Assembly (NCBI GenBank): GCA_019218415.1
Contig: JAHUUL010000001.1
Coordinates: forward strand, 62,001-126,000
Source: Dermabacteraceae bacterium TAE3-ERU27
GTDB lineage: Bacteria; Actinomycetota; Actinomycetes; Actinomycetales; Dermabacteraceae
DNA length: 64,000 nt
Direction of reading: 5' to 3'
Shown here: positions 1 to 64,000 of the stretch, in pieces
Layout: each line of letters starts with the position of its first letter
How positions within the stretch are numbered: position 1 is the stretch's first letter
Notes under the pieces: model-generated
What the model was told of the DNA's origin: nothing
What the model saw: the letters and a program-made list of their open reading frames with translations, nothing else
Databases searched by the model: none
Made by a program: the position numbers and the translations under genes

Positions 1-177
1 GCGCGATCACCAGGCCCGTTCACTAGGGCAGCCTCCCCCAAAAAGTTCTTTAACAGCCGAGATTTTAGCTATTTTGTACAGCCTTCCTGTGGGTACTGTA
101 ATCCGAAACGCCCTCTACAAATTAGAAAAATAAGATAATTGGCGCATTATCACAGCCGTCTCACAGGACCGCGTCAG

Positions 178-1998
178 CTAATCCAGCTTCCCAAGCGCCA
201 CGAGCTGCGCAAACTTTTCGTTCGTCTTTTGCAGCTCACGGAAGGATCCCACCCCAGAGACCTTACCATTTTCCAGATAAACTACCTGGTCAACGTTCTT
301 AACAGTGGACAACCTGTGGGCGACCACCACCACGGTTACATCTCCACCCAGAGCATCTATCGTGTCTGTAATTTTCTTCTCCGTCTCATTATCAAGCGCC
401 GAAGTGGCTTCATCCAAGACAAGAAGAGACGGTTCACGATAAAGGGCACGCGCTATCCCTATCCGCTGCCGCTGACCACCCGATAGCCTACCGCCACGCT
501 CTCCACACAACGTCTCCATCCCCTCAGGGAGATTGGAAATAAGATCCTTTAATTGTGCACGCTCAACCGTTGTGAGCAGTCTTTTCTCTTCAACGCAGCC
601 TGAAGGCTTATCAAAAACTATATTTTGGAGCACCGATGCGTTAGAAACATAAACTTCCTGAGACACCATAGCAACATTTTCTTGCCACCCTCTCACGTCT
701 GACGAAATGTCGTAGCCATCTACTAAAACTTTTCCAGATGTCGGAGACAGTAAACCTAAAATAATATCTACCAAAGTCGTCTTCCCCGCACCAGATCCGC
801 CCACAAAAGCGACAGAAGATCCATAGGGGATATTTAGGCTAACCCCGTTCAAAACGTCACAATCTGATCCATTATATCTAAAATGGACATCTTCAAGGAC
901 GATCTGATGTTTGTATCCCAACCTTTTTGAAAAACCCTCAGAAAGAATTGACCCCGCCTTAATAACCTTATTTTCTTGCGAGATTATATCCAAAGACTCA
1001 GACCCCAAGCGCACATTATTTATAGCGGATATAATCGCCGAAACATTTGGCAACAAACGGAACCCTGCCGCAACAAGTAGCGCCATTGTGCCAACAGCTT
1101 GCCCCTGGTCGCCAACAAGGAACATGTAGAGCAAAAGAATGCCTACTGCACTTATAAAAAGTATTTCTAAAAGAAATTTAGGGATACTGGTATAAAATTC
1201 TGCAGTCGCATTAGCAGCCGCATCCCTATTTGCAGCAATCCTGTATTTTTCTACAAAATACCCCTCTGTATGCCTGAGCGTTATCTCCTTATATCCAGCA
1301 AGCCCGTCAAAGGCCGCAACATAACCCTGTACCGAGGCCTCCATGATCTCTTTTCCAACCTTAAGGGTGCGAGGCTTGATAAAGCGCATGTAGAGAGTTG
1401 CGCCGAATGCGAAATAGAGCATAATGATCAGCGCTTGAAGGGGGATTGCGGCAAACAAAGCAACCAAAATGGAAAGGACTGTAAATGCCGATGCTATCAG
1501 GCTGATAAACCCGCCAACAACAGAGCCATAAACCCTGCTAACGGCATCATGTATTGTTCTAACCATTTCGGCAGTAGTCCTACCCCTGTAATCCTGCCAA
1601 GGAAGAGACATATACCCTTGCATCATCTGGACTTGCGTCGCAGCCCTTTCGGTAGATATAAATCTAGCCTTCCAAAAATTAAACCATATGGTACCAACAT
1701 CTTTTAGAATAAAGATGCCGACAACCAGGCAAACTAGTAGTACTCCAGTTCCCCTAGTATCACCAACCCCAAGGTAGGAAGTGAGCCTGTTTGCAAATCC
1801 AGGAAGGTTATTATTCCCCGCCGCCAAATCAACCAGAGGGAGAACCATAATTATCCCCACAGTTTCCATCACTCCGAAAATGACCGATAAAATCGCTATA
1901 AGAAGTATCCGAACTTTAACCCCTCTAGCCAAAAGGTCATTTAACTGAAGCAAAGCAGGAATTATGCCAGCCCCACCATCGGCGCGATTTTTAATCAT
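178..1998 (-). CDS. ABC exporter, fused permease-ATPase, PglK/MsbA-like (probable glycan flippase)
   Basis: A 606-residue half-transporter. The N-terminal half holds about six membrane segments (residues ~30-340). The C-terminal half is a canonical nucleotide-binding domain with Walker A GGSGAGKTT near residue 400, signature LSGGQRQR, Walker B with the catalytic glutamate (LLVLDEATSALD) and H-loop VAHRLST. It probably works as a homodimer in the plasma membrane. Because it sits in a glycosyltransferase cluster that has a polymerase and a chain-length kinase but no visible Wzx, I infer that it flips a lipid-linked oligosaccharide, as PglK does; drug or lipid export is the alternative. The ATG at 1998 follows an AAGGGAA ribosome site. 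It is the last gene of the minus-strand locus inside the window. The DNA is clearly poorer in GC than the genes after 3240, which suggests horizontal acquisition. Confidence 0.85.
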   Translation of the reverse strand: MIKNRADGGAGIIPALLQLNDLLARGVKVRILLIAILSVIFGVMETVGIIMVLPLVDLAAGNNNLPGFANRLTSYLGVGDTRGTGVLLVCLVVGIFILKDVGTIWFNFWKARFISTERAATQVQMMQGYMSLPWQDYRGRTTAEMVRTIHDAVSRVYGSVVGGFISLIASAFTVLSILVALFAAIPLQALIIMLYFAFGATLYMRFIKPRTLKVGKEIMEASVQGYVAAFDGLAGYKEITLRHTEGYFVEKYRIAANRDAAANATAEFYTSIPKFLLEILFISAVGILLLYMFLVGDQGQAVGTMALLVAAGFRLLPNVSAIISAINNVRLGSESLDIISQENKVIKAGSILSEGFSKRLGYKHQIVLEDVHFRYNGSDCDVLNGVSLNIPYGSSVAFVGGSGAGKTTLVDIILGLLSPTSGKVLVDGYDISSDVRGWQENVAMVSQEVYVSNASVLQNIVFDKPSGCVEEKRLLTTVERAQLKDLISNLPEGMETLCGERGGRLSGGQRQRIGIARALYREPSLLVLDEATSALDNETEKKITDTIDALGGDVTVVVVAHRLSTVKNVDQVVYLENGKVSGVGSFRELQKTNEKFAQLVALGKLD

Positions 1999-2110
1999 GC
2001 AAAAATTCCCTTCGTGTACCCAGCAAGGTTTTGCTCAGACGGGGTGGTATTCGAGTTGGTAAAAGAAGACAGTAAGAGCCAGCGGTGTTTAAACAAAGCA
2101 ACAACATAAA

Positions 2111-3103
2111 CTAAAGCCATGAAGTTAGAGCTTTCATTCTATGAATCAGAGTATGCTCTGCATAGGTTCTTCTTTTTGCTGCAGCCCTCAGAGAATCAGT
2201 CTTAATCCGATCTTTCTTTAAAATTTCAAGGGCCTCCGCTACTTGCTCAGCAGTCTTCGCGACCAACACTTCTGAATTGGGGTCATAGTAGTGCGAGACG
2301 TCTTCCCTATCCACGATCTGCACCCCCCCGACCCCACAAGCTTCAAACGTACGCATGGTAAACCCATCCTGATTGTAATGCATGTTCAGGGTTGCAAGAG
2401 AGGATGACATTATTCCATATGCTTCACAACGAGCCACATCCCCCTCCGCCTCTAGGCCAGAGGACCTGTATTCACCCGTACGCAAGATGTCCATAGGGTT
2501 ACGAGACCACTGCCTCCCATAAACTTTGACATCACATCCGAGGGATTGCACTTGCCTTAGTAGTTTTTCCCTATTTGGATACCTAGCCCCAATAAAAGTT
2601 AGGGCATTAATTTGCGGATGTGCAGTAACTTTACTGAGAGAGTCGAAAGCGTTAGGCAAATGATTTGCAGAAATGCCCATTTCCCCCAGCAGAGAAATAT
2701 CCTCGGACGAATAGGTGCAGATACTCCCCATTGAACGGAAATCATCTACAGAAAAATCCATCCTCCTTATTTCGTCGTAAAGCCAAGTAATGCTGGGAAC
2801 ATTATCTACGGACAGCAAGTCCCACCATTCGCGGGACAGCCTATCCCCCTTAATAGTAATAACAGCGTCAGGACGACTCTCTCTGTAGGCAGCAACGGCG
2901 CCTAGAGTAAATTTCGGAATTAAAAACTCTGGCACAATTACACTAGGCAATTCATGCGCTATTTTATTTTTAACTTTTTCCGATATATTTCGCGGCTTAT
3001 CATAAACGTGCACTGTCACTCGGTAGCCGAGCGACTGAATGGCCGCAGATATTCCTTCGTAATAGCCTTGAAATCCGGGGGAAACCAACAAAATATGCTT
3101 CAT
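2111..3103 (-). CDS. Glycosyltransferase, CgeB/DUF3880-like
   Basis: A 330-residue soluble protein with two Rossmann-like halves. The N-terminus (ILLVSPGFQGYYEGISAAI) and the mid-region (ITWLYDEIRRMDF, then CTYSSED) resemble the CgeB/DUF3880 family. The C-terminal part (FTMRTFEACGVGGVQIVDRE) is the sugar-nucleotide-binding end of a GT-B enzyme. It presumably adds a sugar to the lipid-linked repeat unit on the cytoplasmic face; donor and acceptor cannot be read from the sequence. The ATG at 3103 lies one base past the stop of the upstream GT4 gene, so the two are probably translationally coupled. The gene is AT-rich like its neighbour at 178-1998. Confidence 0.8.
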   Translation of the reverse strand: MKHILLVSPGFQGYYEGISAAIQSLGYRVTVHVYDKPRNISEKVKNKIAHELPSVIVPEFLIPKFTLGAVAAYRESRPDAVITIKGDRLSREWWDLLSVDNVPSITWLYDEIRRMDFSVDDFRSMGSICTYSSEDISLLGEMGISANHLPNAFDSLSKVTAHPQINALTFIGARYPNREKLLRQVQSLGCDVKVYGRQWSRNPMDILRTGEYRSSGLEAEGDVARCEAYGIMSSSLATLNMHYNQDGFTMRTFEACGVGGVQIVDREDVSHYYDPNSEVLVAKTAEQVAEALEILKKDRIKTDSLRAAAKRRTYAEHTLIHRMKALTSWL

Positions 3104-3104
3104 G

Positions 3105-4235
3105 TCACTTCTCTCTAGGTGTCAGAGAAAGAATTTCTTCTGCATGCCGCTTGATCTGAATAATAAATTTATCTTCATTAAAGGTATCCGCATGCTCACG
3201 AATTGCATCCTCTGACCATTCGCTGACATCGGCCCTTTCCACTGCCTCCCGAATCAGTTCCGGGGTGGAGTCGGAGAAGAACAGGCCGTTCACGCCCTCC
3301 CGGATGGTGTCCAGGTAGCCGCCCGCGCGCAACGCCAGAGTCGGAATGCCGTGGCTGCCGGCCTCCAGCGGGGTCAGGCCAAAGTCTTCGTGGCTTGCCG
3401 CGATCAGGGCTTTGGCGTGTGCGTAGGCCCAGCGCATCTGGGCGTCGCTTAGGCCCTCCGCGTAACGCACGTTGCCGGGGGCTGCGGCGCGCAGCTGCTC
3501 ACCGAGCGGCCCCTTGCCGATCACCAGCAGGCGCTTTTGCGGCATCTGCCGGAATGCCTCCGCCACACGGTCAACGTTCTTATAGGGCTGCAGCCGAGAC
3601 ACGACCAGGTGGTAACCGCCGCTACGGGTCCATTCGGTGACCTCGGGGCTGACCTCTTCCTGGCTTCCTTCCGCCACGTCGGGAGAGAACGGCGGGAAGA
3701 GGGTCGGGGCATCGATCCCGTAGACGCGCGCTATGCGCTGACGCACCACGCTGGAGTTAGCCAGGTAAGCGTCGGCCCGCTGCGCGGCGCGGCCGTCCCA
3801 GCGCTTGAGCAGCGGAGCGAGGGGCGTCAGCACGAGCCGCTTCGGATCTAGAGGGCCGGCGTCGCCAAGGTAGTCCTCGGGCAGGTAGAGCCAGCGCGCC
3901 GGGGAATGGCAGTAAATCAGCTTCTTTCCGGTGCTCGGGAAAGCATGCGCCCAGCCGGAGGAAGAGGCAATTACCAGGTCGGCGTCGATGCGCATCCGTT
4001 GCGCGGCCGGCGCCAGCAGCGGCAGCGCCAGGCGCGGGTCGCGGCGCAGGGGGGAAATGCCGTTCAGGGGGCCGGTCACCACGTCGATATCGCGGTATTC
4101 CGGGAAGGTCTGCTCTGGTTCGTAGAACAGCGTGTGCAGCTGCGCGTCGGGGAAAGCCCGACAGATCGAAAGCACCAGGCGCTCCGCGCCGCCGCGCTGC
4201 GTCAAATAATCGTGCGCTATCGCGATACGGGGCAT
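3105..4235 (-). CDS. Glycosyltransferase family 4
   Basis: A 376-residue GT-B fold retaining glycosyltransferase. The N-terminus has the typical HDYLTQRGGAERL glycine-rich acceptor loop, and the C-terminal half has the E-x7-E donor motif (EDFGLTPLEAGSHGIP) followed by ALRAGGYLDTI. It is close in style to mannosyl- or rhamnosyltransferases of actinobacterial polysaccharide clusters; the sugar is not predictable. The ATG at 4235 overlaps the upstream GT2 stop by one base (TAATG). Composition is uneven inside the gene: codons before about 3240 (the last ~45 residues) are AT-rich while the rest is strongly GC-rich, which fits a recombination junction inside the coding sequence. Confidence 0.88.
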   Translation of the reverse strand: MPRIAIAHDYLTQRGGAERLVLSICRAFPDAQLHTLFYEPEQTFPEYRDIDVVTGPLNGISPLRRDPRLALPLLAPAAQRMRIDADLVIASSSGWAHAFPSTGKKLIYCHSPARWLYLPEDYLGDAGPLDPKRLVLTPLAPLLKRWDGRAAQRADAYLANSSVVRQRIARVYGIDAPTLFPPFSPDVAEGSQEEVSPEVTEWTRSGGYHLVVSRLQPYKNVDRVAEAFRQMPQKRLLVIGKGPLGEQLRAAAPGNVRYAEGLSDAQMRWAYAHAKALIAASHEDFGLTPLEAGSHGIPTLALRAGGYLDTIREGVNGLFFSDSTPELIREAVERADVSEWSEDAIREHADTFNEDKFIIQIKRHAEEILSLTPREK

Positions 4236-5191
4236 TAGAAACGTTCCTTTACATTGCTGGGCCGACGATTACCTGCCAATCCCGCGGCCTCCACGGTAAG
4301 CGCAACCATTTTGCGCCCGATGGCGGCCGGGAGCAACGGCAACAGGGCATCCACGGCGCGGCTAAGAGTCTTGGTACGGTTCTCGTTCAGCAGAGCCGAC
4401 GTTACTCCGACCAGTCTGCCCCAGGCGCCGGGGCCGGGCTTTGCCACCTTGAGTCCGGATGCGGGGTGCTTTTCCAGGAAAAGGTGCCGCGCGGCGCCGG
4501 AATGATAGGCCCGTAGGGCGCGTGAAAGGGTGTTGGGAGCAGCCCCCAGGTGATCTGCCTGGGCGTCTTTGCACACGACTATTTCCCGACCGGAAGCATA
4601 GACGCGGTAGCCGTGATCTACGTCTTCCCAGCCGTAGTGGCGATAGTCGGTGTCGTACCCTCCGAGTTCATCGAAGGTGTCCCTCGTTTCGGAGCAGTTG
4701 GCTGCCCAGAGCTGCCACGCGGTTTCCAGTCCCTGCGCGTAAGCATGCGCTAAAGCCGCATCCGCGGTGCCGCGGCCGTAGGCCCTGGCGTAGGGGGTGT
4801 CGGCGTAAACGTTGAACGTCGGACCCACCACGCCCACGGTACGGCCTTCCGCTTCTGCCTTGACGTGTGCCGCGCGATGCGCCGCGATAAACCCTACCGG
4901 CAGCAGCAAGTCATCATCGCAACGCACCAAGATTTCTCCGCGTGCCTGTACAAACCCGGCGTTGAGGGCAGCTACGCGACCGCGATTTTCGGCAAATTCG
5001 AGGGCTCTCACGTTAAAACGCTGCTCGGCATCGACGATGGCACGCGAGCCATCGATATCGCCGTCGAGTACCACCACTACCTCGAAGTTAGGATCGTTTT
5101 GCTGCGCGAAGGTGTCGAACAGGCGCGGCAGCGTGGCCGCACCTCCCCTGGAGGGAACGACAACGCTGACCAGGGAATCAGCCATATTCAT
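4235..5191 (-). CDS. Glycosyltransferase family 2
   Basis: An inverting GT-A enzyme of 318 residues. The core motif SVVVPSRGGAATLPRLFDTF starts the fold, VLDGDIDGS and the DDDLLLP acidic motif bind the metal and nucleotide-sugar, and a GGYDTDYRHYGWEDVDHGYR segment carries the acceptor-site ED. I start it at ATG 5191 rather than at an upstream in-frame codon at 5266, because GGAGG lies eight bases before it and the ATG overlaps the preceding stop as ATGA. It is the third gene of a tightly packed run (5188-6207, 4235-5191, 3105-4235), so coordinated translation is expected. Confidence 0.87.
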   Translation of the reverse strand: MNMADSLVSVVVPSRGGAATLPRLFDTFAQQNDPNFEVVVVLDGDIDGSRAIVDAEQRFNVRALEFAENRGRVAALNAGFVQARGEILVRCDDDLLLPVGFIAAHRAAHVKAEAEGRTVGVVGPTFNVYADTPYARAYGRGTADAALAHAYAQGLETAWQLWAANCSETRDTFDELGGYDTDYRHYGWEDVDHGYRVYASGREIVVCKDAQADHLGAAPNTLSRALRAYHSGAARHLFLEKHPASGLKVAKPGPGAWGRLVGVTSALLNENRTKTLSRAVDALLPLLPAAIGRKMVALTVEAAGLAGNRRPSNVKERF

Positions 5192-6207
5192 GCTGTTACC
5201 TCCAGGCTTTCTAACAGTCGCGCCAAGCGGTTTTTCCCGGCCGCAGGCGAGTAGTTTTCCTCCCAACGCTTACGGCAAGCTGCCACGTTAGCGTCCTGGT
5301 CTGCCTCTGCTATTTCCGCCAGCATCCGGGTGAGAGCGTCGGCCTCACCGCGCGGAAACACCCAGGGGTAATCTTCCCCAGCCACCTCGGGCAGGCCTCC
5401 CGAATCGGAAACTACGAAAGGCACGCCGGCCGCCATCGCCTCAGCCACCACCAGGCCGAACGACTCAGGGGCAACAGAGGGAAATACCGCGAGGTCAATT
5501 CGACTGAAGAAATCTTCGCGTGTCACCCAGCCGAGGCGGTCGGTGAGAGGCGCTACGTAGCCCAGGGTTTCTTCCACGATCATCTTTTCGCGTTCGTTCT
5601 CAAAGCGGCTTTCGCCGCCGATGACAAACCGTACCGGCCGCTGTCGGTGCAAATTACCCACCGCGCGTGCCAGCAGGTGCACGCCCTTCGCCCTGGTGGT
5701 GCGCCCGAGGAAGCCGATGCGCAGATTTTCCCAGCGAGGGACTTCTCCGCGGGGTGCGATCTGATCCGTCCAGTTTTCCAGCAGGACGGTCTTAAACGGC
5801 AGACTGCGCTGCATATAGCGAGAGGGAACCAGCACCGCACGGGCCCCACGCGCCGCGATGCGGGCGGCAGCCATCTGCGCGCCCTCTGGCAGTTTATGCA
5901 GGTGTACTATCCGTTCCCCCATGCCCGCCGTGGCGAGCGCGGGGACCAGCCCGTTACACCACAGCAGCATCTGCCTGTTACGCCATCGCCAGGTAGCTAG
6001 GCCAGCTAAGTATCCCTTACGCCCCTTACCGGGAACCGCATGGGTAGCAAATCCTTCCGCCTGAGCGGCGTCAATCAGGTCTGAGGGGGTCTGCGGACCA
6101 ATCACCAGCACCTCGTGGCCCAGTTCGCGCAGAGCGCGGGCGATAGCCAGCTGCATGACCTCACCACCACCGATGTCGCCGTTATTAGCGGAAATCCCAA
6201 TTTTCAC
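5188..6207 (-). CDS. Glycosyltransferase family 4
   Basis: A GT-B fold enzyme of 339 residues when started at GTG 6207. GGAGA lies just before that GTG, and the upstream acyltransferase stops two bases earlier, which argues against the longer in-frame reading to 6288. The N-terminus KIGISANNGDIGGGEVMQL contains the glycine-rich loop, and the donor site shows ESFGLVVAEAMAAGVP with SDSGGLPEVAG behind it. It is a cytoplasmic enzyme that probably extends the lipid-linked glycan. The end forms an ATGA overlap with the following GT2 gene. GC-rich throughout, unlike the acyltransferase next to it. Confidence 0.87.
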   Translation of the reverse strand: MKIGISANNGDIGGGEVMQLAIARALRELGHEVLVIGPQTPSDLIDAAQAEGFATHAVPGKGRKGYLAGLATWRWRNRQMLLWCNGLVPALATAGMGERIVHLHKLPEGAQMAAARIAARGARAVLVPSRYMQRSLPFKTVLLENWTDQIAPRGEVPRWENLRIGFLGRTTRAKGVHLLARAVGNLHRQRPVRFVIGGESRFENEREKMIVEETLGYVAPLTDRLGWVTREDFFSRIDLAVFPSVAPESFGLVVAEAMAAGVPFVVSDSGGLPEVAGEDYPWVFPRGEADALTRMLAEIAEADQDANVAACRKRWEENYSPAAGKNRLARLLESLEVTA

Positions 6208-6208
6208 A

Positions 6209-7318
6209 TTATCTCCAGGCTCGCGCTTGAATCTTTTCACGTGTCGCGAGTAGGAATTTCCTAAATTTAAAGGACGCCCAGTTCTCACCTAAAATATTTA
6301 AGGCCCAGGCCATTAAGGTGACGCACGCAAAAGCAAAAATTAACGCAGGAATTTTTCCAACCACAGGGACGAGGTAGCGCAAAATGAGCAGCCCCGGAAT
6401 TAGGTGCTGTATATACAGTGAGTAGCTAATTTTCCCATAGAACTGCACCGGTCGCAGCAAAAGAATCTTTGTAGTATCCCTTGCGACAACCAAGAGAAAA
6501 ACAGAAACTATTATACAAACTATCACTGCAGCCTCGCCATCATGCAAAAGATAGGCTTCGATCACGGATTGAGCCCCAAATGCTGCAGCCAAATAAAAAT
6601 ATCTGCTATCGAATTTTCTAGCCATGTACGCTACCATGCCACAGCTAAAAAGCGGAGCCCACTCAACCATACCCAGGTTCAAAATAACCTTAGTCTTCAG
6701 AACGACCAGCTGTGGATCTACTCCGTGGGCATCTGGATAAGCATACAAAGCTAGAAGCATTGACACGAAACACCAAATTAAAGTAAATTTAACCACCGTG
6801 GAATTACTCAATTTAGCCCGGGTAGCTATGAGCAAAATAAATATCAGTATATAAAACTGCATTTCCACGGCGAGAGTCCAGTAAACCGGATCCACATTGG
6901 GCACGAACAGCAAACGCTGTATCATCGTGTAATTTAGCAGAGCAGAAACTCCGCCTACCCCCATGTGTGGGATAGTAAAAACCGAGGTGAGAATGATAGA
7001 CAGAGACACCGCAATCCAGTAAGCAGGGTACAATCTGGCTGCCCTCGAAATAACAAAATCGCTAACCCTGGTAGCTTTTTGCGCAGTCATAAGTATTACA
7101 TAACCAGAAATTAAGAAAAACAACTGCACGCCAAAGGCGCCATAAGTAGCCATGAAAGGCATTGCGCCAAGCTCTGGATAGACCGAAGTGAAGTTTCCTG
7201 TAAAATGAACTGCCACTACACCAAGAGCGGCAATACCTCGAAACCCATCCAACTCCCTAAATCTACCTGTACGCCCGCCCAGATCGCGAGAAGTGACGTT
7301 CTTCAAATCATCCTCCAA
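6209..7318 (-). CDS. Membrane acyltransferase, acyltransferase-3 (OafA-like) family
   Basis: A 369-residue integral membrane protein with about ten hydrophobic segments. It starts with the family signature ELDGFRGIAALGVVAVHF, in which the conserved RGIAA and HF residues are present, and carries the PVYWTLAVEMQFYI motif at mid-length. This family transfers acetyl or other acyl groups from the cytoplasm onto surface sugars, so it most likely O-acylates the polysaccharide made by this locus. The gene is AT-rich, matching the polymerase upstream and contrasting with the GT genes on its left. Its stop lies two bases before the start of the next GT4 gene. Confidence 0.87.
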   Translation of the reverse strand: MEDDLKNVTSRDLGGRTGRFRELDGFRGIAALGVVAVHFTGNFTSVYPELGAMPFMATYGAFGVQLFFLISGYVILMTAQKATRVSDFVISRAARLYPAYWIAVSLSIILTSVFTIPHMGVGGVSALLNYTMIQRLLFVPNVDPVYWTLAVEMQFYILIFILLIATRAKLSNSTVVKFTLIWCFVSMLLALYAYPDAHGVDPQLVVLKTKVILNLGMVEWAPLFSCGMVAYMARKFDSRYFYLAAAFGAQSVIEAYLLHDGEAAVIVCIIVSVFLLVVARDTTKILLLRPVQFYGKISYSLYIQHLIPGLLILRYLVPVVGKIPALIFAFACVTLMAWALNILGENWASFKFRKFLLATREKIQARAWR

Positions 7319-7327
7319 AATCGGGCC

Positions 7328-8536
7328 TCAACTTTTTAGAGTAGAAGACTCTTGCAATTTATTAGAACTTTCAAGGATATAAAGAACTAAAAGTCCCACT
7401 ACAAGCATCCAGGCATTAGTCAACATAACCTCACCCAGTTTCCAGGCGGCTACAAAAAGGCCGGCTAAGGCACCCTCTGCTTTCCTTAGAGGAAGAGTGT
7501 AAGGAGTATTTCTGAAAACCCCTAATCCAACCAACAAAGTAGCTCCAACAACAAGGATAAAATAGACAAGCCCTCCCTCAACCTGAAGGGTCCAATAAGC
7601 ATTATGAAAGTACCAACTTTTACCGTCTAGCATGACATAGGCTTGCCCAAAACCTCTCCCCTCAAAGGGAGATCCATTCAATTTTATAAGCGACGCCCGG
7701 TCTATCCTCTCCCTCAACAAGTCTGACCCCAGACGATTTGTAAAAACCCCGACTCGAGAAAAATTAGCCTCAATAAACCGAACCATCAGGACAAGAAGGA
7801 TACCAAACATATAACGCAACGGTTTACCCATCTTTGTGGCCAAATAGGTCCACAAAGATGCAACTAAAAGTCCAGCCAGGGTGGTTCTAGATCCAGTAAG
7901 CCACACCATCGCCGCCGTGAAAACGAATATAATAACCGTGTGTTTAGGCTTCTTTGATACCGCCATCGCGGCCAAACCGCCGACAAAATAATATAATCCA
8001 GCCTTATTCTTGTCTCCCAAATATCCAGTCAACGCACCACCATAGAAATCTGGTGCCAAGTGACTATAAAAAAGGGCTACATTAAGCATTAAACCTGCCA
8101 TCAACCCCTTAATTAGGGATACGGGATCCACTCGCCTCTCGGCTATAAATATGGCTCCGACAACAACGGCGAGAATGCGAACAACCCTTTTCCCTAGTTC
8201 AACGTAAGGAACATCTAGGGATAAAGAGACAATAGTAGTCCAAAACACCCCAAATACAACCGCAGCAAAAGCAACAAAATAAACACCAGTTGTATTTTTT
8301 GCTCCCCTAATTACCCCCAAGAGACAAATCATGCCTAGGCTAATCATAGAGACGGGCACTCCAAGCCCCGGGATTGGATAACCATCTCCAACAATGAGTA
8401 ACCCTGCCACAAAATCAAGTATCATAATGCTGCCAAACAAAGAATGAGCATTATCAGACAAGGTTCTTAGCGTTTTCTCTCCTGTAGGAGAAAGTGCTAA
8501 ATTATTTTTATGCTCTTTGCCTCTCACACCCTGCAT
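7328..8536 (-). CDS. O-antigen polymerase/ligase-like membrane protein (Wzy/WaaL type)
   Basis: A 402-residue multi-spanning protein with about eleven hydrophobic stretches. A large loop between later segments contains LTGSRTTLAG and a FEGRGFGQ ... FHNAYW stretch, the pattern of the Wzy_C domain in polymerases and ligases of surface polysaccharides. With the Wzz/BY-kinase at 13557-15116 it would form the polymerisation step of a Wzy-dependent pathway on the outer face of the membrane. The sequence cannot tell polymerase from ligase; the chain-length kinase in the locus favours polymerase. It overlaps the upstream GT4 gene by 13 bases and is AT-rich. Confidence 0.8.
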   Translation of the reverse strand: MQGVRGKEHKNNLALSPTGEKTLRTLSDNAHSLFGSIMILDFVAGLLIVGDGYPIPGLGVPVSMISLGMICLLGVIRGAKNTTGVYFVAFAAVVFGVFWTTIVSLSLDVPYVELGKRVVRILAVVVGAIFIAERRVDPVSLIKGLMAGLMLNVALFYSHLAPDFYGGALTGYLGDKNKAGLYYFVGGLAAMAVSKKPKHTVIIFVFTAAMVWLTGSRTTLAGLLVASLWTYLATKMGKPLRYMFGILLVLMVRFIEANFSRVGVFTNRLGSDLLRERIDRASLIKLNGSPFEGRGFGQAYVMLDGKSWYFHNAYWTLQVEGGLVYFILVVGATLLVGLGVFRNTPYTLPLRKAEGALAGLFVAAWKLGEVMLTNAWMLVVGLLVLYILESSNKLQESSTLKS

Positions 8537-9585
8537 GCGCTAACCTCCGCATAAACGTTCGCCAACTCGGCGCACATATCAGAAACAGACCAGTGCCAAG
8601 AATTTGCGGGAGTCCGTTCTTTTAAGCGAAGGCCCTGTGCCACCATAGTCTTAGCTACATCGGAGATACCATTATCCTCAACTAAGCTGTTTTTCTTCAC
8701 AATCTCCGGATTCCCTCCCACAGAGGTCGCTACTATCCCCTTGTTATGTTTCACCGCATCCAGCAGCGTGTAGGAAAGGTTTTCCCAGGCCGATAGCTGT
8801 ACCACCACGTCGTGTGTGCGGTAGGCGTCAGCCGCGACCACGGTTCCGGGGAAGGAAACTGCCTCCGCAACTTCCAGTTCACGTGCCTTGCTCTCCAGCT
8901 GTGCACGCAGTGGGCCGTCACCGGCAACCGTCAGGGTAGCCTCCGGATACTGCTTGTGGACAATAACGAAAGCCTCCAGCAGCTTATCAATACGCTTTTC
9001 GTGGCTGAGCCGGGAAAGCGAAAGGAAACGCAGACCGGCCTGTGGTTTGGGTTCTGGTACAAGCGGATCCACACCGTTCAGCACGACCCGGATCTTTTTG
9101 CGCCCGCCCCACTGCCGGGCCACCTGTTGCGCGGTAGATTCCGATACGGCAATCACCCGGCTGGTACGCGCCACCCGCAGACTGTGCACTAGGCGCTTCG
9201 CCTGCGCGGTAACGGCCGAGGCGTTGTAGAGGCGCGCATCTGCCGCGATGCCGTGCTCCGTGGAGATGATGGGGGTGCGCCCGGCAGCCAGCAGCGCCAC
9301 CAGGTCGGCGTAGGCCAGGTGAGAGTGCAGCAGGGCGAAGTTTTCCCGCGCCAAAAGCGCGCGCACCGACGCCACGGAAGCGCGAATCCCACTACCGGGT
9401 GCGGAAGCCACCGGGTGCACCGGCACTCCGGCCTCGCTGAGGGTATCGAGCAGCGGCCCCGCCGGGGCCGCCACTTCGATATTCCAGCCGGGAATCCCCT
9501 GGCTGGCCGCATCGATGATATGGCGAGAGACCCCGCCGACTTCAGCGACGGGGCTCAGCCATAAAACACGCCGGTTTAGAACCAC
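8524..9585 (-). CDS. Glycosyltransferase family 4
   Basis: A 353-residue GT-B enzyme. The acceptor domain begins VLWLSPVAEVGGVSRHIIDA, and the donor domain has FLSLSRLSHEKRIDKLLEAF and the terminal motif ENLSYTLLDAVKHNKG (E-x7-D in place of the usual E-x7-E), followed by ATSVGGNPEIV. It presumably builds the same polysaccharide as its neighbours. Base use changes inside the gene: codons left of about 8780, encoding the last ~80 residues including the donor-site motif, are AT-rich, while the first two-thirds is GC-rich. It overlaps the NeuB-fusion stop by about ten bases. Confidence 0.86.
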   Translation of the reverse strand: MVLNRRVLWLSPVAEVGGVSRHIIDAASQGIPGWNIEVAAPAGPLLDTLSEAGVPVHPVASAPGSGIRASVASVRALLARENFALLHSHLAYADLVALLAAGRTPIISTEHGIAADARLYNASAVTAQAKRLVHSLRVARTSRVIAVSESTAQQVARQWGGRKKIRVVLNGVDPLVPEPKPQAGLRFLSLSRLSHEKRIDKLLEAFVIVHKQYPEATLTVAGDGPLRAQLESKARELEVAEAVSFPGTVVAADAYRTHDVVVQLSAWENLSYTLLDAVKHNKGIVATSVGGNPEIVKKNSLVEDNGISDVAKTMVAQGLRLKERTPANSWHWSVSDMCAELANVYAEVSACRV

Positions 9586-11825
9586 TTCTGCAGGCGATCC
9601 AGGGCCACGAAGAAGCCCTCACCGTTGTTGACGTGGCCCTGCCAGATCTCGGGAATAAACGAGACTCCGGGGGCGTAACGATCCAGGCGCTCGGCCAGGT
9701 CGCGGAAATCGACCTCGCCATCGCCCACCTGGACGCCTTCACCGTCAACGCCAACGGCGTCCACGATGTGCAGGTGCTCGGTGTACGGACCCATGATGTC
9801 CACGTATTCGCTGAACGGACGCTTCGCGAAGTTAGCGGCCAGCTTGGTGTGGGAGATGTCCAGGGTCAGGCGGCGGCCGTACTGTTCGCAGAACCAGGCC
9901 GTATCCTCCGGATCCATGAACAGGTTGTGGAACTGCTGGCCACCCATCAGCCACGGGAACGGAGGCAGGGTCTGCGCGGTCAGGCGCACGTCCTTTTCGT
10001 CAATCTGCTCCAGGGCACGCTGAATGCGCTCGTACATGGGCTTACGCTCGTCCGGGGTGACGTGGTGGTCGGGCAGGAAGCCGCCCATGGTGACGACCAC
10101 GACCGGGTCCTTTTCGCAGGTGAAGTGCTCACGCAGCGAGCGGGTAATGTCGACCACCTTCTGCACCTCGCGGATCGAGCGCTCCCAGATAGCCTCGTCC
10201 TCGCTGGCCAGGTTGATCAGGAAGTCACCGGCGTAGAGGTCCGGGGCGTGGGTGGTGAAGGTCTGCGGCAGACGCTCGCCCTTCGCGAAGAACGAATGCG
10301 GGTCGAGATCGACGTCCTTGTAGGAGAAGTGGAACTCCAGGAAGTCGGGGTTGGAAACCTCGAGCAGCGGGCGGATGTCGTGGTAGCGCACGGGCAGGCC
10401 CCACGGGCGACGGAACGAGTATTCGTGGTGCTTCGCGGCCTCGCCCGCGAGGTCGCCGGGGTAGAAGAAGTCACCGGCGGCAATCTTGCGGTGCATGGTG
10501 CGGCCAACCAGATCATTGATGCGGTTCGGCTGCAGGCCACGGCCGGGGCTCTTTACCGCGACGTCCTCGCTCTTAACGACGTCACCGGGATGCAGTTCGC
10601 GCACGGCCACCAGGGACTTGGCAAGGTTAACGCGGTTCATCAGCTCGCCGGTGGAAACCACGCGGGGGTTGTCGGTACCGAGCGAAACCTCGATGTCGCG
10701 GATCTCGCGCACCATGCGGGCCAGCTCGTCCGGCAGCAGCGAAACCTTGTGGTCGTTGCCCTCCAGGTTCTTATCTACCGTGACGTGCTTTTCAATCAGG
10801 TGCGCGCCGCGCGCCACCGCCGCGACGGGAACGTGCCAGCCGCGTTCGTGACCGGAATAGCCGACCGGGCATTCGCCGATTCGGGCCAGGCGGTCCATGT
10901 AACGCAGGTTGATGTCCTTGTAGGGCGCCGGGTAGGTGGACTGGCACTGCAGCAGGATGAACGGCGCGCCGTGGGAGCGCAGCAGGTCTACCGCGCCGCG
11001 AATCTCCGTTTCGGTGCTCATGCCGGTGGACATGATCATCGGATCACCGAACTCGGCCACGTGGTGCAGCAGTTCGTCGTTCGTGAGGTCGGCCGAGGCG
11101 ATCTTGTAACCGGGCAGGCCGTAGTTGTGCAGCACGTCGGCGCTCACGATGTCCCACGGGGTGCAGATCGCGTCCACGCCCTTTTCGGCGCAGTAGTCGA
11201 GCACGCGCAGCATGTCGTCGGCGCTCAGCGAGTACTTCGCGAGCAGGTTCATCGTGTACTGGGGGCCGAGGTCCTCGCCCGCGCTGGAGCTGCCGCCGCT
11301 GCGGTACAGGCTGGCCATGTCGCGCAGCTGGAACTTAACGCAGTCGACCTCTGCCTCGACGCAGCGATCCACCAGTTCCTTCGCCAGCTCGATATCGCCC
11401 TGGTGGTTATTACCGATCTCGCCGATGATGTACGCCGGCTGGCCGGGACCGATGCGGCGGTCGCCGATACGTACGGAGGCGGTACCGGGGGCAGCGATCG
11501 CCACCACGCGACCACGCTCGTCCAGCACCGGAATACGATCCACGCCCGGGCGCACAAGGCCGGAAACATCTGCCATCGGGGTGCCCTCGCTGACGCTCAC
11601 GAACGAGGAATTGGCGATCTCGCCCACGGGGCGGGACATATCGGGGGTTGCCTCGGCGAGCAGCCAGCGGCGCACATCACCATCGGAAAGCGAACCTGTA
11701 ACCGTGCCGTGCTCGTCGGTCACGAAAACTACGCGCGACTCGTTCGCGGAGATCTTCTGCAGGGCGGTTACGACGTTTTCCTGCGCGGAAACCGTATAGG
11801 GGGCGATGTGACGGTCCAGGATCAT
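9576..11825 (-). CDS. neuB: CBS-NeuB-SAF-TIM barrel fusion, nonulosonic acid synthase
   Basis: A 749-residue multi-domain enzyme. Residues ~1-115 form two CBS repeats (RVVFVTDEHGTVTGSLSDGD; DRIPVLDERGRVVAI). Residues ~130-380 are NeuB: IGEIGNNHQGDIELAKELVD, DCVKFQ, YKIASADLTN, STGMSTETE and IEKHVTVDK. Residues ~400-465 are the SAF/antifreeze-like domain (VAVRELHPGDVV ... PGRGL). Residues ~475-749 are a xylose-isomerase-like TIM barrel with HTKLAANF, HLHIVDA and GDGEVDF. NeuB condenses phosphoenolpyruvate with a six-carbon amino sugar to give a sialic-type acid; the CBS pair may sense nucleotides, and the role of the barrel is unknown. NeuA is 60 bases upstream. No UDP-GlcNAc 2-epimerase (NeuC) is visible in the window. 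Whether the product is Neu5Ac, legionaminic acid or KDN cannot be told. Confidence 0.85.
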   Translation of the reverse strand: MILDRHIAPYTVSAQENVVTALQKISANESRVVFVTDEHGTVTGSLSDGDVRRWLLAEATPDMSRPVGEIANSSFVSVSEGTPMADVSGLVRPGVDRIPVLDERGRVVAIAAPGTASVRIGDRRIGPGQPAYIIGEIGNNHQGDIELAKELVDRCVEAEVDCVKFQLRDMASLYRSGGSSSAGEDLGPQYTMNLLAKYSLSADDMLRVLDYCAEKGVDAICTPWDIVSADVLHNYGLPGYKIASADLTNDELLHHVAEFGDPMIMSTGMSTETEIRGAVDLLRSHGAPFILLQCQSTYPAPYKDINLRYMDRLARIGECPVGYSGHERGWHVPVAAVARGAHLIEKHVTVDKNLEGNDHKVSLLPDELARMVREIRDIEVSLGTDNPRVVSTGELMNRVNLAKSLVAVRELHPGDVVKSEDVAVKSPGRGLQPNRINDLVGRTMHRKIAAGDFFYPGDLAGEAAKHHEYSFRRPWGLPVRYHDIRPLLEVSNPDFLEFHFSYKDVDLDPHSFFAKGERLPQTFTTHAPDLYAGDFLINLASEDEAIWERSIREVQKVVDITRSLREHFTCEKDPVVVVTMGGFLPDHHVTPDERKPMYERIQRALEQIDEKDVRLTAQTLPPFPWLMGGQQFHNLFMDPEDTAWFCEQYGRRLTLDISHTKLAANFAKRPFSEYVDIMGPYTEHLHIVDAVGVDGEGVQVGDGEVDFRDLAERLDRYAPGVSFIPEIWQGHVNNGEGFFVALDRLQKWF

Positions 11826-11885
11826 GATCCGGCGCCTTTCTTACTGCTTAAACAGATAAATATTTGGGATGGTTAGGTCTATTAA

Positions 11886-12593
11886 TCAGGCGTCGAGCCA
11901 GCCGGTGCGAGCCAGCATGCGCTGGGCTGCCGCCACGTCAGCCTCGGTGTCGATATCCACGCCCTCCAGCTCGTCCAGCACGAATAGCGAGATCTTTCCG
12001 CCGATACGGTTCTCTTCTTCGCGGTAGATACGCGGGGCAGTCAGATAGAGGCTGCCGTTTTCGAAGAACACCTGGTCCTGCGGGCGCAGGTCCTGCCTAC
12101 GGGGGCGGTTGGTCCAGTCGTAATCGGCGCGCGGCTGCTCGCCTTCCTTTTCCGGCAGGTGCCAGAAGAACGGAGACTCGGGGATAACACCGACCAGGCT
12201 ATCGCAGCCGCTCTCGCGAAACTGGGCGACGGCGCGATCGATGGTGCCGGGCAGGCGCACCGGAGAAGTCGCCTGGAGCAGCATCACGCCCTCCAGTTCG
12301 TGCCCCTCAGATTCAGCGACGTCCATCGCATGCAGAATCACCGGCTCGGTGGCCGTCGCGTCCTGCGCAAGCTCGTCGGGCCTGCGGATCACGTGCGCAC
12401 CGTGCGCGGCAGCGACCTGCGCGATCTCGTCGTCTTCGGTGGAAACGCACACCAGCACGTCGGACCCGGGCTTGGCGGCCAGCGCCTGCTCGATCGTCCA
12501 GGCGATCAGAGGCTTGCCACCCACCGGGAGCAGGTTCTTGCGGGGGATGCCTTTAGAGCCACCCCTGGCGGGGATAACGCAAAGAATAGTCAC
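11886..12593 (-). CDS. neuA: CMP-nonulosonate (N-acylneuraminate) cytidylyltransferase
   Basis: About 235 residues from GTG 12593, which follows AAAGAGG by about nine bases. A longer in-frame reading exists to 12653 but adds a non-homologous stretch overlapping the GT2 gene. The N-terminus CVIPARGGSKGIPRKNL is the CTP-binding loop of the CMP-sialate synthetase family, followed by PLIAWTIEQAL, and LLQATSPVR at mid-length matches the LLQPTSPLR family motif. It activates the acid made by the NeuB fusion as the CMP-sugar used by a glycosyltransferase. No GT family with an obvious sialyltransferase signature is present in the window, so one of the listed transferases or an outside enzyme must use the product. 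Confidence 0.88.
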   Translation of the reverse strand: MTILCVIPARGGSKGIPRKNLLPVGGKPLIAWTIEQALAAKPGSDVLVCVSTEDDEIAQVAAAHGAHVIRRPDELAQDATATEPVILHAMDVAESEGHELEGVMLLQATSPVRLPGTIDRAVAQFRESGCDSLVGVIPESPFFWHLPEKEGEQPRADYDWTNRPRRQDLRPQDQVFFENGSLYLTAPRIYREEENRIGGKISLFVLDELEGVDIDTEADVAAAQRMLARTGWLDA

Positions 12594-12615
12594 TCGAAAA
12601 CCTCTTTCCGCGGCG

Positions 12616-13557
12616 TTACCGCGATTCCTTCCGGGCCGTGCGCAGCAGGCCAAGCTCGTATCGCAGCGTTTTCAGGGGCTGCACGTCCCGTCCGGCCAGT
12701 CGTCGGGCACAGTTCCAGACGAAATTGACCCAGCTAGCTAGGCGCAGCGAAAGATCCAGCGCATGCACGTTCGCAAACTTGCGCGCATAACGGTGCCTGG
12801 CTGACACAATCCATTGCCGGCGGCGCAGGTTATCGGCGGAACCGCCGCCCTCGTGGAGCACTGTCAGGGAAGCGTCTAACACCGCGGGTACCCCGGCTGC
12901 CGCGAGGCGCCTTTGTAGATCCACCTCTTCGCAGTACATAAAGTAGCTTTCATCGAAACCACCGATGGCGCGCACCTCGGAAACCGGCAGCAGCATTACC
13001 GCACCCGAAACCCAATTAACCCGGCTGCGCGTGCCACAGCGATCCGCCGCCACATCATGCCCGACTCGCTCGTGCAGGGAATCTCGATGCCGCAGGCCAG
13101 CCAGCGGCACCAGCCATTCTGTCACCTGGTGTCCGAGGGTCGGCCAATAGCGTCCGGCGTAGGCAACGTGGCCCGCAGCGTCTTCCGCCCGCACGCCCAT
13201 CACCGCGGGATACCAGGGCCGGTAGTTACGCAGCAGCGTCGGCAGAAACCCGGACGGTAGTTCCAGATCCGAATTGAGCACCAGCACCAGAGGCGTTTCC
13301 ACTAGCGCGATACCGGTATTTACCGCCGCACCGAAACCACCGTTGCGCTGCCTGTGCACCACGCGCACCCCGGCGATGTCTTCCGCCAGGGAGAAAGGCT
13401 CCGGGGAGCAGTCATCGACCACGACCACCGCGACTTCCGGAAAATCTGCGCGTAGCGCGGAGATCAGCTGCGGAACTTCGGGCGAAGGCCCGTAAACGGG
13501 TATGAGGACGGTGACCGAGTTGGCCACGTCCTCATACAGAGTGAGTGATTCCAGCAC
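12616..13557 (-). CDS. Glycosyltransferase family 2 (rhamnosyltransferase-like, WbbL type)
   Basis: A 313-residue GT-A enzyme. TVLIPVYGPSPEVPQLISAL opens the fold, VVVDDCSPEPF and VLVLNSDLELPSGFL form the nucleotide and metal-binding DxD region, and MLLPVSEVRAIGGFDESYFM with YCEEVDLQRRL is the acceptor/catalytic segment typical of WbbL-like rhamnosyltransferases. The start is GTG 13557, sharing one base with the stop of the BY-kinase gene (TAGTG). The amino-sugar locus around it suggests it builds the repeat unit. GC-rich and in step with the genes on its right. Confidence 0.85.
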   Translation of the reverse strand: MLESLTLYEDVANSVTVLIPVYGPSPEVPQLISALRADFPEVAVVVVDDCSPEPFSLAEDIAGVRVVHRQRNGGFGAAVNTGIALVETPLVLVLNSDLELPSGFLPTLLRNYRPWYPAVMGVRAEDAAGHVAYAGRYWPTLGHQVTEWLVPLAGLRHRDSLHERVGHDVAADRCGTRSRVNWVSGAVMLLPVSEVRAIGGFDESYFMYCEEVDLQRRLAAAGVPAVLDASLTVLHEGGGSADNLRRRQWIVSARHRYARKFANVHALDLSLRLASWVNFVWNCARRLAGRDVQPLKTLRYELGLLRTARKESR

Positions 13558-15116
13558 TAGGCTTCCTCTGCACGACGCCGCGCCACACGACGACCGTGTG
13601 ATACCTCAGTGGGAGACGGAGCATCGGCCTCCGGTAGCTCTACCTCGGGCACACGCTCGTCATCTTCCTCAGTCGGTATGGAACCGTAGCCATAACCGTA
13701 TTCAGCTCCATAACCGTACTTAGATCCATAGCCATAACCAGAGCCGTAACCGTATTCCGCGTCGCCATAAGCTATCCGTGCGATTCGCTTAGTAGATACC
13801 TTGTTTAGCACGGTACCAAGTACCTTTGCGTCAACGCTGCGCATAGAATCGAAGGCTCTGCTGAGCACTTCCAGGCGAGAAGTACCGGAAGAAACCACGA
13901 TCAATGCACCGTCCGTTAGACGGGCAAGCAGCGTGGCGTCTGTAACCGGCAGCACAGGCGGGGCATCCAGAATCACGAAGTATTCCTTACGCAATTCCTT
14001 AAGCAGCTGGTCCATGCGGCGCGAACCGAGAAGCTCCGACGGATTCGGAGGAATCTGACCGGCGGGAAGCACGTATAGGTTACGCACTGGAGCCTTCTGG
14101 ATCACGTCATCCAGAGCAACGCGTCCACTCAGCAACTGCGTCAGACCCACGCTACCGTCAACGTCGAACTCAGTGTGCACAACGGGGCGACGCAGGTCGG
14201 CGTCAATCAGCAGCGTCTTCTGACCGGAACGCGCAAGCACGCGAGCCAGGTTGCCGGAAACGGTCGATTTACCTTCGGCCGGAATAGCGGAAGTAACGAC
14301 GATTACGCGAGGCGGATTATCGACATCCAGGAAGCGCAGGTTGGTGCGCAGCTTACGCAGTGCCTCACGCTCGTTGAAGCTATTGGGCTCGGGTAGAACA
14401 CCGCCCTTCTCGCGCTGCAGCGCCTTACTCTTCGGAAGAACCGCGAAGACCGGAGTCTCCAGCTTTTTCTCAACGTCCTCCACGGTACGCACACGGGTAT
14501 CAGCGCGGAAACGCAAGAAAGCTATCGCATACCCAAGAAATAGGCCCACACCGAAGCCAACAATCAGGAATTTCCTTAAGACCGGAGCAACTGGCGCGCC
14601 GGGAGCCAGAGCTTCCTGGTAGGGCACCAAAATCGTAATAGGTTGTACGTTCTCCCTACCGCCGGTATCAAGTTTCCTAGCTTCCGCAGCCGCAGACTTA
14701 ACCGCAGCATTGGCGATATCGCTGGCAAGTCTGGGATCTGCGTTAGTTGTTGAAACGTAGATAACCGGAGCGTTGGCATCAACAGTAGCAACCAAGCCAG
14801 CAGCCAGAGCGTCAGGACTAGCATCCTTCAGGTTTAGCTGATCAATAATTCCCTGCCCAACAGCACGCGTCTTGAACAAGGAAACATAAGTGGAAGCCTT
14901 GTCCATTTGCAGGGACTGGTTTCCCGACGCAATGGCAACCGGATTACCTTCTGGATCCGTATTACTAGAAACAGAAACGTACCCCAACGCCTTAGCCTGA
15001 TAGATCGGCGTCTGCATCTTGTAGTAGCCAAAAGCGGCACCGACACACACCAACACCGACACCAAAAGAACGCCGATATTACGCAGCGTTAGCCGGAAAA
15101 AATCTTCAACAGTCAC
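13557..15116 (-). CDS. Chain-length regulator/BY-kinase (Wzz-Wzc type) with tyrosine-rich tail
   Basis: A 519-residue polysaccharide co-polymerase fused to a bacterial tyrosine kinase. Two membrane segments (residues ~12-32 and ~183-200) bracket an external Wzz domain. The cytoplasmic part has Walker A SAIPAEGKST near residue 280, Walker A' LLIDADLRRP and Walker B VILDAPPVLPVTDA. The tail from about residue 449 carries ten tyrosines spaced by Gly-rich residues (YGYGSGYGYGSKYGYG), the autophosphorylation cluster. I start it at GTG 15116 because TGGAGAACC precedes it; the longer reading to 15215 adds an unrelated arginine-rich leader. It controls polymer length with the Wzy-like protein. No partner phosphatase is visible here. 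Confidence 0.9.
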   Translation of the reverse strand: MTVEDFFRLTLRNIGVLLVSVLVCVGAAFGYYKMQTPIYQAKALGYVSVSSNTDPEGNPVAIASGNQSLQMDKASTYVSLFKTRAVGQGIIDQLNLKDASPDALAAGLVATVDANAPVIYVSTTNADPRLASDIANAAVKSAAAEARKLDTGGRENVQPITILVPYQEALAPGAPVAPVLRKFLIVGFGVGLFLGYAIAFLRFRADTRVRTVEDVEKKLETPVFAVLPKSKALQREKGGVLPEPNSFNEREALRKLRTNLRFLDVDNPPRVIVVTSAIPAEGKSTVSGNLARVLARSGQKTLLIDADLRRPVVHTEFDVDGSVGLTQLLSGRVALDDVIQKAPVRNLYVLPAGQIPPNPSELLGSRRMDQLLKELRKEYFVILDAPPVLPVTDATLLARLTDGALIVVSSGTSRLEVLSRAFDSMRSVDAKVLGTVLNKVSTKRIARIAYGDAEYGYGSGYGYGSKYGYGAEYGYGYGSIPTEEDDERVPEVELPEADAPSPTEVSHGRRVARRRAEEA

Positions 15117-15306
15117 GGTTCTCCAAGTTGCCCGTCGATACCTACAGTTAAGCCTTAGTCTATCCAGATTAGTGCAGGAGAATAACGGGTAAGTAGGTGG
15201 CGTTAGTCTCCGCACTATCTAACCCAGCACTCTTGGCTAGCCCTAATCAGCTCCCCCGGTAGGATCACCCCGTACCCCAGCAGCCCCCGACCCTTTTGAG
15301 GAACAG

Positions 15307-16206
15307 ATGAAAACCTCCCCCGCCCCGCGCAAGACCAGCATCGTTGGCAACCTCTTGCGCGGCGCCCTGATCGGTGCCGTAGAGACGATTCCCGGCGTCA
15401 GCGGCGGCACCGTAGCCCTGGTTACCGGCATTTACGACGATCTGATCGCCTCCGCCCACAGCGTGGTGAGCGCCGCGCGCGTGCTGGTGACCGGACCCGA
15501 TCATTGGGAGGGCTGCAAGGCGCGGTTGGCCGAGGTGAATTGGCGGCTGGTACTACCGGTAGTCGTGGGCATGGCTTTCGCGGTGCTTACCGTGGCCGGG
15601 CCGATCTCCCACCTGGTAAAGACTCAGCCGGAGCCGATGCGCGCGCTGTTCCTCGGCCTGGTGCTCGGCTCTATCACCGTGCCGCTTTCCCTGGCGGGAG
15701 GCCCCTGGAAGGCACGTGATCTGCTGCTGGGCGGCGTCTCCGCCCTGCTTGCGTTCGCCCTGGTTTCCGCTCCGGCGGGGCAGCTTCCCGTTTCTCCGCT
15801 CACCATCATTCCGGCGGCGGCCGTCGCGGTGTCGGCCCTGCTGCTACCCGGCGTGAGCGGTTCCTTCATCCTGCTTACCCTCGGCCTTTACGCACCGACC
15901 CTGGAGGCCGTCAGCCAGCGCAACCTCGGCTACCTGGCCGTGTTTTCGCTGGGCCTACTACTGGGCGGCATTTTCATCGTGCAGGCGCTGCGCTACCTGC
16001 TCACCCACCATCACCGCGCCACGATGATCGTACTGGCGGGCCTGATGCTGGGCGCCCTGCGCAGCCTCTGGCCCTGGCAGTCCGCGGATCGCGCTCTGCT
16101 TGCCCCCGCCGCTAACTGGCTGCCCCTGTGCGGACTCTTCGTGCTGGGCGTAGTTTTAGTACAGGCGCTGGTGCTGCTGGATCGCCGTGCCGCTAAAAAG
16201 TCCTGA
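15307..16206 (+). CDS. DUF368 membrane protein, PopT-like undecaprenyl-phosphate translocase
   Basis: A 299-residue integral membrane protein with about nine hydrophobic segments. The N-terminal motif GAVETIPGVSGGTVALVTGIYD and its internal counterpart ALLLPGVSGSFILLTLGLY form the inverted repeat typical of DUF368 proteins. Members of this family (PopT) recycle undecaprenyl phosphate from the outer to the inner membrane leaflet. A role in recycling the lipid carrier used by the adjacent glycan locus is an attractive inference. The ATG at 15307 follows GAGGAACAG. It diverges from the BY-kinase gene across a 190-base spacer that should hold both promoters, and is followed 20 bases later by a phosphodiesterase gene. 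Confidence 0.85.
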   Translation: MKTSPAPRKTSIVGNLLRGALIGAVETIPGVSGGTVALVTGIYDDLIASAHSVVSAARVLVTGPDHWEGCKARLAEVNWRLVLPVVVGMAFAVLTVAGPISHLVKTQPEPMRALFLGLVLGSITVPLSLAGGPWKARDLLLGGVSALLAFALVSAPAGQLPVSPLTIIPAAAVAVSALLLPGVSGSFILLTLGLYAPTLEAVSQRNLGYLAVFSLGLLLGGIFIVQALRYLLTHHHRATMIVLAGLMLGALRSLWPWQSADRALLAPAANWLPLCGLFVLGVVLVQALVLLDRRAAKKS

Positions 16207-16225
16207 ATCCATACGGGAGAAAACA

Positions 16226-16966
16226 ATGCCCCTCACCCACACCCCCCTCGTCGTCGGCCATCGCGGCGCGGCCACGCTGGAACCGGAAAATACTCGGCGT
16301 TCCCTGCTGCGCGGGGCGGCCGACGGCGCGCAGGCGCTGGAGTTTGACGTTCACTTAAGCGCCGACGGCCACGTGGTGGTGCACCACGACGCTTCCTTGG
16401 AGCGCACCGCCGTGGCTGGCCGCACCGAGGGCGAGATCGCCAACCTCACGCTGGCCCAGCTGCGCGAAGTGGAACTGGCCTGCGGCGAGTGCATCATGAC
16501 GCTCCCGGAGGCGCTGGAAGCCACCACGCTACCGCTGTACATCGAGGTGAAGGCCGCTGCCGCGGCAGCCCCCACGGTTGAGGCACTGCGCGCCGGGAGC
16601 GCGTTGGAGCGCGCCACGATAATTTCGTTCCTGCCCGAGGCCATCGCGACTGTGCTGGAGATGGAACCCTCCCTGCCCACCGCTTTGATCTCCACGCTGC
16701 CGGATGCCGAGATGGAGCGGAACCTGGAAAAGCTTTACGGCGGCAAGGAACTTCCCGCGCAGCACTGGGCGTCTTTCGGGGTTTACGAACTGCGGCGCGA
16801 ACACGTAGCCGCGCAGCACGCGGCGGGCCGCAAGGTGAACGTCTGGACCGTGCACACCTACGATCAGGTGCGTCGCCTCGCCGCGTGGGGCGTGGATTCG
16901 ATTACGGCCGACGATCCGGCCTGGCTACGCGCCACCCTTGCGCGTCTGGCTAGCGATCCCGCCTAG
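16226..16966 (+). CDS. Glycerophosphodiester phosphodiesterase
   Basis: A 246-residue TIM-barrel hydrolase of the GDPD family. The catalytic signature is complete: VVGHRGAATLEPENT at the N-terminus, EFDVHLSADGHVVVHHD (metal-binding Glu/Asp and catalytic His), then IEVKAAAA and a C-terminal VWTVHTYDQVRRL with WGVDSITADDP. It cleaves glycerophosphodiesters to glycerol-3-phosphate and an alcohol, probably in the cytoplasm since no signal peptide is seen. I use ATG 16226, seven bases after GGGAGA. It probably shares a transcript with the DUF368 gene. Its stop overlaps the convergent gene by four bases. Confidence 0.88.
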   Translation: MPLTHTPLVVGHRGAATLEPENTRRSLLRGAADGAQALEFDVHLSADGHVVVHHDASLERTAVAGRTEGEIANLTLAQLREVELACGECIMTLPEALEATTLPLYIEVKAAAAAAPTVEALRAGSALERATIISFLPEAIATVLEMEPSLPTALISTLPDAEMERNLEKLYGGKELPAQHWASFGVYELRREHVAAQHAAGRKVNVWTVHTYDQVRRLAAWGVDSITADDPAWLRATLARLASDPA

Positions 16967-17823
16967 CTTTCGCTGCCCCGTCGCAGGTCTATCCCGAAAA
17001 CGCGCCTGACCTGGGTCAGTACGTGTCTGGTGTGGCGCACGTCGGACGGGCTACTGGCCCACGGCAGGACCAGGCCGGGGGCGTCGGGGTGCGTGATCTT
17101 TCCGTGCACCTTACCGCGCTTATTCACCCGGAATCCGGCTGCCTGCAACCAGCGCAATAGTTCGTTTTCGTCCGTCGGGTAACGGGTGCCGATTCCCCCG
17201 GACGGCCTGCGGCTCAGCCCGTCCCGGTGGGCGGTGCGGGCGGCCTCGTCCATCGCCGCGATGTCCGGCCGCACGGCGAGCGCGTAGCCGCGCGAGAACA
17301 CCGCCAGCACGGTGTTGTCGGCGCGCCTGACCTGCACGCACAGTTCTCCGCGCAGGAAATGATCGCTGTGCCCCAGGTCAGCGCTCCATTCTTCTTCCGG
17401 ATCAGCAACTACCTCTACCACCTGGGCGAACGTTGCATCTGGGGCGGTTTCGTTGTGTACGTATTCGTCCGGCGGCAGGTGGATCGGTTGGGGCCGGGGG
17501 CGTTCGTCTTCCGACGCCAGGGTGTAGATCGGCCTGGCGAGCGCGGTTTCCGCGGGCGCTGCCGGCGGTTCGGCGGGGCTTTTCTGTTCGTTTTCCCCGG
17601 ACCGCCCATTTTTCTGCGGCACTCCCCGGTCTTCGTCTTTCCGGTCTTGCTGCGGCGATGTTGGGGCGGCGGGCCGCGGCGATATCCCGACCGCCGTCAC
17701 CGACGATTTTTCCGGCTCGCTCCGGCGAGCCTCGGGCGGCGTCCAATCGACCGGGCGCACCTTTTTGGCGGGGTCGCTGATGCCCCTGAGCTGGGAGGGA
17801 AGGGGACGCTCCGGCGTGGGCAT
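16963..17823 (-). CDS. Unknown protein: disordered Pro/Glu-rich N-terminus, HicA-like C-terminus
   Basis: A 286-residue protein I cannot assign. Residues ~1-150 are low in complexity, rich in Pro, Glu, Arg and Ala, and probably disordered. The ordered part (~155-286) contains HFLRGELCVQVRRADNTV, then a segment ending LLRWLQAAGFRVNKRGKVHG followed by KITHPDAPGLVLPWASSPSD and LTQVRRVFGIDL. That last segment resembles the small dsRNA-binding fold of HicA toxins (a Gly-x-x-His turn, a His-Pro strand and a final helix), but no HicB partner is adjacent. There are no membrane segments. It stands alone between convergent and divergent neighbours. Confidence 0.6.
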   Translation of the reverse strand: MPTPERPLPSQLRGISDPAKKVRPVDWTPPEARRSEPEKSSVTAVGISPRPAAPTSPQQDRKDEDRGVPQKNGRSGENEQKSPAEPPAAPAETALARPIYTLASEDERPRPQPIHLPPDEYVHNETAPDATFAQVVEVVADPEEEWSADLGHSDHFLRGELCVQVRRADNTVLAVFSRGYALAVRPDIAAMDEAARTAHRDGLSRRPSGGIGTRYPTDENELLRWLQAAGFRVNKRGKVHGKITHPDAPGLVLPWASSPSDVRHTRHVLTQVRRVFGIDLRRGSES

Positions 17824-17969
17824 CCTGTCTCCTTTCCCGCTTTACGTTGCATTTTCGATGCTCAAGCGAACTATTCTAGGGTTACTCGGGTTCGACGAAG
17901 AGACGTCGGTCCCTTGCACAGTCGATATCCGTAGTTTATGCGGGTAGGAAAATTGGAGGAACTGCTGCA

Positions 17970-18548
17970 ATGACGAAGAAGATCAGTGTCCTGGTAGGCA
18001 GCCTGCGCCGTGCTTCCGTGGCGCGCAAGATCGCCCTGAACGTGATCGACATGTTCCCGGAGGGTTACGAGGCAGAAATCGTAGAGATCGGCGATCTGCC
18101 CCTTTACGACTTCGATTACGACGATCCGGAAGTTACCGACAAGCCGACCCCGGAGTCCTACACCCGTTTCCGCGAGCAGCTGAAGGCCTCCGACGGCGTG
18201 CTGTTCGTGACCTCGGAGAACAACCGCACCATCCCGGCCTGCCTGAAGAACGCGGTGGACATCGTCTCGAAGCCGAACGCCGACGTGGCCTGGATGAACC
18301 TGCCGGGCGGCATTATCAGCCACTCGATTGGCCGTATGGGTGGCTACAGCGCGCACAAGAACCTGCGTCTCGCGCTGTCCTACTTCGCGATGCCGCTGAC
18401 CGGTCAGCCGGAGGTGTTCCTTGGCAACTCGCACGACCTGATCGACGAGGAAGGCAAGCTCAACAACGAATCGACCATCAACTTCCTGAAGCGCTACCTG
18501 GGCGTCTTCTGCAAGCTGGTTGAGGACAACCCGCGCGACAAGGCCTGA
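17970..18548 (+). CDS. NADPH-dependent FMN reductase family protein
   Basis: A 192-residue flavodoxin-like oxidoreductase. The phosphate-binding loop VLVGSLRRASVARKIALNV holds FMN, and the SENNRTIPACLKNAVDIV segment matches the PEYNxSIPGxLKNAID motif of the SsuE/azoreductase/chromate reductase group. It reduces flavins, quinones or azo compounds with NAD(P)H in the cytoplasm; the natural substrate is unknown. The ATG at 17970 is preceded by GGAGGA with nine bases of spacing. A strong terminator follows at 18577-18609, so it is probably a single-gene unit. Confidence 0.87.
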   Translation: MTKKISVLVGSLRRASVARKIALNVIDMFPEGYEAEIVEIGDLPLYDFDYDDPEVTDKPTPESYTRFREQLKASDGVLFVTSENNRTIPACLKNAVDIVSKPNADVAWMNLPGGIISHSIGRMGGYSAHKNLRLALSYFAMPLTGQPEVFLGNSHDLIDEEGKLNNESTINFLKRYLGVFCKLVEDNPRDKA

Positions 18549-18576
18549 GTTTAAAGCCTGAGTTTAGGCTCTGTGA

Positions 18577-18609
18577 GGGTGGGGCTGGCCGTCAGGCCGC
18601 CCCACCCTT
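18577..18609 (+). terminator. Intrinsic terminator after the FMN reductase gene
   Basis: A 10-bp stem AGGGTGGGGC/GCCCCACCCT is extended by an inner GGCC/GGCC stem with a GTCA loop. A T-rich run (TTCGCTTTT) follows directly on the + strand. Confidence 0.85.
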
Positions 18610-18691
18610 TCGCTTTTGCGTTGCCTTTTCGTGTTTGTTTAGCGGCAAGGTTTGCGTAGTCTCTACCTAACCCGTCTCGTTTGGAGGAACC

Positions 18692-19267
18692 GTGAACCAC
18701 ATCGCCGCCCGCGCCGCTGCCGCGGCCGCACTCCTGCTGTGCACCGGTTGCATCGCGCCTTCCTCCTATGACGGTGCCAAAGAAGCCGCGCCCGCTTCCT
18801 CTCCCGCCACCCAGGCAAATGAGCAGGCGAACGGAGGAACCGCCCCCGCAGGAAACAGCCCGGAGCGGGGATCAACCGGCGATAAGTCGGCGCCTGCGCA
18901 GGCAACCCCCAAGACCAGCGTCGATGAGGTATCTAAGAGTTCCCAGGACGGTTCCCGCCAGCCCCTCGATCCGAAGCTGATCGCGGAATCCTGCACGAAC
19001 GAGGGCACGTACCGCATGGAGCTGAACAGCTCCGTTGCCACCCCGGAAATACCGAAGATAGATGGCAAGACCCTGACCCTGACCTACACGGGCAGTTCGC
19101 AGGGGACCGGGAACTCCGCCGTGGCGCATTTCGACGCGAGCATCGACGGCATGGCCGCGCAGGAGATCGCTGCCCCGCTGGGTGATCTCGCGAGCGTCGG
19201 CCCCTGGACTTTCACGCCCACCAGCATCTGCGCCGACAATGTCGAGTTCGACGTAGTAAACAGGTAA
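18692..19267 (+). CDS. Putative lipoprotein of unknown function
   Basis: A 191-residue secreted protein. The GTG start at 18692 follows GGAGGAACC. The N-terminus is a lipoprotein signal peptide (basic start, Ala/Leu-rich core, lipobox LCTGC near residue 20), so it should be anchored outside the plasma membrane. Residues ~25-85 are a Pro/Ser/Thr/Ala-rich linker. The C-terminal ~95 residues look folded, with two cysteines (ESCTNEG and SICADN) that could form a disulfide. I recognise no named domain; the all-beta appearance suggests a small binding domain. Confidence 0.75.
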   Translation: MNHIAARAAAAAALLLCTGCIAPSSYDGAKEAAPASSPATQANEQANGGTAPAGNSPERGSTGDKSAPAQATPKTSVDEVSKSSQDGSRQPLDPKLIAESCTNEGTYRMELNSSVATPEIPKIDGKTLTLTYTGSSQGTGNSAVAHFDASIDGMAAQEIAAPLGDLASVGPWTFTPTSICADNVEFDVVNR

Positions 19268-19295
19268 CCCGCCCCGTCCTGTCTAGAATGTCCCG

Positions 19296-20615
19296 GTGAG
19301 CCGCAGCGACCTTTCCGATAGACAACTTCTGCGCACCCTGGCGCTGCCTATCTACCTGCCTACCCTGGCGCATTCGTCTTCCGCCTCGGCCATTTTTCCC
19401 GCCGTCCCGCTGCTCGCGCGCGAGCTGGGGTTTAGCGTTCCGGAGGCCGCCGCCATCGCGCTGATCGGCGGCGTCATCGGTTTTGTCGGCCCCATCCCCA
19501 TGGGCGCTTTGATGGCGCGAATTGGCGAGCGCAACGCACTGGTCTGGTCCGGTTTCGCCATTGTGCTGCTGCACCTGGGCGGCTGGTGGCTTTCCGCGCA
19601 CGCCGCGCAGACCCCCCTTGAGCAGGGCCTGTTGCTGCTCTACCTGCTGGTGTTTTCCGTGCTGCTGCAGGCGTGGATTCTGGGTAGGCAAACGTTTATG
19701 GGCACCGCCCTGCCTAACCATTTGCGGGCGCGGGGCATGACCACGCTGGGCGGGATGCTGCGCATCGGGCAGGTGGCCGGCCCGATGCTGGCGGGAATGG
19801 TGATAGCCGCCTGGGGTTCCGCGAGCGTCTTTTTGTTTTCTTCCCTCGTCATGTTGGGCGCCACCCTGCTGGTGACGGCCTTCATGCCCCCCATCCCGGT
19901 CGCGGCGGCCGACTCGGGCGCGGCGGCACCCACCTCCGGTAGCTGGCGGCGCGATCCCTCCCCGTACGCCCCCGGCAGACCGGCCCTGGTCACGATGGTG
20001 ATGGTGGGGCTGGGAGTGATGGCGCTACAGGTGGTGCGCGAATCTCGCAGCACGGTGCTGCCGCTGCTGGGGCGCGCCATGGGGCTGCCGGACGAAACGA
20101 TCTATTTCGTGTTCGGGGTGTCTGCCGCGGTAGAGGTGCTGCTGTTCGCGCCCGCCGGTTCGATAATGGCTCGCTGGGGCCGCACCGCGGTCATGCTTCC
20201 CTGCTATCTGCTGGTCGGTTTGGGGTATGGCCTGATGCCGCTTCTGTGGCCGCACGGGATACTCTCCCCCATCGCCGCTTTCACTCTCTGTGCGGTATTG
20301 ATCGCCGTCGGTAACGGTTTCTCCGCCGGTTTCGTGATGACCCTCGGGATCGATCTTTCGCCCCTGCGCAACCGGGGCCTGCACATCAGCCGCTGGAACA
20401 CGATCCTGGGCGCGGGACGCATGGTGGCCCCCGTCATCGCGTCCTCTGCTGCCGCCCTAGCCGGGATCGCCTGGTCGGGCGCCGCGATAGGCGCGCTCTG
20501 CGGCGTGAGCGGCCTATGGCTGCTGCGCCTGCTGCCCAGGGTCACGCCGCCCCCGCCCTCCGGCCCGTTCCGGCCCCGCAGCCTGGCCCCAACCACCCCG
20601 GAGAATCCCGCTTAG
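19296..20615 (+). CDS. MFS transporter
   Basis: A 439-residue major facilitator protein with about twelve hydrophobic segments in two halves, separated by a proline- and arginine-rich cytoplasmic loop near residues 205-235. Typical loop motifs are seen, such as GALMARIGERNALVWSGF between segments 2 and 3 and the related SIMARWGRTAVMLPCYL in the second half. It probably exports a small molecule, but the substrate is unknown. GTG 19296 is the first plausible start, 28 bases after the lipoprotein stop, so the two genes may be co-transcribed. It ends 71 bases before rlmC. Confidence 0.85.
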   Translation: MSRSDLSDRQLLRTLALPIYLPTLAHSSSASAIFPAVPLLARELGFSVPEAAAIALIGGVIGFVGPIPMGALMARIGERNALVWSGFAIVLLHLGGWWLSAHAAQTPLEQGLLLLYLLVFSVLLQAWILGRQTFMGTALPNHLRARGMTTLGGMLRIGQVAGPMLAGMVIAAWGSASVFLFSSLVMLGATLLVTAFMPPIPVAAADSGAAAPTSGSWRRDPSPYAPGRPALVTMVMVGLGVMALQVVRESRSTVLPLLGRAMGLPDETIYFVFGVSAAVEVLLFAPAGSIMARWGRTAVMLPCYLLVGLGYGLMPLLWPHGILSPIAAFTLCAVLIAVGNGFSAGFVMTLGIDLSPLRNRGLHISRWNTILGAGRMVAPVIASSAAALAGIAWSGAAIGALCGVSGLWLLRLLPRVTPPPPSGPFRPRSLAPTTPENPA

Positions 20616-20686
20616 GCCGGGTGAGCTGCCCTGCATACCCCGCGATAGCGGCATTTCGGGGGCGCGGCGCCGCCTAAACTTACCGG

Positions 20687-21823
20687 GTGGACTGTACCCA
20701 TTACGCCGCGGGCGACTGCACCTCGTGCACGCTGCTGCCCGTGCCCTACCCGGATCAGGTTTCCCTGGTGGACGCGCGCCTGCGCGAGCTGCTGGGGCCC
20801 TTTCTGGCCCGCGACGGCGAATGGTTACCCCCGGCACTAAGCGCCACCTCCCGTTTCCGCAACAAGGCAAAACTGGTGGTGAGCGGGGATGCGTCGGCCC
20901 CGATCCTGGGGCTGCGCGGGGTGGAATTGACCGACTGTCCCCTCTATCCAGCAGCCATTACCGCCGCCGTGGAACCGATCCGGGAACTGATCCGCCGCGC
21001 ACAGTTGCCGCCCTACGATCCCGCAAGGCACCGGGGCGAGCTGCGGCACGTGCTGATCACCGCCTCCCCCGACGGTGGCCTGCTGATCCGTTTCGTGCTG
21101 CGCACCGAGAAGCCGCTGCCGCGCATCCGGGAACACTTGCCGCGTCTGCTGTCGGCGCTACCGGAGACGGAGGTGTTCAGCTGCAACCTGCACCCGGAAC
21201 GGGTTGCCACGCTGGAGGGCCCGCGCGAGGTCATGCTGCACGGCGACACCCTGCTCATGCGGCTCAGCCTGGGCGGCGGCGAACTGCCGCTGCATCTGCG
21301 CCCGCGCTCCTTCTTCCAGACCAACACGCAGGTGGCGCAGGCCCTCTACACGCAGGTGGCCGACTGGGTGGGGCGGGTTGCCCCGGTGTCCGTGTGGGAT
21401 CTGTTTTGCGGGGTGGGCGGTTTCGCGCTGGCGTGCGCCAGCCTGCCCGGTGGCGGCCCGCGCGAGATTACTGGGGTGGAGGTGAGCGAGGAGGCCATCG
21501 CATCGGCCCGACGCAGCGCCCGCGAGCTGGGAGTGAGTGCCGACTTTTTCGCGACCGACGCCCGCGCCTGGCTGGGAGAGCAGGAAAATGCCGCGGAAAT
21601 GGTGATCGTGAACCCGCCCCGGCGCGGCATCGGCAAGGAATCCACCGACTTCTTTAACCGGGTGCTACCCGCGCACCTGGTTTATTCGAGCTGCAATCCG
21701 CAGAGTCTGGCGCGCGATCTGGCGCGCATGCCCGGCTACCGCATCAGCGCGGGCAGGCTTTTCGATATGTTTCCTCACACCGACCACGCGGAAGTGGCCG
21801 TGTTACTAACCCGCCTTCCTTGA
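20687..21823 (+). CDS. rlmC: 23S rRNA (uracil-747-C5)-methyltransferase
   Basis: A 378-residue member of the TrmA/RlmC/RlmD family. The N-terminus MDCTHYAAGDCTSCTLLPVP aligns in style with E. coli RlmC and carries three cysteines of the [4Fe-4S] cluster, with the fourth in LTDCPLYP near residue 87. The C-terminal SAM domain has VWDLFCGVGGFALACAS, the catalytic region VIVNPPRRGIG, and YSSCNPQSLARDL with the nucleophilic cysteine. It methylates U747 of 23S rRNA, or its actinobacterial equivalent. There is no TRAM domain, which separates it from RlmD. It starts at GTG 20687. Confidence 0.9.
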   Translation: MDCTHYAAGDCTSCTLLPVPYPDQVSLVDARLRELLGPFLARDGEWLPPALSATSRFRNKAKLVVSGDASAPILGLRGVELTDCPLYPAAITAAVEPIRELIRRAQLPPYDPARHRGELRHVLITASPDGGLLIRFVLRTEKPLPRIREHLPRLLSALPETEVFSCNLHPERVATLEGPREVMLHGDTLLMRLSLGGGELPLHLRPRSFFQTNTQVAQALYTQVADWVGRVAPVSVWDLFCGVGGFALACASLPGGGPREITGVEVSEEAIASARRSARELGVSADFFATDARAWLGEQENAAEMVIVNPPRRGIGKESTDFFNRVLPAHLVYSSCNPQSLARDLARMPGYRISAGRLFDMFPHTDHAEVAVLLTRLP

Positions 21824-21909
21824 CGGCTCTTGCGGACGGGCGTAGAACGGGAAGCCAGAGACCGCCCGGCTTACACCGAGCGACGCAATGCGTAATTTGA
21901 GGAGCAGTA

Positions 21910-23649
21910 ATGGCTATGAACTACGCCCGACAACTGGTAGATACGCTGTCGCGTCTGGGGGTTAAACGCATCTACGGCCTGGTCGGAGACAGCCTGAACC
22001 CGGTAGTGGACGCCGTGAGCGCATCGGATATCGAATGGGTACACGTACGTAATGAGGAAGCCGCCGCTTTCGCCGCGGGCGCGGAATCACTGCTGACCGG
22101 CGAGCTGGCCGTGTGCGCCGGTTCCTGCGGGCCCGGCAATACCCACCTGTTGCAGGGCCTGTACGACTCGCACCGCAACGGCGCGAAGGTGCTGGCGCTG
22201 GCCAGCCACATTCCGAGCACCCAGATCGGTTCCATGTTTTTCCAGGAGACGCACCCGGAAAAGATTTTCGCGGAATGTTCGGGCTATTGCGAAATGGTGA
22301 ACTCCGCGCTGCAGGGTGCCTCCGTTTTGCATAACGCGATTCAGTCGACCCTGGCCGGAAACGGCGTTTCCGTGCTGGTGCTGCCCGGCGATATCGCCAC
22401 CCAGGACGCCGCAAAGAACACCCCGCTGGAGGGCAGCTTCGTACGCGAAGCCCCCACCGTGCACCCGCACCCCGCCGCCGTGCGCCGCCTGGCCGACGCC
22501 CTCAACTCCGCCCGGAAGGTGACGCTGTTCTGCGGCGCGGGCTGCAACGACGCCCGCACCGAGGTGCTGGCCCTGGCCGAAAAGTTGAAAGCCCCCGTCG
22601 GCCACGCCTTCGGCGGCAAAATGACCTTGCAGTACGACAACCCCTACGACGTCGGCATGTCGGGCCTGCTCGGATACGGCGCCTGCCACGATGCCGCTTT
22701 CGAGGCGGACGTTTTCGTCATGCTCGGCACCGACTTCCCCTACACCTCGTATCTCCCCTCTAGCCAGGTGGCGCAGGTGGACGTAAACGGCGCGCACATC
22801 GGCCGCCGCTGCCCCGTAGAATACCCGGTGGTAGGCGATGTTGCGGCGACCATCAACGCGCTGCTGCCGCTGCTAGAGGAAAAACGCGACCGTTCGTTCC
22901 TGGACAAGCAGCTGCGTAACCACGAAAAGAAGCTGAGCCGCGTGGTGGAGGCGTACACCAAGAACGTCGAAAAGCACACGCCGATTCACCCCGAATTCCT
23001 GGCCGCGCAGCTTAACCAGTTGGCCGACGAAGACGCGGTGTTCACGGTGGATACCGGCATGTGCAACGTCTGGGCCGCCCGCTACATCACGAACCCAACC
23101 GGCCGCCGCGCCATGATCGGCTCGTTCCGGCACGGCACGATGGCAAACGCGCTGCCCCACGCGATCGGCGCGCAGGCAGCAAACCGTGACCGCCAGGTGA
23201 TCTCGATGTCGGGCGACGGCGGCCTGGGCATGCTGATGGGCGAACTGCTCACGGTGAAGCTGCATAATCTGCCGACCAAGATCGTGGTCTTTAACAACTC
23301 CTCGCTCGGCATGGTAAAGCTGGAGATGCTGGTGGAGGGCATGCCGGCGTTCGGCACCGACCACGAGGCGGTCGATTACGCGAAGATCGCCGAAGGGGTG
23401 GGGATCCCGCACGTGCGCATCACCGATCCGGCCACGCTGCCGCGCGACCTCAAACGCGCCCTGGAAATGCCCGGCCCGGTCCTGATCGACGTGGTTACCG
23501 ATCCCGACGCTCTCTCGATCCCACCGGACATCACCATCGAACAGCTGCTCGGCTTCTCGAAGTCGGCCATGCGCACCGTGCTCGACGGCGGCGTGGGCGA
23601 GATGATCGACATGGCGCGCACCAACCTGCGCAACATTCCGCGCCCGTAA
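21910..23649 (+). CDS. poxB: Pyruvate dehydrogenase (quinone)/pyruvate oxidase
   Basis: A 579-residue thiamine-diphosphate enzyme of the PoxB/acetolactate synthase superfamily. The N-terminal domain has KRIYGLVGDSLNPVVDAV and the catalytic glutamate in VRNEEAAAFAAGAE. The central FAD domain is followed by the TPP motif GDGGLGMLMGELLTV with FNNSSLGMVKLEM. It decarboxylates pyruvate to acetate and CO2 and passes electrons to menaquinone at the membrane. The overall length matches E. coli PoxB (572). The ATG at 21910 follows GAGGAG. A perfect 15-bp hairpin after the stop makes it monocistronic. Confidence 0.9.
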   Translation: MAMNYARQLVDTLSRLGVKRIYGLVGDSLNPVVDAVSASDIEWVHVRNEEAAAFAAGAESLLTGELAVCAGSCGPGNTHLLQGLYDSHRNGAKVLALASHIPSTQIGSMFFQETHPEKIFAECSGYCEMVNSALQGASVLHNAIQSTLAGNGVSVLVLPGDIATQDAAKNTPLEGSFVREAPTVHPHPAAVRRLADALNSARKVTLFCGAGCNDARTEVLALAEKLKAPVGHAFGGKMTLQYDNPYDVGMSGLLGYGACHDAAFEADVFVMLGTDFPYTSYLPSSQVAQVDVNGAHIGRRCPVEYPVVGDVAATINALLPLLEEKRDRSFLDKQLRNHEKKLSRVVEAYTKNVEKHTPIHPEFLAAQLNQLADEDAVFTVDTGMCNVWAARYITNPTGRRAMIGSFRHGTMANALPHAIGAQAANRDRQVISMSGDGGLGMLMGELLTVKLHNLPTKIVVFNNSSLGMVKLEMLVEGMPAFGTDHEAVDYAKIAEGVGIPHVRITDPATLPRDLKRALEMPGPVLIDVVTDPDALSIPPDITIEQLLGFSKSAMRTVLDGGVGEMIDMARTNLRNIPRP

Positions 23650-23665
23650 CCAGAGAACGCGACCT

Positions 23666-23707
23666 ACACGGGGGCCGAGGCACCGACGAGTACCTCGGCC
23701 CCCGTGT
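23666..23707 (+). terminator. Strong hairpin terminator after poxB
   Basis: A perfect 15-bp inverted repeat, ACACGGGGGCCGAGG and CCTCGGCCCCCGTGT, with a 12-base loop, lies 16 bases past the poxB stop. Only a short T-run follows (ATTTCCG). Confidence 0.85.
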
Positions 23708-23846
23708 ATTTCCGAAAAGTTGGGGTGTGAGGTTACGCCCGCGTTCGGGAAGCGCCCGCGCGGCACCTTTAAGGCAACTACCATTACTAATGGGGTATTC
23801 CCCTCATCTCCCCTGATTTTTAGATAGCGCGAGGCCCGCCGTATTC

Positions 23847-25676
23847 ATGCTGCAAACGATTAAACGCTTCCTGGAACTCATCCGCCCGATCCGGTGGCGT
23901 ATTTTGGCCGGCACCATTACCGCGCTCGGATCGGCCCTCACCGCCCTCGCCATCCCGCAGGTCTTGCAGCGTCTGGTGGAATCTTTCCGGCTCAGCCCGT
24001 CCACCACCGTCGTATTCACCGCCGCCGCGCTGGTTTTGGGGCTCGGCCTGCTGGAAGCGGGGCTGCTCTGGATACGCCGCCTCTTCTCTGCCGGACCGGC
24101 TACCGGCCTGGAACGGGATATGCGGGTGGAGCTGTTCTCTTACCTGCAGCGCCTGCCCGTCGGGTTCCACGACGCCTGGGGCTCCGGCCAGCTACTTTCG
24201 CGCGCGATGAGCGATATCGGACAGATTCGCCGCTGGGTGGCTTTCGGCCTAATCATGTGGATCACCAGCACCCTCACCACCGTGGTTGGGGTCGCACTGC
24301 TCGCGTTCGCTAACCCGCTGCTGGCGCTCGTGTTCCTGTGCGGCATGCTGCCGCTCGGCTATCTGGCGTATTCGTTCGTGGCCACGTTCCAGCATCTGAG
24401 CCGCCTCGCGCAGGACCAGGCGGGCGATCTGGCGACCACGGTCGAACAGTCCGTGCAGGGTATTCGCGTGCTCAAGGCGTTCGGGCGCGGCGGACACGCC
24501 CTAGAGGGATTCCTGGAGCAGGCAGACGAACTGCGCTCCACCGAGATTCGTAAGGCCACCGCCACCGCACGTTTCGATGCGGGAGTGATCCTGTTGCCGG
24601 GGCTGACTCTCGGCGTCTGCCTGTTCCTAGGCCTGCACTTCGTGGCCTCCGGCAGCATGAACGTGGGCGAACTTGCCGGATTCTTCGCCACAGCAGCGAT
24701 CGTGGAGGGCCCGGTGCGCATGATCGGCATGCTATTTGGCCAGGCCATCGGCATGAAAACAGCCCTCGATCGCGTGGATGAAGTGCTCGATGCCCCCGTC
24801 ACCATTACCGACCCGGAATCCCCCCGCGAACTGGCTGCGCCGCGCGGAGAGGTGGAGCTGCGTGACGTCAGCTTCCACTACCCGGACGCGCGCGGCGGGC
24901 AGGTCGGCCTGCTCAGCGGCGTAAACCTGCACATTCGCCCCGGCGAAACCATGGCCCTGGTGGGCGTAACCGGATCCGGTAAATCCACGCTGCTGGAACT
25001 TATCCCGCGCCTGTACGACGTCACCGCAGGGGCCGTGCTGATAGACGGCGTGGATGTGCGCGATATGCGCCTGGCCGACTTGCGCAGCATGATTTCGGTG
25101 GCTTTCGAGGACGCCACGCTGTTCTCGGACACGGTGCGCCGCAACGTGCTCTTGGGCGCGCCCTGGCCCTGCGCAGCCGACGGCACGCCGCTGCCCGAAG
25201 CGGCGGGACGCGAAAAGCTTGAGGAAAGCCTGAAGCTGGCACTGGCCACCGCCGATGCGAACTTCGCCTACGACCTGCCGCAGGGGCTGGACACACCCAT
25301 CGGCGAAGAGGGCATGTCCCTCTCCGGCGGTCAGCGCCAGCGCCTCGCCCTGGCCCGCGCCATCGCTGCCGCCCCGAGCGTGCTGCTGCTGGACGATCCG
25401 CTGTCGGCCCTCGACACCAAGACCGAGGAAAGGGTTACGGAAAGCCTGCGCCGAGTGCTGGAGAAAACCACCACCCTGATCGTCGCCCACCGCACCTCCA
25501 CCGTTTCCCTGGCCGACAGGGTGGCGGTGCTGGACGAGGGCCGCATCGTGGCGGTCGGCACGCACGACGAACTCATGCACACCTCCGAGCGTTACCGCTT
25601 CATCATGGCGAACCTGCAGGAAGAGGCCGCCAACAACCGCAACATCAACGAATACGCACGGGAGGGCAAGCAGTGA
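23847..25676 (+). CDS. Heterodimeric ABC exporter, subunit 1 (degenerate-site half)
   Basis: A 609-residue permease-ATPase fusion with six membrane segments (to ~residue 310) and a C-terminal ATPase domain. Walker A is GVTGSGKST and the signature is canonical (LSGGQRQRLALARA). The residue after Walker B is Asp (LLLDDPLSALD) where active subunits have Glu, so this half should not hydrolyse ATP efficiently at its own site. That is the known pattern of asymmetric exporters such as TM287/288 and BmrCD. The H-loop is present (VAHRTST). It overlaps the next gene by four bases (GTGA), so the two subunits are made together. It probably exports drugs, lipids or peptides. Confidence 0.88.
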   Translation: MLQTIKRFLELIRPIRWRILAGTITALGSALTALAIPQVLQRLVESFRLSPSTTVVFTAAALVLGLGLLEAGLLWIRRLFSAGPATGLERDMRVELFSYLQRLPVGFHDAWGSGQLLSRAMSDIGQIRRWVAFGLIMWITSTLTTVVGVALLAFANPLLALVFLCGMLPLGYLAYSFVATFQHLSRLAQDQAGDLATTVEQSVQGIRVLKAFGRGGHALEGFLEQADELRSTEIRKATATARFDAGVILLPGLTLGVCLFLGLHFVASGSMNVGELAGFFATAAIVEGPVRMIGMLFGQAIGMKTALDRVDEVLDAPVTITDPESPRELAAPRGEVELRDVSFHYPDARGGQVGLLSGVNLHIRPGETMALVGVTGSGKSTLLELIPRLYDVTAGAVLIDGVDVRDMRLADLRSMISVAFEDATLFSDTVRRNVLLGAPWPCAADGTPLPEAAGREKLEESLKLALATADANFAYDLPQGLDTPIGEEGMSLSGGQRQRLALARAIAAAPSVLLLDDPLSALDTKTEERVTESLRRVLEKTTTLIVAHRTSTVSLADRVAVLDEGRIVAVGTHDELMHTSERYRFIMANLQEEAANNRNINEYAREGKQ

Positions 25677-27475
25677 GCGTGCAGGAAGACGCTTTCGATA
25701 CCCAGACGGTGGATAACCGGGCTGCGCGCAAGCGTTCGCTGCGACTGCTGAAGTCCCTGGCCAGGCCGCTGCGCTGGCAGCTGGTCGGGCTGGCCTTCAT
25801 GGTGATCGCCAGCCAGCTCACCCTGGCCGCCGGCCCCTGGCTGATCGCGGAGGGAATCGATACCGCACTGCCCGCCCTGATGGCGGGTCACGAGGCCCCC
25901 GCCATCTGGATTTCTGCCGGCTATCTACTGATCACCTGCCTGGCCACCTTCTTCACCTACGCGCTGGTACGTACCTCTACCGTGCTGGGCCAGCAGATGC
26001 TGCTGGAACTGCGCAGGCGCGTCTTTAGGCATACCCAGCGGCTCAGCCTGGAGTTCCACGAGCACTACACGTCGGGGCGCGTGATTTCGCGCCAGACCTC
26101 CGACATGGAGACGCTGCGGGAGCTGCTCGAGTTCGGCCTGCGCGCGTTCGCCGGGTCGGTACTGGCGATGGTGTTCACGGCCGCTTCGATTCTGCTGCTG
26201 GACCTCCCCACGGGTCTGCTCATGCTGGCGATGCTGCTCCCGGCACTGCCGCTCACCATCTGGTTCCAGCGCGCCTCCCGCGAGGGTTTTCGCAACATGC
26301 GCACCTATTCGGCGCGCCTGATCGTTTCCTTCGTGGAAACGTTCGGTGGTATCCGGGCCGTGCAGGTGTTTCGCAAGGAGAAGCGCAACCTGGAGGAATA
26401 CAGCCAGGTGGCGAGCGATTACCGGGACGCCACGCTGCGCACCATCATGGTGTTCGGCATTTACCAGCCTCTGCTGCGGCTGATCGGTGCCGGCACCATC
26501 GCGGCGATCCTGCTGCTGGGCGGCTACCGGGTGCTGGACGGCAACATGGAAGTGGGTGTGCTGCTGGCCCTGGTGCTGTACGCACGCCGTTTCTTCCAGC
26601 CGATCGACGAAATCGCAAACGTCTACAACTCCCTGCAGTCCGCCGTGGCTGCGCTGGAAAAGATTTCCGGCCTGCTGGAACAGGAGCCGACGGTAAAGGA
26701 ACCCGAGGCTCCGGCGGAGCTGACCCACGCGCGCGGAGACATCCGGTTCGAGGACGTCTCCTTCCGTTACGCCCCGGACGCACCCCTGGTGTTAAAGCCG
26801 TTTGATCTGCATATCCCCGCCGGGCAAACCGTCGCTCTGGTAGGCCAGACGGGCGCGGGCAAATCCACCCTGGCCAAGCTGGTTTCGCGCTTCTACGACG
26901 TGAGCGGCGGCAGCCTGAAGCTGGACGGCATCGACGTGCGCGATATTTCCGCCGAGGATCTGCACCGTAACGTGGTGATGGTGACCCAGGAGGCGTACCT
27001 GTTCAGCGGTACCGTCGGCGAAAACATCGCCCTGGGCAGGCCGGATGCCTCCCTGGAGGACATTCGCCTGGCGGCCCGCGCCATCGGGGCGCAGCGTTTC
27101 ATCGAGGATCTGCCGGATGGCTATGACACGGACGTGAACAAGCGCGGCGGGCGGGTTTCCGCCGGGCAGCGGCAGCTGATCTCTTTCGCGCGGGCGTTCC
27201 TGGCGAACCCGGCGGTGCTGATCCTGGACGAGGCTACGTCGTCCCTGGATATTCCCTCGGAGCGGCTGGTGCAGGAGGGGCTGACCAAGCTGCTTGGCAA
27301 CCGCACCGCGCTGATCATCGCGCACCGGCTTTCCACCGTGATGATCGCCGACCGCGTGCTCGTGGTTGGCGGCGGAGGCATCCTGGAGGACGGTAGCCCG
27401 CAGGAACTAATCGCCCGCGGCGGCCAGTTCGCCGCCCTCTACCAGGCCTGGCAGGACTCGCTGAAAGAGGGCTGA
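25673..27475 (+). CDS. Heterodimeric ABC exporter, subunit 2 (catalytic half)
   Basis: A 600-residue partner of the preceding gene. Membrane domain to ~residue 325 with RRRVFRHTQRLSLEFHEHY in the first coupling region. The ATPase domain has Walker A GQTGAGKST, Walker B with the catalytic Glu (VLILDEATSSLD) and H-loop IAHRLST. The signature loop reads VSAGQRQL instead of LSGGQ, so the composite site formed with the Walker motifs of subunit 1 is doubly degenerate while the other site is intact. GTG 25673 overlaps the previous stop. It converges on argE with only 38 bases between the stops, where a weak ACCCCG/CGGGGT hairpin lies. Confidence 0.88.
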   Translation: MSVQEDAFDTQTVDNRAARKRSLRLLKSLARPLRWQLVGLAFMVIASQLTLAAGPWLIAEGIDTALPALMAGHEAPAIWISAGYLLITCLATFFTYALVRTSTVLGQQMLLELRRRVFRHTQRLSLEFHEHYTSGRVISRQTSDMETLRELLEFGLRAFAGSVLAMVFTAASILLLDLPTGLLMLAMLLPALPLTIWFQRASREGFRNMRTYSARLIVSFVETFGGIRAVQVFRKEKRNLEEYSQVASDYRDATLRTIMVFGIYQPLLRLIGAGTIAAILLLGGYRVLDGNMEVGVLLALVLYARRFFQPIDEIANVYNSLQSAVAALEKISGLLEQEPTVKEPEAPAELTHARGDIRFEDVSFRYAPDAPLVLKPFDLHIPAGQTVALVGQTGAGKSTLAKLVSRFYDVSGGSLKLDGIDVRDISAEDLHRNVVMVTQEAYLFSGTVGENIALGRPDASLEDIRLAARAIGAQRFIEDLPDGYDTDVNKRGGRVSAGQRQLISFARAFLANPAVLILDEATSSLDIPSERLVQEGLTKLLGNRTALIIAHRLSTVMIADRVLVVGGGGILEDGSPQELIARGGQFAALYQAWQDSLKEG

Positions 27476-27513
27476 CCCCGCCCCTGCACGGGGTGCGAGT
27501 CGGTGCGCTCCGG

Positions 27514-28713
27514 TTAGGCGAGCGAAATATCGGCTATCAGGTTGCGTAGGAACGCCAGGCACTCGTCCAGCTGTTCGTAGCTGACGTATTCGTCAGCGGC
27601 ATGCGCCTGGGCGATGTCTCCGGGGCCGACCACCACCGCGCTCATACCGGCGGCCTCGTAGATGCCTGCCTCGGTACCATAGGTGACCTTTTCGCCCGTG
27701 GGGTGCGCGCCCAGCCGCACGGCGTAGAGCGCGGCCTCGGATTCGGGCCCGCTGGCCAGGCCCGACAGCAACGTAACGATCTCCAGTTCGGCTCCGACCA
27801 GGCTCGCGTCGCTGGCCGGATCATCCGGCACCGCCGCTTTCATCTGCGCATCCAAGCGGGCTATCTCGGCCTCGATCTTCGCCACGATGGGCGCCACCTC
27901 GATCTCGGGCAGCGCACGGAACTCGAAGTTTAGTTCCACCAGCTCAGGCACCGTATTGCGGGCTATGCCGCCGCGCACCACGTTCACCCCGCCGGTGGTG
28001 TACGGCACCGGGTAGGCGTCGTCGCGCGGGCCGTTCTCGCGCAGTTCATCGACCACCTCCCGGTGGAAGAACTCAATGAACTGCGCGGCGTAGCGGATGG
28101 CGTTAAGCCCGCGCGGCAGCAGCGAGGAATGCGCCGCGATCCCGCGGAAGGTCGCGGTAAAAGAGTTCATGGACTTATGCGCCCCGATAGCGCGCATGTT
28201 CGAGGGCTCCCCCACGAATGCGATACGCGGGTGAATCCCCAGCTGTACAAGCTGGCCGACGAGCGCACGGGCACCGTCCGCCGTGACCTCCTCGTCCCAA
28301 GTCACGCCCACGTGAATAGGCTCGCGGAGCCGGGCCGACGCTATCTCCGGCGCTACGCAGGCTACGAGCGCCAGAAACGCTTTCATGTCGCATGCCCCGC
28401 GCCCGTAGATGCGCCCATCGCGCTCCGTCGGCATAAACGGCGGGGTGGTCCAGGCCTGCCCCTCCACGGGCACGCAGTCCGCGTGACCCGCCAGCAAGAC
28501 GCCACCCTCCAGGCTGCCATCCGCGGCGGGGAAGCTCGCCACCAGGTTCGCCTTCGCTCCGTCGGGCTCCACGAAACGGTGCACCTGCGCGCCCGCCGCC
28601 GCGAAGGTGTCTTCCAGCAGCGCGATAACGGGCAGGGTGCCTTTCGCGGAGGTTGTATCTAGCGCCAACAGCGCGCTCACGGCGGCGCGCGGCTCGGTGG
28701 GGAGTGCAGTCAT
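27514..28713 (-). CDS. argE: Acetylornithine deacetylase (M20 family)
   Basis: A 399-residue metallopeptidase-fold enzyme. The metal-binding motifs are clear: LLAGHADCVPVEGQAWTTPP (first His/Asp), GRGACDMKAFLALVA (bridging Asp), then VTWDEEVTADGA (catalytic Glu-Glu) and FVGEPSN. These match ArgE, which removes acetate from N-acetylornithine in arginine synthesis; other M20 amidases are possible because no arg genes are adjacent. The dimerisation domain lies at ~180-290. It is preceded by the Mrp-operon terminator at 28742-28767, so it is likely to have its own promoter in that 150-base gap. Confidence 0.78.
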   Translation of the reverse strand: MTALPTEPRAAVSALLALDTTSAKGTLPVIALLEDTFAAAGAQVHRFVEPDGAKANLVASFPAADGSLEGGVLLAGHADCVPVEGQAWTTPPFMPTERDGRIYGRGACDMKAFLALVACVAPEIASARLREPIHVGVTWDEEVTADGARALVGQLVQLGIHPRIAFVGEPSNMRAIGAHKSMNSFTATFRGIAAHSSLLPRGLNAIRYAAQFIEFFHREVVDELRENGPRDDAYPVPYTTGGVNVVRGGIARNTVPELVELNFEFRALPEIEVAPIVAKIEAEIARLDAQMKAAVPDDPASDASLVGAELEIVTLLSGLASGPESEAALYAVRLGAHPTGEKVTYGTEAGIYEAAGMSAVVVGPGDIAQAHAADEYVSYEQLDECLAFLRNLIADISLA

Positions 28714-28741
28714 GCCACCAGGTTACGCCGAGCCTGAAGGA

Positions 28742-28767
28742 ATGGGGCCGTAATGTTACGGCCCCAT
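28742..28767 (-). terminator. Hairpin between the Mrp operon and argE
   Basis: A perfect inverted repeat of twelve bases per arm (ATGGGGCCGTAA and TTACGGCCCCAT) with only two bases between the arms. It lies 99 bases after the mrpG stop on the minus strand. A clear T-run is lacking on either side. Confidence 0.65.
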
Positions 28768-28865
28768 AGCTTCGGCTGTTTTAAGCCGCTTACCCGCTCC
28801 CCTGCGCGCCGCCCCGGCTATCAGTCCAGACCCGGCTACCCGTCGGGACCGGCTGCCGGGCGCTC

Positions 28866-29228
28866 TCAGGCGCGGTCGGCGCTGATGTCGGGCTGTACCG
28901 CGAGGTCCTGCGGGCTGGTGCGCGGGTCGATCTCCGCTCCCGACATGTAGGCGGCGCGCGCCAGCACGTTGGAGGCAACGGAGGAAACGATGATCAGGGC
29001 AAGCACCGTCAGTACGGCGCGGGCCAGGTAGAGCCAGGAGAAGCCGTCATAGGTGGTGTGGTAGATAAACGCCGCGCAAACGATCAGCGGGAGGCCGACG
29101 CCGGTGGCTACGCCGAGCACGTTGATGCGGGTGTAACCGTCACGCGCCCGGAACATGGCCACGGCCGATACCAGGGTGGCCAGCGCGCCGACTATGAGCA
29201 GCAGCGAAATGATGATGTCTATCAGCAT
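28866..29228 (-). CDS. mrpG: Mrp Na+/H+ antiporter subunit G
   Basis: A 120-residue membrane protein with three hydrophobic segments, the length and pattern of MrpG/MnhG. The motif MFRARDGYTRINVLGVATGVGLPLI matches the conserved R-x2-D-x2-TR-x-N/H-x4-T-x3-G signature of the family. It is a small structural subunit of the multi-protein cation/proton antiporter. It is the last gene of the operon, two bases after mrpF. The C-terminal ~25 residues form a short hydrophilic tail. Confidence 0.88.
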   Translation of the reverse strand: MLIDIIISLLLIVGALATLVSAVAMFRARDGYTRINVLGVATGVGLPLIVCAAFIYHTTYDGFSWLYLARAVLTVLALIIVSSVASNVLARAAYMSGAEIDPRTSPQDLAVQPDISADRA

Positions 29229-29230
29229 GT

Positions 29231-29497
29231 TTAGCGCCTTCCACGGGTGAGGATGCGGGCAAGCGCGATGGTCGCGAGCACGCCCAGCAGGGACGCGATC
29301 AGGGTGGCGTCAATTACCACGGTGGAGGGGGTCAGGATTCCCAGGATCACCATGATGCCGATGGCGCAGAAGAACACGAGGTCGCCCACCACGGCGCGGC
29401 TCGCGCCGTCCTTGCTGGAGGCGATGCGCAGCAGGCCGAGCAGGATCGTGAACGCCAGCAGCACGATGGCGATCCCGGCGGAAATGGTCACGATCAT
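29231..29497 (-). CDS. mrpF: Mrp Na+/H+ antiporter subunit F
   Basis: An 88-residue membrane protein with three hydrophobic segments. SRAVVGDLVFFCAIGIMVILG matches the R-x-V-x2-D central segment of MrpF/MnhF. It belongs to the membrane arm of the antiporter. Its start overlaps the mrpE stop by four bases, consistent with coupled translation. Confidence 0.87.
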   Translation of the reverse strand: MIVTISAGIAIVLLAFTILLGLLRIASSKDGASRAVVGDLVFFCAIGIMVILGILTPSTVVIDATLIASLLGVLATIALARILTRGRR

Positions 29498-29907
29498 GCT
29501 TTCTCCTTCGGGTCGTTCGCGTGCCGACGCTGGTATTCGTATTCGGCCTCGCGCGCCAGGCGCGCCCCCTCCTTGCCGCGAGAGGCCCGCAGCAAACGGT
29601 CCTCCATGTCGCGCAGGGAGGCGACTACGTCTTCGCGGCTGTCCGCGAACATGGCGTGCACGTAGAGGGTCGCCCCCTCTTCCGAGTTTCCGGAGGCCGT
29701 ACCGAGCACCAGCGTGCCGGGGGTAATCGTGATCGACGAGGCGAGCGCGATTACCTCGAAATCGTAGGTTCCAGCCAGGTGGTATTCGATGATGGCCGGT
29801 TTGGTGGAGGTGCCGGGGGTGAACGCTTCCACGGCGATCCGCAGCGATCCCGCGACGATCTCACGCAGAATGAACAGCAGGTAACTGGCCCAGTAGAAGA
29901 TACGCAT
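29494..29907 (-). CDS. mrpE: Mrp Na+/H+ antiporter subunit E
   Basis: A 137-residue protein with one or two N-terminal membrane segments (SYLLFILREIVAGSLRIAVE) and a soluble part containing ITPGTLVLGTAS, the ITxTPGT-type motif of MrpE/MnhE, followed by LYVHAMFADS. It is slightly shorter at the N-terminus than the usual ~160 residues of the family. The last ~35 residues are charged. It begins at ATG 29907, sharing a base with the mrpD stop. Confidence 0.87.
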   Translation of the reverse strand: MRIFYWASYLLFILREIVAGSLRIAVEAFTPGTSTKPAIIEYHLAGTYDFEVIALASSITITPGTLVLGTASGNSEEGATLYVHAMFADSREDVVASLRDMEDRLLRASRGKEGARLAREAEYEYQRRHANDPKEKA

Positions 29908-31451
29908 TACTTACCGAGCACCACCTTCACGTAGGTATCGACATCTATCAGCGAGTGCGCCGCGGCCTGGAAGTAGGGCATGATCAGCCCGATTCCCAGG
30001 AACATCGCTACGGAGACACCCATCATCGCCACGCTGGGGGCGGCCAGGGAGAACGGAATACGTACCGTGTCGGGCAGCGGCACCGCGTCGCCTCGACCGC
30101 GCGATTCGTCGTCAGGCCGATAGGTTTCCATCGGCGCGCCCCAGGCGGTTGTGCGCCATACCTGCTGCAGCGCCAGCATGGAGCCGATGGACGCCAAAAT
30201 TACCGCGCCGATCAGCACGTAGGCGGTGTCTATCCCCTGGGCGCCGACCAGCGGGGCGGTGGCTTTCGCCCCGGCCGCGTTGACGAGCGCCAGCTTGCCC
30301 CACAGACCGGAGGTGGGGGGCAGACCGACCAGCGAGAAGAAGCCGAGCGCTATCACGGTAATCACTACCGGATCGCGCCTGGCCAGGCCGCGAATGTAGT
30401 CGAGCCTGCCGGTGCCGTAGACGTGTTCGATCGCGCCGGTGCTCATCACAAGGGCCGACATGGTGACGATGTGGTGCACCATGTAGAGAATGCCTGCGGC
30501 GAGGGAGATCTCCGTCAGCAGCACCAGACCGATCAGGATGTGGCCGACGCCCGCCACCATCTGGAACGCCAGCGCGGAACGCAGCCAGCGCGACGCGGTG
30601 GTGGAGAACGCCCCGACCACCATGGTGACGACCACCAGCGCGGTGAATAGCCCCAGGAAGGGGATGCCGTCGCGGAACGTCACGGAGACAATCCGATACA
30701 TCGCAACCAGCGCCACCTTGGTGTGCAGGGCGCTAAACAGGGCCATGATGCCGGCCGACGTGGCCGGGTAGGAACGCGGCAGCCAGCCGTGCACCGGCAC
30801 CACACCGGCTTTCACGGCGAGCGCGAGCAGCACGATTCCGAGCGCCGCGGCGGTGACCGGGTTGTGGTTGCCCGCGCCGCTCAGCAGCGCCAGGTTGACG
30901 GTGCCCGCGGTGCCGTAGACCATGCCTACGCCGATCAGCAGCACGGTGGAAGTGAGCAGGTTTACCAGCACGAACATGCGGCCCACGCCGAGTCTGCGCC
31001 AGGTGCCGGTGACGGCGATCAGCGCATAGGACGGCATCAGCATGACCTCTACCCAGACGAACAGGTTGAAGAGGTCGCCGGTGAGCAGCGCCCCGTTCAC
31101 GCCCGCCAGCAGCAGCAGGGTGAGCGCGGGGACGGCGCGGTAGCGGATCTCTCCGGTGCGGGTCATGAACCAGATCGCGGCCCCTCCCGCGAGGGAGGTG
31201 ACCATCAGCATGAGCGCGGAGAAGCTATCGCTGACGAACGGGATCGCGATGCCCTCCACGTACCCGCCCACGTTGTGGGCGATTACCGGGGTTTCCTGGT
31301 GGGTGGCTAGGAGCCAGCCGCCACCGGCAAAGATCAGGGTCGGCACCAGCGTCAGCACCGCCAGCTGGAAGCGGCGCTGACGGAAGATGATGGTGAGGGC
31401 GGCCCCCGCCATCGGTATCGCTACGAAGAGCGGTAGTAGGACAGGGTTCAT
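29907..31451 (-). CDS. mrpD: Mrp Na+/H+ antiporter subunit D
   Basis: A 514-residue subunit with about fourteen membrane segments, homologous to complex I NuoN/NuoL-type antiporter modules. Key regions are FVWVEVMLMPSYALIAVTG with the conserved membrane Glu, then KAGVVPVHGWLPRSYPATSAG carrying the conserved Lys and the HxWLP motif, and the broken-helix region near ALVMSTGAIEHVYGT. It forms one of the proton/cation channels. It overlaps mrpC by four bases. Confidence 0.9.
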   Translation of the reverse strand: MNPVLLPLFVAIPMAGAALTIIFRQRRFQLAVLTLVPTLIFAGGGWLLATHQETPVIAHNVGGYVEGIAIPFVSDSFSALMLMVTSLAGGAAIWFMTRTGEIRYRAVPALTLLLLAGVNGALLTGDLFNLFVWVEVMLMPSYALIAVTGTWRRLGVGRMFVLVNLLTSTVLLIGVGMVYGTAGTVNLALLSGAGNHNPVTAAALGIVLLALAVKAGVVPVHGWLPRSYPATSAGIMALFSALHTKVALVAMYRIVSVTFRDGIPFLGLFTALVVVTMVVGAFSTTASRWLRSALAFQMVAGVGHILIGLVLLTEISLAAGILYMVHHIVTMSALVMSTGAIEHVYGTGRLDYIRGLARRDPVVITVIALGFFSLVGLPPTSGLWGKLALVNAAGAKATAPLVGAQGIDTAYVLIGAVILASIGSMLALQQVWRTTAWGAPMETYRPDDESRGRGDAVPLPDTVRIPFSLAAPSVAMMGVSVAMFLGIGLIMPYFQAAAHSLIDVDTYVKVVLGK

Positions 31452-31780
31452 GATTCGTGCGTCTCCCCCGTGTTCGGGTGGTGGGCGACGTCGTCATTGT
31501 GGCCAATGACGGCGAGCGCCAGCATGAAGATGGTGACGGCGAGCGTGATCACGATGGAGGTAAGCACGAACGCCTGCGGGAGCGGATCTGCCATTTGCTG
31601 CGCCGAGGTGGCGTTGGTGAGCGGTTCCCCGCGCCAGCCGGGAACGCCCGTGACCAGCAGCATCAGGTTTACCGCGTGGCTTATCAGGCCCATGCCGAAG
31701 ACGGCGCGCACCATGGAACGCTGCAGCATCAGGTAGACGCCGCCCGCCACGAGCACGGTTACGGTGAGGGAAATTATCAT
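31448..31780 (-). CDS. mrpC: Mrp Na+/H+ antiporter subunit C
   Basis: A 110-residue homologue of NuoK with three membrane segments. MVRAVFGMGLISHAVNLMLL and the later DPLPQAFVLTSIVITLAVTI are the typical MrpC motifs, including the D-P-L-P-Q-A-L/F-V-L-T-x-I-V-I signature. Its ATG at 31780 shares a base with the mrpA stop, and its own stop overlaps mrpD. A 13-residue hydrophilic C-terminus follows the last helix. Confidence 0.9.
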   Translation of the reverse strand: MIISLTVTVLVAGGVYLMLQRSMVRAVFGMGLISHAVNLMLLVTGVPGWRGEPLTNATSAQQMADPLPQAFVLTSIVITLAVTIFMLALAVIGHNDDVAHHPNTGETHES

Positions 31781-34779
31781 CAGCGGCCTGGCTCCTCGGG
31801 TCGGGTTCCGTCAGAAACATGGCTGGTGGAAGCGCCGACGCGGGCGCGCCGTTTGGCGACGCGGGCCTGCCAGCGTTTGCCGCGCACGGTACGTAGCGGG
31901 TGGGGCAGTTCGCCCTCGAACGCTTCGTCGGCGCGTTCCCTGGTCTGTTCTTCCCGACCGGTACGGTCCAGCAGGCCGGAGGTGCCGAGCAGGTTAAAGC
32001 TCATCATGACCAGGCCGAGCACGGCGAGGTAGACGCCGATATCGAACACCATGGAGCTAGAGACGTGCTCGGGGCCGATGTGGCCGTGCATGGCGTCGAG
32101 GAAGCCGGTTTCCAGGTATCCGGCCAGGCCGGTGCCGATGGCGATCAGGATGCCGAAGCCGATCAGCAGGATAGGCAGACGCGGCGGGCCGATCTGGCGA
32201 TCTTCCGAGGTGGAAAGGTAGATCAGGCCGATGATCGCGGAACCGACGAGGGCCGCGATGAAGCCACCGCCGGGCGCGTTGTGGCCGCGCAGGAACAGTC
32301 CGAGCGAAATCAGAATCAGGATCGGGGTAAGCACCCGCACCATGAACTGCACGGCCGCCGCGTTGCCCCAGGCCGACATGATTGCGCGATGCGCGGGGCT
32401 GCCCTTGGGGCGCAGCGGGATCTCCGGTGCGGGCACGTAGTTGCGGTCCTCCTCCGGGGAGGGGTCCAGGAACTCGTGGCGCACGGTAGATAGGACAGCC
32501 ACGATCGCGATACCGGCCATGCCGAGCACCGCGAGCTCACCCATCGTGTCGAAGGCACGGAACTCCACCAGGATCACGTTCACGATGTTGTGGCCGCCGG
32601 TGATGTCGTGGGCGTGGTTAATGTATTCGAGCGCCAGGTCGGAACGGCTGCGGCGCGCGGCGAACATGTAGGTGATACCGCCCGCCGCGAGACCGGCGGC
32701 AATGGCGATCACGGTGATGATGGGGCGACGCCGCCAGCCCGCCTTACCGAACGTGAGCGGGAGCTTCTGCAGCACCAGCATGATCACGATGACGGTGAGG
32801 GATTCGACGAGCAGCTGGGTGAGCGCCACGTCCGGCGCGCCGAGCGCCAGTATCTGCACGGTCACCACGATGCCTACCGCGCTCAGGGCAACGGTGGCCG
32901 ACAGGCGCGAATCGGTGCTGCAAACCAGGAACACGGCGCAGCTGATCAGGACCAGCACGAGCAGGTCGATCGGCTGGTTCAGGTTCGGCTGTAGCGGTGC
33001 CAGGGAGCCGCGCACGGTCAGGAACGACGCCGCCACCAGCACGGTCAGGCTGACCACGATGGAGGCCAGGTGGCGCATCGGATCGTCGCTGGCGATCGGC
33101 TTGGCGAGCGCCCGGCCGAGTTTGCCGCTGAGCGTGTGCACGCCGTCGATTACGTCGGCACCCGTGAACAGGAACGGATTCTCTTCGCACCAGGCGAAGA
33201 AGCGGCCACGCACCAGGGTGAGCGCGATACCGGCGGTGACGATGATGAGCGTCAGCCCCAGTTCGGGGGTGACGCCGTGGAACAGCGCCAGGTGGACGCC
33301 GTGCCCGGCCTCGCCGTGCCCGCCGAATGCCGCGCGGGTGGCCTGCGCGATCGGGGTGTCCAGGACGCCGACCAGGATGCCGAGCGGCAGGCTGGCGACG
33401 ATGGGCAGCGCGGCGGCGCCGAGCATGATCGGATCCACCGGGTGCAGGTCGCGTTCGGCCGCTTCCGCGCCGCCTCGGGCGTCAACGAAGCCGTTGAGCA
33501 CGATCTTGGCGCAGTAGGTGAAGGTAAGGACGGAGGCGGCGGCGATGCCGAGCGCCACGGCCCAGCCCAGGGAGCTGCCGTAGGGTGAATCCAGCGCGCC
33601 CGTCAGCAGCGATTCCTTGGAAACGAAGCCGAGCATGGGCGGCAGGCCCGCCATCGAGGCGCAGCCCAGGATGGTGACGGTGAAGCTGACCGGCATGTAG
33701 CGGTAAAGCGCGGGAAGACGACGCAGATCGCGGGTGTGCGCGGTGTGGTCGATGACGCCAACCATCATGAACAGGCCCGACTTGAACAGGGCGTGCGCGA
33801 TGGTGTGCAGCACGGCCGCCATAACGGCGATTTCGGTGCCGACGCCGATCACGGCCACGATCAGGCCTAGCTGGCTCACGGTCGAGTAGGCCATCAGCTT
33901 CTTCACGTCGCTCTGCTGCAGTGCGAACCAGCCGCCGATAAACGCCGTGACCAGACCCGCCGGGATCAAAATGGCGTGCCAGAGGTAGGTGTCGTGGAAT
34001 GCCGGGGTGAAGCGCAGCAGTAGGAAGATGCCGGCCTTCACCACGGCCGCCGCGTGCAGGTATGCGGAGACGGGGGTGGCTGCCGCCATCGCGTCGGGCA
34101 GCCAGACATGGAACGGGAACTGGGCCGACTTCGTGCAGGCCGCGAGCGCCACGAGGGCTGCGATCAGGGCCGTGAACGCGGGATCGTCCGCCCACACGCT
34201 GGAGGTCAGGACCTCGTGCACGTTGCCGGTGCCGATCTTGCCGATCATCAGCCCGACCGCCGCGAGCAGCAGCAGCCCGCCGATGAAGGTGATCAGCAGG
34301 GTACGCATCGAGGGCGCTTCCCCACCCACCCCGGAGCGGGCGATCAGCAGGAAGGAGGCGAGGCTGGTCAGTTCCCAGCAGATGTACAGCAGCACCAGGT
34401 CGTTAGCGAGCACCAGGCCGACCATGGCCAGGGTGAACACGGCCATCACCAGGTAGAAGCTGAGCTGCGGCCCCTCATCCAGGTATTTGGTGGAATAGAC
34501 GAACACGACCGCGCCGATGATGAGGGCGATCAGGGTGAATAGCACCCCGAGGCCGTCGGCGCGCAGCGCGAACTCCACTCCCAACTGGGGAATCCAGGGA
34601 ACGCTGAATTCGGGGGTCTTACCGTTTAGGACTTCAGTGACGGCAGGCAGGAAGACGGCGGTCGCAACCAGGTAGAACGCAGCCAGCGGCCAACCCAGAG
34701 CGCGGCCCAACGGGCGCGACATCAGGGGCGTGAGTGCCACCGCTGCGGCTAGCACAGCAAGGGTCCAGACAAGGGTCAC
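31780..34779 (-). CDS. mrpA: Mrp Na+/H+ antiporter fused subunits A and B
   Basis: A 999-residue membrane protein. Residues ~1-600 are the NuoL-like antiporter domain (LYICWELTSLASFLLI with the membrane Glu, then KSAQFPFHVWLPDAMAAATP). Residues ~600-780 hold the DUF4040/MbhE region (VALTQLLVESLTVIVIMLVL and FDTMGELAVLGMAGIAIVAV). Residues ~820-935 are an MrpB/MnhB domain (LFLRGHNAPGGGFIAALVGS). No separate mrpB is present, so the operon order A/B-C-D-E-F-G is complete with six genes. A charged, Arg-rich tail of about 65 residues follows. The start is GTG 34779. The complex drives Na+ or K+ export with proton uptake, supporting pH and salt tolerance. Confidence 0.9.
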   Translation of the reverse strand: MTLVWTLAVLAAAVALTPLMSRPLGRALGWPLAAFYLVATAVFLPAVTEVLNGKTPEFSVPWIPQLGVEFALRADGLGVLFTLIALIIGAVVFVYSTKYLDEGPQLSFYLVMAVFTLAMVGLVLANDLVLLYICWELTSLASFLLIARSGVGGEAPSMRTLLITFIGGLLLLAAVGLMIGKIGTGNVHEVLTSSVWADDPAFTALIAALVALAACTKSAQFPFHVWLPDAMAAATPVSAYLHAAAVVKAGIFLLLRFTPAFHDTYLWHAILIPAGLVTAFIGGWFALQQSDVKKLMAYSTVSQLGLIVAVIGVGTEIAVMAAVLHTIAHALFKSGLFMMVGVIDHTAHTRDLRRLPALYRYMPVSFTVTILGCASMAGLPPMLGFVSKESLLTGALDSPYGSSLGWAVALGIAAASVLTFTYCAKIVLNGFVDARGGAEAAERDLHPVDPIMLGAAALPIVASLPLGILVGVLDTPIAQATRAAFGGHGEAGHGVHLALFHGVTPELGLTLIIVTAGIALTLVRGRFFAWCEENPFLFTGADVIDGVHTLSGKLGRALAKPIASDDPMRHLASIVVSLTVLVAASFLTVRGSLAPLQPNLNQPIDLLVLVLISCAVFLVCSTDSRLSATVALSAVGIVVTVQILALGAPDVALTQLLVESLTVIVIMLVLQKLPLTFGKAGWRRRPIITVIAIAAGLAAGGITYMFAARRSRSDLALEYINHAHDITGGHNIVNVILVEFRAFDTMGELAVLGMAGIAIVAVLSTVRHEFLDPSPEEDRNYVPAPEIPLRPKGSPAHRAIMSAWGNAAAVQFMVRVLTPILILISLGLFLRGHNAPGGGFIAALVGSAIIGLIYLSTSEDRQIGPPRLPILLIGFGILIAIGTGLAGYLETGFLDAMHGHIGPEHVSSSMVFDIGVYLAVLGLVMMSFNLLGTSGLLDRTGREEQTRERADEAFEGELPHPLRTVRGKRWQARVAKRRARVGASTSHVSDGTRPEEPGR

Positions 34780-34890
34780 AGCCGCTCATCCTTCCGGCAG
34801 CCGAGGGGCATATTCGGGAAGGCAAGCATGGGGCGATACTAGCAAGTGCCTGCGGGGCTACCGCGAAAAAGTCCCGGGATCGGCGAATAC

Positions 34891-35976
34891 TCACACGTCA
34901 GAGGTACTTTTTGCCTCTTCCGGGGAGGGATCTGCGGCCAGGAAAGCGTTAAACCAGCGGGCGCGCGGGTCCGCGTCTACAAGCAGGCTCTTCACGAACA
35001 GGGTCATGGGGACCGACAGCAGCGCGCCCGCCGCCCCCAGCACCCAAGACCAGAACATGACCGACAGGAACGAGACGGAGGCGTTGACCCCGACGGCCTT
35101 GCCGGTGACGCGCGGCTGCACCAGCCCCTGTAGGACCATCGCCACGCCGGTGCACACCGCGACCACCGCGACGGCGGTCGGCACTCCCTGCGCAAACAGG
35201 GCCATCAGGGTGGGCGGCACCATCGCGAAAATGAAGCCGATGTTCGGAATGTAGTTTGCGAGGAAAAGCAGTACGGCCCAGACGGCGGGCATGGGCACGC
35301 CCAGCAGCCAGAGGGCAACACCGTCTATCGCCGCCACGACGGCCCCGAACAGCGTGGTCACGATCCAGTAGGTGCGCACGCTGTGGGAGAAATCGAGCAG
35401 GGCCTCCGCGATTCCGGGGTGGCGTACCGCCACCGCCGAGAGCCTGTCGCGCAGGCTCAGGGAGTCGAGGGCGAAGAAGATCAGCACCGCCACCGCCGTG
35501 CCGAGCAGGCCGCTCACGCTGCTTACGGAACTGAGCGCCTGGTTCAGCACCCCCATGATGTTGGAGGCGTCGAACTTAGATACCCAGTCGTTTATCTGTT
35601 CCTGGCCCATCCCGAGCCTGCCGAGCTGGTCGAAGATGTCTGATAGCAGGGCGTTAAACTCACCGGAATATTCGGGCAGCTTCGCCACCAGCTGCGCTAT
35701 CGCCCAGCCGATGATCGCGAAAAAGGAAAACAGCGCCACCAGCACGAGCATCATGTTTAGCAGGGCCCCGAAAATTACGGGGACCCCCCGCTTGGTGAAG
35801 AACGCGCCCACCGGGTGCACCGCGATCAGCAGGTTAAGTGCCAAAAACACCGGCACGATCAGCGGGGCTGTCTCCTGCATTCCCTGTAGGGCCAGCCAGG
35901 CTGAGGCCATGCCGACCAGCAGCAGCAGGGCGCGCGGAATGAGCGGTGCGCTCTGCGCCGCCTGCTCCTTAGTCAC
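34891..35976 (-). CDS. AI-2E family (PerM/YdbI-like) membrane protein
   Basis: A 361-residue protein with about eight hydrophobic segments arranged as in the PerM/UPF0118 family: two at the N-terminus, a long hydrophilic region (residues ~75-155), then a bundle including FGAVVAAIDGVALWLLGVPMP and FLANYIPNIGFIFAMVPPTL (the family's conserved N-Y-I-P-x-I/G). Members export diverse small molecules, including autoinducer-2 in E. coli, or act as Na+/H+ antiporters; the substrate here is unknown. GTG 35976 overlaps the ppk2 stop by eight bases, so it is the last gene of a lysX-ppk2-perM unit. Confidence 0.82.
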   Translation of the reverse strand: MTKEQAAQSAPLIPRALLLLVGMASAWLALQGMQETAPLIVPVFLALNLLIAVHPVGAFFTKRGVPVIFGALLNMMLVLVALFSFFAIIGWAIAQLVAKLPEYSGEFNALLSDIFDQLGRLGMGQEQINDWVSKFDASNIMGVLNQALSSVSSVSGLLGTAVAVLIFFALDSLSLRDRLSAVAVRHPGIAEALLDFSHSVRTYWIVTTLFGAVVAAIDGVALWLLGVPMPAVWAVLLFLANYIPNIGFIFAMVPPTLMALFAQGVPTAVAVVAVCTGVAMVLQGLVQPRVTGKAVGVNASVSFLSVMFWSWVLGAAGALLSVPMTLFVKSLLVDADPRARWFNAFLAADPSPEEAKSTSDV

Positions 35977-36835
35977 CGGAGGTTTCTTCTTTCTGGCTGG
36001 ACTTCTTTTTCTTTTCCAGATCCGCCGCGACGTCCTCTACGTAGACGTAATCGCTGCGGTCGGGGCGCTCGTATCCCTGTTCCGGCGGGCGGGAGGGAAT
36101 CTCAATCTTCTTCGGTTCGATGAACTCCCACGGGATCCGGTGCAGGATGTCATTGATGACGTTGATGCGCGAGCGCTTCTTGTCCTCGCTCTCCACCGTG
36201 TACCAGCGCGCCCAGGGGGTGTCGGTCGCGGCGAACATGGCGTCCTTCGCGCGGGAGTAGTCCTCCCAGCGGCTGATGGATTCGACGTCCATCGGGGAGA
36301 GCTTCCAGCGGCGCATCGGATCCTCTGCGCGGGAACGGAAGCGCGCCTCCTGTTCCTCGTCCGACACGGAGAACCAGTATTTGATCAGGCGAATACCGTC
36401 CTCTACCAGCATGCGCTCGAAGTCGGGGGCCTGCCGCAGGAAGCGGTGGTACTGCACCTCGTTGCAAAAGCCCATGACGCACTCAACGCCTGCGCGGTTG
36501 TACCAGGAACGGTCGAAGATGACGATTTCCCCGGCGGCGGGCAGGTGCTGGATATAGCGCTGGAAGTACCACTGGGTTTTTTCTCGCTCGGTGGGCGCGG
36601 GCAGCGCCACGATCCGGCAGTGGCGGGGGTTCAGGTACTGGGTGATCCGCTTAATCGCGGAGCCCTTTCCTGCCGCATCGCGCCCCTCGAAGATCAGGCA
36701 GACCCGCTCTCCCTTTTCGATCACCCACTGCTGCATGGCGACGAGTTCGGCCTGCAGGCGCGCAAGCTCCTTCTCGTAGCGGTCCTTATCCAGCTTGGGA
36801 GGCTTACCGGGTATCAGCTGATCGTTGCGTGACAT
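35969..36835 (-). CDS. ppk2: Polyphosphate kinase 2
   Basis: A 288-residue P-loop kinase. It has Walker A FEGRDAAGKGSAIKRI, the lid-region TEREKTQWYFQRY, and Walker B IFDRSWYNRAGVE, with the downstream WKLSPMD segment, all diagnostic of PPK2. It uses polyphosphate to phosphorylate nucleoside mono- or diphosphates, or runs in reverse. A single domain indicates class I or III. The C-terminal ~40 residues are charged. It begins 44 bases after the lysX stop and overlaps the PerM-like gene, suggesting one transcript for the three. Confidence 0.88.
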   Translation of the reverse strand: MSRNDQLIPGKPPKLDKDRYEKELARLQAELVAMQQWVIEKGERVCLIFEGRDAAGKGSAIKRITQYLNPRHCRIVALPAPTEREKTQWYFQRYIQHLPAAGEIVIFDRSWYNRAGVECVMGFCNEVQYHRFLRQAPDFERMLVEDGIRLIKYWFSVSDEEQEARFRSRAEDPMRRWKLSPMDVESISRWEDYSRAKDAMFAATDTPWARWYTVESEDKKRSRINVINDILHRIPWEFIEPKKIEIPSRPPEQGYERPDRSDYVYVEDVAADLEKKKKSSQKEETSGD

Positions 36836-36878
36836 GGCTAAAGATTAACCCACCCGCGCCCCCTGCGGGGTGTGCGCT

Positions 36879-39800
36879 TTACCGCCCCGCCGGTTTTACG
36901 AACGGGAAGGAAAGCACCTCGCGAATGTTCGTGTCGGTCAGCAGCATAACCAGCCTGTCCACGCCGATACCGAGCCCGCCCGCCGGGGGCATGCCGTTTT
37001 CCAGCGCGTCCAGGAAGTCCTCGTCGATCTCCATCGCCTCCGGGTCGCCCGCGGCGGCCTTGAGGGACTGTTCGGTGAGGCGGCGGCGCTGCTCCAGCGG
37101 GTCGGCCAGTTCCGAATAGGCGGTGCCGATCTCCATACCGTTGGCCACCAGGTCCCAGCGCTCCACCAGGCCGGGGGCGCTGCGGTGCGGGCCCGTCAGG
37201 GGCGACGTTTCCAGGGGGAAATCGGTGTAGAAGGTCGGCTGGATGGTCTTTGGTTCGACCAGTTCGCCGTAGAGTTCCTCGATCAATGCTCCCGGCCCCA
37301 TGTCGTCACGCACGTGGATTTCGTGCTTGCGTGCCAGGCAGAGCAGGTCCTCGAAGTCAGTTTCCAGGCTGATCGGCATACCGACGGCTTCTGACACCGC
37401 ATCGCACACGCTCACCGTGCGCCACGGGCCGGAAACGTCGGTCAGCTTCGCCGCCGCAGAATCATCGTGCACGTCGGAAAGCGGCAGCAGGGGGGAGCCG
37501 TAGAGGGCGGTCGCGGCGGCCTTGATCATGCGTTCGGTCAGGTGGCGCATGACCGTGTAATCCGCGTACGGCGCATAAGCTTCCAGGGCCGTGAACTCCG
37601 GGTTGTGGGTAGCGTCGGCGCCCTCGTTACGGAAGTTGCGCCCAATCTCGAAGATCGGGCCAAGCTGCCCGACCAGCAGGCGCTTCAAGTAAAGTTCCGG
37701 CGCGATGCGCAGCGTCAGGTCCATGCCGTAGGCGTTAATGTGCGTGCGGAACGGGCGCGCGCTCGCGCCGCCGTGCACCACGTTCAGCATCGGGGTTTCC
37801 ACCTCTATGTAGCCCTCCCCCGCCAGGAAGGAGCGCACGGCGGAAACCACCTTGGCGCGCGCCACCAAAAGGCCGGCCTCGCGCGGGTGCACGATCAGAT
37901 CCGTGGAGCGCCTGCGTAGGCGGCTCTCCGGATCGTCGAACGCGGTGAACGGGATCGGCTGCAGCGCCTTGGCCGCCATCACCCAGTTGCGCGCCAGCAG
38001 GGACCTTTCGCCGCTGCGGGAACGTCCGCAGTGGCCTTGCACCTGGAGCAGATCGCCGGTGTCAACCAGTCTTTGCAGCAACCGCAGGCTGTCGGCCCCC
38101 AGGCGCTCACGTTCCGCCACCACCTGAATGTTGCGCCCACCGTAGGTGAGGCCGACGAAGCTGATCCCGCCGTGGTGGCGCAGGTAGCGCACCCTGCCCG
38201 CCAGGGTGAAGCGGCGCGGCCGCTGCCCGCGGCGCTGGGGCTGGCGCAGAGCATCCCATACCTCGCCGAACGAGTCCGGGGCGGCCAGGCCAATCGGGTA
38301 GGGTTCCATGCCCGCCTCGCGCAGCGCGAGGGCATGCCGCACGCGGTGCCGGGACTGGTCGGAGCGGCGCGGCTCCAGGCTTGCCAGGTCTATCTTGCGG
38401 CGCGAAACCTCTTCGGCCTGGGCCAGCTGGCTCGCGCTCAGGCGTTCCCCGCCGTCCCCGGAACGCAGGAACGGCACGGGCACAAACCCCTCGGCGATAC
38501 CCGCCGCGAAAGCCACCCTCACGAACGAGAGCGAACCGTCGAAGCAGAGGTAACGCGGCACCCATTCCGGGTGATACTTCTGGTTTGCCCGGTAGAGGCT
38601 TTCTAGCTGGAAGAAGCGATCCAGCCTGCCGAGCAGGCGGGAATTGAAGCGCGTGAACGGGCTGGCCCCCAGCCGCTGCGCCTCCTCGAATATCCCCCTG
38701 AACATGGCAAAGTTCAGGCTGACCTCGGTTATCCCGTGGTCCGGGCCGTCCTCCAGGAGGCTCGCCACCATAAGTTCGTTCACGCCGTTCGGTGCCTGCG
38801 GGCTGCGGCGCATCAGATCCAGGGAGGCGCCGGTGCGGCCCCAGGGAACGAACGACAGGAAGCCCTGCATCTCTCCCTGCTCATCGTGCGCGGAGACCAG
38901 CACGCAGTTGCCGTCGGCGGGATCGGCAAGCCTGCCGAGAGCCATCGAATAGCCGCGCTCCGGGCCGCCCTCGCGCCATTCGTCGGTCAGCCTGACCAGT
39001 TTCGCCATCTCCGGCTCAGAAAGCTCGCTGTGTCGGCGAATCTTCACGCTCATCCCGGCCTTGCGGGCGTGGTTTACCGCGCGGCGCACCGGCGTCATGG
39101 AGGTGTTGGCCAGATCGAAACGGGAGCTGTGCAGGATGGCTTCGTCGCCCATCGGGAACACCTGCAGGCCGGCGTCGGCCCAGGCGCGGGCGCTTTTTTC
39201 ACCGGAGGAAATCACTGCGGGGACCCAGCCGTAGCGGCGGGCGCGGTTCATGAACTCCGCGATCGCGGCGGGCCAGGCCGAGGCGGGGCCGACGGGATCG
39301 CCGGAGGCCAGCGCCACCGAACCGATCACCCGGTAGGCGATGGCCGCCCTGCCGTCGGGGGAAAAGATCAGGGTCTTGTCGCGGCGGGTGGCGAAGTAGG
39401 AGAGCGAATCTAGCTGCCCGTATTCCGCGAGCAGGGCGCGCAGCGCCACCTCTTTTTCGCCCGTCCACTGGGTGGCGCGGCGGGAGGAACGCATGAATAC
39501 GTAGGCGGTGAGGAAGATAGTCAGGCCCACCAGCATGCCGGAAACCCCACGGATCCAGTGCGGCACGCCCTTGATGTCCTGCAACGGGCCATCCACCAGG
39601 CCGAGCGCTCGCGCCACCGCGTTGGAAAGGATGCGCCAATCGAAGATTGCCGCCCCGCCGGTCAGCATCACCAGCACGTGCGTCACCGCCACGCTGATTA
39701 CGAAGCCGGTAACGAAAACCCCGGTCGCGAGCAGCAGGGAGCCGGGGCTAAGCCTGGCCGGGAAGCGGCTACGCACCCACCAGGCGAGCCAGAGCAGCGC

Positions 39801-40217
39801 GCCGGAGATCAGGATCAAAATAATGTTTTGCACTACCTCCCCGAGAACATCAGGGTCGCTTTGCAAAAGCTTCAGCGGGGGAAGTTCGGAATCCAGGAAT
39901 ATCAGCAGGATGAGCAGCGAACTCACAAAAATCCCGAGCAGCTGGAAGAGGGCCACGAAGATAAGCGCCACGCACTTGCGGCGCAGCAGCGCACCCGAAA
40001 GCAGCGTCAGCAGGGCGACCGACACCAGGGAGGGACTGAGGGGAACGTTTAGGCCCGTGAAGAGGATTTCTATCAGGCTCTGTCGCGGACCGTAGGAGCG
40101 GCGAAACAGCAGCAGAAAAACCGACGAGATAGCGGCGAATGTGTACGTCCACACTATGACCCGAGCCCAGGTTTCCCTGCGTCCCACGGTGACTGAGCTC
40201 GAGGCATCCCCGGACAT
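36879..40217 (-). CDS. lysX: LysX: lysyl-phosphatidylglycerol synthase fused to lysyl-tRNA synthetase
   Basis: About 1112 residues from ATG 40217, which follows AAGGAG by eight bases. A longer reading to 40277 would run into a terminator hairpin and is rejected. Residues ~1-240 hold about seven membrane segments. Residues ~260-570 are the DUF2156/MprF synthase domain (FSPDGRAAIAYRVIGSVALA; SLNFAMFRGIFEEAQRL). Residues ~660-760 form the OB fold and ~790-1110 the class II LysRS core, with EIGRNFRNEGADATHNPEFT and GIGVDRLVMLLTD. The enzyme charges tRNA-Lys and transfers lysine to phosphatidylglycerol, lowering surface negative charge and giving resistance to cationic peptides. This fusion is typical of Actinobacteria. 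Confidence 0.92.
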   Translation of the reverse strand: MSGDASSSVTVGRRETWARVIVWTYTFAAISSVFLLLFRRSYGPRQSLIEILFTGLNVPLSPSLVSVALLTLLSGALLRRKCVALIFVALFQLLGIFVSSLLILLIFLDSELPPLKLLQSDPDVLGEVVQNIILILISGALLWLAWWVRSRFPARLSPGSLLLATGVFVTGFVISVAVTHVLVMLTGGAAIFDWRILSNAVARALGLVDGPLQDIKGVPHWIRGVSGMLVGLTIFLTAYVFMRSSRRATQWTGEKEVALRALLAEYGQLDSLSYFATRRDKTLIFSPDGRAAIAYRVIGSVALASGDPVGPASAWPAAIAEFMNRARRYGWVPAVISSGEKSARAWADAGLQVFPMGDEAILHSSRFDLANTSMTPVRRAVNHARKAGMSVKIRRHSELSEPEMAKLVRLTDEWREGGPERGYSMALGRLADPADGNCVLVSAHDEQGEMQGFLSFVPWGRTGASLDLMRRSPQAPNGVNELMVASLLEDGPDHGITEVSLNFAMFRGIFEEAQRLGASPFTRFNSRLLGRLDRFFQLESLYRANQKYHPEWVPRYLCFDGSLSFVRVAFAAGIAEGFVPVPFLRSGDGGERLSASQLAQAEEVSRRKIDLASLEPRRSDQSRHRVRHALALREAGMEPYPIGLAAPDSFGEVWDALRQPQRRGQRPRRFTLAGRVRYLRHHGGISFVGLTYGGRNIQVVAERERLGADSLRLLQRLVDTGDLLQVQGHCGRSRSGERSLLARNWVMAAKALQPIPFTAFDDPESRLRRRSTDLIVHPREAGLLVARAKVVSAVRSFLAGEGYIEVETPMLNVVHGGASARPFRTHINAYGMDLTLRIAPELYLKRLLVGQLGPIFEIGRNFRNEGADATHNPEFTALEAYAPYADYTVMRHLTERMIKAAATALYGSPLLPLSDVHDDSAAAKLTDVSGPWRTVSVCDAVSEAVGMPISLETDFEDLLCLARKHEIHVRDDMGPGALIEELYGELVEPKTIQPTFYTDFPLETSPLTGPHRSAPGLVERWDLVANGMEIGTAYSELADPLEQRRRLTEQSLKAAAGDPEAMEIDEDFLDALENGMPPAGGLGIGVDRLVMLLTDTNIREVLSFPFVKPAGR

Positions 40218-40249
40218 ACTGCGGCTCCTTATGCGCGTAACTTTATTCG

Positions 40250-40278
40250 GGTGCTCCCCGCACAGTCCGGGGAGCACC
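40250..40278 (-). terminator. Hairpin between the DHA2 exporter and lysX
   Basis: A perfect 11-bp stem GGTGCTCCCCG/CGGGGAGCACC with a seven-base loop lies 11 bases past the exporter stop and about 33 bases before the lysX ATG. There is no clear T-run. It separates the exporter transcript from lysX. Confidence 0.7.
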
Positions 40279-40288
40279 TGACAGTAGT

Positions 40289-41908
40289 TTACGCGCGCGA
40301 AACCCGGGCTACCTGAATGGCTCCCAGCAGGCCGAGGACCAGGAAGAATACCGCCCCAAAGATAGCCACTCGGCTCGCGTCAGTGAACATTGCATCCAGG
40401 TTCGCGAGCAGCGCGCCGGGAACGTGCTGGGCGCGCAATCCCTGGAGCGCGGAACCCGCGCTGTCGTGCACGGCCTTGGCCATCGCGGCCTCGCGCCCGG
40501 TGAACCCCGCCCCGATCCGGGAGATGGTGCCCGCGAGCAACGCCCCGGCCACGGACGCCCCGATAGCGCTGCCGATCTGGCGGGCAGTGGACTGGGTGGC
40601 TGACCCCTGACCGGACTGGTCCGTGGGAACGTCGGCCAGGATGGTGCTGGTGAGCTGCGCAGACGCGATGCCAAGGCCGAAGCCGTAAACCACCAGCAGC
40701 AGGGTGACTGCCGCCAGGGAACCGTCGGGCCGCAGGATGAAAGCGAGCACGCCCAGGCCTACCACCTCAAGGAACAGGCCGAGCACTACCGTTAACGGCG
40801 CACCCAGACGCCCGGCTATGTGGCGGGCGGCAGCGCCCGAGACGAACGCGCCGCAGGCCATGGCCACCAGCACCAGGCCCGCTTGCAGGGTGCTGAGCGC
40901 GCGAACGTTCACCAGGTACAGCGGCAGGATGAAGATCAGCCCGAATTCGCCCACGGCAACCGCCATCGCGGTCAGGTTGCCCCAGCGGAAGGTGGGGATC
41001 CTGAACAGGGTGAGGTCGAGCAGCACCTCGCGGACGTTGCGCGCCAGGTACTTCTCCCAGGCCAGGAAACAGGCGAGCAGGGACACGCCTATAAGGAGCA
41101 CCGCCGGCACGATGGAAAGCCCGGCGGGGCCGTGAATTTCCCTGCCGAAGATTTCCAGCGGCAGCTTCTCCCGCCACCAGCCGAGCGAGGTCGATTCGAT
41201 GATGCCGAACACGATCAGCCCGAACGCGCCACCGCTGAGCAGCGCGCCGGGGATGTCGAGGGAATGCCCACGGGTGCCCGACGCGGAGGGATCGGCCTGC
41301 GCGCGGGTGTTTGCCACCCAGGCGAGCGCGCCGACAACGATGAGCAGGCCCAGGGGCAGGTTCACGTAGAAGATCCACCGCCACGAAAACGAGGTGGTGA
41401 GCCAGCCACCGAGCAGCGGCCCCACCGCCGCAGCCCCGGACATGACCGCGCCCCAAATACCGAATGCGGCCGCGCGTTCCTTACCGCGGAAGGTGGCGTT
41501 CACGGTGGAGAGTGTGGAGGGCATGATGAGCGCCCCGCCGATGCCCTGCACGAAACGCGCCATGATCAGGCTGCTTGCCCCGGTTGCCAGGCCAGCCCAC
41601 ATGGAGGAACCGACGAACAGGAAGATGCCGATGATCAGCATGGTGCGCCGCCCGAAACGGTCCCCGAGACGCCCGGAGAGCAGCAGGAGGGCGGAGAAGA
41701 TAACGGCGTAGAGGGAGTTGACCCACTGCGCGTTGGTGATGCTGAGTTTCAGGTCGGAGATGATGTCGGGCAGCGCGACCGAAACGATCGAGCCGTCTAG
41801 CACTATCAGCGACAAGCTCAGAGCCAAAACCCCGAGCGCCTTCCAGCGGCGGGGGTCTGCCTGGGGAGCCTCGCTCCCCGGTTGCTTATTCATTGCTAGA
41901 TCTGCCAT
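40289..41908 (-). CDS. DHA2-family (EmrB/QacA-type) MFS drug exporter
   Basis: A 539-residue transporter with about fourteen membrane segments. VLDGSIVSVALPDIISDL at the start is the family's LDxTIVNVALP motif, LSGRLGDRFGRRTMLIIGI is the cytoplasmic motif A, and GGALIMPSTLSTVNATFRG is motif C-like. It uses the proton gradient to expel hydrophobic or cationic compounds; no regulator gene of the TetR or MarR type is next to it. ATG 41908 or an in-frame ATG at 41893 could start it. A 152-base gap on its right should hold the promoter. Confidence 0.88.
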   Translation of the reverse strand: MADLAMNKQPGSEAPQADPRRWKALGVLALSLSLIVLDGSIVSVALPDIISDLKLSITNAQWVNSLYAVIFSALLLLSGRLGDRFGRRTMLIIGIFLFVGSSMWAGLATGASSLIMARFVQGIGGALIMPSTLSTVNATFRGKERAAAFGIWGAVMSGAAAVGPLLGGWLTTSFSWRWIFYVNLPLGLLIVVGALAWVANTRAQADPSASGTRGHSLDIPGALLSGGAFGLIVFGIIESTSLGWWREKLPLEIFGREIHGPAGLSIVPAVLLIGVSLLACFLAWEKYLARNVREVLLDLTLFRIPTFRWGNLTAMAVAVGEFGLIFILPLYLVNVRALSTLQAGLVLVAMACGAFVSGAAARHIAGRLGAPLTVVLGLFLEVVGLGVLAFILRPDGSLAAVTLLLVVYGFGLGIASAQLTSTILADVPTDQSGQGSATQSTARQIGSAIGASVAGALLAGTISRIGAGFTGREAAMAKAVHDSAGSALQGLRAQHVPGALLANLDAMFTDASRVAIFGAVFFLVLGLLGAIQVARVSRA

Positions 41909-42060
41909 GTAATTATTTTATGACGCACTGTCAGAAAAAGAGCCAACGAGAATCCACCCAATGTTGTCTGCTTGGTTACAGGGTGCATTGGTTATAGGGC
42001 GCAGCCAGGGAAGGCTTTCGCTGTTGCCGACCGGTGCGCGGCGGACGATACGGACCACCA

Positions 42061-42933
42061 TCAGAGGGCCGTCTGCCTGCGCAGCACCGCGGGGCGCATG
42101 ATGTCCAGGTCAACGTTCCCGGCGATCCCCGGCACGCGGGCCTTGAAAGTTACCTGCCAAATCGCGTGTTCACCCTCCGGACGATTATTGGCGTAGTACC
42201 ACTGGGGCCTCTCCACCTCGGCGGGTGTGCCGTAGGCGTTGCGCCAGGGCTGGGAGGTGTAGACGACGACCCTCCTACCCCAGGCGCGCTCGACCAGCTT
42301 CACGAAAGTGTCCACTTCCGCGTTCACCTTTTCCCCGGGCGGCCGGGCATCGCACACGCCGTCAAACTCGAGATCGACCACCGGGGGCAGGGAGTCTTCC
42401 ACCACGGGCACGGTCTCGAGGAAGAAACGAGCCTGATCCAGGCCGGAGGAACACAGCGTGAAGTAGTGGTATGCGCCGACGGTTATCCCGTGCTTGCGCG
42501 CCCCCTCCCAGTTTTGGGCGAAGTGGGCGTCGGTAAAGCCGACGCCCTCGGTGGCCTTGAGGTAGGCGTAGGTGACGCCGGAATCCGCCACCCACTTCCA
42601 GTTGATTTCTTCCTGGTGATTGGAGACGTCGATCCCGAGCACCTCACCGGGGGCCAGCTTTATGCCGCGCGGGAGCTGCTGCCGGATCTCCGAGCCGGGA
42701 GGGTTCTCCTTCACGACCATCGCCTTCGGGTTCGCCGGTTTCCAGTTCCTGCCTATCGGCACGCCGTCCCCCAAAACCTGCACCGGGGCGGCCTGATTTG
42801 CTTCGCCGGGGCCGCTAAATAGCGATACCACCAGAGATATCAGGTAGAAAATCAGGCTGATGAGCAGCAGCAAGATCGCCAGCGCCACGATGCGGCGCCG
42901 GCGATAGATCTGTTCCCGTGTGTAGCGCGGCAC
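42061..42933 (-). CDS. GH25 lysozyme-like muramidase, membrane anchored
   Basis: A 290-residue protein starting at GTG 42933. A basic N-terminus (REQIYRRRRIVAL) followed by a ~25-residue hydrophobic stretch anchors it with the catalytic domain outside. Residues ~95-285 are a GH25 TIM barrel: LGIDVSNHQEEINWKWV, YAYLKATEGVGFTDAHF and GITVGAYHYFTL, with the catalytic Asp/Glu pair at VVDLEFDG. It hydrolyses the N-acetylmuramic acid to N-acetylglucosamine bond of peptidoglycan, probably for wall remodelling. There is no cell-wall-binding repeat. It stands alone next to the long non-coding region at 42934-43638. Confidence 0.87.
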   Translation of the reverse strand: MPRYTREQIYRRRRIVALAILLLLISLIFYLISLVVSLFSGPGEANQAAPVQVLGDGVPIGRNWKPANPKAMVVKENPPGSEIRQQLPRGIKLAPGEVLGIDVSNHQEEINWKWVADSGVTYAYLKATEGVGFTDAHFAQNWEGARKHGITVGAYHYFTLCSSGLDQARFFLETVPVVEDSLPPVVDLEFDGVCDARPPGEKVNAEVDTFVKLVERAWGRRVVVYTSQPWRNAYGTPAEVERPQWYYANNRPEGEHAIWQVTFKARVPGIAGNVDLDIMRPAVLRRQTAL

Positions 42934-42983
42934 AGGGGAAGTCTACGGGAGCGCCACTCTACTTTTAACGCCTGGGGCACTTA

Positions 42984-43124
42984 CTTTTAACGTCTAGGTG
43001 CACTTTCTGCGGCTATTTCTAAGCCGCTTACGCCCAGGTGCACTAAGCGCTACGAAAACGCCGTTTAACCCCCAGAAAGTGCACCTGAACGTTAGGGGTA
43101 ACCAAAAGTGCACCCAGGTGTCAG
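42984..43124 (+). repeat. Tetrad repeat element, copy 1
   Basis: Four GTGCAC motifs begin at 42998, 43038, 43079 and 43108, at intervals of 40, 41 and 29 bases. The first two read AACGTCT/ACGCCC-aGGTGCACT and the last two are in reverse orientation (AGTGCACCTGAACGTTA type). A GTTTAAC core lies between motifs two and three. The layout is the same as in the three other copies, so the element is a conserved unit, not chance. Confidence 0.85.
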
Positions 43125-43225
43125 GCTCGCGCCCCTCCGTCGCGCACCCCTCCACCACCCTCAACACACAAGCCCGCCCATCACGCCTACCAGGGGGTAA
43201 TCACACCGTTGTAGTAATCCCCAGC

Positions 43226-43608
43226 AGTGGAAAACCTTGTGGAAAACTGGGGAAAGGTGGGCATAACCGACCTTTTAACGCACATCCAACCCCCTCGGCG
43301 ACCGCAGATTACCCACAGCGGAAGGCGTTACCCACACGCTATTTGGAGCCACTCAAAGAAACCCCAGGAACAGGGGTTTTCGCTGGTCGTACAGGTGTTC
43401 GGGCTGTCATTACACTGTCACCAGCAAAACTACACTCGTGTAATTTGTCCCCACCTGTGGATAACCTTGTGAATAAACCGGGTAACCATGTGCAGATAGT
43501 GCAAATCTTGTGGAAACTTAGGGGATTGTGGATTAGTTCTGTTTCCAGACACCTGTGGACGACACTCCCGACCGCGTAGCGGCACACCTAGCGCCGCCGC
43601 TGTCCACA
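43226..43608. other. Cluster of DnaA-box-like nonamers (candidate replication-initiator binding region)
   Basis: Perfect matches to TTWTNCACA lie at 43238 (TTTTCCACA, minus), 43456 (TTATCCACA, minus) and 43468 (TTATTCACA, minus). One-mismatch sites lie at 43226, 43309, 43328, 43445, 43509, 43527 and 43600 (the last, CTGTCCACA, is one off the actinobacterial TTGTCCACA), and a weaker one at 43554. Seven of the eleven read on the minus strand. The region is non-coding and AT-richer than its surroundings. No dnaA or dnaN gene is in the window, so this is either an origin separated from dnaA or a DnaA-titration site. Confidence 0.65.
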
Positions 43609-43638
43609 GCGCGGCCGCCAACGGTCGGTAAGTTACGG

Positions 43639-44262
43639 CTACGCCTCGCTGCCGCCCCGCAACCGCGCATCGCCAACCCCATCCCCCACGGCGAGCGCCT
43701 CCCGCGCCGCAATCGCCAGCGCCCGGCCGCTCACCAGCAGATCCAGATCAGACTCCGCGGGAACGTGCACGAACCCGGCGCGGCAGCCCTCGGCAACGCC
43801 GTGTAGCAGCAGGTAGAGCAGGTCGTTACACACGTAGGTGCCCGCGTGATAGGAGAGGCTGGCGGGAATGTCGGCGCGCCCCAGGGCGGCCACGATCGCC
43901 TTGCACGGCAGGGTGGAGAAGTGGGCGTCCGGACCGTCGGCCACGATTCTTTCGTCCAGCGGCTGCGCGCCCGCGTTATCGGGAATGCGGGCATCGCGCA
44001 GGTTGATGCCGATTCTCTCCGGCGTAACGGCTTTACGCCCGGCGGCCAGTCCGGCGGCGATCACCACCCTGGGCTTTTCCGTTTCCACCAGCCGCAGCAG
44101 TTCCCGCGCGGCGACGCCGAACTCCACGGGCAGTTCTTTGGCTTCGGCCCGGATCCCCTCTCCGGAAAGCAGTTTCGCGGCATATTGGGCCGCGCTCCAG
44201 GAGGGGTTGCTGGCGTCTCCGCCGAAAGGCGCGAAACCGGAAAAGAGAACGTCTAGGGCCAT
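43639..44262 (-). CDS. pcp: Pyroglutamyl-peptidase I
   Basis: A 207-residue cysteine peptidase of family C15. The start VLFSGFAPFGGDASNPSW is the family hallmark. The catalytic triad can be placed at Glu in KELPVEFGVA, Cys in SLSYHAGTYVCNDLLY and His in GFVHVPAE. It removes N-terminal pyroglutamate from peptides in the cytoplasm. It stands alone, 46 bases after the rhomboid gene stop on the same strand, with the DnaA-box region beyond its own stop. Confidence 0.92.
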   Translation of the reverse strand: MALDVLFSGFAPFGGDASNPSWSAAQYAAKLLSGEGIRAEAKELPVEFGVAARELLRLVETEKPRVVIAAGLAAGRKAVTPERIGINLRDARIPDNAGAQPLDERIVADGPDAHFSTLPCKAIVAALGRADIPASLSYHAGTYVCNDLLYLLLHGVAEGCRAGFVHVPAESDLDLLVSGRALAIAAREALAVGDGVGDARLRGGSEA

Positions 44263-44308
44263 GCCCCCAGGGTACGCCGCGCGCCCTATCGGGCCGGGTA
44301 GCCTGCGA

Positions 44309-45418
44309 CTAAAAGATTCCCAGAGCTATGGAACGACCCAGTACCACTAGCAGCATTGCGGCGGGGATCACCACGAGCAGCAGCGCGTGCAGCACGTTCG
44401 TCTTTACCGCCGCAGCCCGCCTATCGCCACCGGGCCGCACCGCCACCCGCGTCTTTATCAGCAGCCAGGTGATAAGTGCCCCGGCGGCCAGACCGCCCAG
44501 GTGCGCCTCCCAGGCGATACCGGGAATGAACAGGGGAATCGCCAGGTTTATGCCCAGCAGCAGCATGATCGACTGCACGTCCTGACGGGTGCGGTAGGCG
44601 ACCACGAACATGGCCCCGAACAGGCCGAACACGCCACCGCTGGCACCCACGGCGGAGCGCAGCCAAGAGGTTCCCTCGATGGGGTCGCTCAGCAGCATGA
44701 ACGTGGCGTTACCGACGATTACCGATGCCAGGAACAGCGCCAGGAAACGCCAGCGGCCCATCACCGGCTCCAGGCTGTTGCCCAAAATCCAGAGGGCGTA
44801 GCCGTTAAACAGGATGTGGGCGATGCCGCCGTGCAAGAACGCGGCGGTGAGGAAGGTCCAGGGTTCCTCAAGCGCAAACACGGGCGAAAATGCGCCGTAT
44901 TGCAGCAGGAAATTGCCGAAGCCGACGCTTTGCAGTACGAAAACCGCCCCCATGATCCCGAGCAGCACGATTGTGACCAGGGGGTTTCCGGGGGTGAGCA
45001 GGGAACCGAAAATGGTGCGCGGCAGGGCCTGCGGCGCAGCGGAAACGCAATCGGGGCACTGCACGCCGACGGCTGCGGGCCGGTGGCAGTCGATGCAGAC
45101 CGGCTGCTGGCAGCGCTGGCAGCGCACGAAGCTCACGCGGTCGGGGTGGCGCCGACAGGTCGGGGAACCCGCACCGTTACCTGCCGGGGGCACCTGTTCA
45201 CCGGCTCCCACGCCAAACTGGGGGCTACCTCCGGGCACGCCCGGCGCACCGTACGTCGGCCTGCTCCCGCCCGCTTCGCCGTAACCGTAAGTTCCGCTCT
45301 GACCGGGGGAAACCGGTCCGGGAGCCGACGGCGTGCCGGGGTACGGGCCGGGAGTAAACGAGGTACCTTCCGGCTGCTGTCCGTTGCCGAAATCGGGAAG
45401 CGAAGGGGGCTGGCTCAT
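44309..45418 (-). CDS. Rhomboid-family intramembrane serine protease with zinc-binding N-terminus
   Basis: A 369-residue protein. Residues ~1-80 are a Pro/Gly-rich disordered leader. Residues ~85-125 form a B-box/zinc-ribbon-like segment with eight Cys/His (CRRHPDRVSFVRCQRCQQPV and CIDCHRP...CPDC). Six or seven membrane segments follow. The catalytic serine lies in the GASGGVFGLFGA motif and the catalytic histidine in WEAHLGGLAAG; the HGGIAHILFNGYALW loop is also typical. It cleaves membrane proteins within the bilayer; targets are unknown. The rhomboid/ppiA pairing is widespread in Actinobacteria near the chromosomal origin. Confidence 0.9.
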   Translation of the reverse strand: MSQPPSLPDFGNGQQPEGTSFTPGPYPGTPSAPGPVSPGQSGTYGYGEAGGSRPTYGAPGVPGGSPQFGVGAGEQVPPAGNGAGSPTCRRHPDRVSFVRCQRCQQPVCIDCHRPAAVGVQCPDCVSAAPQALPRTIFGSLLTPGNPLVTIVLLGIMGAVFVLQSVGFGNFLLQYGAFSPVFALEEPWTFLTAAFLHGGIAHILFNGYALWILGNSLEPVMGRWRFLALFLASVIVGNATFMLLSDPIEGTSWLRSAVGASGGVFGLFGAMFVVAYRTRQDVQSIMLLLGINLAIPLFIPGIAWEAHLGGLAAGALITWLLIKTRVAVRPGGDRRAAAVKTNVLHALLLVVIPAAMLLVVLGRSIALGIF

Positions 45419-45543
45419 TCCTTATGTCTACACGATCTAGGCCGGACACGAAAACCGCGTGCGGGAAAGGCCCCGCCCCGGATCGGGCGTGAGCACCAAT
45501 CTGGCCGCAAGGAATCTGATCACGGTAGAAAGCGTTAGCAAAG

Positions 45544-45574
45544 CGGAAGGCCCCGCATTAAGCGGGGCCTTCCG
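45544..45574 (-). terminator. Hairpin terminator after ppiA
   Basis: A perfect 13-bp stem CGGAAGGCCCCGC/GCGGGGCCTTCCG with a five-base ATTAA loop lies about 60 bases past the ppiA stop on the minus strand. CTTTGCT follows on that strand. It separates ppiA from the rhomboid gene. Confidence 0.8.
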
Positions 45575-45631
45575 TCCGGGGTCACGGCCACGCCTTCGCG
45601 GGCCGATCTCCTAACGTCTTTTCGCTGACGC

Positions 45632-46168
45632 TTACTTCTCGATGGTGACCGAGTTGATGGTGACGTCCTCCAGCGGACGGTCACGCATGTCGGTGTTGGC
45701 GGAAGCGATCGCGTCAACCACGCGCTTCGACTCTTCGTCGGCAACCTCACCGAACACGGTGTGCTTGCCCATCAGGTGCGGGGTGGGGGCAACCGTGATG
45801 AAGAACTGGGAGCCGTTGGTGCCTGCGGGGCGACCGGTCAGGGCGTTCATGCGCTTGCCCGCGTTGGCCATGGCCAGCACGTAGGGAGCGTTGAAGTCCT
45901 TTTCCGAGATCTCGTCATCGAAGGTGTAGCCGGGGCCGCCGGTGCCGGTGCCCAGCGGGCAGCCGCCCTGAATCATGAAGCCGTCGATAACGCGGTGGAA
46001 AACCAGGCCGTCGTAGAACGGGCGGGAGGTCTTTTCGCCCGTCGCCGGATCGGTGAACTCCTTTTCGCCGGTGGCAAGGCCAGCGAAGTTAGCTACGGTC
46101 TTGGGGGCGTGCTCCGGGAAAAGCTCCATGCGGATATCGCCTGCGGAAGTATGAAGGGTTGCAAACAT
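45632..46168 (-). CDS. ppiA: Peptidyl-prolyl cis-trans isomerase, cyclophilin type
   Basis: A 178-residue cyclophilin. It starts FATLHTSAGDIRMELFPEHA, then has FYDGLVFHRVIDGFMIQGGC with the catalytic Arg and the Phe/Met/Gln active-site residues, and MANAGKRMNALTGRPAGTNG with SQFFITVAPTPHL and HTVFGEV. It speeds prolyl isomerisation during protein folding. With no signal peptide it is probably cytoplasmic, as in mycobacterial PpiA. It is transcribed alone from the 312-base divergent region on its right and ended by the hairpin at 45544. Confidence 0.92.
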   Translation of the reverse strand: MFATLHTSAGDIRMELFPEHAPKTVANFAGLATGEKEFTDPATGEKTSRPFYDGLVFHRVIDGFMIQGGCPLGTGTGGPGYTFDDEISEKDFNAPYVLAMANAGKRMNALTGRPAGTNGSQFFITVAPTPHLMGKHTVFGEVADEESKRVVDAIASANTDMRDRPLEDVTINSVTIEK

Positions 46169-46480
46169 GCTTCAAGTGTTACACACGGAAACATTTTTAG
46201 GGCAGGGCCTGTGAATAACCGGGGGAATTAGCGGGCTGTGCCTAAGCGTGGCCGACATTTCCTCTTCCCCGTACGCGAGCGCCTGCCAGCCGTTATGTCG
46301 GCACTTAAAAACCGGACGCAAGCGCACCTAAAAAGTAAGCCAAAAGAGAACATGTTTCCGAGTGTTACCTGCACACCTGTACGTGGATCGCCCGGTTCAC
46401 GGTAGGCTGGTGGGGTGTAATACCGCACGCGTACTCGCCTTATCCGCGAGTACGGATCCACTTTTCGGAAGGGGAACACC
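46169..46480. other. Divergent intergenic region between ppiA and the DUF5324-like gene
   Basis: These 312 bases must hold promoters for both flanking genes. I see no gene. TTCACG (46396) and a GTAATA-type hexamer around 46417 are possible but weak + strand promoter elements. The clearest structure is the inverted repeat at 46430-46454, listed separately. Confidence 0.5.
46430..46454 (+). promoter_or_regulatory. Inverted repeat in the leader of the DUF5324-like gene
   Basis: CGTACTCGC and GCGAGTACG form a perfect 9-bp inverted repeat with a seven-base CTTATCC loop, ending 26 bases before the ATG at 46481. It could be an operator or a leader-RNA hairpin just ahead of the AAGGGG ribosome site. 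No matching regulator is known to me. Confidence 0.5.
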
Positions 46481-47194
46481 ATGGTGTTCACGCGTAAGAA
46501 GACCAAGGCACTGCAGGACACGAAGAAGGCTGCCGAGCAGGTCGAAAGCACCCTCGATAAGGCGCTGGCGAACGTTCGCCCGCTGGTCGAGGAAGGCGCT
46601 AAGGAAGTTAAGGAGCGCGCTACCGATCTTTACGAGCACTACAGCCCGACCGTGAAGGACGCCCTCCAGAAGCAGAGCGGCAAGGTCCAGGATCGGGTGC
46701 AGGACATCGCTGCGAAGGCGAAGCCGCAGGCGCAGAAGCTGCGCGAGGACTTCGAGACCGACTACCTGCCGCGTGCAAAGAAGACCTACGGCGCGACCGA
46801 GGCCACCGTTAACGCGGCCGTGGCAGCCGCCGTCGATGCTGCGCGCAAGGAATGGGACAAGGGAGCCAAGGACATCCAGGCTGCCGCCGTCACCCCGGCA
46901 AAGAAGAAGGGCGGGTTCGGCAAGTTCCTGTTCCTGCTCGTGCTCGGTGCCGCCGGTGCCGGTGCCGGCTACCTGGCCTGGAAGAAGAGCCAGCCCGTCG
47001 AGGATCCGTGGGCACCGCCCGCCGATTTCGCGCGCGCCCACTACCCGGCCGCTGACGATAAGTCGGCCACCGAGGTAGCGGCAGCCGAAGCCGCCGACCT
47101 GGTCGAGTCCCTCACCGAGGGCGAGGATCCGGCCGAGTCCGAGGACGCCGAAGCGGGCAAGAAGAACACCCACAAGGGCGAGAAGAAGAACTGA
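46481..47194 (+). CDS. DUF5324-like membrane-anchored coiled-coil protein
   Basis: A 237-residue protein. Residues ~1-140 are a long charged amphipathic helix region rich in Ala, Lys and Glu (KKAAEQVESTLDKALANVRP; RATDLYEHYSPTVKDALQ), probably coiled coil. One membrane segment follows (FGKFLFLLVLGAAGAGAGYL, ~145-165), then an acidic tail with DPWAPPADF. This plan and the position next to ppiA and rhomboid genes match the actinobacterial DUF5324 family, whose function is unknown. The last ~45 residues are Glu/Asp-rich and end in lysines. A GC-rich hairpin follows at 47267. Confidence 0.75.
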   Translation: MVFTRKKTKALQDTKKAAEQVESTLDKALANVRPLVEEGAKEVKERATDLYEHYSPTVKDALQKQSGKVQDRVQDIAAKAKPQAQKLREDFETDYLPRAKKTYGATEATVNAAVAAAVDAARKEWDKGAKDIQAAAVTPAKKKGGFGKFLFLLVLGAAGAGAGYLAWKKSQPVEDPWAPPADFARAHYPAADDKSATEVAAAEAADLVESLTEGEDPAESEDAEAGKKNTHKGEKKN

Positions 47195-47266
47195 CTCCTT
47201 CTGCCTTTCCTACCTGGCCAGGACAACCCAGCTAGGCCTGGACAGCCCAGCTAGGTAGGTGACGTG

Positions 47267-47299
47267 CGACGGCGGTACCCGCGAAGGGTGCCGCCGTCG
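47267..47299 (+). terminator. Hairpin terminator after the DUF5324-like gene
   Basis: A 14-bp stem (CGACGGCGGTACCC pairing with GGGTGCCGCCGTCG, one G-T pair) with a GCGAA loop. It lies 73 bases past the stop codon. Its presence argues against starting the next gene at GTG 47302, two bases later. Confidence 0.75.
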
Positions 47300-47352
47300 C
47301 CGTGTCTGCACCCACACCCATCGCCCGCTTATCTATCCACGGTGGCCCGTTA

Positions 47353-48342
47353 ATGCCTACATTCCCGTCCCGCCCCGCCCGCACAAGTGCCGACGCCCAG
47401 CAGCCGCCGCTGCCCCGGCCCGGCGCACCGCTGCGCACCGAAAGGCTGCTGCTCACCAACGTTGCGGCGAGCGATCTGGAGTTCCTGACGCGCCTGCACA
47501 GCGATCCGGCGGCGTTTGCGCACGACACGACCCCGCCGCTGACCTCCCCCGCGCAGATGGCGCACGTAATGGAACAGTGGGAGGAGCGCCGCCTGGCGGG
47601 CGGGTGTGGATACGCGCTCGTCAGCCTGCCCGGTGCCGACTCTCCCGTACCGATCGGCGTGGCGGGACTGAAAACCCTGCCCCTGAACGGCGAGGACGTG
47701 CTGAACCTGTACGTACGCATCTCCCCCACGCACTGGCGCAAGGGGTATGCCCGCGAGGCCCTGCGGGCGCTGCTTTCCCAGGTGGATGAGGCTTTTCCGG
47801 GGAAGCGGGCAGTGGTCGTGACCGACGCGGGAAACGCCCCCATGCGTGCGCTGTCGGCCAGCTTGGGATTTCACGAAACAGACGAGCAGGAACCGGGCTT
47901 CGGCGCTCCCCATGTAATCGCGCAGCGTTTCTGCGGCGCGGGCCGCTACGCGCCCTCCCCCAGCGGGGACCTGCACCTGGGGAACCTGCGCACCGCCGTG
48001 CTGGCCTGGCTTTTCGCGCGGCGCGAGGGCCGACGCTTCGTGATGCGGATCGAGGATCTGGACCGGGTGAAGCCGGGTGCGGCCGAACGGCAGCTAGAGG
48101 ATCTGTCGGCCCTGGACGTGAACTGGGACGGGCCGGTGCTTTATCAGTCGAGCCGGGCCGACGCCTACCTGGGAGGTGCTGGCCGACCTGACCGGGCGCG
48201 GGCTTTGCTACGAGTGTTACTGCACGCGGGCCGAGATCCTGGCGGCCCCGAGCGCGCCACACGCGCCTCCCGGCGCCTACCCCGGCACCTGCCGCGAGCT
48301 GGGGGCGTCCCAGCGCGAGGCGGGCCGGGCCCGCATGGCTGA
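47353..48342 (+). pseudogene. GNAT acetyltransferase fused to the N-terminal part of GluQRS, interrupted by a frameshift
   Basis: From ATG 47353, the first ~190 residues are a GNAT acyltransferase of the RimJ/RimL type ([39 protein letters not shown] is the acetyl-CoA loop; then [17 protein letters not shown]). Without a stop the reading continues into glutamyl-Q tRNA-Asp synthetase: [20 protein letters not shown] (the HIGH-like motif), [19 protein letters not shown] and [15 protein letters not shown]. After TACCTGGGAGGTG at 48163-48175 the frame no longer matches the family and ends in about 55 meaningless residues. Skipping one G in the GGG run restores the family sequence in the frame of 48176-48829. 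It may be a pseudogene, a sequencing error or a +1 frameshift. Confidence 0.75.
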
Positions 48343-48829
48343 GCTGCGTCGCAGCCCGGCGCTGCGGCTGCGGGCTGACGTGCCCGCGCACACCGTTTAT
48401 GACCGTTTCGCGGGCCGCTACACGGGCCAGGTGGACGATACGGTGCTGACGCGCGGCGACGGCGTGGTGGCTTACAACCTGGCCGTGGTGGTCGATGACG
48501 CTTTCCAGGGGGTGGGGCAGGTGACGCGCGGTGACGACCTGCTCAGTTCCGCGCCACGCCAGGCCTGGATCGGTTCCCTGCTGGGGGGCGCGGCCCCCGA
48601 ATACGTGCACGTGCCGCTCGCCCTGAACGGCGAGGGAAAGCGGCTGGCGAAGCGTGACGGCGCGGTGACGCTGCGGGAGAGGCTGGCGCGCGGGGAGAGC
48701 CAGGCCGACGTGATCGGGCTGATCGCTACCTCGCTCGGCTATCCCGGAGTGCGTTCGCTACCGGAGCTGCTGGGCGTGTTTGACCCGGCCACGATGCCGC
48801 GCAAGCCGTGGATCGTGAGCGGGGAATAG
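48176..48829 (+). pseudogene. gluQ: Glutamyl-Q tRNA(Asp) synthetase, C-terminal part in the +1 frame
   Basis: This 217-residue stretch completes Glu[14 protein letters not shown] and the later YPGTCREL supply the zinc ligands, and LRADVPAHTVYDRFAGRYTG, VVVDDAFQGVGQVTRGDDLL and the KMSKS-like GKRLAKRDGAVTLRERL follow in family order. GluQRS attaches glutamate to queuosine at position 34 of tRNA-Asp. It has no start signal of its own; the true gene begins in the upstream frame at the fusion with the GNAT domain. The segment is otherwise intact with no internal stops, which favours a recent indel or a sequencing error over an old pseudogene. Confidence 0.8.
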
Positions 48830-48861
48830 CGCGGCGGCGAAAAGCGCGCCGCGCTAGGGCT

Positions 48862-49866
48862 TTAGTGCTTCAGCTCCGTGCTGTCGGCGCCCTCGGCGGC
48901 CTCTTTCGGGCCCCACAGGAACGAGGCGACCGTGGCAACCACGATGCAGCCGATGATCACGCCGAGCGAGGCCAGGGTGGGGATCTCGGGGATCCACAGC
49001 ATGTTCTGGCCACCGTTGATGAACGGCAGGGTGTTTTCGTGCAGCGCGTGCATGATCAGCTTGACGCCGATGTAGGCCAGGATCGCGGCCAGGCCGTAGT
49101 GCAGGTACACCAGGCGGTTCATTAGGCCGCCCAGCAGGAAGTAGAGCTGGCGCAGGCCCATCAGGGCGAACAGGTTCGCGGTGAACACGATGAACGGGTC
49201 CTGCGTAATGCCGAAGATTGCGGGGATCGAATCAAGCGCAAACATGACGTCGGTCAGGCCGATGGTGAGGAACACCAGCAGCATCGGCGTCCACATCTTC
49301 TTGCCGCCGACGCTGGTGCGCAGCTTGTTGCCGTCGTAGTCCTTCGTGACCCGGATGTGCTTCTTCAGCCAGGTCGTGATGAACGAATCTGCCTGTTCGT
49401 CGGTGTCGTCCTCGCCCTTGATCTGCTGGTAGGCGGTGTAGAACAGGAAGATGCCGAAGATGTAGAACAGCCAGGACAGGCTGTTGATGGCGACAGCGCC
49501 CACCACGATGAACAGGGCGCGGGCGATCAGCGCGATGATGATGCCCACCATCAGCACTTCCTGCTGGTATTTACGCGGCACCGAGAACTTCGCCATGATC
49601 ACGATGAACACGAACAGGTTATCGACGCTGAGGGCGTACTCCGTGAGCCAGCCGGTCACGAACTTACCGGCCACGTTCCAGCCGCTCACGTAGACCAGGA
49701 CCAGCGCGAACGCGAGGGCCAGACCCACGTAGAAGGTGATCCAGGCGGTACATTCCTTCATCGAAGGCTGGTGCGGGCGCTTCACTACGAGCGCGAGATC
49801 CGCAAGCAGGATCAGGAGGAGTACCGACAGCGATACGACCTCAAAACTCATGGACAGTGAACCCAT
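48862..49866 (-). CDS. TerC-family membrane protein
   Basis: A 334-residue protein with about nine membrane segments. The TerC hallmark LSVDNLFVFIVIMAKFSVPR is present with its conserved Asp-Asn, and the internal partner TDVMFALDSIPAIFGITQDP carries the second conserved Asp. TerC/Alx proteins are linked to manganese export, metal loading of secreted enzymes, and tellurite resistance. A Lys-rich cytoplasmic loop lies near residues 155-190. The ATG at 49866 follows GAGGTCCCC. It stands alone, converging on the gluQ fragment. Confidence 0.87.
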   Translation of the reverse strand: MGSLSMSFEVVSLSVLLLILLADLALVVKRPHQPSMKECTAWITFYVGLALAFALVLVYVSGWNVAGKFVTGWLTEYALSVDNLFVFIVIMAKFSVPRKYQQEVLMVGIIIALIARALFIVVGAVAINSLSWLFYIFGIFLFYTAYQQIKGEDDTDEQADSFITTWLKKHIRVTKDYDGNKLRTSVGGKKMWTPMLLVFLTIGLTDVMFALDSIPAIFGITQDPFIVFTANLFALMGLRQLYFLLGGLMNRLVYLHYGLAAILAYIGVKLIMHALHENTLPFINGGQNMLWIPEIPTLASLGVIIGCIVVATVASFLWGPKEAAEGADSTELKH

Positions 49867-50411
49867 TTGTGGGGACCTCTCGACGAAGCGGGCTGATGCG
49901 GGCGGCTGACGCGAACGGCGCAGCGAAAGAATGGATACCAGGTTAACCCGGAAACCGGAAAAAGCCGCTGCCAGGGCGTTTGTTGCGAGCGATATCGCGC
50001 TGACGGAGCGGATATCGCAGTGTGCGGCCCCGGCTACGTCGGCCCCTTAACGTCTGGGTGCACTTTCCGCAGGTAACTCCCTCCCCTTAACGTCTGGGTG
50101 CACTAACTGCTAAGAAAACGGGGTTTAACCCACCAAAAGTGCACCCAAATGTAAGGGCCAACCAAAAGTGCACCCGAACGTAACGTCGGCCCTGCCCCTC
50201 ACGCCCATTACCCCCATCCCCTCGCCTTCCCCCGCTGCGGCTCCATCCGGCCAGCGCCCCCCCACTACCGCAACGCATAGCCCGGCCCCCTCCGCCCCCG
50301 CAGCGGCCCCAAAACTTTTTCCCGTTATGTATGCACGTTTACAGAACTACCCCCGCCACCCTCCGTAGGTTGAACCCACTACATAACCGCCCCTAGAGGA
50401 AGAAGTACTTC
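49867..50411. other. Non-coding region with tetrad element copy 2
   Basis: These 545 bases hold the terC promoter region on the left, a full tetrad repeat at 50047-50185 and a Pro/Ala-codon-like CCCC-rich stretch (50195-50330) with no convincing gene. AGAGGAAGAAG at 50393-50407 is the ribosome site of the next gene. Confidence 0.7.
50047..50185 (+). repeat. Tetrad repeat element, copy 2
   Basis: GTGCAC motifs begin at 50058, 50098, 50139 and 50168 (intervals 40, 41, 29). The first two share the same 17-base block TTAACGTCTGGGTGCAC, and the last two are reversed (AAAAGTGCACCC). The core is GGGTTTAACCC, a perfect palindrome in this copy. Confidence 0.87.
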
Positions 50412-50855
50412 ATGAACAGTAACGACACCTGCACCAATAACCTCACCCCGACCCCCGCTAAGCTCGCCACCGCAGGCTTGGCTGGCGGCGCCGCTGGCGG
50501 CCTCGTCTTCGGCATCATGATGGGCATGATGGGCATGTTCCCGATGCTCGCCAGCATGATCGGATCGTCGTCGGCCATCGTTGGCTTCCTGATGCACATG
50601 ATGATTTCGCTGATCTTCGGCCTGATCTTCGCGTTCGCCGCCTGGCGTTTCCTCGGCTGCGTCAACATGACCGCCGTTTCCGGCATCGTTTACGGTTTCA
50701 TCACCTGGATCGTGGGCCCGCTCGTAGTGATGCCCGCGATGATGGGGATGCCGCTGTTCATGATAGGCCAGGCCAGCCTGATGTCCCTCATGGGCCACAT
50801 CATCTTCGCGGTGGTTGCCGCGTTCGTTACCCGCGCGATGCTGGCTCGCCGCTAA
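50412..50855 (+). CDS. Methionine-rich small membrane protein of unknown function
   Basis: A 147-residue protein with about four hydrophobic segments. Twenty of its residues are methionine, gathered in clusters (GIMMGMMGMFPML; FLMHMMIS; MPAMMGMPLFM). A short hydrophilic N-terminus contains a cysteine, and a second lies in RFLGCVNMT. Met clusters in membranes can bind copper or silver, but they may also be structural; I do not assign a function. The ATG at 50412 follows AGAGGAAGA. A hairpin at 50868 separates it from the Crp/Fnr gene, the two being adjacent on the same strand. Confidence 0.7.
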   Translation: MNSNDTCTNNLTPTPAKLATAGLAGGAAGGLVFGIMMGMMGMFPMLASMIGSSSAIVGFLMHMMISLIFGLIFAFAAWRFLGCVNMTAVSGIVYGFITWIVGPLVVMPAMMGMPLFMIGQASLMSLMGHIIFAVVAAFVTRAMLARR

Positions 50856-50867
50856 AGCGTAAGACTC

Positions 50868-50906
50868 GTCGGCCCGGCAAGGCACTTCCCCGCCGGTCGG
50901 GCCGAC
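50868..50906 (+). terminator. Hairpin terminator after the Met-rich protein gene
   Basis: A perfect 9-bp stem GTCGGCCCG/CGGGCCGAC encloses a 21-base loop and lies 12 bases past the stop codon. No T-run follows. Confidence 0.6.
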
Positions 50907-50936
50907 ACCCAACCTCACGCTTTCTCCTTACCCCCG

Positions 50937-50953
50937 CATAATGAGGCATTATG
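50937..50953 (+). promoter_or_regulatory. Perfect 7-bp palindrome at the start of the Crp/Fnr gene
   Basis: CATAATGAGGCATTATG is a perfect inverted repeat with a three-base centre. It covers the first in-frame ATG (50941), and CATAAT resembles a -10 box. If this is promoter or operator, translation would start at one of the later GTG codons (50953 or 50959), possibly on a leaderless mRNA with autoregulation. Confidence 0.5.
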
Positions 50954-51660
50954 TGGGGGTGAATGCTTCCCATCCCAGCCCCGCCGGGTTTCCCTGCCTC
51001 AACCAGGTTGATCTGTTTCGCGATCTGACTCCGGAAGAAATGATGGAGTTCGCCGCGATCGCGCCCCGCCGCGAATTTGCGCGCGGCGAACTGCTGTTCA
51101 ACCAGTCCGACCCGGTCGAATCACTGTTTATCCTCAGCAGCGGCAGGGTGCGCGTGTTCCGCGTCAGCGAGGACGGCAAAGCCCTCACCATCTCGATCCT
51201 GCAACCGGGCGCGGTGTTCGGTGAAATGGCCCTGGTCGGTCAGCGCATGTACGGCAATCACGCGGAGGCGCTGGAACATTCCGAGGTTTGCACCCTCAGT
51301 TCCGCCGATGTGGAGCGTTTTCTGCTTTCCGATCCCCGCATTGCCGTGCGCATCTCGCACCTGCTCGGGGAAAGGGTGGCAGACCTGGAAACTCGCCTGG
51401 CCGACGTTGCCCTACGCTCCCTACCCGCCCGGGTTGCCACACTGTTGGCGCGCATGGCCGACCCGTCGGCCAAAACCACGCTGGGTGGGGACTACATCAT
51501 TCGCCTGACGCACGAGCAGCTTGCGGGTCTGGTGGGCGTGACCCGCGAATCGGTAAGCAAGGTGGTTGCCGAACTTGCTGGTCAGGGCGTGATCCGACAG
51601 CGGCGCGGCTCCATCGTGATTACCGACCTGGAACGGTTGCGGGCATACGCCAACGGGTAG
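50941..51660 (+). CDS. Crp/Fnr-family transcriptional regulator
   Basis: Up to 239 residues. Residues ~20-140 are the cyclic-nucleotide-binding beta barrel (GELLFNQSDPVESLFILSSG; VFGEMALVGQRMY, the phosphate-binding-cassette position). Residues ~170-235 are the winged helix (RLTHEQLAGLVGVTRESVSK recognition region, then QGVIRQRRGSIVI). The cassette lacks the usual cAMP-contacting R-S pair (GE-x8-RT/S), so the ligand may differ. No Fnr-type cysteine cluster is present; a single Cys lies near residue 19. The start is uncertain between ATG 50941 and GTG 50953/50959. It may control the Met-rich membrane protein beside it. Confidence 0.85.
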   Translation: MRHYVGVNASHPSPAGFPCLNQVDLFRDLTPEEMMEFAAIAPRREFARGELLFNQSDPVESLFILSSGRVRVFRVSEDGKALTISILQPGAVFGEMALVGQRMYGNHAEALEHSEVCTLSSADVERFLLSDPRIAVRISHLLGERVADLETRLADVALRSLPARVATLLARMADPSAKTTLGGDYIIRLTHEQLAGLVGVTRESVSKVVAELAGQGVIRQRRGSIVITDLERLRAYANG

Positions 51661-51712
51661 GCAAAAAGCCGCGCGGGAGCGAAATACACCCACGCCGGAT
51701 TAGGAGGCCAAG

Positions 51713-51754
51713 CACGGGGCACGGGGCACGGGGCACGGGGCACGGGGCACGGGG
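51713..51754 (+). repeat. Heptamer tandem repeat, six copies of CACGGGG
   Basis: Six identical, directly adjacent 7-base units lie 53 bases after the Crp/Fnr stop. Such an array can change length by slippage, so copy number may differ between strains. Confidence 0.9.
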
Positions 51755-51884
51755 CAGACTGCCAGTTAAACCGTCAAAAGCGCAAAGGACACGCGAACGC
51801 GAGTTAGACCGGAGGTATACACGGAAGGCGTGAACGCCAGGCTAAGCAGCAAAGCCTCCAGCATGCCCGCCGCGATCCCCATGG

Positions 51885-52023
51885 CTTCCGAGTACGGCCC
51901 TCCTCCGCCCCATCATCACCGGGAGTTCCGAGCACTGGCCATTCACCACCGGGGATTCCGCGTACGGTCCTCCTCCCCTCATCTCCAGGAGTTCTGAGTA
52001 CGCCCTTCACTCCTTCATCCCCG
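51885..52023 (+). repeat. Degenerate ~37-48-base tandem repeats
   Basis: Three or four imperfect units each contain (G/A)TTCCG(A/C)GTACGG or a variant, then CCTCCTCC or similar and a CATC-x-CC-x-GG end. They begin near 51887, 51934, 51953 and 51990. They are not protein-like in any frame. Confidence 0.55.
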
Positions 52024-52057
52024 ACGAGGCTTCCCCTCTCCCCCTCGCCTTTCGGCG

Positions 52058-52196
52058 GTGACGTTTAGGTGCACTTAATGCCGGTAATCTCCACCCCCTT
52101 ACATTTGGGTGCACTAAACGCTACGAAAACGCGGTTTAACCCCCACAAAGTGCACCTGAACGTAAGGGGCAGCAAAAAGTGTACCCAGACGTTAAG
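52058..52196 (+). repeat. Tetrad repeat element, copy 3
   Basis: Motifs begin at 52069, 52109 and 52150 as GTGCAC and at 52179 as GTGTAC (intervals 40, 41, 29). The core reads CGCGGTTTAACCCCC. Confidence 0.85.
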
Positions 52197-52217
52197 GAGA
52201 GGGTGGGGGGACCGGCG

Positions 52218-52283
52218 CTTAACTCACCCAAACGTTAGGGCCAAGGAAGTTACCTGCGGTTAGTGCACCCGGGCGTAACGTCG
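52218..52283 (-). repeat. Partial, diverged tetrad element in reverse orientation
   Basis: Read on the minus strand, this segment resembles the left half of the element: GTTACGCCCGGGTGCACTAA, then CGCAGGTAACTTCC, then CCTAACGTTTGGGTGAGT. One GTGCAC survives at 52263; the inner motif is degraded. Confidence 0.6.
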
Positions 52284-52453
52284 GCACGAAAACCCGGAGC
52301 AGGCCAGAGGGCCAAGCCCCCTTACGGCACCAAAGCCCCCCCCACGACATTGCGGCGATACGGATCTACCAAGCAGATGATTTTCCGCGCCCCTCACACG
52401 CACCTATCCCCCACGCCATACACACCACCATCACCACACACCCCCAAAACCAA

Positions 52454-52483
52454 GAGGGGCGCAGCCTTTCGGCTACGCCCCTC
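52454..52483 (-). terminator. Hairpin terminator downstream of the PTS operon
   Basis: GAGGGGCG/CGCCCCTC (8 bp), one mismatch, then AGCC/GGCT with a TTTC loop, about 105 bases beyond the EIIBC stop on the minus strand. The bases beyond it on the minus strand include a short T run (TTGGTTTTGG). Confidence 0.65.
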
Positions 52484-52588
52484 CCGTATTCCCCTGCGCC
52501 ACCCCTCAGCAGCCCAGCGGAAATATTTAGTTATTCGCTACCCGCCCCGGCCAAACCGGGGACGGATGCTGAATTCCATTCCGGCAGG

Positions 52589-54430
52589 TCACATACCAGC
52601 GGCGGCCTTCAGCTCGGCAGCGTGCGCATCGGCGTTCAGGCCGACGACCAGGTGCCAGATGCCGCCACCGAGGGAGGCAACACCCTGCACGCCGCTGGCG
52701 GCGAGAGCGTCGGAATCAACCAGCGCGGCGTCCTTGACCTGAACCCGCACGCGGGTTTCGGCCACGGCGTCAACCGAAGCGATGTTGTCGGCGCCACCCA
52801 GACCGGCAACCCAGTTGCTGGCGGCGTCGGCGGGAACCTCGGCCACGGCGGTCGCGGTAGCGACAGCAGCCGGAGCAGCGGCAGCGGCTACGGGAGCCTC
52901 AGCCTTAGCGGCGGCCGGAGCGGCAGCGGCGGCGGGAGCCACGGTGCCGTTAGCGGCGGCTTCCTCGGCGGCAACGCGGGCGCGGATCTCTTCACGCTGT
53001 TCCGGGGTGCGGTAATCGGTGAAGATGATCAGCAGCATCGCGGTGAAGAACGCGGCGGCAATACCCGCGGCGTACAGCGGCACGTTGTTGAACGCCGGGA
53101 TCGTGATCAGCGAGGTGAACACGAAGCCGTTGATGGTGACGCCACCGCCGAGGCCCATGATCAGACCGCCGATGAAGCAGCCTGCGAGCATACGCGGGTA
53201 AACGCGCTTGTAGCGCAGGTGGATGCCGTACAGGGACGGCTCGGAGATACCACCGAGCAGGCCGGCTGCCAGCGCGCCGGAAGCGGTCTGACGCATCGTG
53301 GTGTCGCGGTCACGCCATGCCAGGTAGAGCACGCCGGCGGTAGCGCCGAAGCAGGCGAAGTTCCATGCGCCCATGGGGCCCTGGATGAAGTCGTAGCCGT
53401 AGGTGCTGATGTTCGCGAGCATGATCGCGTTCAGCGGCCAGTGCAGACCCAGCGGCACCATGAAGGGGTAGGCCAGCGGGATCGCAATGGCGAAGATGAC
53501 GGCGTTGAAGTGGTTGATCGACTGCAGCACACCAGCCAGGCCAGCGCCGACGTAGACGCCGATGGGGCCGATCAGGAAGGCGGTCAGCGGCAGCATGACC
53601 AGCATGGCGAGGAACGGCACGAAGATCAGCTGCAGGTTAGCGGGGATGATCTTCTTGAGGCCCTTGTAGAGGGCGCCCAGCACGAGGGCCATGATCAGGG
53701 GCGGGAACACCTGCGAGCTGTAGTTCTGCAGGGTCAGCGGCACGCCGAAGATGTCGATCATCTTCACGGTGGAGCCGAACAGGTTCATCTCGTAGGCCGA
53801 CTTGTGGTTTGCCAGACCGGAGAAGCCCGGCAGCATCAGCAGCGCCATGATCGCGAAACCAACCCACGGGTCGGCGCCGACCTTCTTGGAGGCGTTGTAG
53901 GCAACCATCAGCGGCAGGAACACGAACACGGACTGCCAGAGCAGGTTCATGAACTGCCAGCTGGCGGAAAGCTCGGTATCGGGGCTGGCCCAGTTGCCGA
54001 TCACGCCCAGGGTCGCCATCAGCGACATGAAGGTGATGAACAGGGACGCGCCCAGCAGGGAGCCCAGGATCGGACGGAACGAGTCGGAAAGGAACTCGAA
54101 CGCGTTGTCGATGAAAGCCGACTTGCCGCGCACGCCGCCGGAGCGGGCCTGAGCCTTGAGCTCGGCGTCGCTGAGCTGCTTGGCCTCGTTCATCTCGGGC
54201 AGGGCGTTGATCTCGTTGAATACCGTCTGCACGGCACCACCGATGATGACCTGGAAACGCTCGCCGCTCTGCGGCACCGAACCCATTACGCCGGGAATCT
54301 TATCTACAGCGGTGCCATCTACCTTAGATGCGTCAACCAGCTGGAACCTTAGCCGTGTTGCACAGTGGGTGAGGCTCTGGATGTTTCCGGCCCCGCCCAC
54401 CGCCTTCACGATGTCGGCTGCATTACTCAC
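52589..54430 (-). CDS. PTS sugar transporter EIIB-EIIC with a degenerate second EIIB domain
   Basis: A 613-residue membrane permease of the glucose/beta-glucoside PTS superfamily. Residues ~1-80 are EIIB with the phosphorylated cysteine (SLTHCATRLRFQL). Residues ~105-470 are EIIC with about ten membrane segments and the substrate-binding GGISEPSLYGIHLRYKR motif. An Ala/Pro/Glu-rich linker (~480-535) leads to a second EIIB-like domain (WVAGLGGADNIASVDAVAET, then RVRVQVKD) in which the cysteine is missing. The start is GTG 54430 with AAGGAGAAAA ahead of it. It lies 27 bases after the EIIA-HPr-EI gene, so the two form an operon. The sugar is not certain; glucose, GlcNAc and beta-glucosides are all possible. 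Confidence 0.88.
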   Translation of the reverse strand: MSNAADIVKAVGGAGNIQSLTHCATRLRFQLVDASKVDGTAVDKIPGVMGSVPQSGERFQVIIGGAVQTVFNEINALPEMNEAKQLSDAELKAQARSGGVRGKSAFIDNAFEFLSDSFRPILGSLLGASLFITFMSLMATLGVIGNWASPDTELSASWQFMNLLWQSVFVFLPLMVAYNASKKVGADPWVGFAIMALLMLPGFSGLANHKSAYEMNLFGSTVKMIDIFGVPLTLQNYSSQVFPPLIMALVLGALYKGLKKIIPANLQLIFVPFLAMLVMLPLTAFLIGPIGVYVGAGLAGVLQSINHFNAVIFAIAIPLAYPFMVPLGLHWPLNAIMLANISTYGYDFIQGPMGAWNFACFGATAGVLYLAWRDRDTTMRQTASGALAAGLLGGISEPSLYGIHLRYKRVYPRMLAGCFIGGLIMGLGGGVTINGFVFTSLITIPAFNNVPLYAAGIAAAFFTAMLLIIFTDYRTPEQREEIRARVAAEEAAANGTVAPAAAAAPAAAKAEAPVAAAAAPAAVATATAVAEVPADAASNWVAGLGGADNIASVDAVAETRVRVQVKDAALVDSDALAASGVQGVASLGGGIWHLVVGLNADAHAAELKAAAGM

Positions 54431-54457
54431 TTATTTTCTCCTTTTATTTCTGCAGTC

Positions 54458-57169
54458 TCACGCGTTGTCGACGGGCACCAGGGCGCGTACTTCTTCCGCG
54501 GTTGCACAGGTCAGGGCGCGGGCTGCCAGTTCCTTGCAGGCGTCAAGCGAGTATGCGCGCACGCTCGCCTTCACCTCGGGAATGGCGGGGATCGAGCAGC
54601 TCAGCTCGTCCACTCCAAGGCCGATCAGGATCGGCACGGCCTGCGGATCGGATGCGACGCCGCCGCAGACACCCAGCCACTTGCCCTTCCGGTGCAGGGC
54701 ACCGGCGGCGTTGTGGATGAGGCTCAGCACCGCCGGGTTGAGGGGGTCAACCTGGCTGGCGAGCTTCGGGTGTCCCCGGTCCATCGCGAGGGTGTAGCTG
54801 GTGAGGTCGTTGGTGCCGACGCTGAAGAAGTCGCACCCTTCCTCGTTAGCGAACTGGGTAGCCATGACCGCGACGGAGGGGACCTCCATCATGATGCCAA
54901 CGCTGATCTCGGCGGTGGTCGGGTGCTTGGCGCGTTCCTCGTCGAAGATCGCCTTGGCCTGACGCCAGTCGGCGATCGTGGCAATCATCGGGAACATGAC
55001 GTGCATCTTCGCGCCCGCATCGGCCGCAGAAAGGATCGCGCGGATCTGGGTGCGCAGGATTTCCGGCTTTTCCAGGCCGACGCGCACGCCGCGCACGCCC
55101 AGGAACGGGTTTTCTTCGTGCGGGATCGGCAGGTAAGCGAGCGGCTTGTCGCCACCGACGTCGAGGGTGCGCACGATCAGCGGCTGGCCGGGGGCCAGGG
55201 CGCGAGCGCACTCCGAATAAACCTCGGCCTGCTCGGTTTCGCTGGGGGCGCTGCGGCGTTCCATGAACACGAACTCACTGCGCAGCAGGCCGACGCCCTC
55301 GCCGCCCTTGCCCTGGGAGTCGCGTGCGTCCTGGGCGTTGCCAATGTTGGCCACTACCTGGATACGGTGACCGTCCTTGGTGACGGCGGGTTCGTCCTTG
55401 TGCGCTTCGGCTTCGGCCTTAGCCGCAGCCATGCGCGCCTGGCGCTGCTGAATCTCGGCGATCTGTTCTTCGCTGACGTTCTTGCGCAGGGTACCGGCGG
55501 TGCCGTCGAGGACCACGCGGCTGCCGTCGGCAATCTCGGTGGCGCGCTCTTCGATACCGGCCACGGCGGGCAGGTCTAGCGAGCGGGCGATGATCGCAAC
55601 GTGCGAGGAAGCGCCGCCGTGCACGGTAGCGAAACCAACCACCTTGCTGCGGTCGAGCTGCGCGGTGTCAGACGGGGTGAGGTCGTCGGCAATCAGCACG
55701 GTTCCCTCGGGCATCTCGGCTACCTCGCGCTTGGCACCGGTTAGACCGTCCAGCACGCGCTGGCCGACGTCACGAACGTCAACGGCGCGGCCCGCCAGCA
55801 CCTCGTTGTCGAGGCCTTCGAGCTGGTCGGCGAGCGCGGTGTAGGAGGCGCGCCAGGCGTGGGCGGCGCTCTTACCTTCCGCGATCTGCACGGTGGCGCG
55901 GTCGAGCAGGTCGGGATCGCCCAGGATTTCCTGGTGCGCAGCGAAGATCGCGGCGCGTTCTGCGCCGGACTCGGCCTCGACCTTCTTTTCCAGAATGCGC
56001 AGGTCGTAGAGGGATGCGTCGATGGCCGCGTTCAGCTTGGAACGCTCGGCGGCGGCATCGGCTGCGTGCTCTTCGATGGCTACCTCTTCGCGGCGCACCT
56101 GGAATACGGTGCCGACGGCCAGACCGGGCGAGGCTGACACGCCGACCAGGAGGTCTTCGTCTCCGGAGCGCGGGCGAACGGACTCGGTACTGGCGGCAGC
56201 GGCCAGGCCAGCGGGAGCGTCCACGTTGAGGCCACCGGTTTCGGTGGCGGGTTCCTGCGCGGCAGCGGTAGCGGCTGCACCGGCAGCGGCGGTTCCCGCC
56301 ACGGCGGCGGCCGCCGGGGCCGCGGCGTTGCCGCAGTCCTCGCCGAGGCCGCCACGGATAGCGTCGGCCACAACCTGCGCGGCTTCTTCGGCGTCCGGGC
56401 CGGTCGCTTCGACGGTCAGTTCCTGACCGTTAGCCACGCCAAGCGACATGATCGAGACGATGCTCTTTGCGTTTGCGGAATCGCTACCGCGCTTAATGCG
56501 CACGTCGGAAGCGAATTCCTTGGCGGTGGAGACCAGCGTTGCGGCCGGGCGGGCGTGCAGGCCGGTCGGGTTGGGAACCACTACGGGGCCGGCTTCGGCG
56601 ACCTTGACGCCCTCGGGGGCATCGGCGGGCGCTGCGGAAGCAACGGCGTGAGCGCCACCGGCCGCGGCTGCCGCGGGAACGGCAGTAGCGGCAGCGGCGG
56701 AAGAAGAGAGGGTCACGTATGCCGCGACGTCCTTGCCCGCGGTGACGTTACCGGTGGCGATGCGAATGCTGGCAACGGTGTCCATGTTCGCAACCACGGT
56801 CTGGGTGAGCACGCTGCGTGCACCCTGGGCAACGGTGTCCAGGTCAAAGCTAATCAGCAGATCGCCGGCCTTAACGCGGTCCCCCACGCGCACGGACGCA
56901 AAGAAGCCGTTGCCCTCCATGGCAACGGTTTCCAGGCCGATGTGCATGAGCACTTCGAGACCATTCTCGGTGCGCAGCGTTACGGCGTGCTGGGATGCCT
57001 GTAGGTCTACTACTTCGCCATCGGCCGGGGCCCGCAGCTCGCCTACCAGGGGGTCGATGGAGAAACCGTCTCCCACCATCTTCTTGGCGAACACTGGGTC
57101 CGGCACGGACTCTATCGGCAGCATGATGCCTGTGAGCGGCGCAAGCAGCTCGATCTCGGTTCCTGTCAT
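54458..57169 (-). CDS. PTS multiphosphoryl transfer protein, EIIA-HPr-EI fusion
   Basis: A 903-residue cytoplasmic protein starting at ATG 57169, six bases after AGGAGG. Residues ~1-150 are EIIA of the glucose type, with active His76 in EVLMHIGLETV. Residues ~190-280 are HPr, with His205 in PNPTGLHARPAA and a regulatory-serine-like site in ANAKSIVSIMSLG. After an Ala-rich linker, residues ~335-900 are enzyme I, with the active histidine in VHGGASSHVAIIARSLDLPA and the PEP-binding barrel (LLRSEFVFMERRSAPSETEQ; FFSVGTNDLTSYTLAMDRGH). It takes phosphate from PEP and passes it through its own domains to EIIB of the next gene, so the two proteins form a complete PTS. Confidence 0.92.
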   Translation of the reverse strand: MTGTEIELLAPLTGIMLPIESVPDPVFAKKMVGDGFSIDPLVGELRAPADGEVVDLQASQHAVTLRTENGLEVLMHIGLETVAMEGNGFFASVRVGDRVKAGDLLISFDLDTVAQGARSVLTQTVVANMDTVASIRIATGNVTAGKDVAAYVTLSSSAAAATAVPAAAAAGGAHAVASAAPADAPEGVKVAEAGPVVVPNPTGLHARPAATLVSTAKEFASDVRIKRGSDSANAKSIVSIMSLGVANGQELTVEATGPDAEEAAQVVADAIRGGLGEDCGNAAAPAAAAVAGTAAAGAAATAAAQEPATETGGLNVDAPAGLAAAASTESVRPRSGDEDLLVGVSASPGLAVGTVFQVRREEVAIEEHAADAAAERSKLNAAIDASLYDLRILEKKVEAESGAERAAIFAAHQEILGDPDLLDRATVQIAEGKSAAHAWRASYTALADQLEGLDNEVLAGRAVDVRDVGQRVLDGLTGAKREVAEMPEGTVLIADDLTPSDTAQLDRSKVVGFATVHGGASSHVAIIARSLDLPAVAGIEERATEIADGSRVVLDGTAGTLRKNVSEEQIAEIQQRQARMAAAKAEAEAHKDEPAVTKDGHRIQVVANIGNAQDARDSQGKGGEGVGLLRSEFVFMERRSAPSETEQAEVYSECARALAPGQPLIVRTLDVGGDKPLAYLPIPHEENPFLGVRGVRVGLEKPEILRTQIRAILSAADAGAKMHVMFPMIATIADWRQAKAIFDEERAKHPTTAEISVGIMMEVPSVAVMATQFANEEGCDFFSVGTNDLTSYTLAMDRGHPKLASQVDPLNPAVLSLIHNAAGALHRKGKWLGVCGGVASDPQAVPILIGLGVDELSCSIPAIPEVKASVRAYSLDACKELAARALTCATAEEVRALVPVDNA

Positions 57170-58085
57170 GGGTTCCTCCTGAACGAAATGCATAAAAAAC
57201 GCGACGTCCCACTAACATAGAGGCCCGGCAACATCGCGAATGAGATTAAGCATCCCCTATAAAGGGTGGGACCTAGAAATGAAAAACGGTTGCGCGTGAT
57301 AAGGAATACTTACTCTAGGGCCTTTGCGGGGGCAATGCTATGGGTGGGCCAGTAATACACATAACGCCAGGAACTGCACCATTACCGCCCTGACCGGCCA
57401 GAGCCCCAAATGGGAGCGTTCACATTAAATTTTCGTAACGGACGCTTTTTCGCTTCGTAACAGGGTTTCGCGGAAGCGAACTTTTTGGGCCGACGCGACG
57501 ATTTGCCGGTTAGTTAAGTACCTTTCTTTTATTAAAAGATAGTTAGGGCTTTTTCACAAGCAGTTTCGGGTGGCTTTGGCCCTTGTCGCACCGCTCGGGG
57601 CCTCAAGCCCCAAGCTCTCCTAAGCCCGGCGGCCCGTCATTCTGGCCCGGCCCCTCGTGCTACTTTCCCCGACTCACCGCATCCAGCCCGTGGGCGCGGG
57701 GCCACCGCCGTTACGCGTCCCGTTGACAGTTGGGTGCACTTTTGGTTGCCCCTTACGTTCAGGTGCACTTCCTGCGGGTTAAACCGCGTTTTCAAAGCAG
57801 TTAGTGCACCCAGACGTTAGGGGGCGGAAGTTACCAGCAGGAAGTGCACCCAGACGTCGCCGGTAGCCACACAGGAAACGGCGAACGGGAAGTTGAAGCG
57901 GGGAACCGTCAGGGAAAACAGAAAACGGGGCATGGAAACGAACAAGGGGCGTAGGAAAAGACAAGCACTCAGGCAAAGGCGCGGGGAAAGCGCGCAGCGA
58001 AGGCGGGATAGGGCATCTAGTCCGACGCCGGGTCGGCCACCCAACCTCGCACCGAGGTACCTCCGCGCGCCCCGGCCGTCCTCCG
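57170..58085. other. Non-coding region upstream of the PTS operon, with tetrad element copy 4
   Basis: These 916 bases hold the PTS promoter region. An A/T-rich stretch at 57425-57560 is the likeliest place for promoter elements. GTCCCAC (57207) and GTGGGAC (57265) form a distant inverted repeat. Tetrad copy 4 lies at 57722-57858 in inverted orientation. The right part (57890-58080) contains no convincing gene. Confidence 0.65.
57722..57858 (-). repeat. Tetrad repeat element, copy 4 (inverted)
   Basis: GTGCAC motifs begin at 57734, 57763, 57804 and 57844, giving intervals of 29, 41 and 40 bases, the exact mirror of the other copies. On the minus strand it reads ACGTCTGGGTGCACTT first and has the core CGCGGTTTAACCCGC. 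Confidence 0.87.
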
Positions 58086-60362
58086 TTAGAGGTACTTGCT
58101 CTTCTTGCCCCAGATCACCGCGAGCTCGTCGCGCGCGCGGGACGCCGCCACATAAAGCAGCGAACGCTCCCGTAGTTCCGCCTCGCGCCGCGCTTCGTCA
58201 TCGTAATCGACGCCGCGCGGCATCGAGATCTCGCCAACCTCGAACAGCAGCACCCGGGAAAACTCGATTCCCTTGGAACGGTGCATCGACATCACCACCG
58301 GCACACCGGCACGCACCGGGTTGCGGTCAACCACCTGTATGGCCACGCCGCACTCGCTCAGTGCCGACGCGATCCTGTCTCGCACCCGCACGTTCGGCGC
58401 GAGGATACCGATGTTTTCCAGGCCGACGTTGCCCCTGCCTAAGCCTCCGTTAGCGCTCTCTTTGATGTCGTTTACCCAGCCACGGATCGTTTTTGCCGCG
58501 CAGCTGATTCGCTCCTGTGAGGAGTCGCTGTGGAACGTGAACGGGGCGGCCCCGCTGCGCACCGACCGGTAGCGTTCTTCTCCCGGCCGCCCCGTGCCGA
58601 CGCTTCCACCGGTACCCGGTTCACCCGCAGCGCCCGGCCCGTCAGCCCCCGCAGCAGGAACTTCTGCCCCGGCACCTTCGCTCCCCGCCTCGCCGTCCTC
58701 CAGCGGTGCGGCGTAGTCGCCGCCGTCCAGAATCCGCATCGCGTATTCCAGGTTTTCGGCGGTGGTGCGGTAGTTCAGCGTGAGGCGGCGCGAGCGTCCG
58801 CGCACTTCGATCCCGTAGTGTTTCAGCACGATCCGTTCGCCGTAAATACGCTGGTGATCGTCTTGCGCGATGAAGATGTCGTTCGGCCCCGGCGCTACCA
58901 GTTCCCGCATCATCTGCCAGTGGCCCGGCTGTAGGTCCTGGGCTTCGTCTATCAGCACGTGGTCGGCCTGCCGCCGCCCGCCGTCCTGTTCGGCACCTAT
59001 TTTTAGGGCGCGGGCGGCCAGGAACGGCACTTCGGAGAAGCTGTAGGTTTCTTCGTTGGCGGCAGCCAGCCGGTAGGTTTCGATCACGCGCCAGACGGCG
59101 GCGCGCGTTATTCGCCCCAGTTTGCTGCCGCGCCCGATCCGCCTAGCCCGCAGGTATTCCCGCTGTTGCAGGATGTTTTGCGGCAGGATCACGCGCGAAT
59201 ATTCGGATTCAAAGAAGAAGCGGCTGGCCAGGTTCTCGGGCAGGCCGTAGCCGCTACTTTTAATCGCACCGGGCCAGGCGTAGCTGTCTTTGGTGATCCC
59301 TACCCTGGTGAGTGCCGACACGTGGCGGCCCAGCACTTCCTGCACCGCGCGCGGCGCGTGCTCGTTTCCGGTGAGGGCTTCGTTCGCCAGTTGGTCGGCT
59401 CCGCACACGTAGATGCCCGCCTCGCCCAGCCTTTCGGCGATTTTTACCTGCGGGTCGAGCTGGCGTACCTGCTGCGTGAGCGAATCCGCCAGGTTGCGGG
59501 TGAATGTGGTGAGTACGATCCGCGCCTGCGGGTTTACCCGCGCCAGCCGTACCGCGCGGTGCACCAGGATGATGCTTTTGCCGGTGCCCGCTCCGCCGGT
59601 CAGGCGGTAGGGGCCGTTCGTATCCTGTTTTACGTATTTACGCTGGTCAGGGTGCAGGAAGATGCGCCAGCTGGCGAAGTCTCCTTCGTCGATGGCGCGG
59701 GCCAGTTCTTCGTTTTTGTTGCTCAGGAAGTAGCGGCTGGCCGACTTTTCGCTGCACATTCCGCGCACCAAGTGTTCGTCGCCCTCGGGTTCGATCCGAT
59801 AGGTTTCGATGGTTTCCGCGAGGCTGCGCCCGCCCGCCAGGGTGGTGAGCGCTTCCAGCTGCCAGGCTGGCGCGCCCTGCGCGGCGGATACGAGTTCGGG
59901 CAGGCTGCGCACGGTCACGGCTGCGCGCGCGAGCGGTTCGTCAATGCCGAGCTGTCCAGTCAGTTCCGCCACGCTGGCGGTAATCAGCGGCTGGCCCGCG
60001 TTTTCTTCCGGTGCGGCGGGAGCTTCGGCGAGCGCACGCGGTTCCCCTTCGCGCACCTCGATCTGCCCGGTGACGGGGTTGGTGTCGATTTGCAGGGCAG
60101 CGGCGATTTTCGCCGCGCTGGCGGTTTCGCACACGCGGTGCAGGTAGTAGAACCTGTCGGGCACGAGTTCCACCATGATCGCGCTGTACGTGTCGTCGAT
60201 CCGGGTGGCACGCACCCGGTCGTCTAGCGCGCCGGGCACGGACTCGAGGGTTACTTTGCCCACGCGCAGTCTGGTGGTGTGGGCGATGGTGGCGTCCCTG
60301 GCCGCGAGCGGGACTTCGTATCCCTTTTGCAGGGCTATCGTGACCTGGTTTGCCTGGTTCAT
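58086..60362 (-). CDS. Superfamily 1 (UvrD/Rep-like) helicase with an N-terminal extension
   Basis: A 758-residue cytoplasmic protein. Residues ~1-230 are an extension without a known domain. The motor core follows: motif I TGGAGTGKSIILVHRAV near residue 265, motif II VLIDEAQDLQPGHWQMM, motif III IFIAQDDHQRIYGER, motif IV LTLNYRTTAENLEYAM, and C-terminal motifs VVMSMHRSKGIEFSRVL and LLYVAASRARDELAV. These define a UvrD-like 3'-5' DNA helicase. A low-complexity Gly/Pro/Ala insert lies near residues 565-605. Its ATG overlaps the stop of the giant helicase gene (ATGA), so the two are coupled. No exonuclease domain is evident. The pairing suggests repair or anti-phage defence. Confidence 0.85.
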   Translation of the reverse strand: MNQANQVTIALQKGYEVPLAARDATIAHTTRLRVGKVTLESVPGALDDRVRATRIDDTYSAIMVELVPDRFYYLHRVCETASAAKIAAALQIDTNPVTGQIEVREGEPRALAEAPAAPEENAGQPLITASVAELTGQLGIDEPLARAAVTVRSLPELVSAAQGAPAWQLEALTTLAGGRSLAETIETYRIEPEGDEHLVRGMCSEKSASRYFLSNKNEELARAIDEGDFASWRIFLHPDQRKYVKQDTNGPYRLTGGAGTGKSIILVHRAVRLARVNPQARIVLTTFTRNLADSLTQQVRQLDPQVKIAERLGEAGIYVCGADQLANEALTGNEHAPRAVQEVLGRHVSALTRVGITKDSYAWPGAIKSSGYGLPENLASRFFFESEYSRVILPQNILQQREYLRARRIGRGSKLGRITRAAVWRVIETYRLAAANEETYSFSEVPFLAARALKIGAEQDGGRRQADHVLIDEAQDLQPGHWQMMRELVAPGPNDIFIAQDDHQRIYGERIVLKHYGIEVRGRSRRLTLNYRTTAENLEYAMRILDGGDYAAPLEDGEAGSEGAGAEVPAAGADGPGAAGEPGTGGSVGTGRPGEERYRSVRSGAAPFTFHSDSSQERISCAAKTIRGWVNDIKESANGGLGRGNVGLENIGILAPNVRVRDRIASALSECGVAIQVVDRNPVRAGVPVVMSMHRSKGIEFSRVLLFEVGEISMPRGVDYDDEARREAELRERSLLYVAASRARDELAVIWGKKSKYL

Positions 60363-63300
60363 CGCCGTTCCTCGCTGCCTGTATGACGTGCGATTTCAGC
60401 GTACACAGCGGGGCCGGTTGCCGTGTAAACCTGCCAGCCTTCGCCGTTTAGGGCGTCGACCACTTCCTGGTCTTCCTCCACCAGTAGCGCCAGGTGGTGT
60501 TCGGGCCAGGTGAAATCGACCGGGTAGCCGGCCACTTCTTCGTCCATGACGGGCTTGGGTAGCCCTGCACTATAGATGGCCGACAGTTCCGCTAGGCATT
60601 CCAGCTCTTGCGCGATGGTTTGGAGGTTGGCCCAGTCTGCGGGTAGGTCCAACCTGGTGCCGCCCGCAGCGGCAGGTTCTGTGGTGCCCTCGGCTGGTTC
60701 TGGGCCGGTGGATTCTTCCGACGGCGCGGCTTCCTCCGCAGCGTGGGTTCCGGCGCGCACACCCGCCCCGGCCTGCACACCGCCCCCAACACCGGCACCG
60801 GCTTCCGCGCGGGTGGCGCTGGCGTTGAAGTTTTCCACCCCCAGCCCCTGTAGCAGGTTAGCTAGGTGCAGCCATTCGCCCCAGTAGCTGCGGAAGTCGG
60901 AATGGTAGGCGCCGTTACCGTCCAGGATCAGGTAGGCGGCGTATTCTCCCGTACCGCTGCCGATACCCGCTCCCGGGGCGTCTGCCGTCCTGTTAATGTA
61001 GCGCGCGGTGAACGGCCCGCTCTGCACCAGGGCAGTGTTGCTCTTCTCTGTATCGGCCCCTGGGCTCGTCTGTCTCTTGGCGTTCGCGCACAGCAGCAGG
61101 AAGCAGGTGTTTGCCAGGATCTTCAGCATGGGCTGTAGTTCTCTGCCCGGCCCCTGGCTGTCACGGCCGGAGCTTACCCAGCCCAGGATCGCCACGAGCA
61201 GGTTGATGGCGCTGCCTGTGAGCAGGGCTTCGGCTTCTTCCCTGGTAAACGCGCCGTTGGTGAGAACGGGGATGCTTCCCCCGATCGCGCCCAGCGTCGC
61301 ACCCAGCCCGGAGTTGTCCCCGCGCCAGTCGGGCGATACCCGCTGCCCGTTCAGCAGAGCATTGTTTTCGGCAGCGGTTTTTTGCCAGGCGGCTATGTCT
61401 CCGTGGGTGATAGCCAGCACCAGGTAGCCGTTTTCGCGCAGCACGGCGCGTTTTTCGGCGTCGTCCGCAGCCCGGTCGTTGGTTACGGTGGCGTGGTACT
61501 GGTAACCGTCGGTGTAGATCGCGATCCCGGCCAGGTTTTCGCGGACCGTGCTGCCCTGCCAGCGCAGCAGGAAGTCGGGCCGGGTGCCGTGGAGGTCGAT
61601 CTGTTCTTCGAGGGTGAAGTGCACACCGCAGATGTTGGCGCTGATGGTTTCGCCGCGTTGTCCGGTTTCGCTGCGCACCTTCCCCGCGGCCTGCCGGGTG
61701 AAGATATTCCGCATGAGTTCGCGGAACTGGATTTCCAGGGCGCTACCGCTGGTGTTGCGGCTTACCTGTTCGCTCAGTTCCCATTCGCCTTCGCCCAGGA
61801 TTTCTTGGAGCAGGGTTGCGGCCATCTGTCGGTTCAGCAGTTTGGCGTCGCTGCCCGCGCCGTATGCCTGTAGGCAGCGGTGGCAGGATTGCAGCTGTTC
61901 TCCCTGGCAGGGGCAGTTTTCTAGGGTTTCTAGGGCCGACGTCATGACGTGCCGCAGCGTTTCCGGTTCAGCTAGGTCTACCAGGTAGCCGGTGCCGCCA
62001 GGCACCGCGTCGTAGAGCAGCAGGGCTTTCGCGTCGGGTTTGATCGGGTCGTGGTTGCTGACGAACCTGATGTGGCCGGGAGCGCCGCCGAAGTGTTCGC
62101 GCAGCCCTAGTTCCAGCGCGGCCCGCAGGCTGGGCATGGCTTCTTTTTGGCTGCGGGCGCTGACGGCGCTGGGAAGCGAGATCAGCAGGATGTCGGTTTC
62201 GATGGTGCGGCTGATTACCACGTCCAGTTTGTCTACCTGTGCCGAGTTGCGGTGGGGGCAGAAAACCTGGTGTTCGCGGCGCATGTTTTTGTTGTTGTGC
62301 GCGTCCAGGTGGCCGCATTTGGGGCAGATCTTGAATCCCGGTACGGGGCGTTCTTCGCCGTTCAGGGTGACCTTGCGACTGGTGGGTTCGCCGTCCCTGC
62401 CCAGGTTGAATTCGCTGAGCGGGTGGTTGCGGTGCAGCATTACGGCAAGCTGGTTTCCCTGGCTTTCCCAGATGCGGGCCGCTTTATCCGCCTCTAGGTG
62501 CACGGTGTGGGCGGTGGTGAAATGTACCCGTTCGCGGTTGTCGGTGGCATCGTTGATGCGTGAATCGTAGCGTTGCGCGTTCGCGTATACCTGCCGCATT
62601 TCCACGGTTTCAAGCTGCTGGCCCGGGTCTTTCACTCCCCTATCGCCGCAGCCGCCGCAGGGCGGCATGGGGGCGTCGCGGCTGGTTGCCAAGTTCACGT
62701 AACCGCATTTGGCGCAGATCGCGATTTTCTTGAGGCGGGACGATTGGCTGCCGAGGTCTATCGAATCGATCTGCACGTGGGTGCCGTGGGCGTAGAAGTG
62801 TGCGCCGGGCGCTAGTTCGGTGATGGCGCTGGCCACGCCGCGTTCGTAGCGTTCCTCTAGCTGGCACCATTCCTGTTCGTGGTCGCGCCAGTTGAGGGTG
62901 ACCACCACTTCGGCGGTGTCGTCCACCAGCGTGAAGTTGGGCAGCAGGCCGTAGCGTTCCAGGGAACCGATCCAGTGCTGGTTGTCTATCTCGCTGAGTT
63001 CCTGGCGGGTGCGTACCTTGCTGGAGATGAGGCTGCGTTTTTCGCCTTCCTCGTGTTCGCGCTGGCGCTTTTGGAGGATTTTTTCTTCCTCGCCCAGCAG
63101 GTGCAGATCGTCTTTTAGCTGCTCTTTTTCTTCTCTGAGCGGCGTAAATTGGTTGTTTTCCAGCCGCTGGATCTGTTCCTGGATGTCTTTCAACCTGCGG
63201 CTTAGCGCTTCGCTTTCCTCTTTCCACGCCTGTGCGGCGCGGGAGATTTTTTCTGCCACGCCCCGGTTCTTCGCCCAGGTGCGCAGGTTAGTGGCGCTTT

Positions 63301-64000
63301 CTGCCGACAGGTGCGCGCCGAAGCTGGCTATGAAGTCTTCGCAGGCGTCTTCGCGTTCCGCTTCGGTTTTCAGTAGCCCAAGCAGGGTTTGCTGGCCGGT
63401 ATCGGCCAGCACGTCTTGGGCGGTGCGGGGTTCACGGTGTAGCTGACGCGCTACATCGCCGCGCGCGGCGATCTGATCCAGCAGGTAGGCGATGTATTGG
63501 CGTTTTAGCAGTTCGTCGGCGCGCAGGTAGGTGGCGGGGGCGCGCACTTCGCCGTCCAGCACCGTTTCGGGGTTTTTCAGGATCCCCAGGGTGGTGCGGG
63601 TGGAGGGCGCGAGCACCAGGTTCAGGGCGTTGCCGGTGAGCCTGCCCGCGCGGCCTACGCGCTGTAGGTAGCTGGCCACGCTGGGCGGGAAGGAGCCGAG
63701 GATGACGTGCGATAGGTCCCCGATGTCGATACCCATTTCGAGGGTGGGGGTGGCCACCAGCACGTTGGGGCTGCCGGGGGTTTCGCTGCCTTTCTTGAAT
63801 CCTTCCTCATACGCCAGGCGGTCCGTGGCGTCCAGCAGGGAGGAGTGTTCGCGGGCCACCAGGCGGTGCATGTCAGATGCGCCGTAGAGCCTGCGGTAGA
63901 AGTTTTCCGCCGCGAAGTGGGCGCGTAGGTTGCCGGGGCAGTTTTGGGTGAGGCATTTCGCGCCAACCAGGGCGCTGCCGCTGGTGCGCAGGCTATGGCA
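60359..64000 (-). CDS. Giant SF2 DEAD/DEAH-type helicase with DUF1998 and nuclease-like domains (5' end outside the window)
   Basis: The visible 1213 residues are open to the right edge; the N-terminal RecA domain lies outside. The visible start holds the second helicase domain: VLVATPTLEMGIDIGDLSHV (motif V) and YLQRVGRAGRLTG (motif VI). A coiled coil follows at ~290-360, then paired-cysteine zinc sites (ICAKCGYVNL; CGGCGDRG; ICPKCGHLD; CPHRNS). A DUF1998/MZB-type domain with CPCQGEQLQSCHRCLQAYG comes next, then a PD-(D/E)XK/Vsr-like segment (GTRPDFLLRW and IAIYTDGYQYHA), and a second nuclease-like stretch near the end (AGYPVDFTWPEHHLALLVEE). DUF1998 helicases occur in DISARM, Druantia and MrfA repair systems. 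It overlaps the SF1 helicase gene. Confidence 0.85.
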   Translation of the reverse strand, partial: CHSLRTSGSALVGAKCLTQNCPGNLRAHFAAENFYRRLYGASDMHRLVAREHSSLLDATDRLAYEEGFKKGSETPGSPNVLVATPTLEMGIDIGDLSHVILGSFPPSVASYLQRVGRAGRLTGNALNLVLAPSTRTTLGILKNPETVLDGEVRAPATYLRADELLKRQYIAYLLDQIAARGDVARQLHREPRTAQDVLADTGQQTLLGLLKTEAEREDACEDFIASFGAHLSAESATNLRTWAKNRGVAEKISRAAQAWKEESEALSRRLKDIQEQIQRLENNQFTPLREEKEQLKDDLHLLGEEEKILQKRQREHEEGEKRSLISSKVRTRQELSEIDNQHWIGSLERYGLLPNFTLVDDTAEVVVTLNWRDHEQEWCQLEERYERGVASAITELAPGAHFYAHGTHVQIDSIDLGSQSSRLKKIAICAKCGYVNLATSRDAPMPPCGGCGDRGVKDPGQQLETVEMRQVYANAQRYDSRINDATDNRERVHFTTAHTVHLEADKAARIWESQGNQLAVMLHRNHPLSEFNLGRDGEPTSRKVTLNGEERPVPGFKICPKCGHLDAHNNKNMRREHQVFCPHRNSAQVDKLDVVISRTIETDILLISLPSAVSARSQKEAMPSLRAALELGLREHFGGAPGHIRFVSNHDPIKPDAKALLLYDAVPGGTGYLVDLAEPETLRHVMTSALETLENCPCQGEQLQSCHRCLQAYGAGSDAKLLNRQMAATLLQEILGEGEWELSEQVSRNTSGSALEIQFRELMRNIFTRQAAGKVRSETGQRGETISANICGVHFTLEEQIDLHGTRPDFLLRWQGSTVRENLAGIAIYTDGYQYHATVTNDRAADDAEKRAVLRENGYLVLAITHGDIAAWQKTAAENNALLNGQRVSPDWRGDNSGLGATLGAIGGSIPVLTNGAFTREEAEALLTGSAINLLVAILGWVSSGRDSQGPGRELQPMLKILANTCFLLLCANAKRQTSPGADTEKSNTALVQSGPFTARYINRTADAPGAGIGSGTGEYAAYLILDGNGAYHSDFRSYWGEWLHLANLLQGLGVENFNASATRAEAGAGVGGGVQAGAGVRAGTHAAEEAAPSEESTGPEPAEGTTEPAAAGGTRLDLPADWANLQTIAQELECLAELSAIYSAGLPKPVMDEEVAGYPVDFTWPEHHLALLVEEDQEVVDALNGEGWQVYTATGPAVYAEIARHTGSEERR

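Follow-up and report, generated by a model that had tools for sequence, protein, structure and literature searches.

ARMADA type II was defined, in a preprint that deals with helicases of the YprA family (Bell et al. 2025; PMC12458937), as an anti-phage system encoded in the order ArmA-ArmB-ArmC-ArmD. ArmA is BrxHII/RapA-like, ArmB is PglX-like, ArmC is YprA-like with a Vsr nuclease, and ArmD is GajB-like with a RelE-like N-terminus (PMC12458937). In E. coli, represented in the preprint by strains NCTC 12900 and ATCC 8739, ARMADA II protects against phages directly and non-abortively, and all four genes are required (PMC12458937). DruE of Druantia type III, a related helicase-nuclease, has a PLD-like nuclease (PMC12458937) and loads on replication intermediates at 3' single strands (PMC13192584).

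An ARMADA type II operon at the end of the window

The window covers 64,000 nt of a 2.0 Mb genome (contig C1:62001-126000); DNA to the right of position 64000 was read from the same genome. Two minus-strand ORFs lie at the window end, one of 758 aa and one, open at the end, of at least 1213 aa (Table 1), and they share the four bases ATGA. Pfam separates the two proteins as the earlier note had described them, with UvrD N- and C-terminal domains on the 758-aa protein and Helicase_C plus MZB (PF09369, MrfA Zn-binding) on the giant one, the MZB match being taken to be the DUF1998 region of that note. The giant gene indeed runs off the window and continues to approximately 67077 in window numbering (L002:4360-11078, L002 being the 20 kb that hold the operon), its frame broken once shortly outside the window. 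A methylase had been expected further right, and a methyltransferase gene, armB (L002 11029-16127), was found upstream of armC on the same strand, followed upstream by an SNF2 helicase gene, armA (L002 16142-19069). By profiles, ArmB is a PglX-like/type IIG-like methyltransferase and ArmA a BrxHII/DrmD-like SNF2 helicase; the profile names along the operon read UvrD/GajB-like, MZB/DruE-like, type IIG/DrmMI-like and DrmD/BrxHII-like. No tRNA occurs in the 20 kb, and directly downstream of armD a scan of 1.3 kb showed no terminator-like site above chance.

Table 1. Features of the armC-armD region in window numbering
Feature	Position	Strand	Evidence
armD: GajB/UvrD-like SF1 helicase with RelE-like N-terminus, 758 aa	58086..60362	-	ORF, profiles, alignment, fold search
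RelE/ParE-like domain of ArmD, residues ~5-105	60048..60350	-	alignment, model, weak profile matches
ATGA overlap, armC stop / armD start	60359..60362	-	ORFs; same overlap in other loci
armC 3' part: YprA-family SF2 helicase-nuclease	60359..64000	-	ORF, profiles, alignment
Helicase_C (RecA2) match of ArmC	63638..63841	-	Pfam
MZB / MrfA Zn-binding (DUF1998) domain of ArmC	61871..62125	-	Pfam
Vsr/MTES_1575-like PD-(D/E)XK nuclease domain of ArmC	61361..61753	-	alignment of 40, model, family matches
Second, truncated nuclease-like segment of ArmC	60371..60640	-	alignment, model

An E. coli locus with the reference ArmC of the preprint (WP_000937974.1) and its neighbours was used for comparison. 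The order BrxHII-like, PglX-like, YprA-like, GajB-like on one strand recurs here gene for gene, and pairwise alignment gave identities to the E. coli type II proteins of 36% for ArmA, 36% for ArmB, 32% for ArmC and 33% for ArmD. Protection in E. coli was lowered or lost on mutation of eight residues (ArmA K136/D236, ArmB G605/N971, ArmC K110/D234 and ArmD K266/D454; PMC12458937), and all of these were aligned to the same residue here. The positions in ArmA, ArmB and ArmC were read from the sibling genome G001, in which ArmB and ArmC are open; the window's own ArmD has the Walker A K262 and the Walker B D472. ArmC scored 613 bits against E. coli ArmC, 122 bits in its best segment against DruE of E. 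coli Druantia III and 47 bits against the housekeeping MZB helicase of its own genome, pairwise scores that point to the ARMADA branch of the YprA family and not to Druantia or housekeeping helicases.

PADLOC profiles assigned the same families to this operon and to the E. coli reference. The release used (2023 library) labels ArmA as DrmD and ArmB as type IIG restriction-modification (L002:11029-19069, L058), ArmC as DruE and ArmD as GajB, and would thus probably mis-file loci of ARMADA II.

The pair very probably represents armC and armD, which close an ARMADA type II operon armA-armB-armC-armD. Likeness to the described system covers the four genes in the same order, the protein families and all the tested catalytic residues, and extends to a RelE-like ArmD N-terminus, a Vsr-like ArmC nuclease followed by a probably inactive segment, and the armC/armD ATGA overlap. 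The locus differs in its identity of just ~32-36%, in the degenerate RelE-like residues of this lineage, in the broken ArmB and ArmC frames of this assembly, and in having no Druantia or Zorya beside the operon among the genes examined. It is another actinobacterial instance of a system described in 2025 and, as such, mostly already explained; the recently described defence system is now extended to another actinobacterial genus. The earlier note had suspected a defence system and had not recognised the pairing: the suspicion fits ARMADA type II, and the pairing matches one known since 2025, that of ArmC and ArmD. Gene content and order, the eight catalytic residues, one apparently intact nuclease site and a patchy distribution together suggest that this operon would act in anti-phage defence.

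One of the two nuclease-like segments of ArmC has a complete site

Forty ArmC C-termini were aligned, with residues numbered in the 493-aa C-terminal piece. In the first nuclease segment E36, D89, D111, H116, D127, R131 and D148 are invariant in 40/40, and the predicted structure has the helix-strands-helix-strand core of PD-(D/E)XK enzymes (pLDDT 78.5 on average and greater than 85 across most of the domain). Family searches matched the MTES_1575 restriction endonuclease in 18 of the 40 C-termini and Vsr in one. No match came from searching solved structures with a profile of the nuclease piece, and a Foldseek search of the domain against the PDB returned nothing significant, with TnsA first (E 0.1) and the Vsr-like homing endonuclease I-Bth0305I at E 0.52. 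The invariant residues and the modelled core argue for an intact Vsr-like PD-(D/E)XK site that is predicted to be active.

In the second segment just one acidic residue, E435, is invariant and the E/D/D/H set is gone. Lacking the full site, this segment is probably inactive; inactive nuclease-like domains after the Vsr-like nuclease have also been reported for type II ArmC (PMC12458937). Both of the nuclease-like segments noticed earlier thus exist, but only the first has a full catalytic site.

The RelE-like N-terminus of ArmD appears degenerate in this lineage

The ~230-residue N-terminus of the SF1 helicase, which the earlier note had regarded as novel, is real, but a RelE-like domain at this place has already been described (PMC12458937). 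It consists of a RelE/ParE-like fold and a helical linker. The N-terminus is homologous to that of E. coli ArmD, and AlphaFold2 modelled residues 8-105 as strand-helix-helix-strands, with low confidence (53-62) across residues 1-40 and values exceeding 80 between 41 and 100. Among relatives, the domain matched ParE-like and Gp49 families weakly, in 5 of 25 members each (best E 0.0014). A profile of the domain run against solved structures yielded top matches that look unrelated and are probably due to chance, with YoeB at E 0.57. The fold search with ArmD saw the helicase part alone, its list filled by UvrD entries and other helicases; the RelE assignment therefore draws on homology, predicted topology and the weak profile matches, which together favour a RelE-like N-terminal domain in ArmD.

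Across 48 aligned proteins R54 is invariant, R60 is present in 47 and H80 and D81 are present in 45. The last three are candidate active residues with a putative catalytic role. The window's ArmD has S, T and A in place of R60, H80 and D81, as does that of the sibling G001, and we read the RelE-like domain as degenerate in this lineage. Such natural loss of RelE-like residues in one lineage offers a ready test of whether the domain's catalysis matters for ARMADA.

Frame breaks in ArmB and ArmC

At the DNA level the sibling G001 is ~98% identical to this genome over ArmC-ArmD and 95% over ArmA-ArmB. ArmB and ArmC are open in the sibling; in this genome the frame of each is broken once. A programmed frameshift, considered for either gene, was rejected because the sibling is open at both places. 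The breaks are possibly sequence or assembly errors or real decay and, if real, would inactivate the system. The operon could then be a decaying, inactive ARMADA II remnant in which the ArmB and ArmC frames are lost, the RelE-like domain is degenerate and defence is gone, as would agree with the one break in each gene relative to an open sibling, with the absence of R60 and H80-D81 from ArmD of both genomes, and with another family member, G006, that holds fragments only. Against this, two further window genes have broken frames when compared with the sibling, at ~16208 (16.2 kb) and ~48170 (48.17 kb), one of them with a gluQ-like part. This rate suggests sequence or assembly errors and makes assembly error a fair explanation for the ArmB and ArmC breaks as well. 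ArmA and ArmD are moreover fully open, and the operon keeps 95-98% DNA identity to the sibling. We consider the decayed state unlikely, though it is the most serious of the alternatives to the preferred reading of an ARMADA type II defence operon.

Other known systems and distribution among relatives

Membership of DISARM or Druantia proper, to which the matches of ArmA to DrmD profiles and of ArmC to DruE profiles might point, is highly improbable. The profiled genes of the operon include no DrmA-type helicase split from DrmB, no PLD nuclease DrmC and no DruH, all NCBIfam DISARM scores fall far below the cut-off, and the ArmC of this operon resembles its E. coli counterpart much more closely than it does E. 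coli DruE. DISARM is refuted by gene content (neither the DrmA/DrmB split nor DrmC), as is Druantia (neither DruH nor other Druantia partners). What the operon shares with class 1 DISARM is a DrmD-like SNF2 helicase and a DrmMI/PglX-like methyltransferase. Like DruE of Druantia type III (PMC13192584), ArmC is a YprA-family SF2 helicase with MZB and a C-terminal nuclease; unlike DruE, it is found without DruH, it has a Vsr-like rather than PLD-like nuclease, and the similarity between the two is weak. Gabija GajB resembles ArmD in the UvrD-like SF1 helicase core, whereas no GajA occurs here and ArmD has the RelE-like N-terminal fusion instead.

Searching 98 relatives, the own genome included, gave a strong ArmD match in 13, and in 9 of the 47 of the same family; such a patchy distribution fits defence and not housekeeping. 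Most carriers hold ArmA-B-C-D together, as does a Streptomyces plasmid. Viral contigs yielded one clear relative only (L139). In G006 only adjoining fragments of ArmB and ArmD are left (L051:15203-16422), a decayed ARMADA II remnant. In relative G003 the gene order is C-D-A-B (L049:3724-15844 with L182), a departure from the strict order stated for ARMADA type II in PMC12458937. A Pseudomonadales MAG (L098:992-16461) has the order C-D-A with no recognisable ArmB; next after ArmA comes a 510-aa ORF that matched no Pfam family.

General DNA repair by a helicase and its partner, after the fashion of the housekeeping pair MrfAB, could explain the MrfA Zn-binding domain on ArmC and the UvrD-like protein beside it, UvrD-like proteins being repair enzymes, but is highly improbable: the earlier note had asked whether the pair is present in nearly all relatives at the same locus, and it is found in just the 13 carriers, plus the one decayed remnant; a separate, shorter MZB helicase lies elsewhere in the genome; and at the operon, in place of an adjacent or fused MrfB-like 3'-5' exonuclease without defence neighbours, a methyltransferase and an SNF2 helicase adjoin. 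Housekeeping repair was ruled out on the distribution and the separate MZB helicase.

A possible mode of action

The steps of a scheme drawn by analogy with E. coli ARMADA and with DruE of Druantia III have about an even chance of being right. In the ARMADA type II operon, the SNF2 translocase ArmA and the PglX-like methyltransferase ArmB would discriminate self from non-self on incoming DNA. Given the action of DruE on replication intermediates, ArmC may act similarly, loading where single strands are exposed in phage replication intermediates, unwinding them and cutting through its Vsr-like domain, while ArmD would clear or process the ends. Translational coupling would probably produce ArmD at a fixed ratio to ArmC. 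E. coli ARMADA II shares the four-base armC-armD overlap (ATGA), and so do several other loci; the coupling thus recurs.

RelE-UvrD fusions in DISARM-like operons

Among the best 80 ArmD relatives in the genome collection, 26 have no adjacent ArmC, and ~10 of these 26 have DrmA, DrmB or DrmC homologs upstream. RelE-UvrD proteins in DISARM-like operons are absent from the text of PMC12458937, and no paper on them turned up in a literature search. The clearest operons, in Thermobifida (L094:1597-14295) and Nocardiopsis (L119:271-14296), read DrmA-DrmB-DrmC-kinase-[RelE-UvrD]-GmrSD, the last being a GmrSD-like protein, and one in Antrihabitans (L126:3288-14254) has the same DISARM-like order minus the kinase. 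We tentatively propose, with somewhat less than even confidence, that the RelE-UvrD fusion is an interchangeable effector module of different YprA-based systems, ARMADA II and DISARM-like ones, with a RelE-like domain that may serve a structural role or be dispensable, given that the window's lineage has lost near-invariant residues of that domain with the helicase intact. Two further actinobacterial DISARM-like operons (L103 and L118) carry the RelE-UvrD fusion without ArmC.
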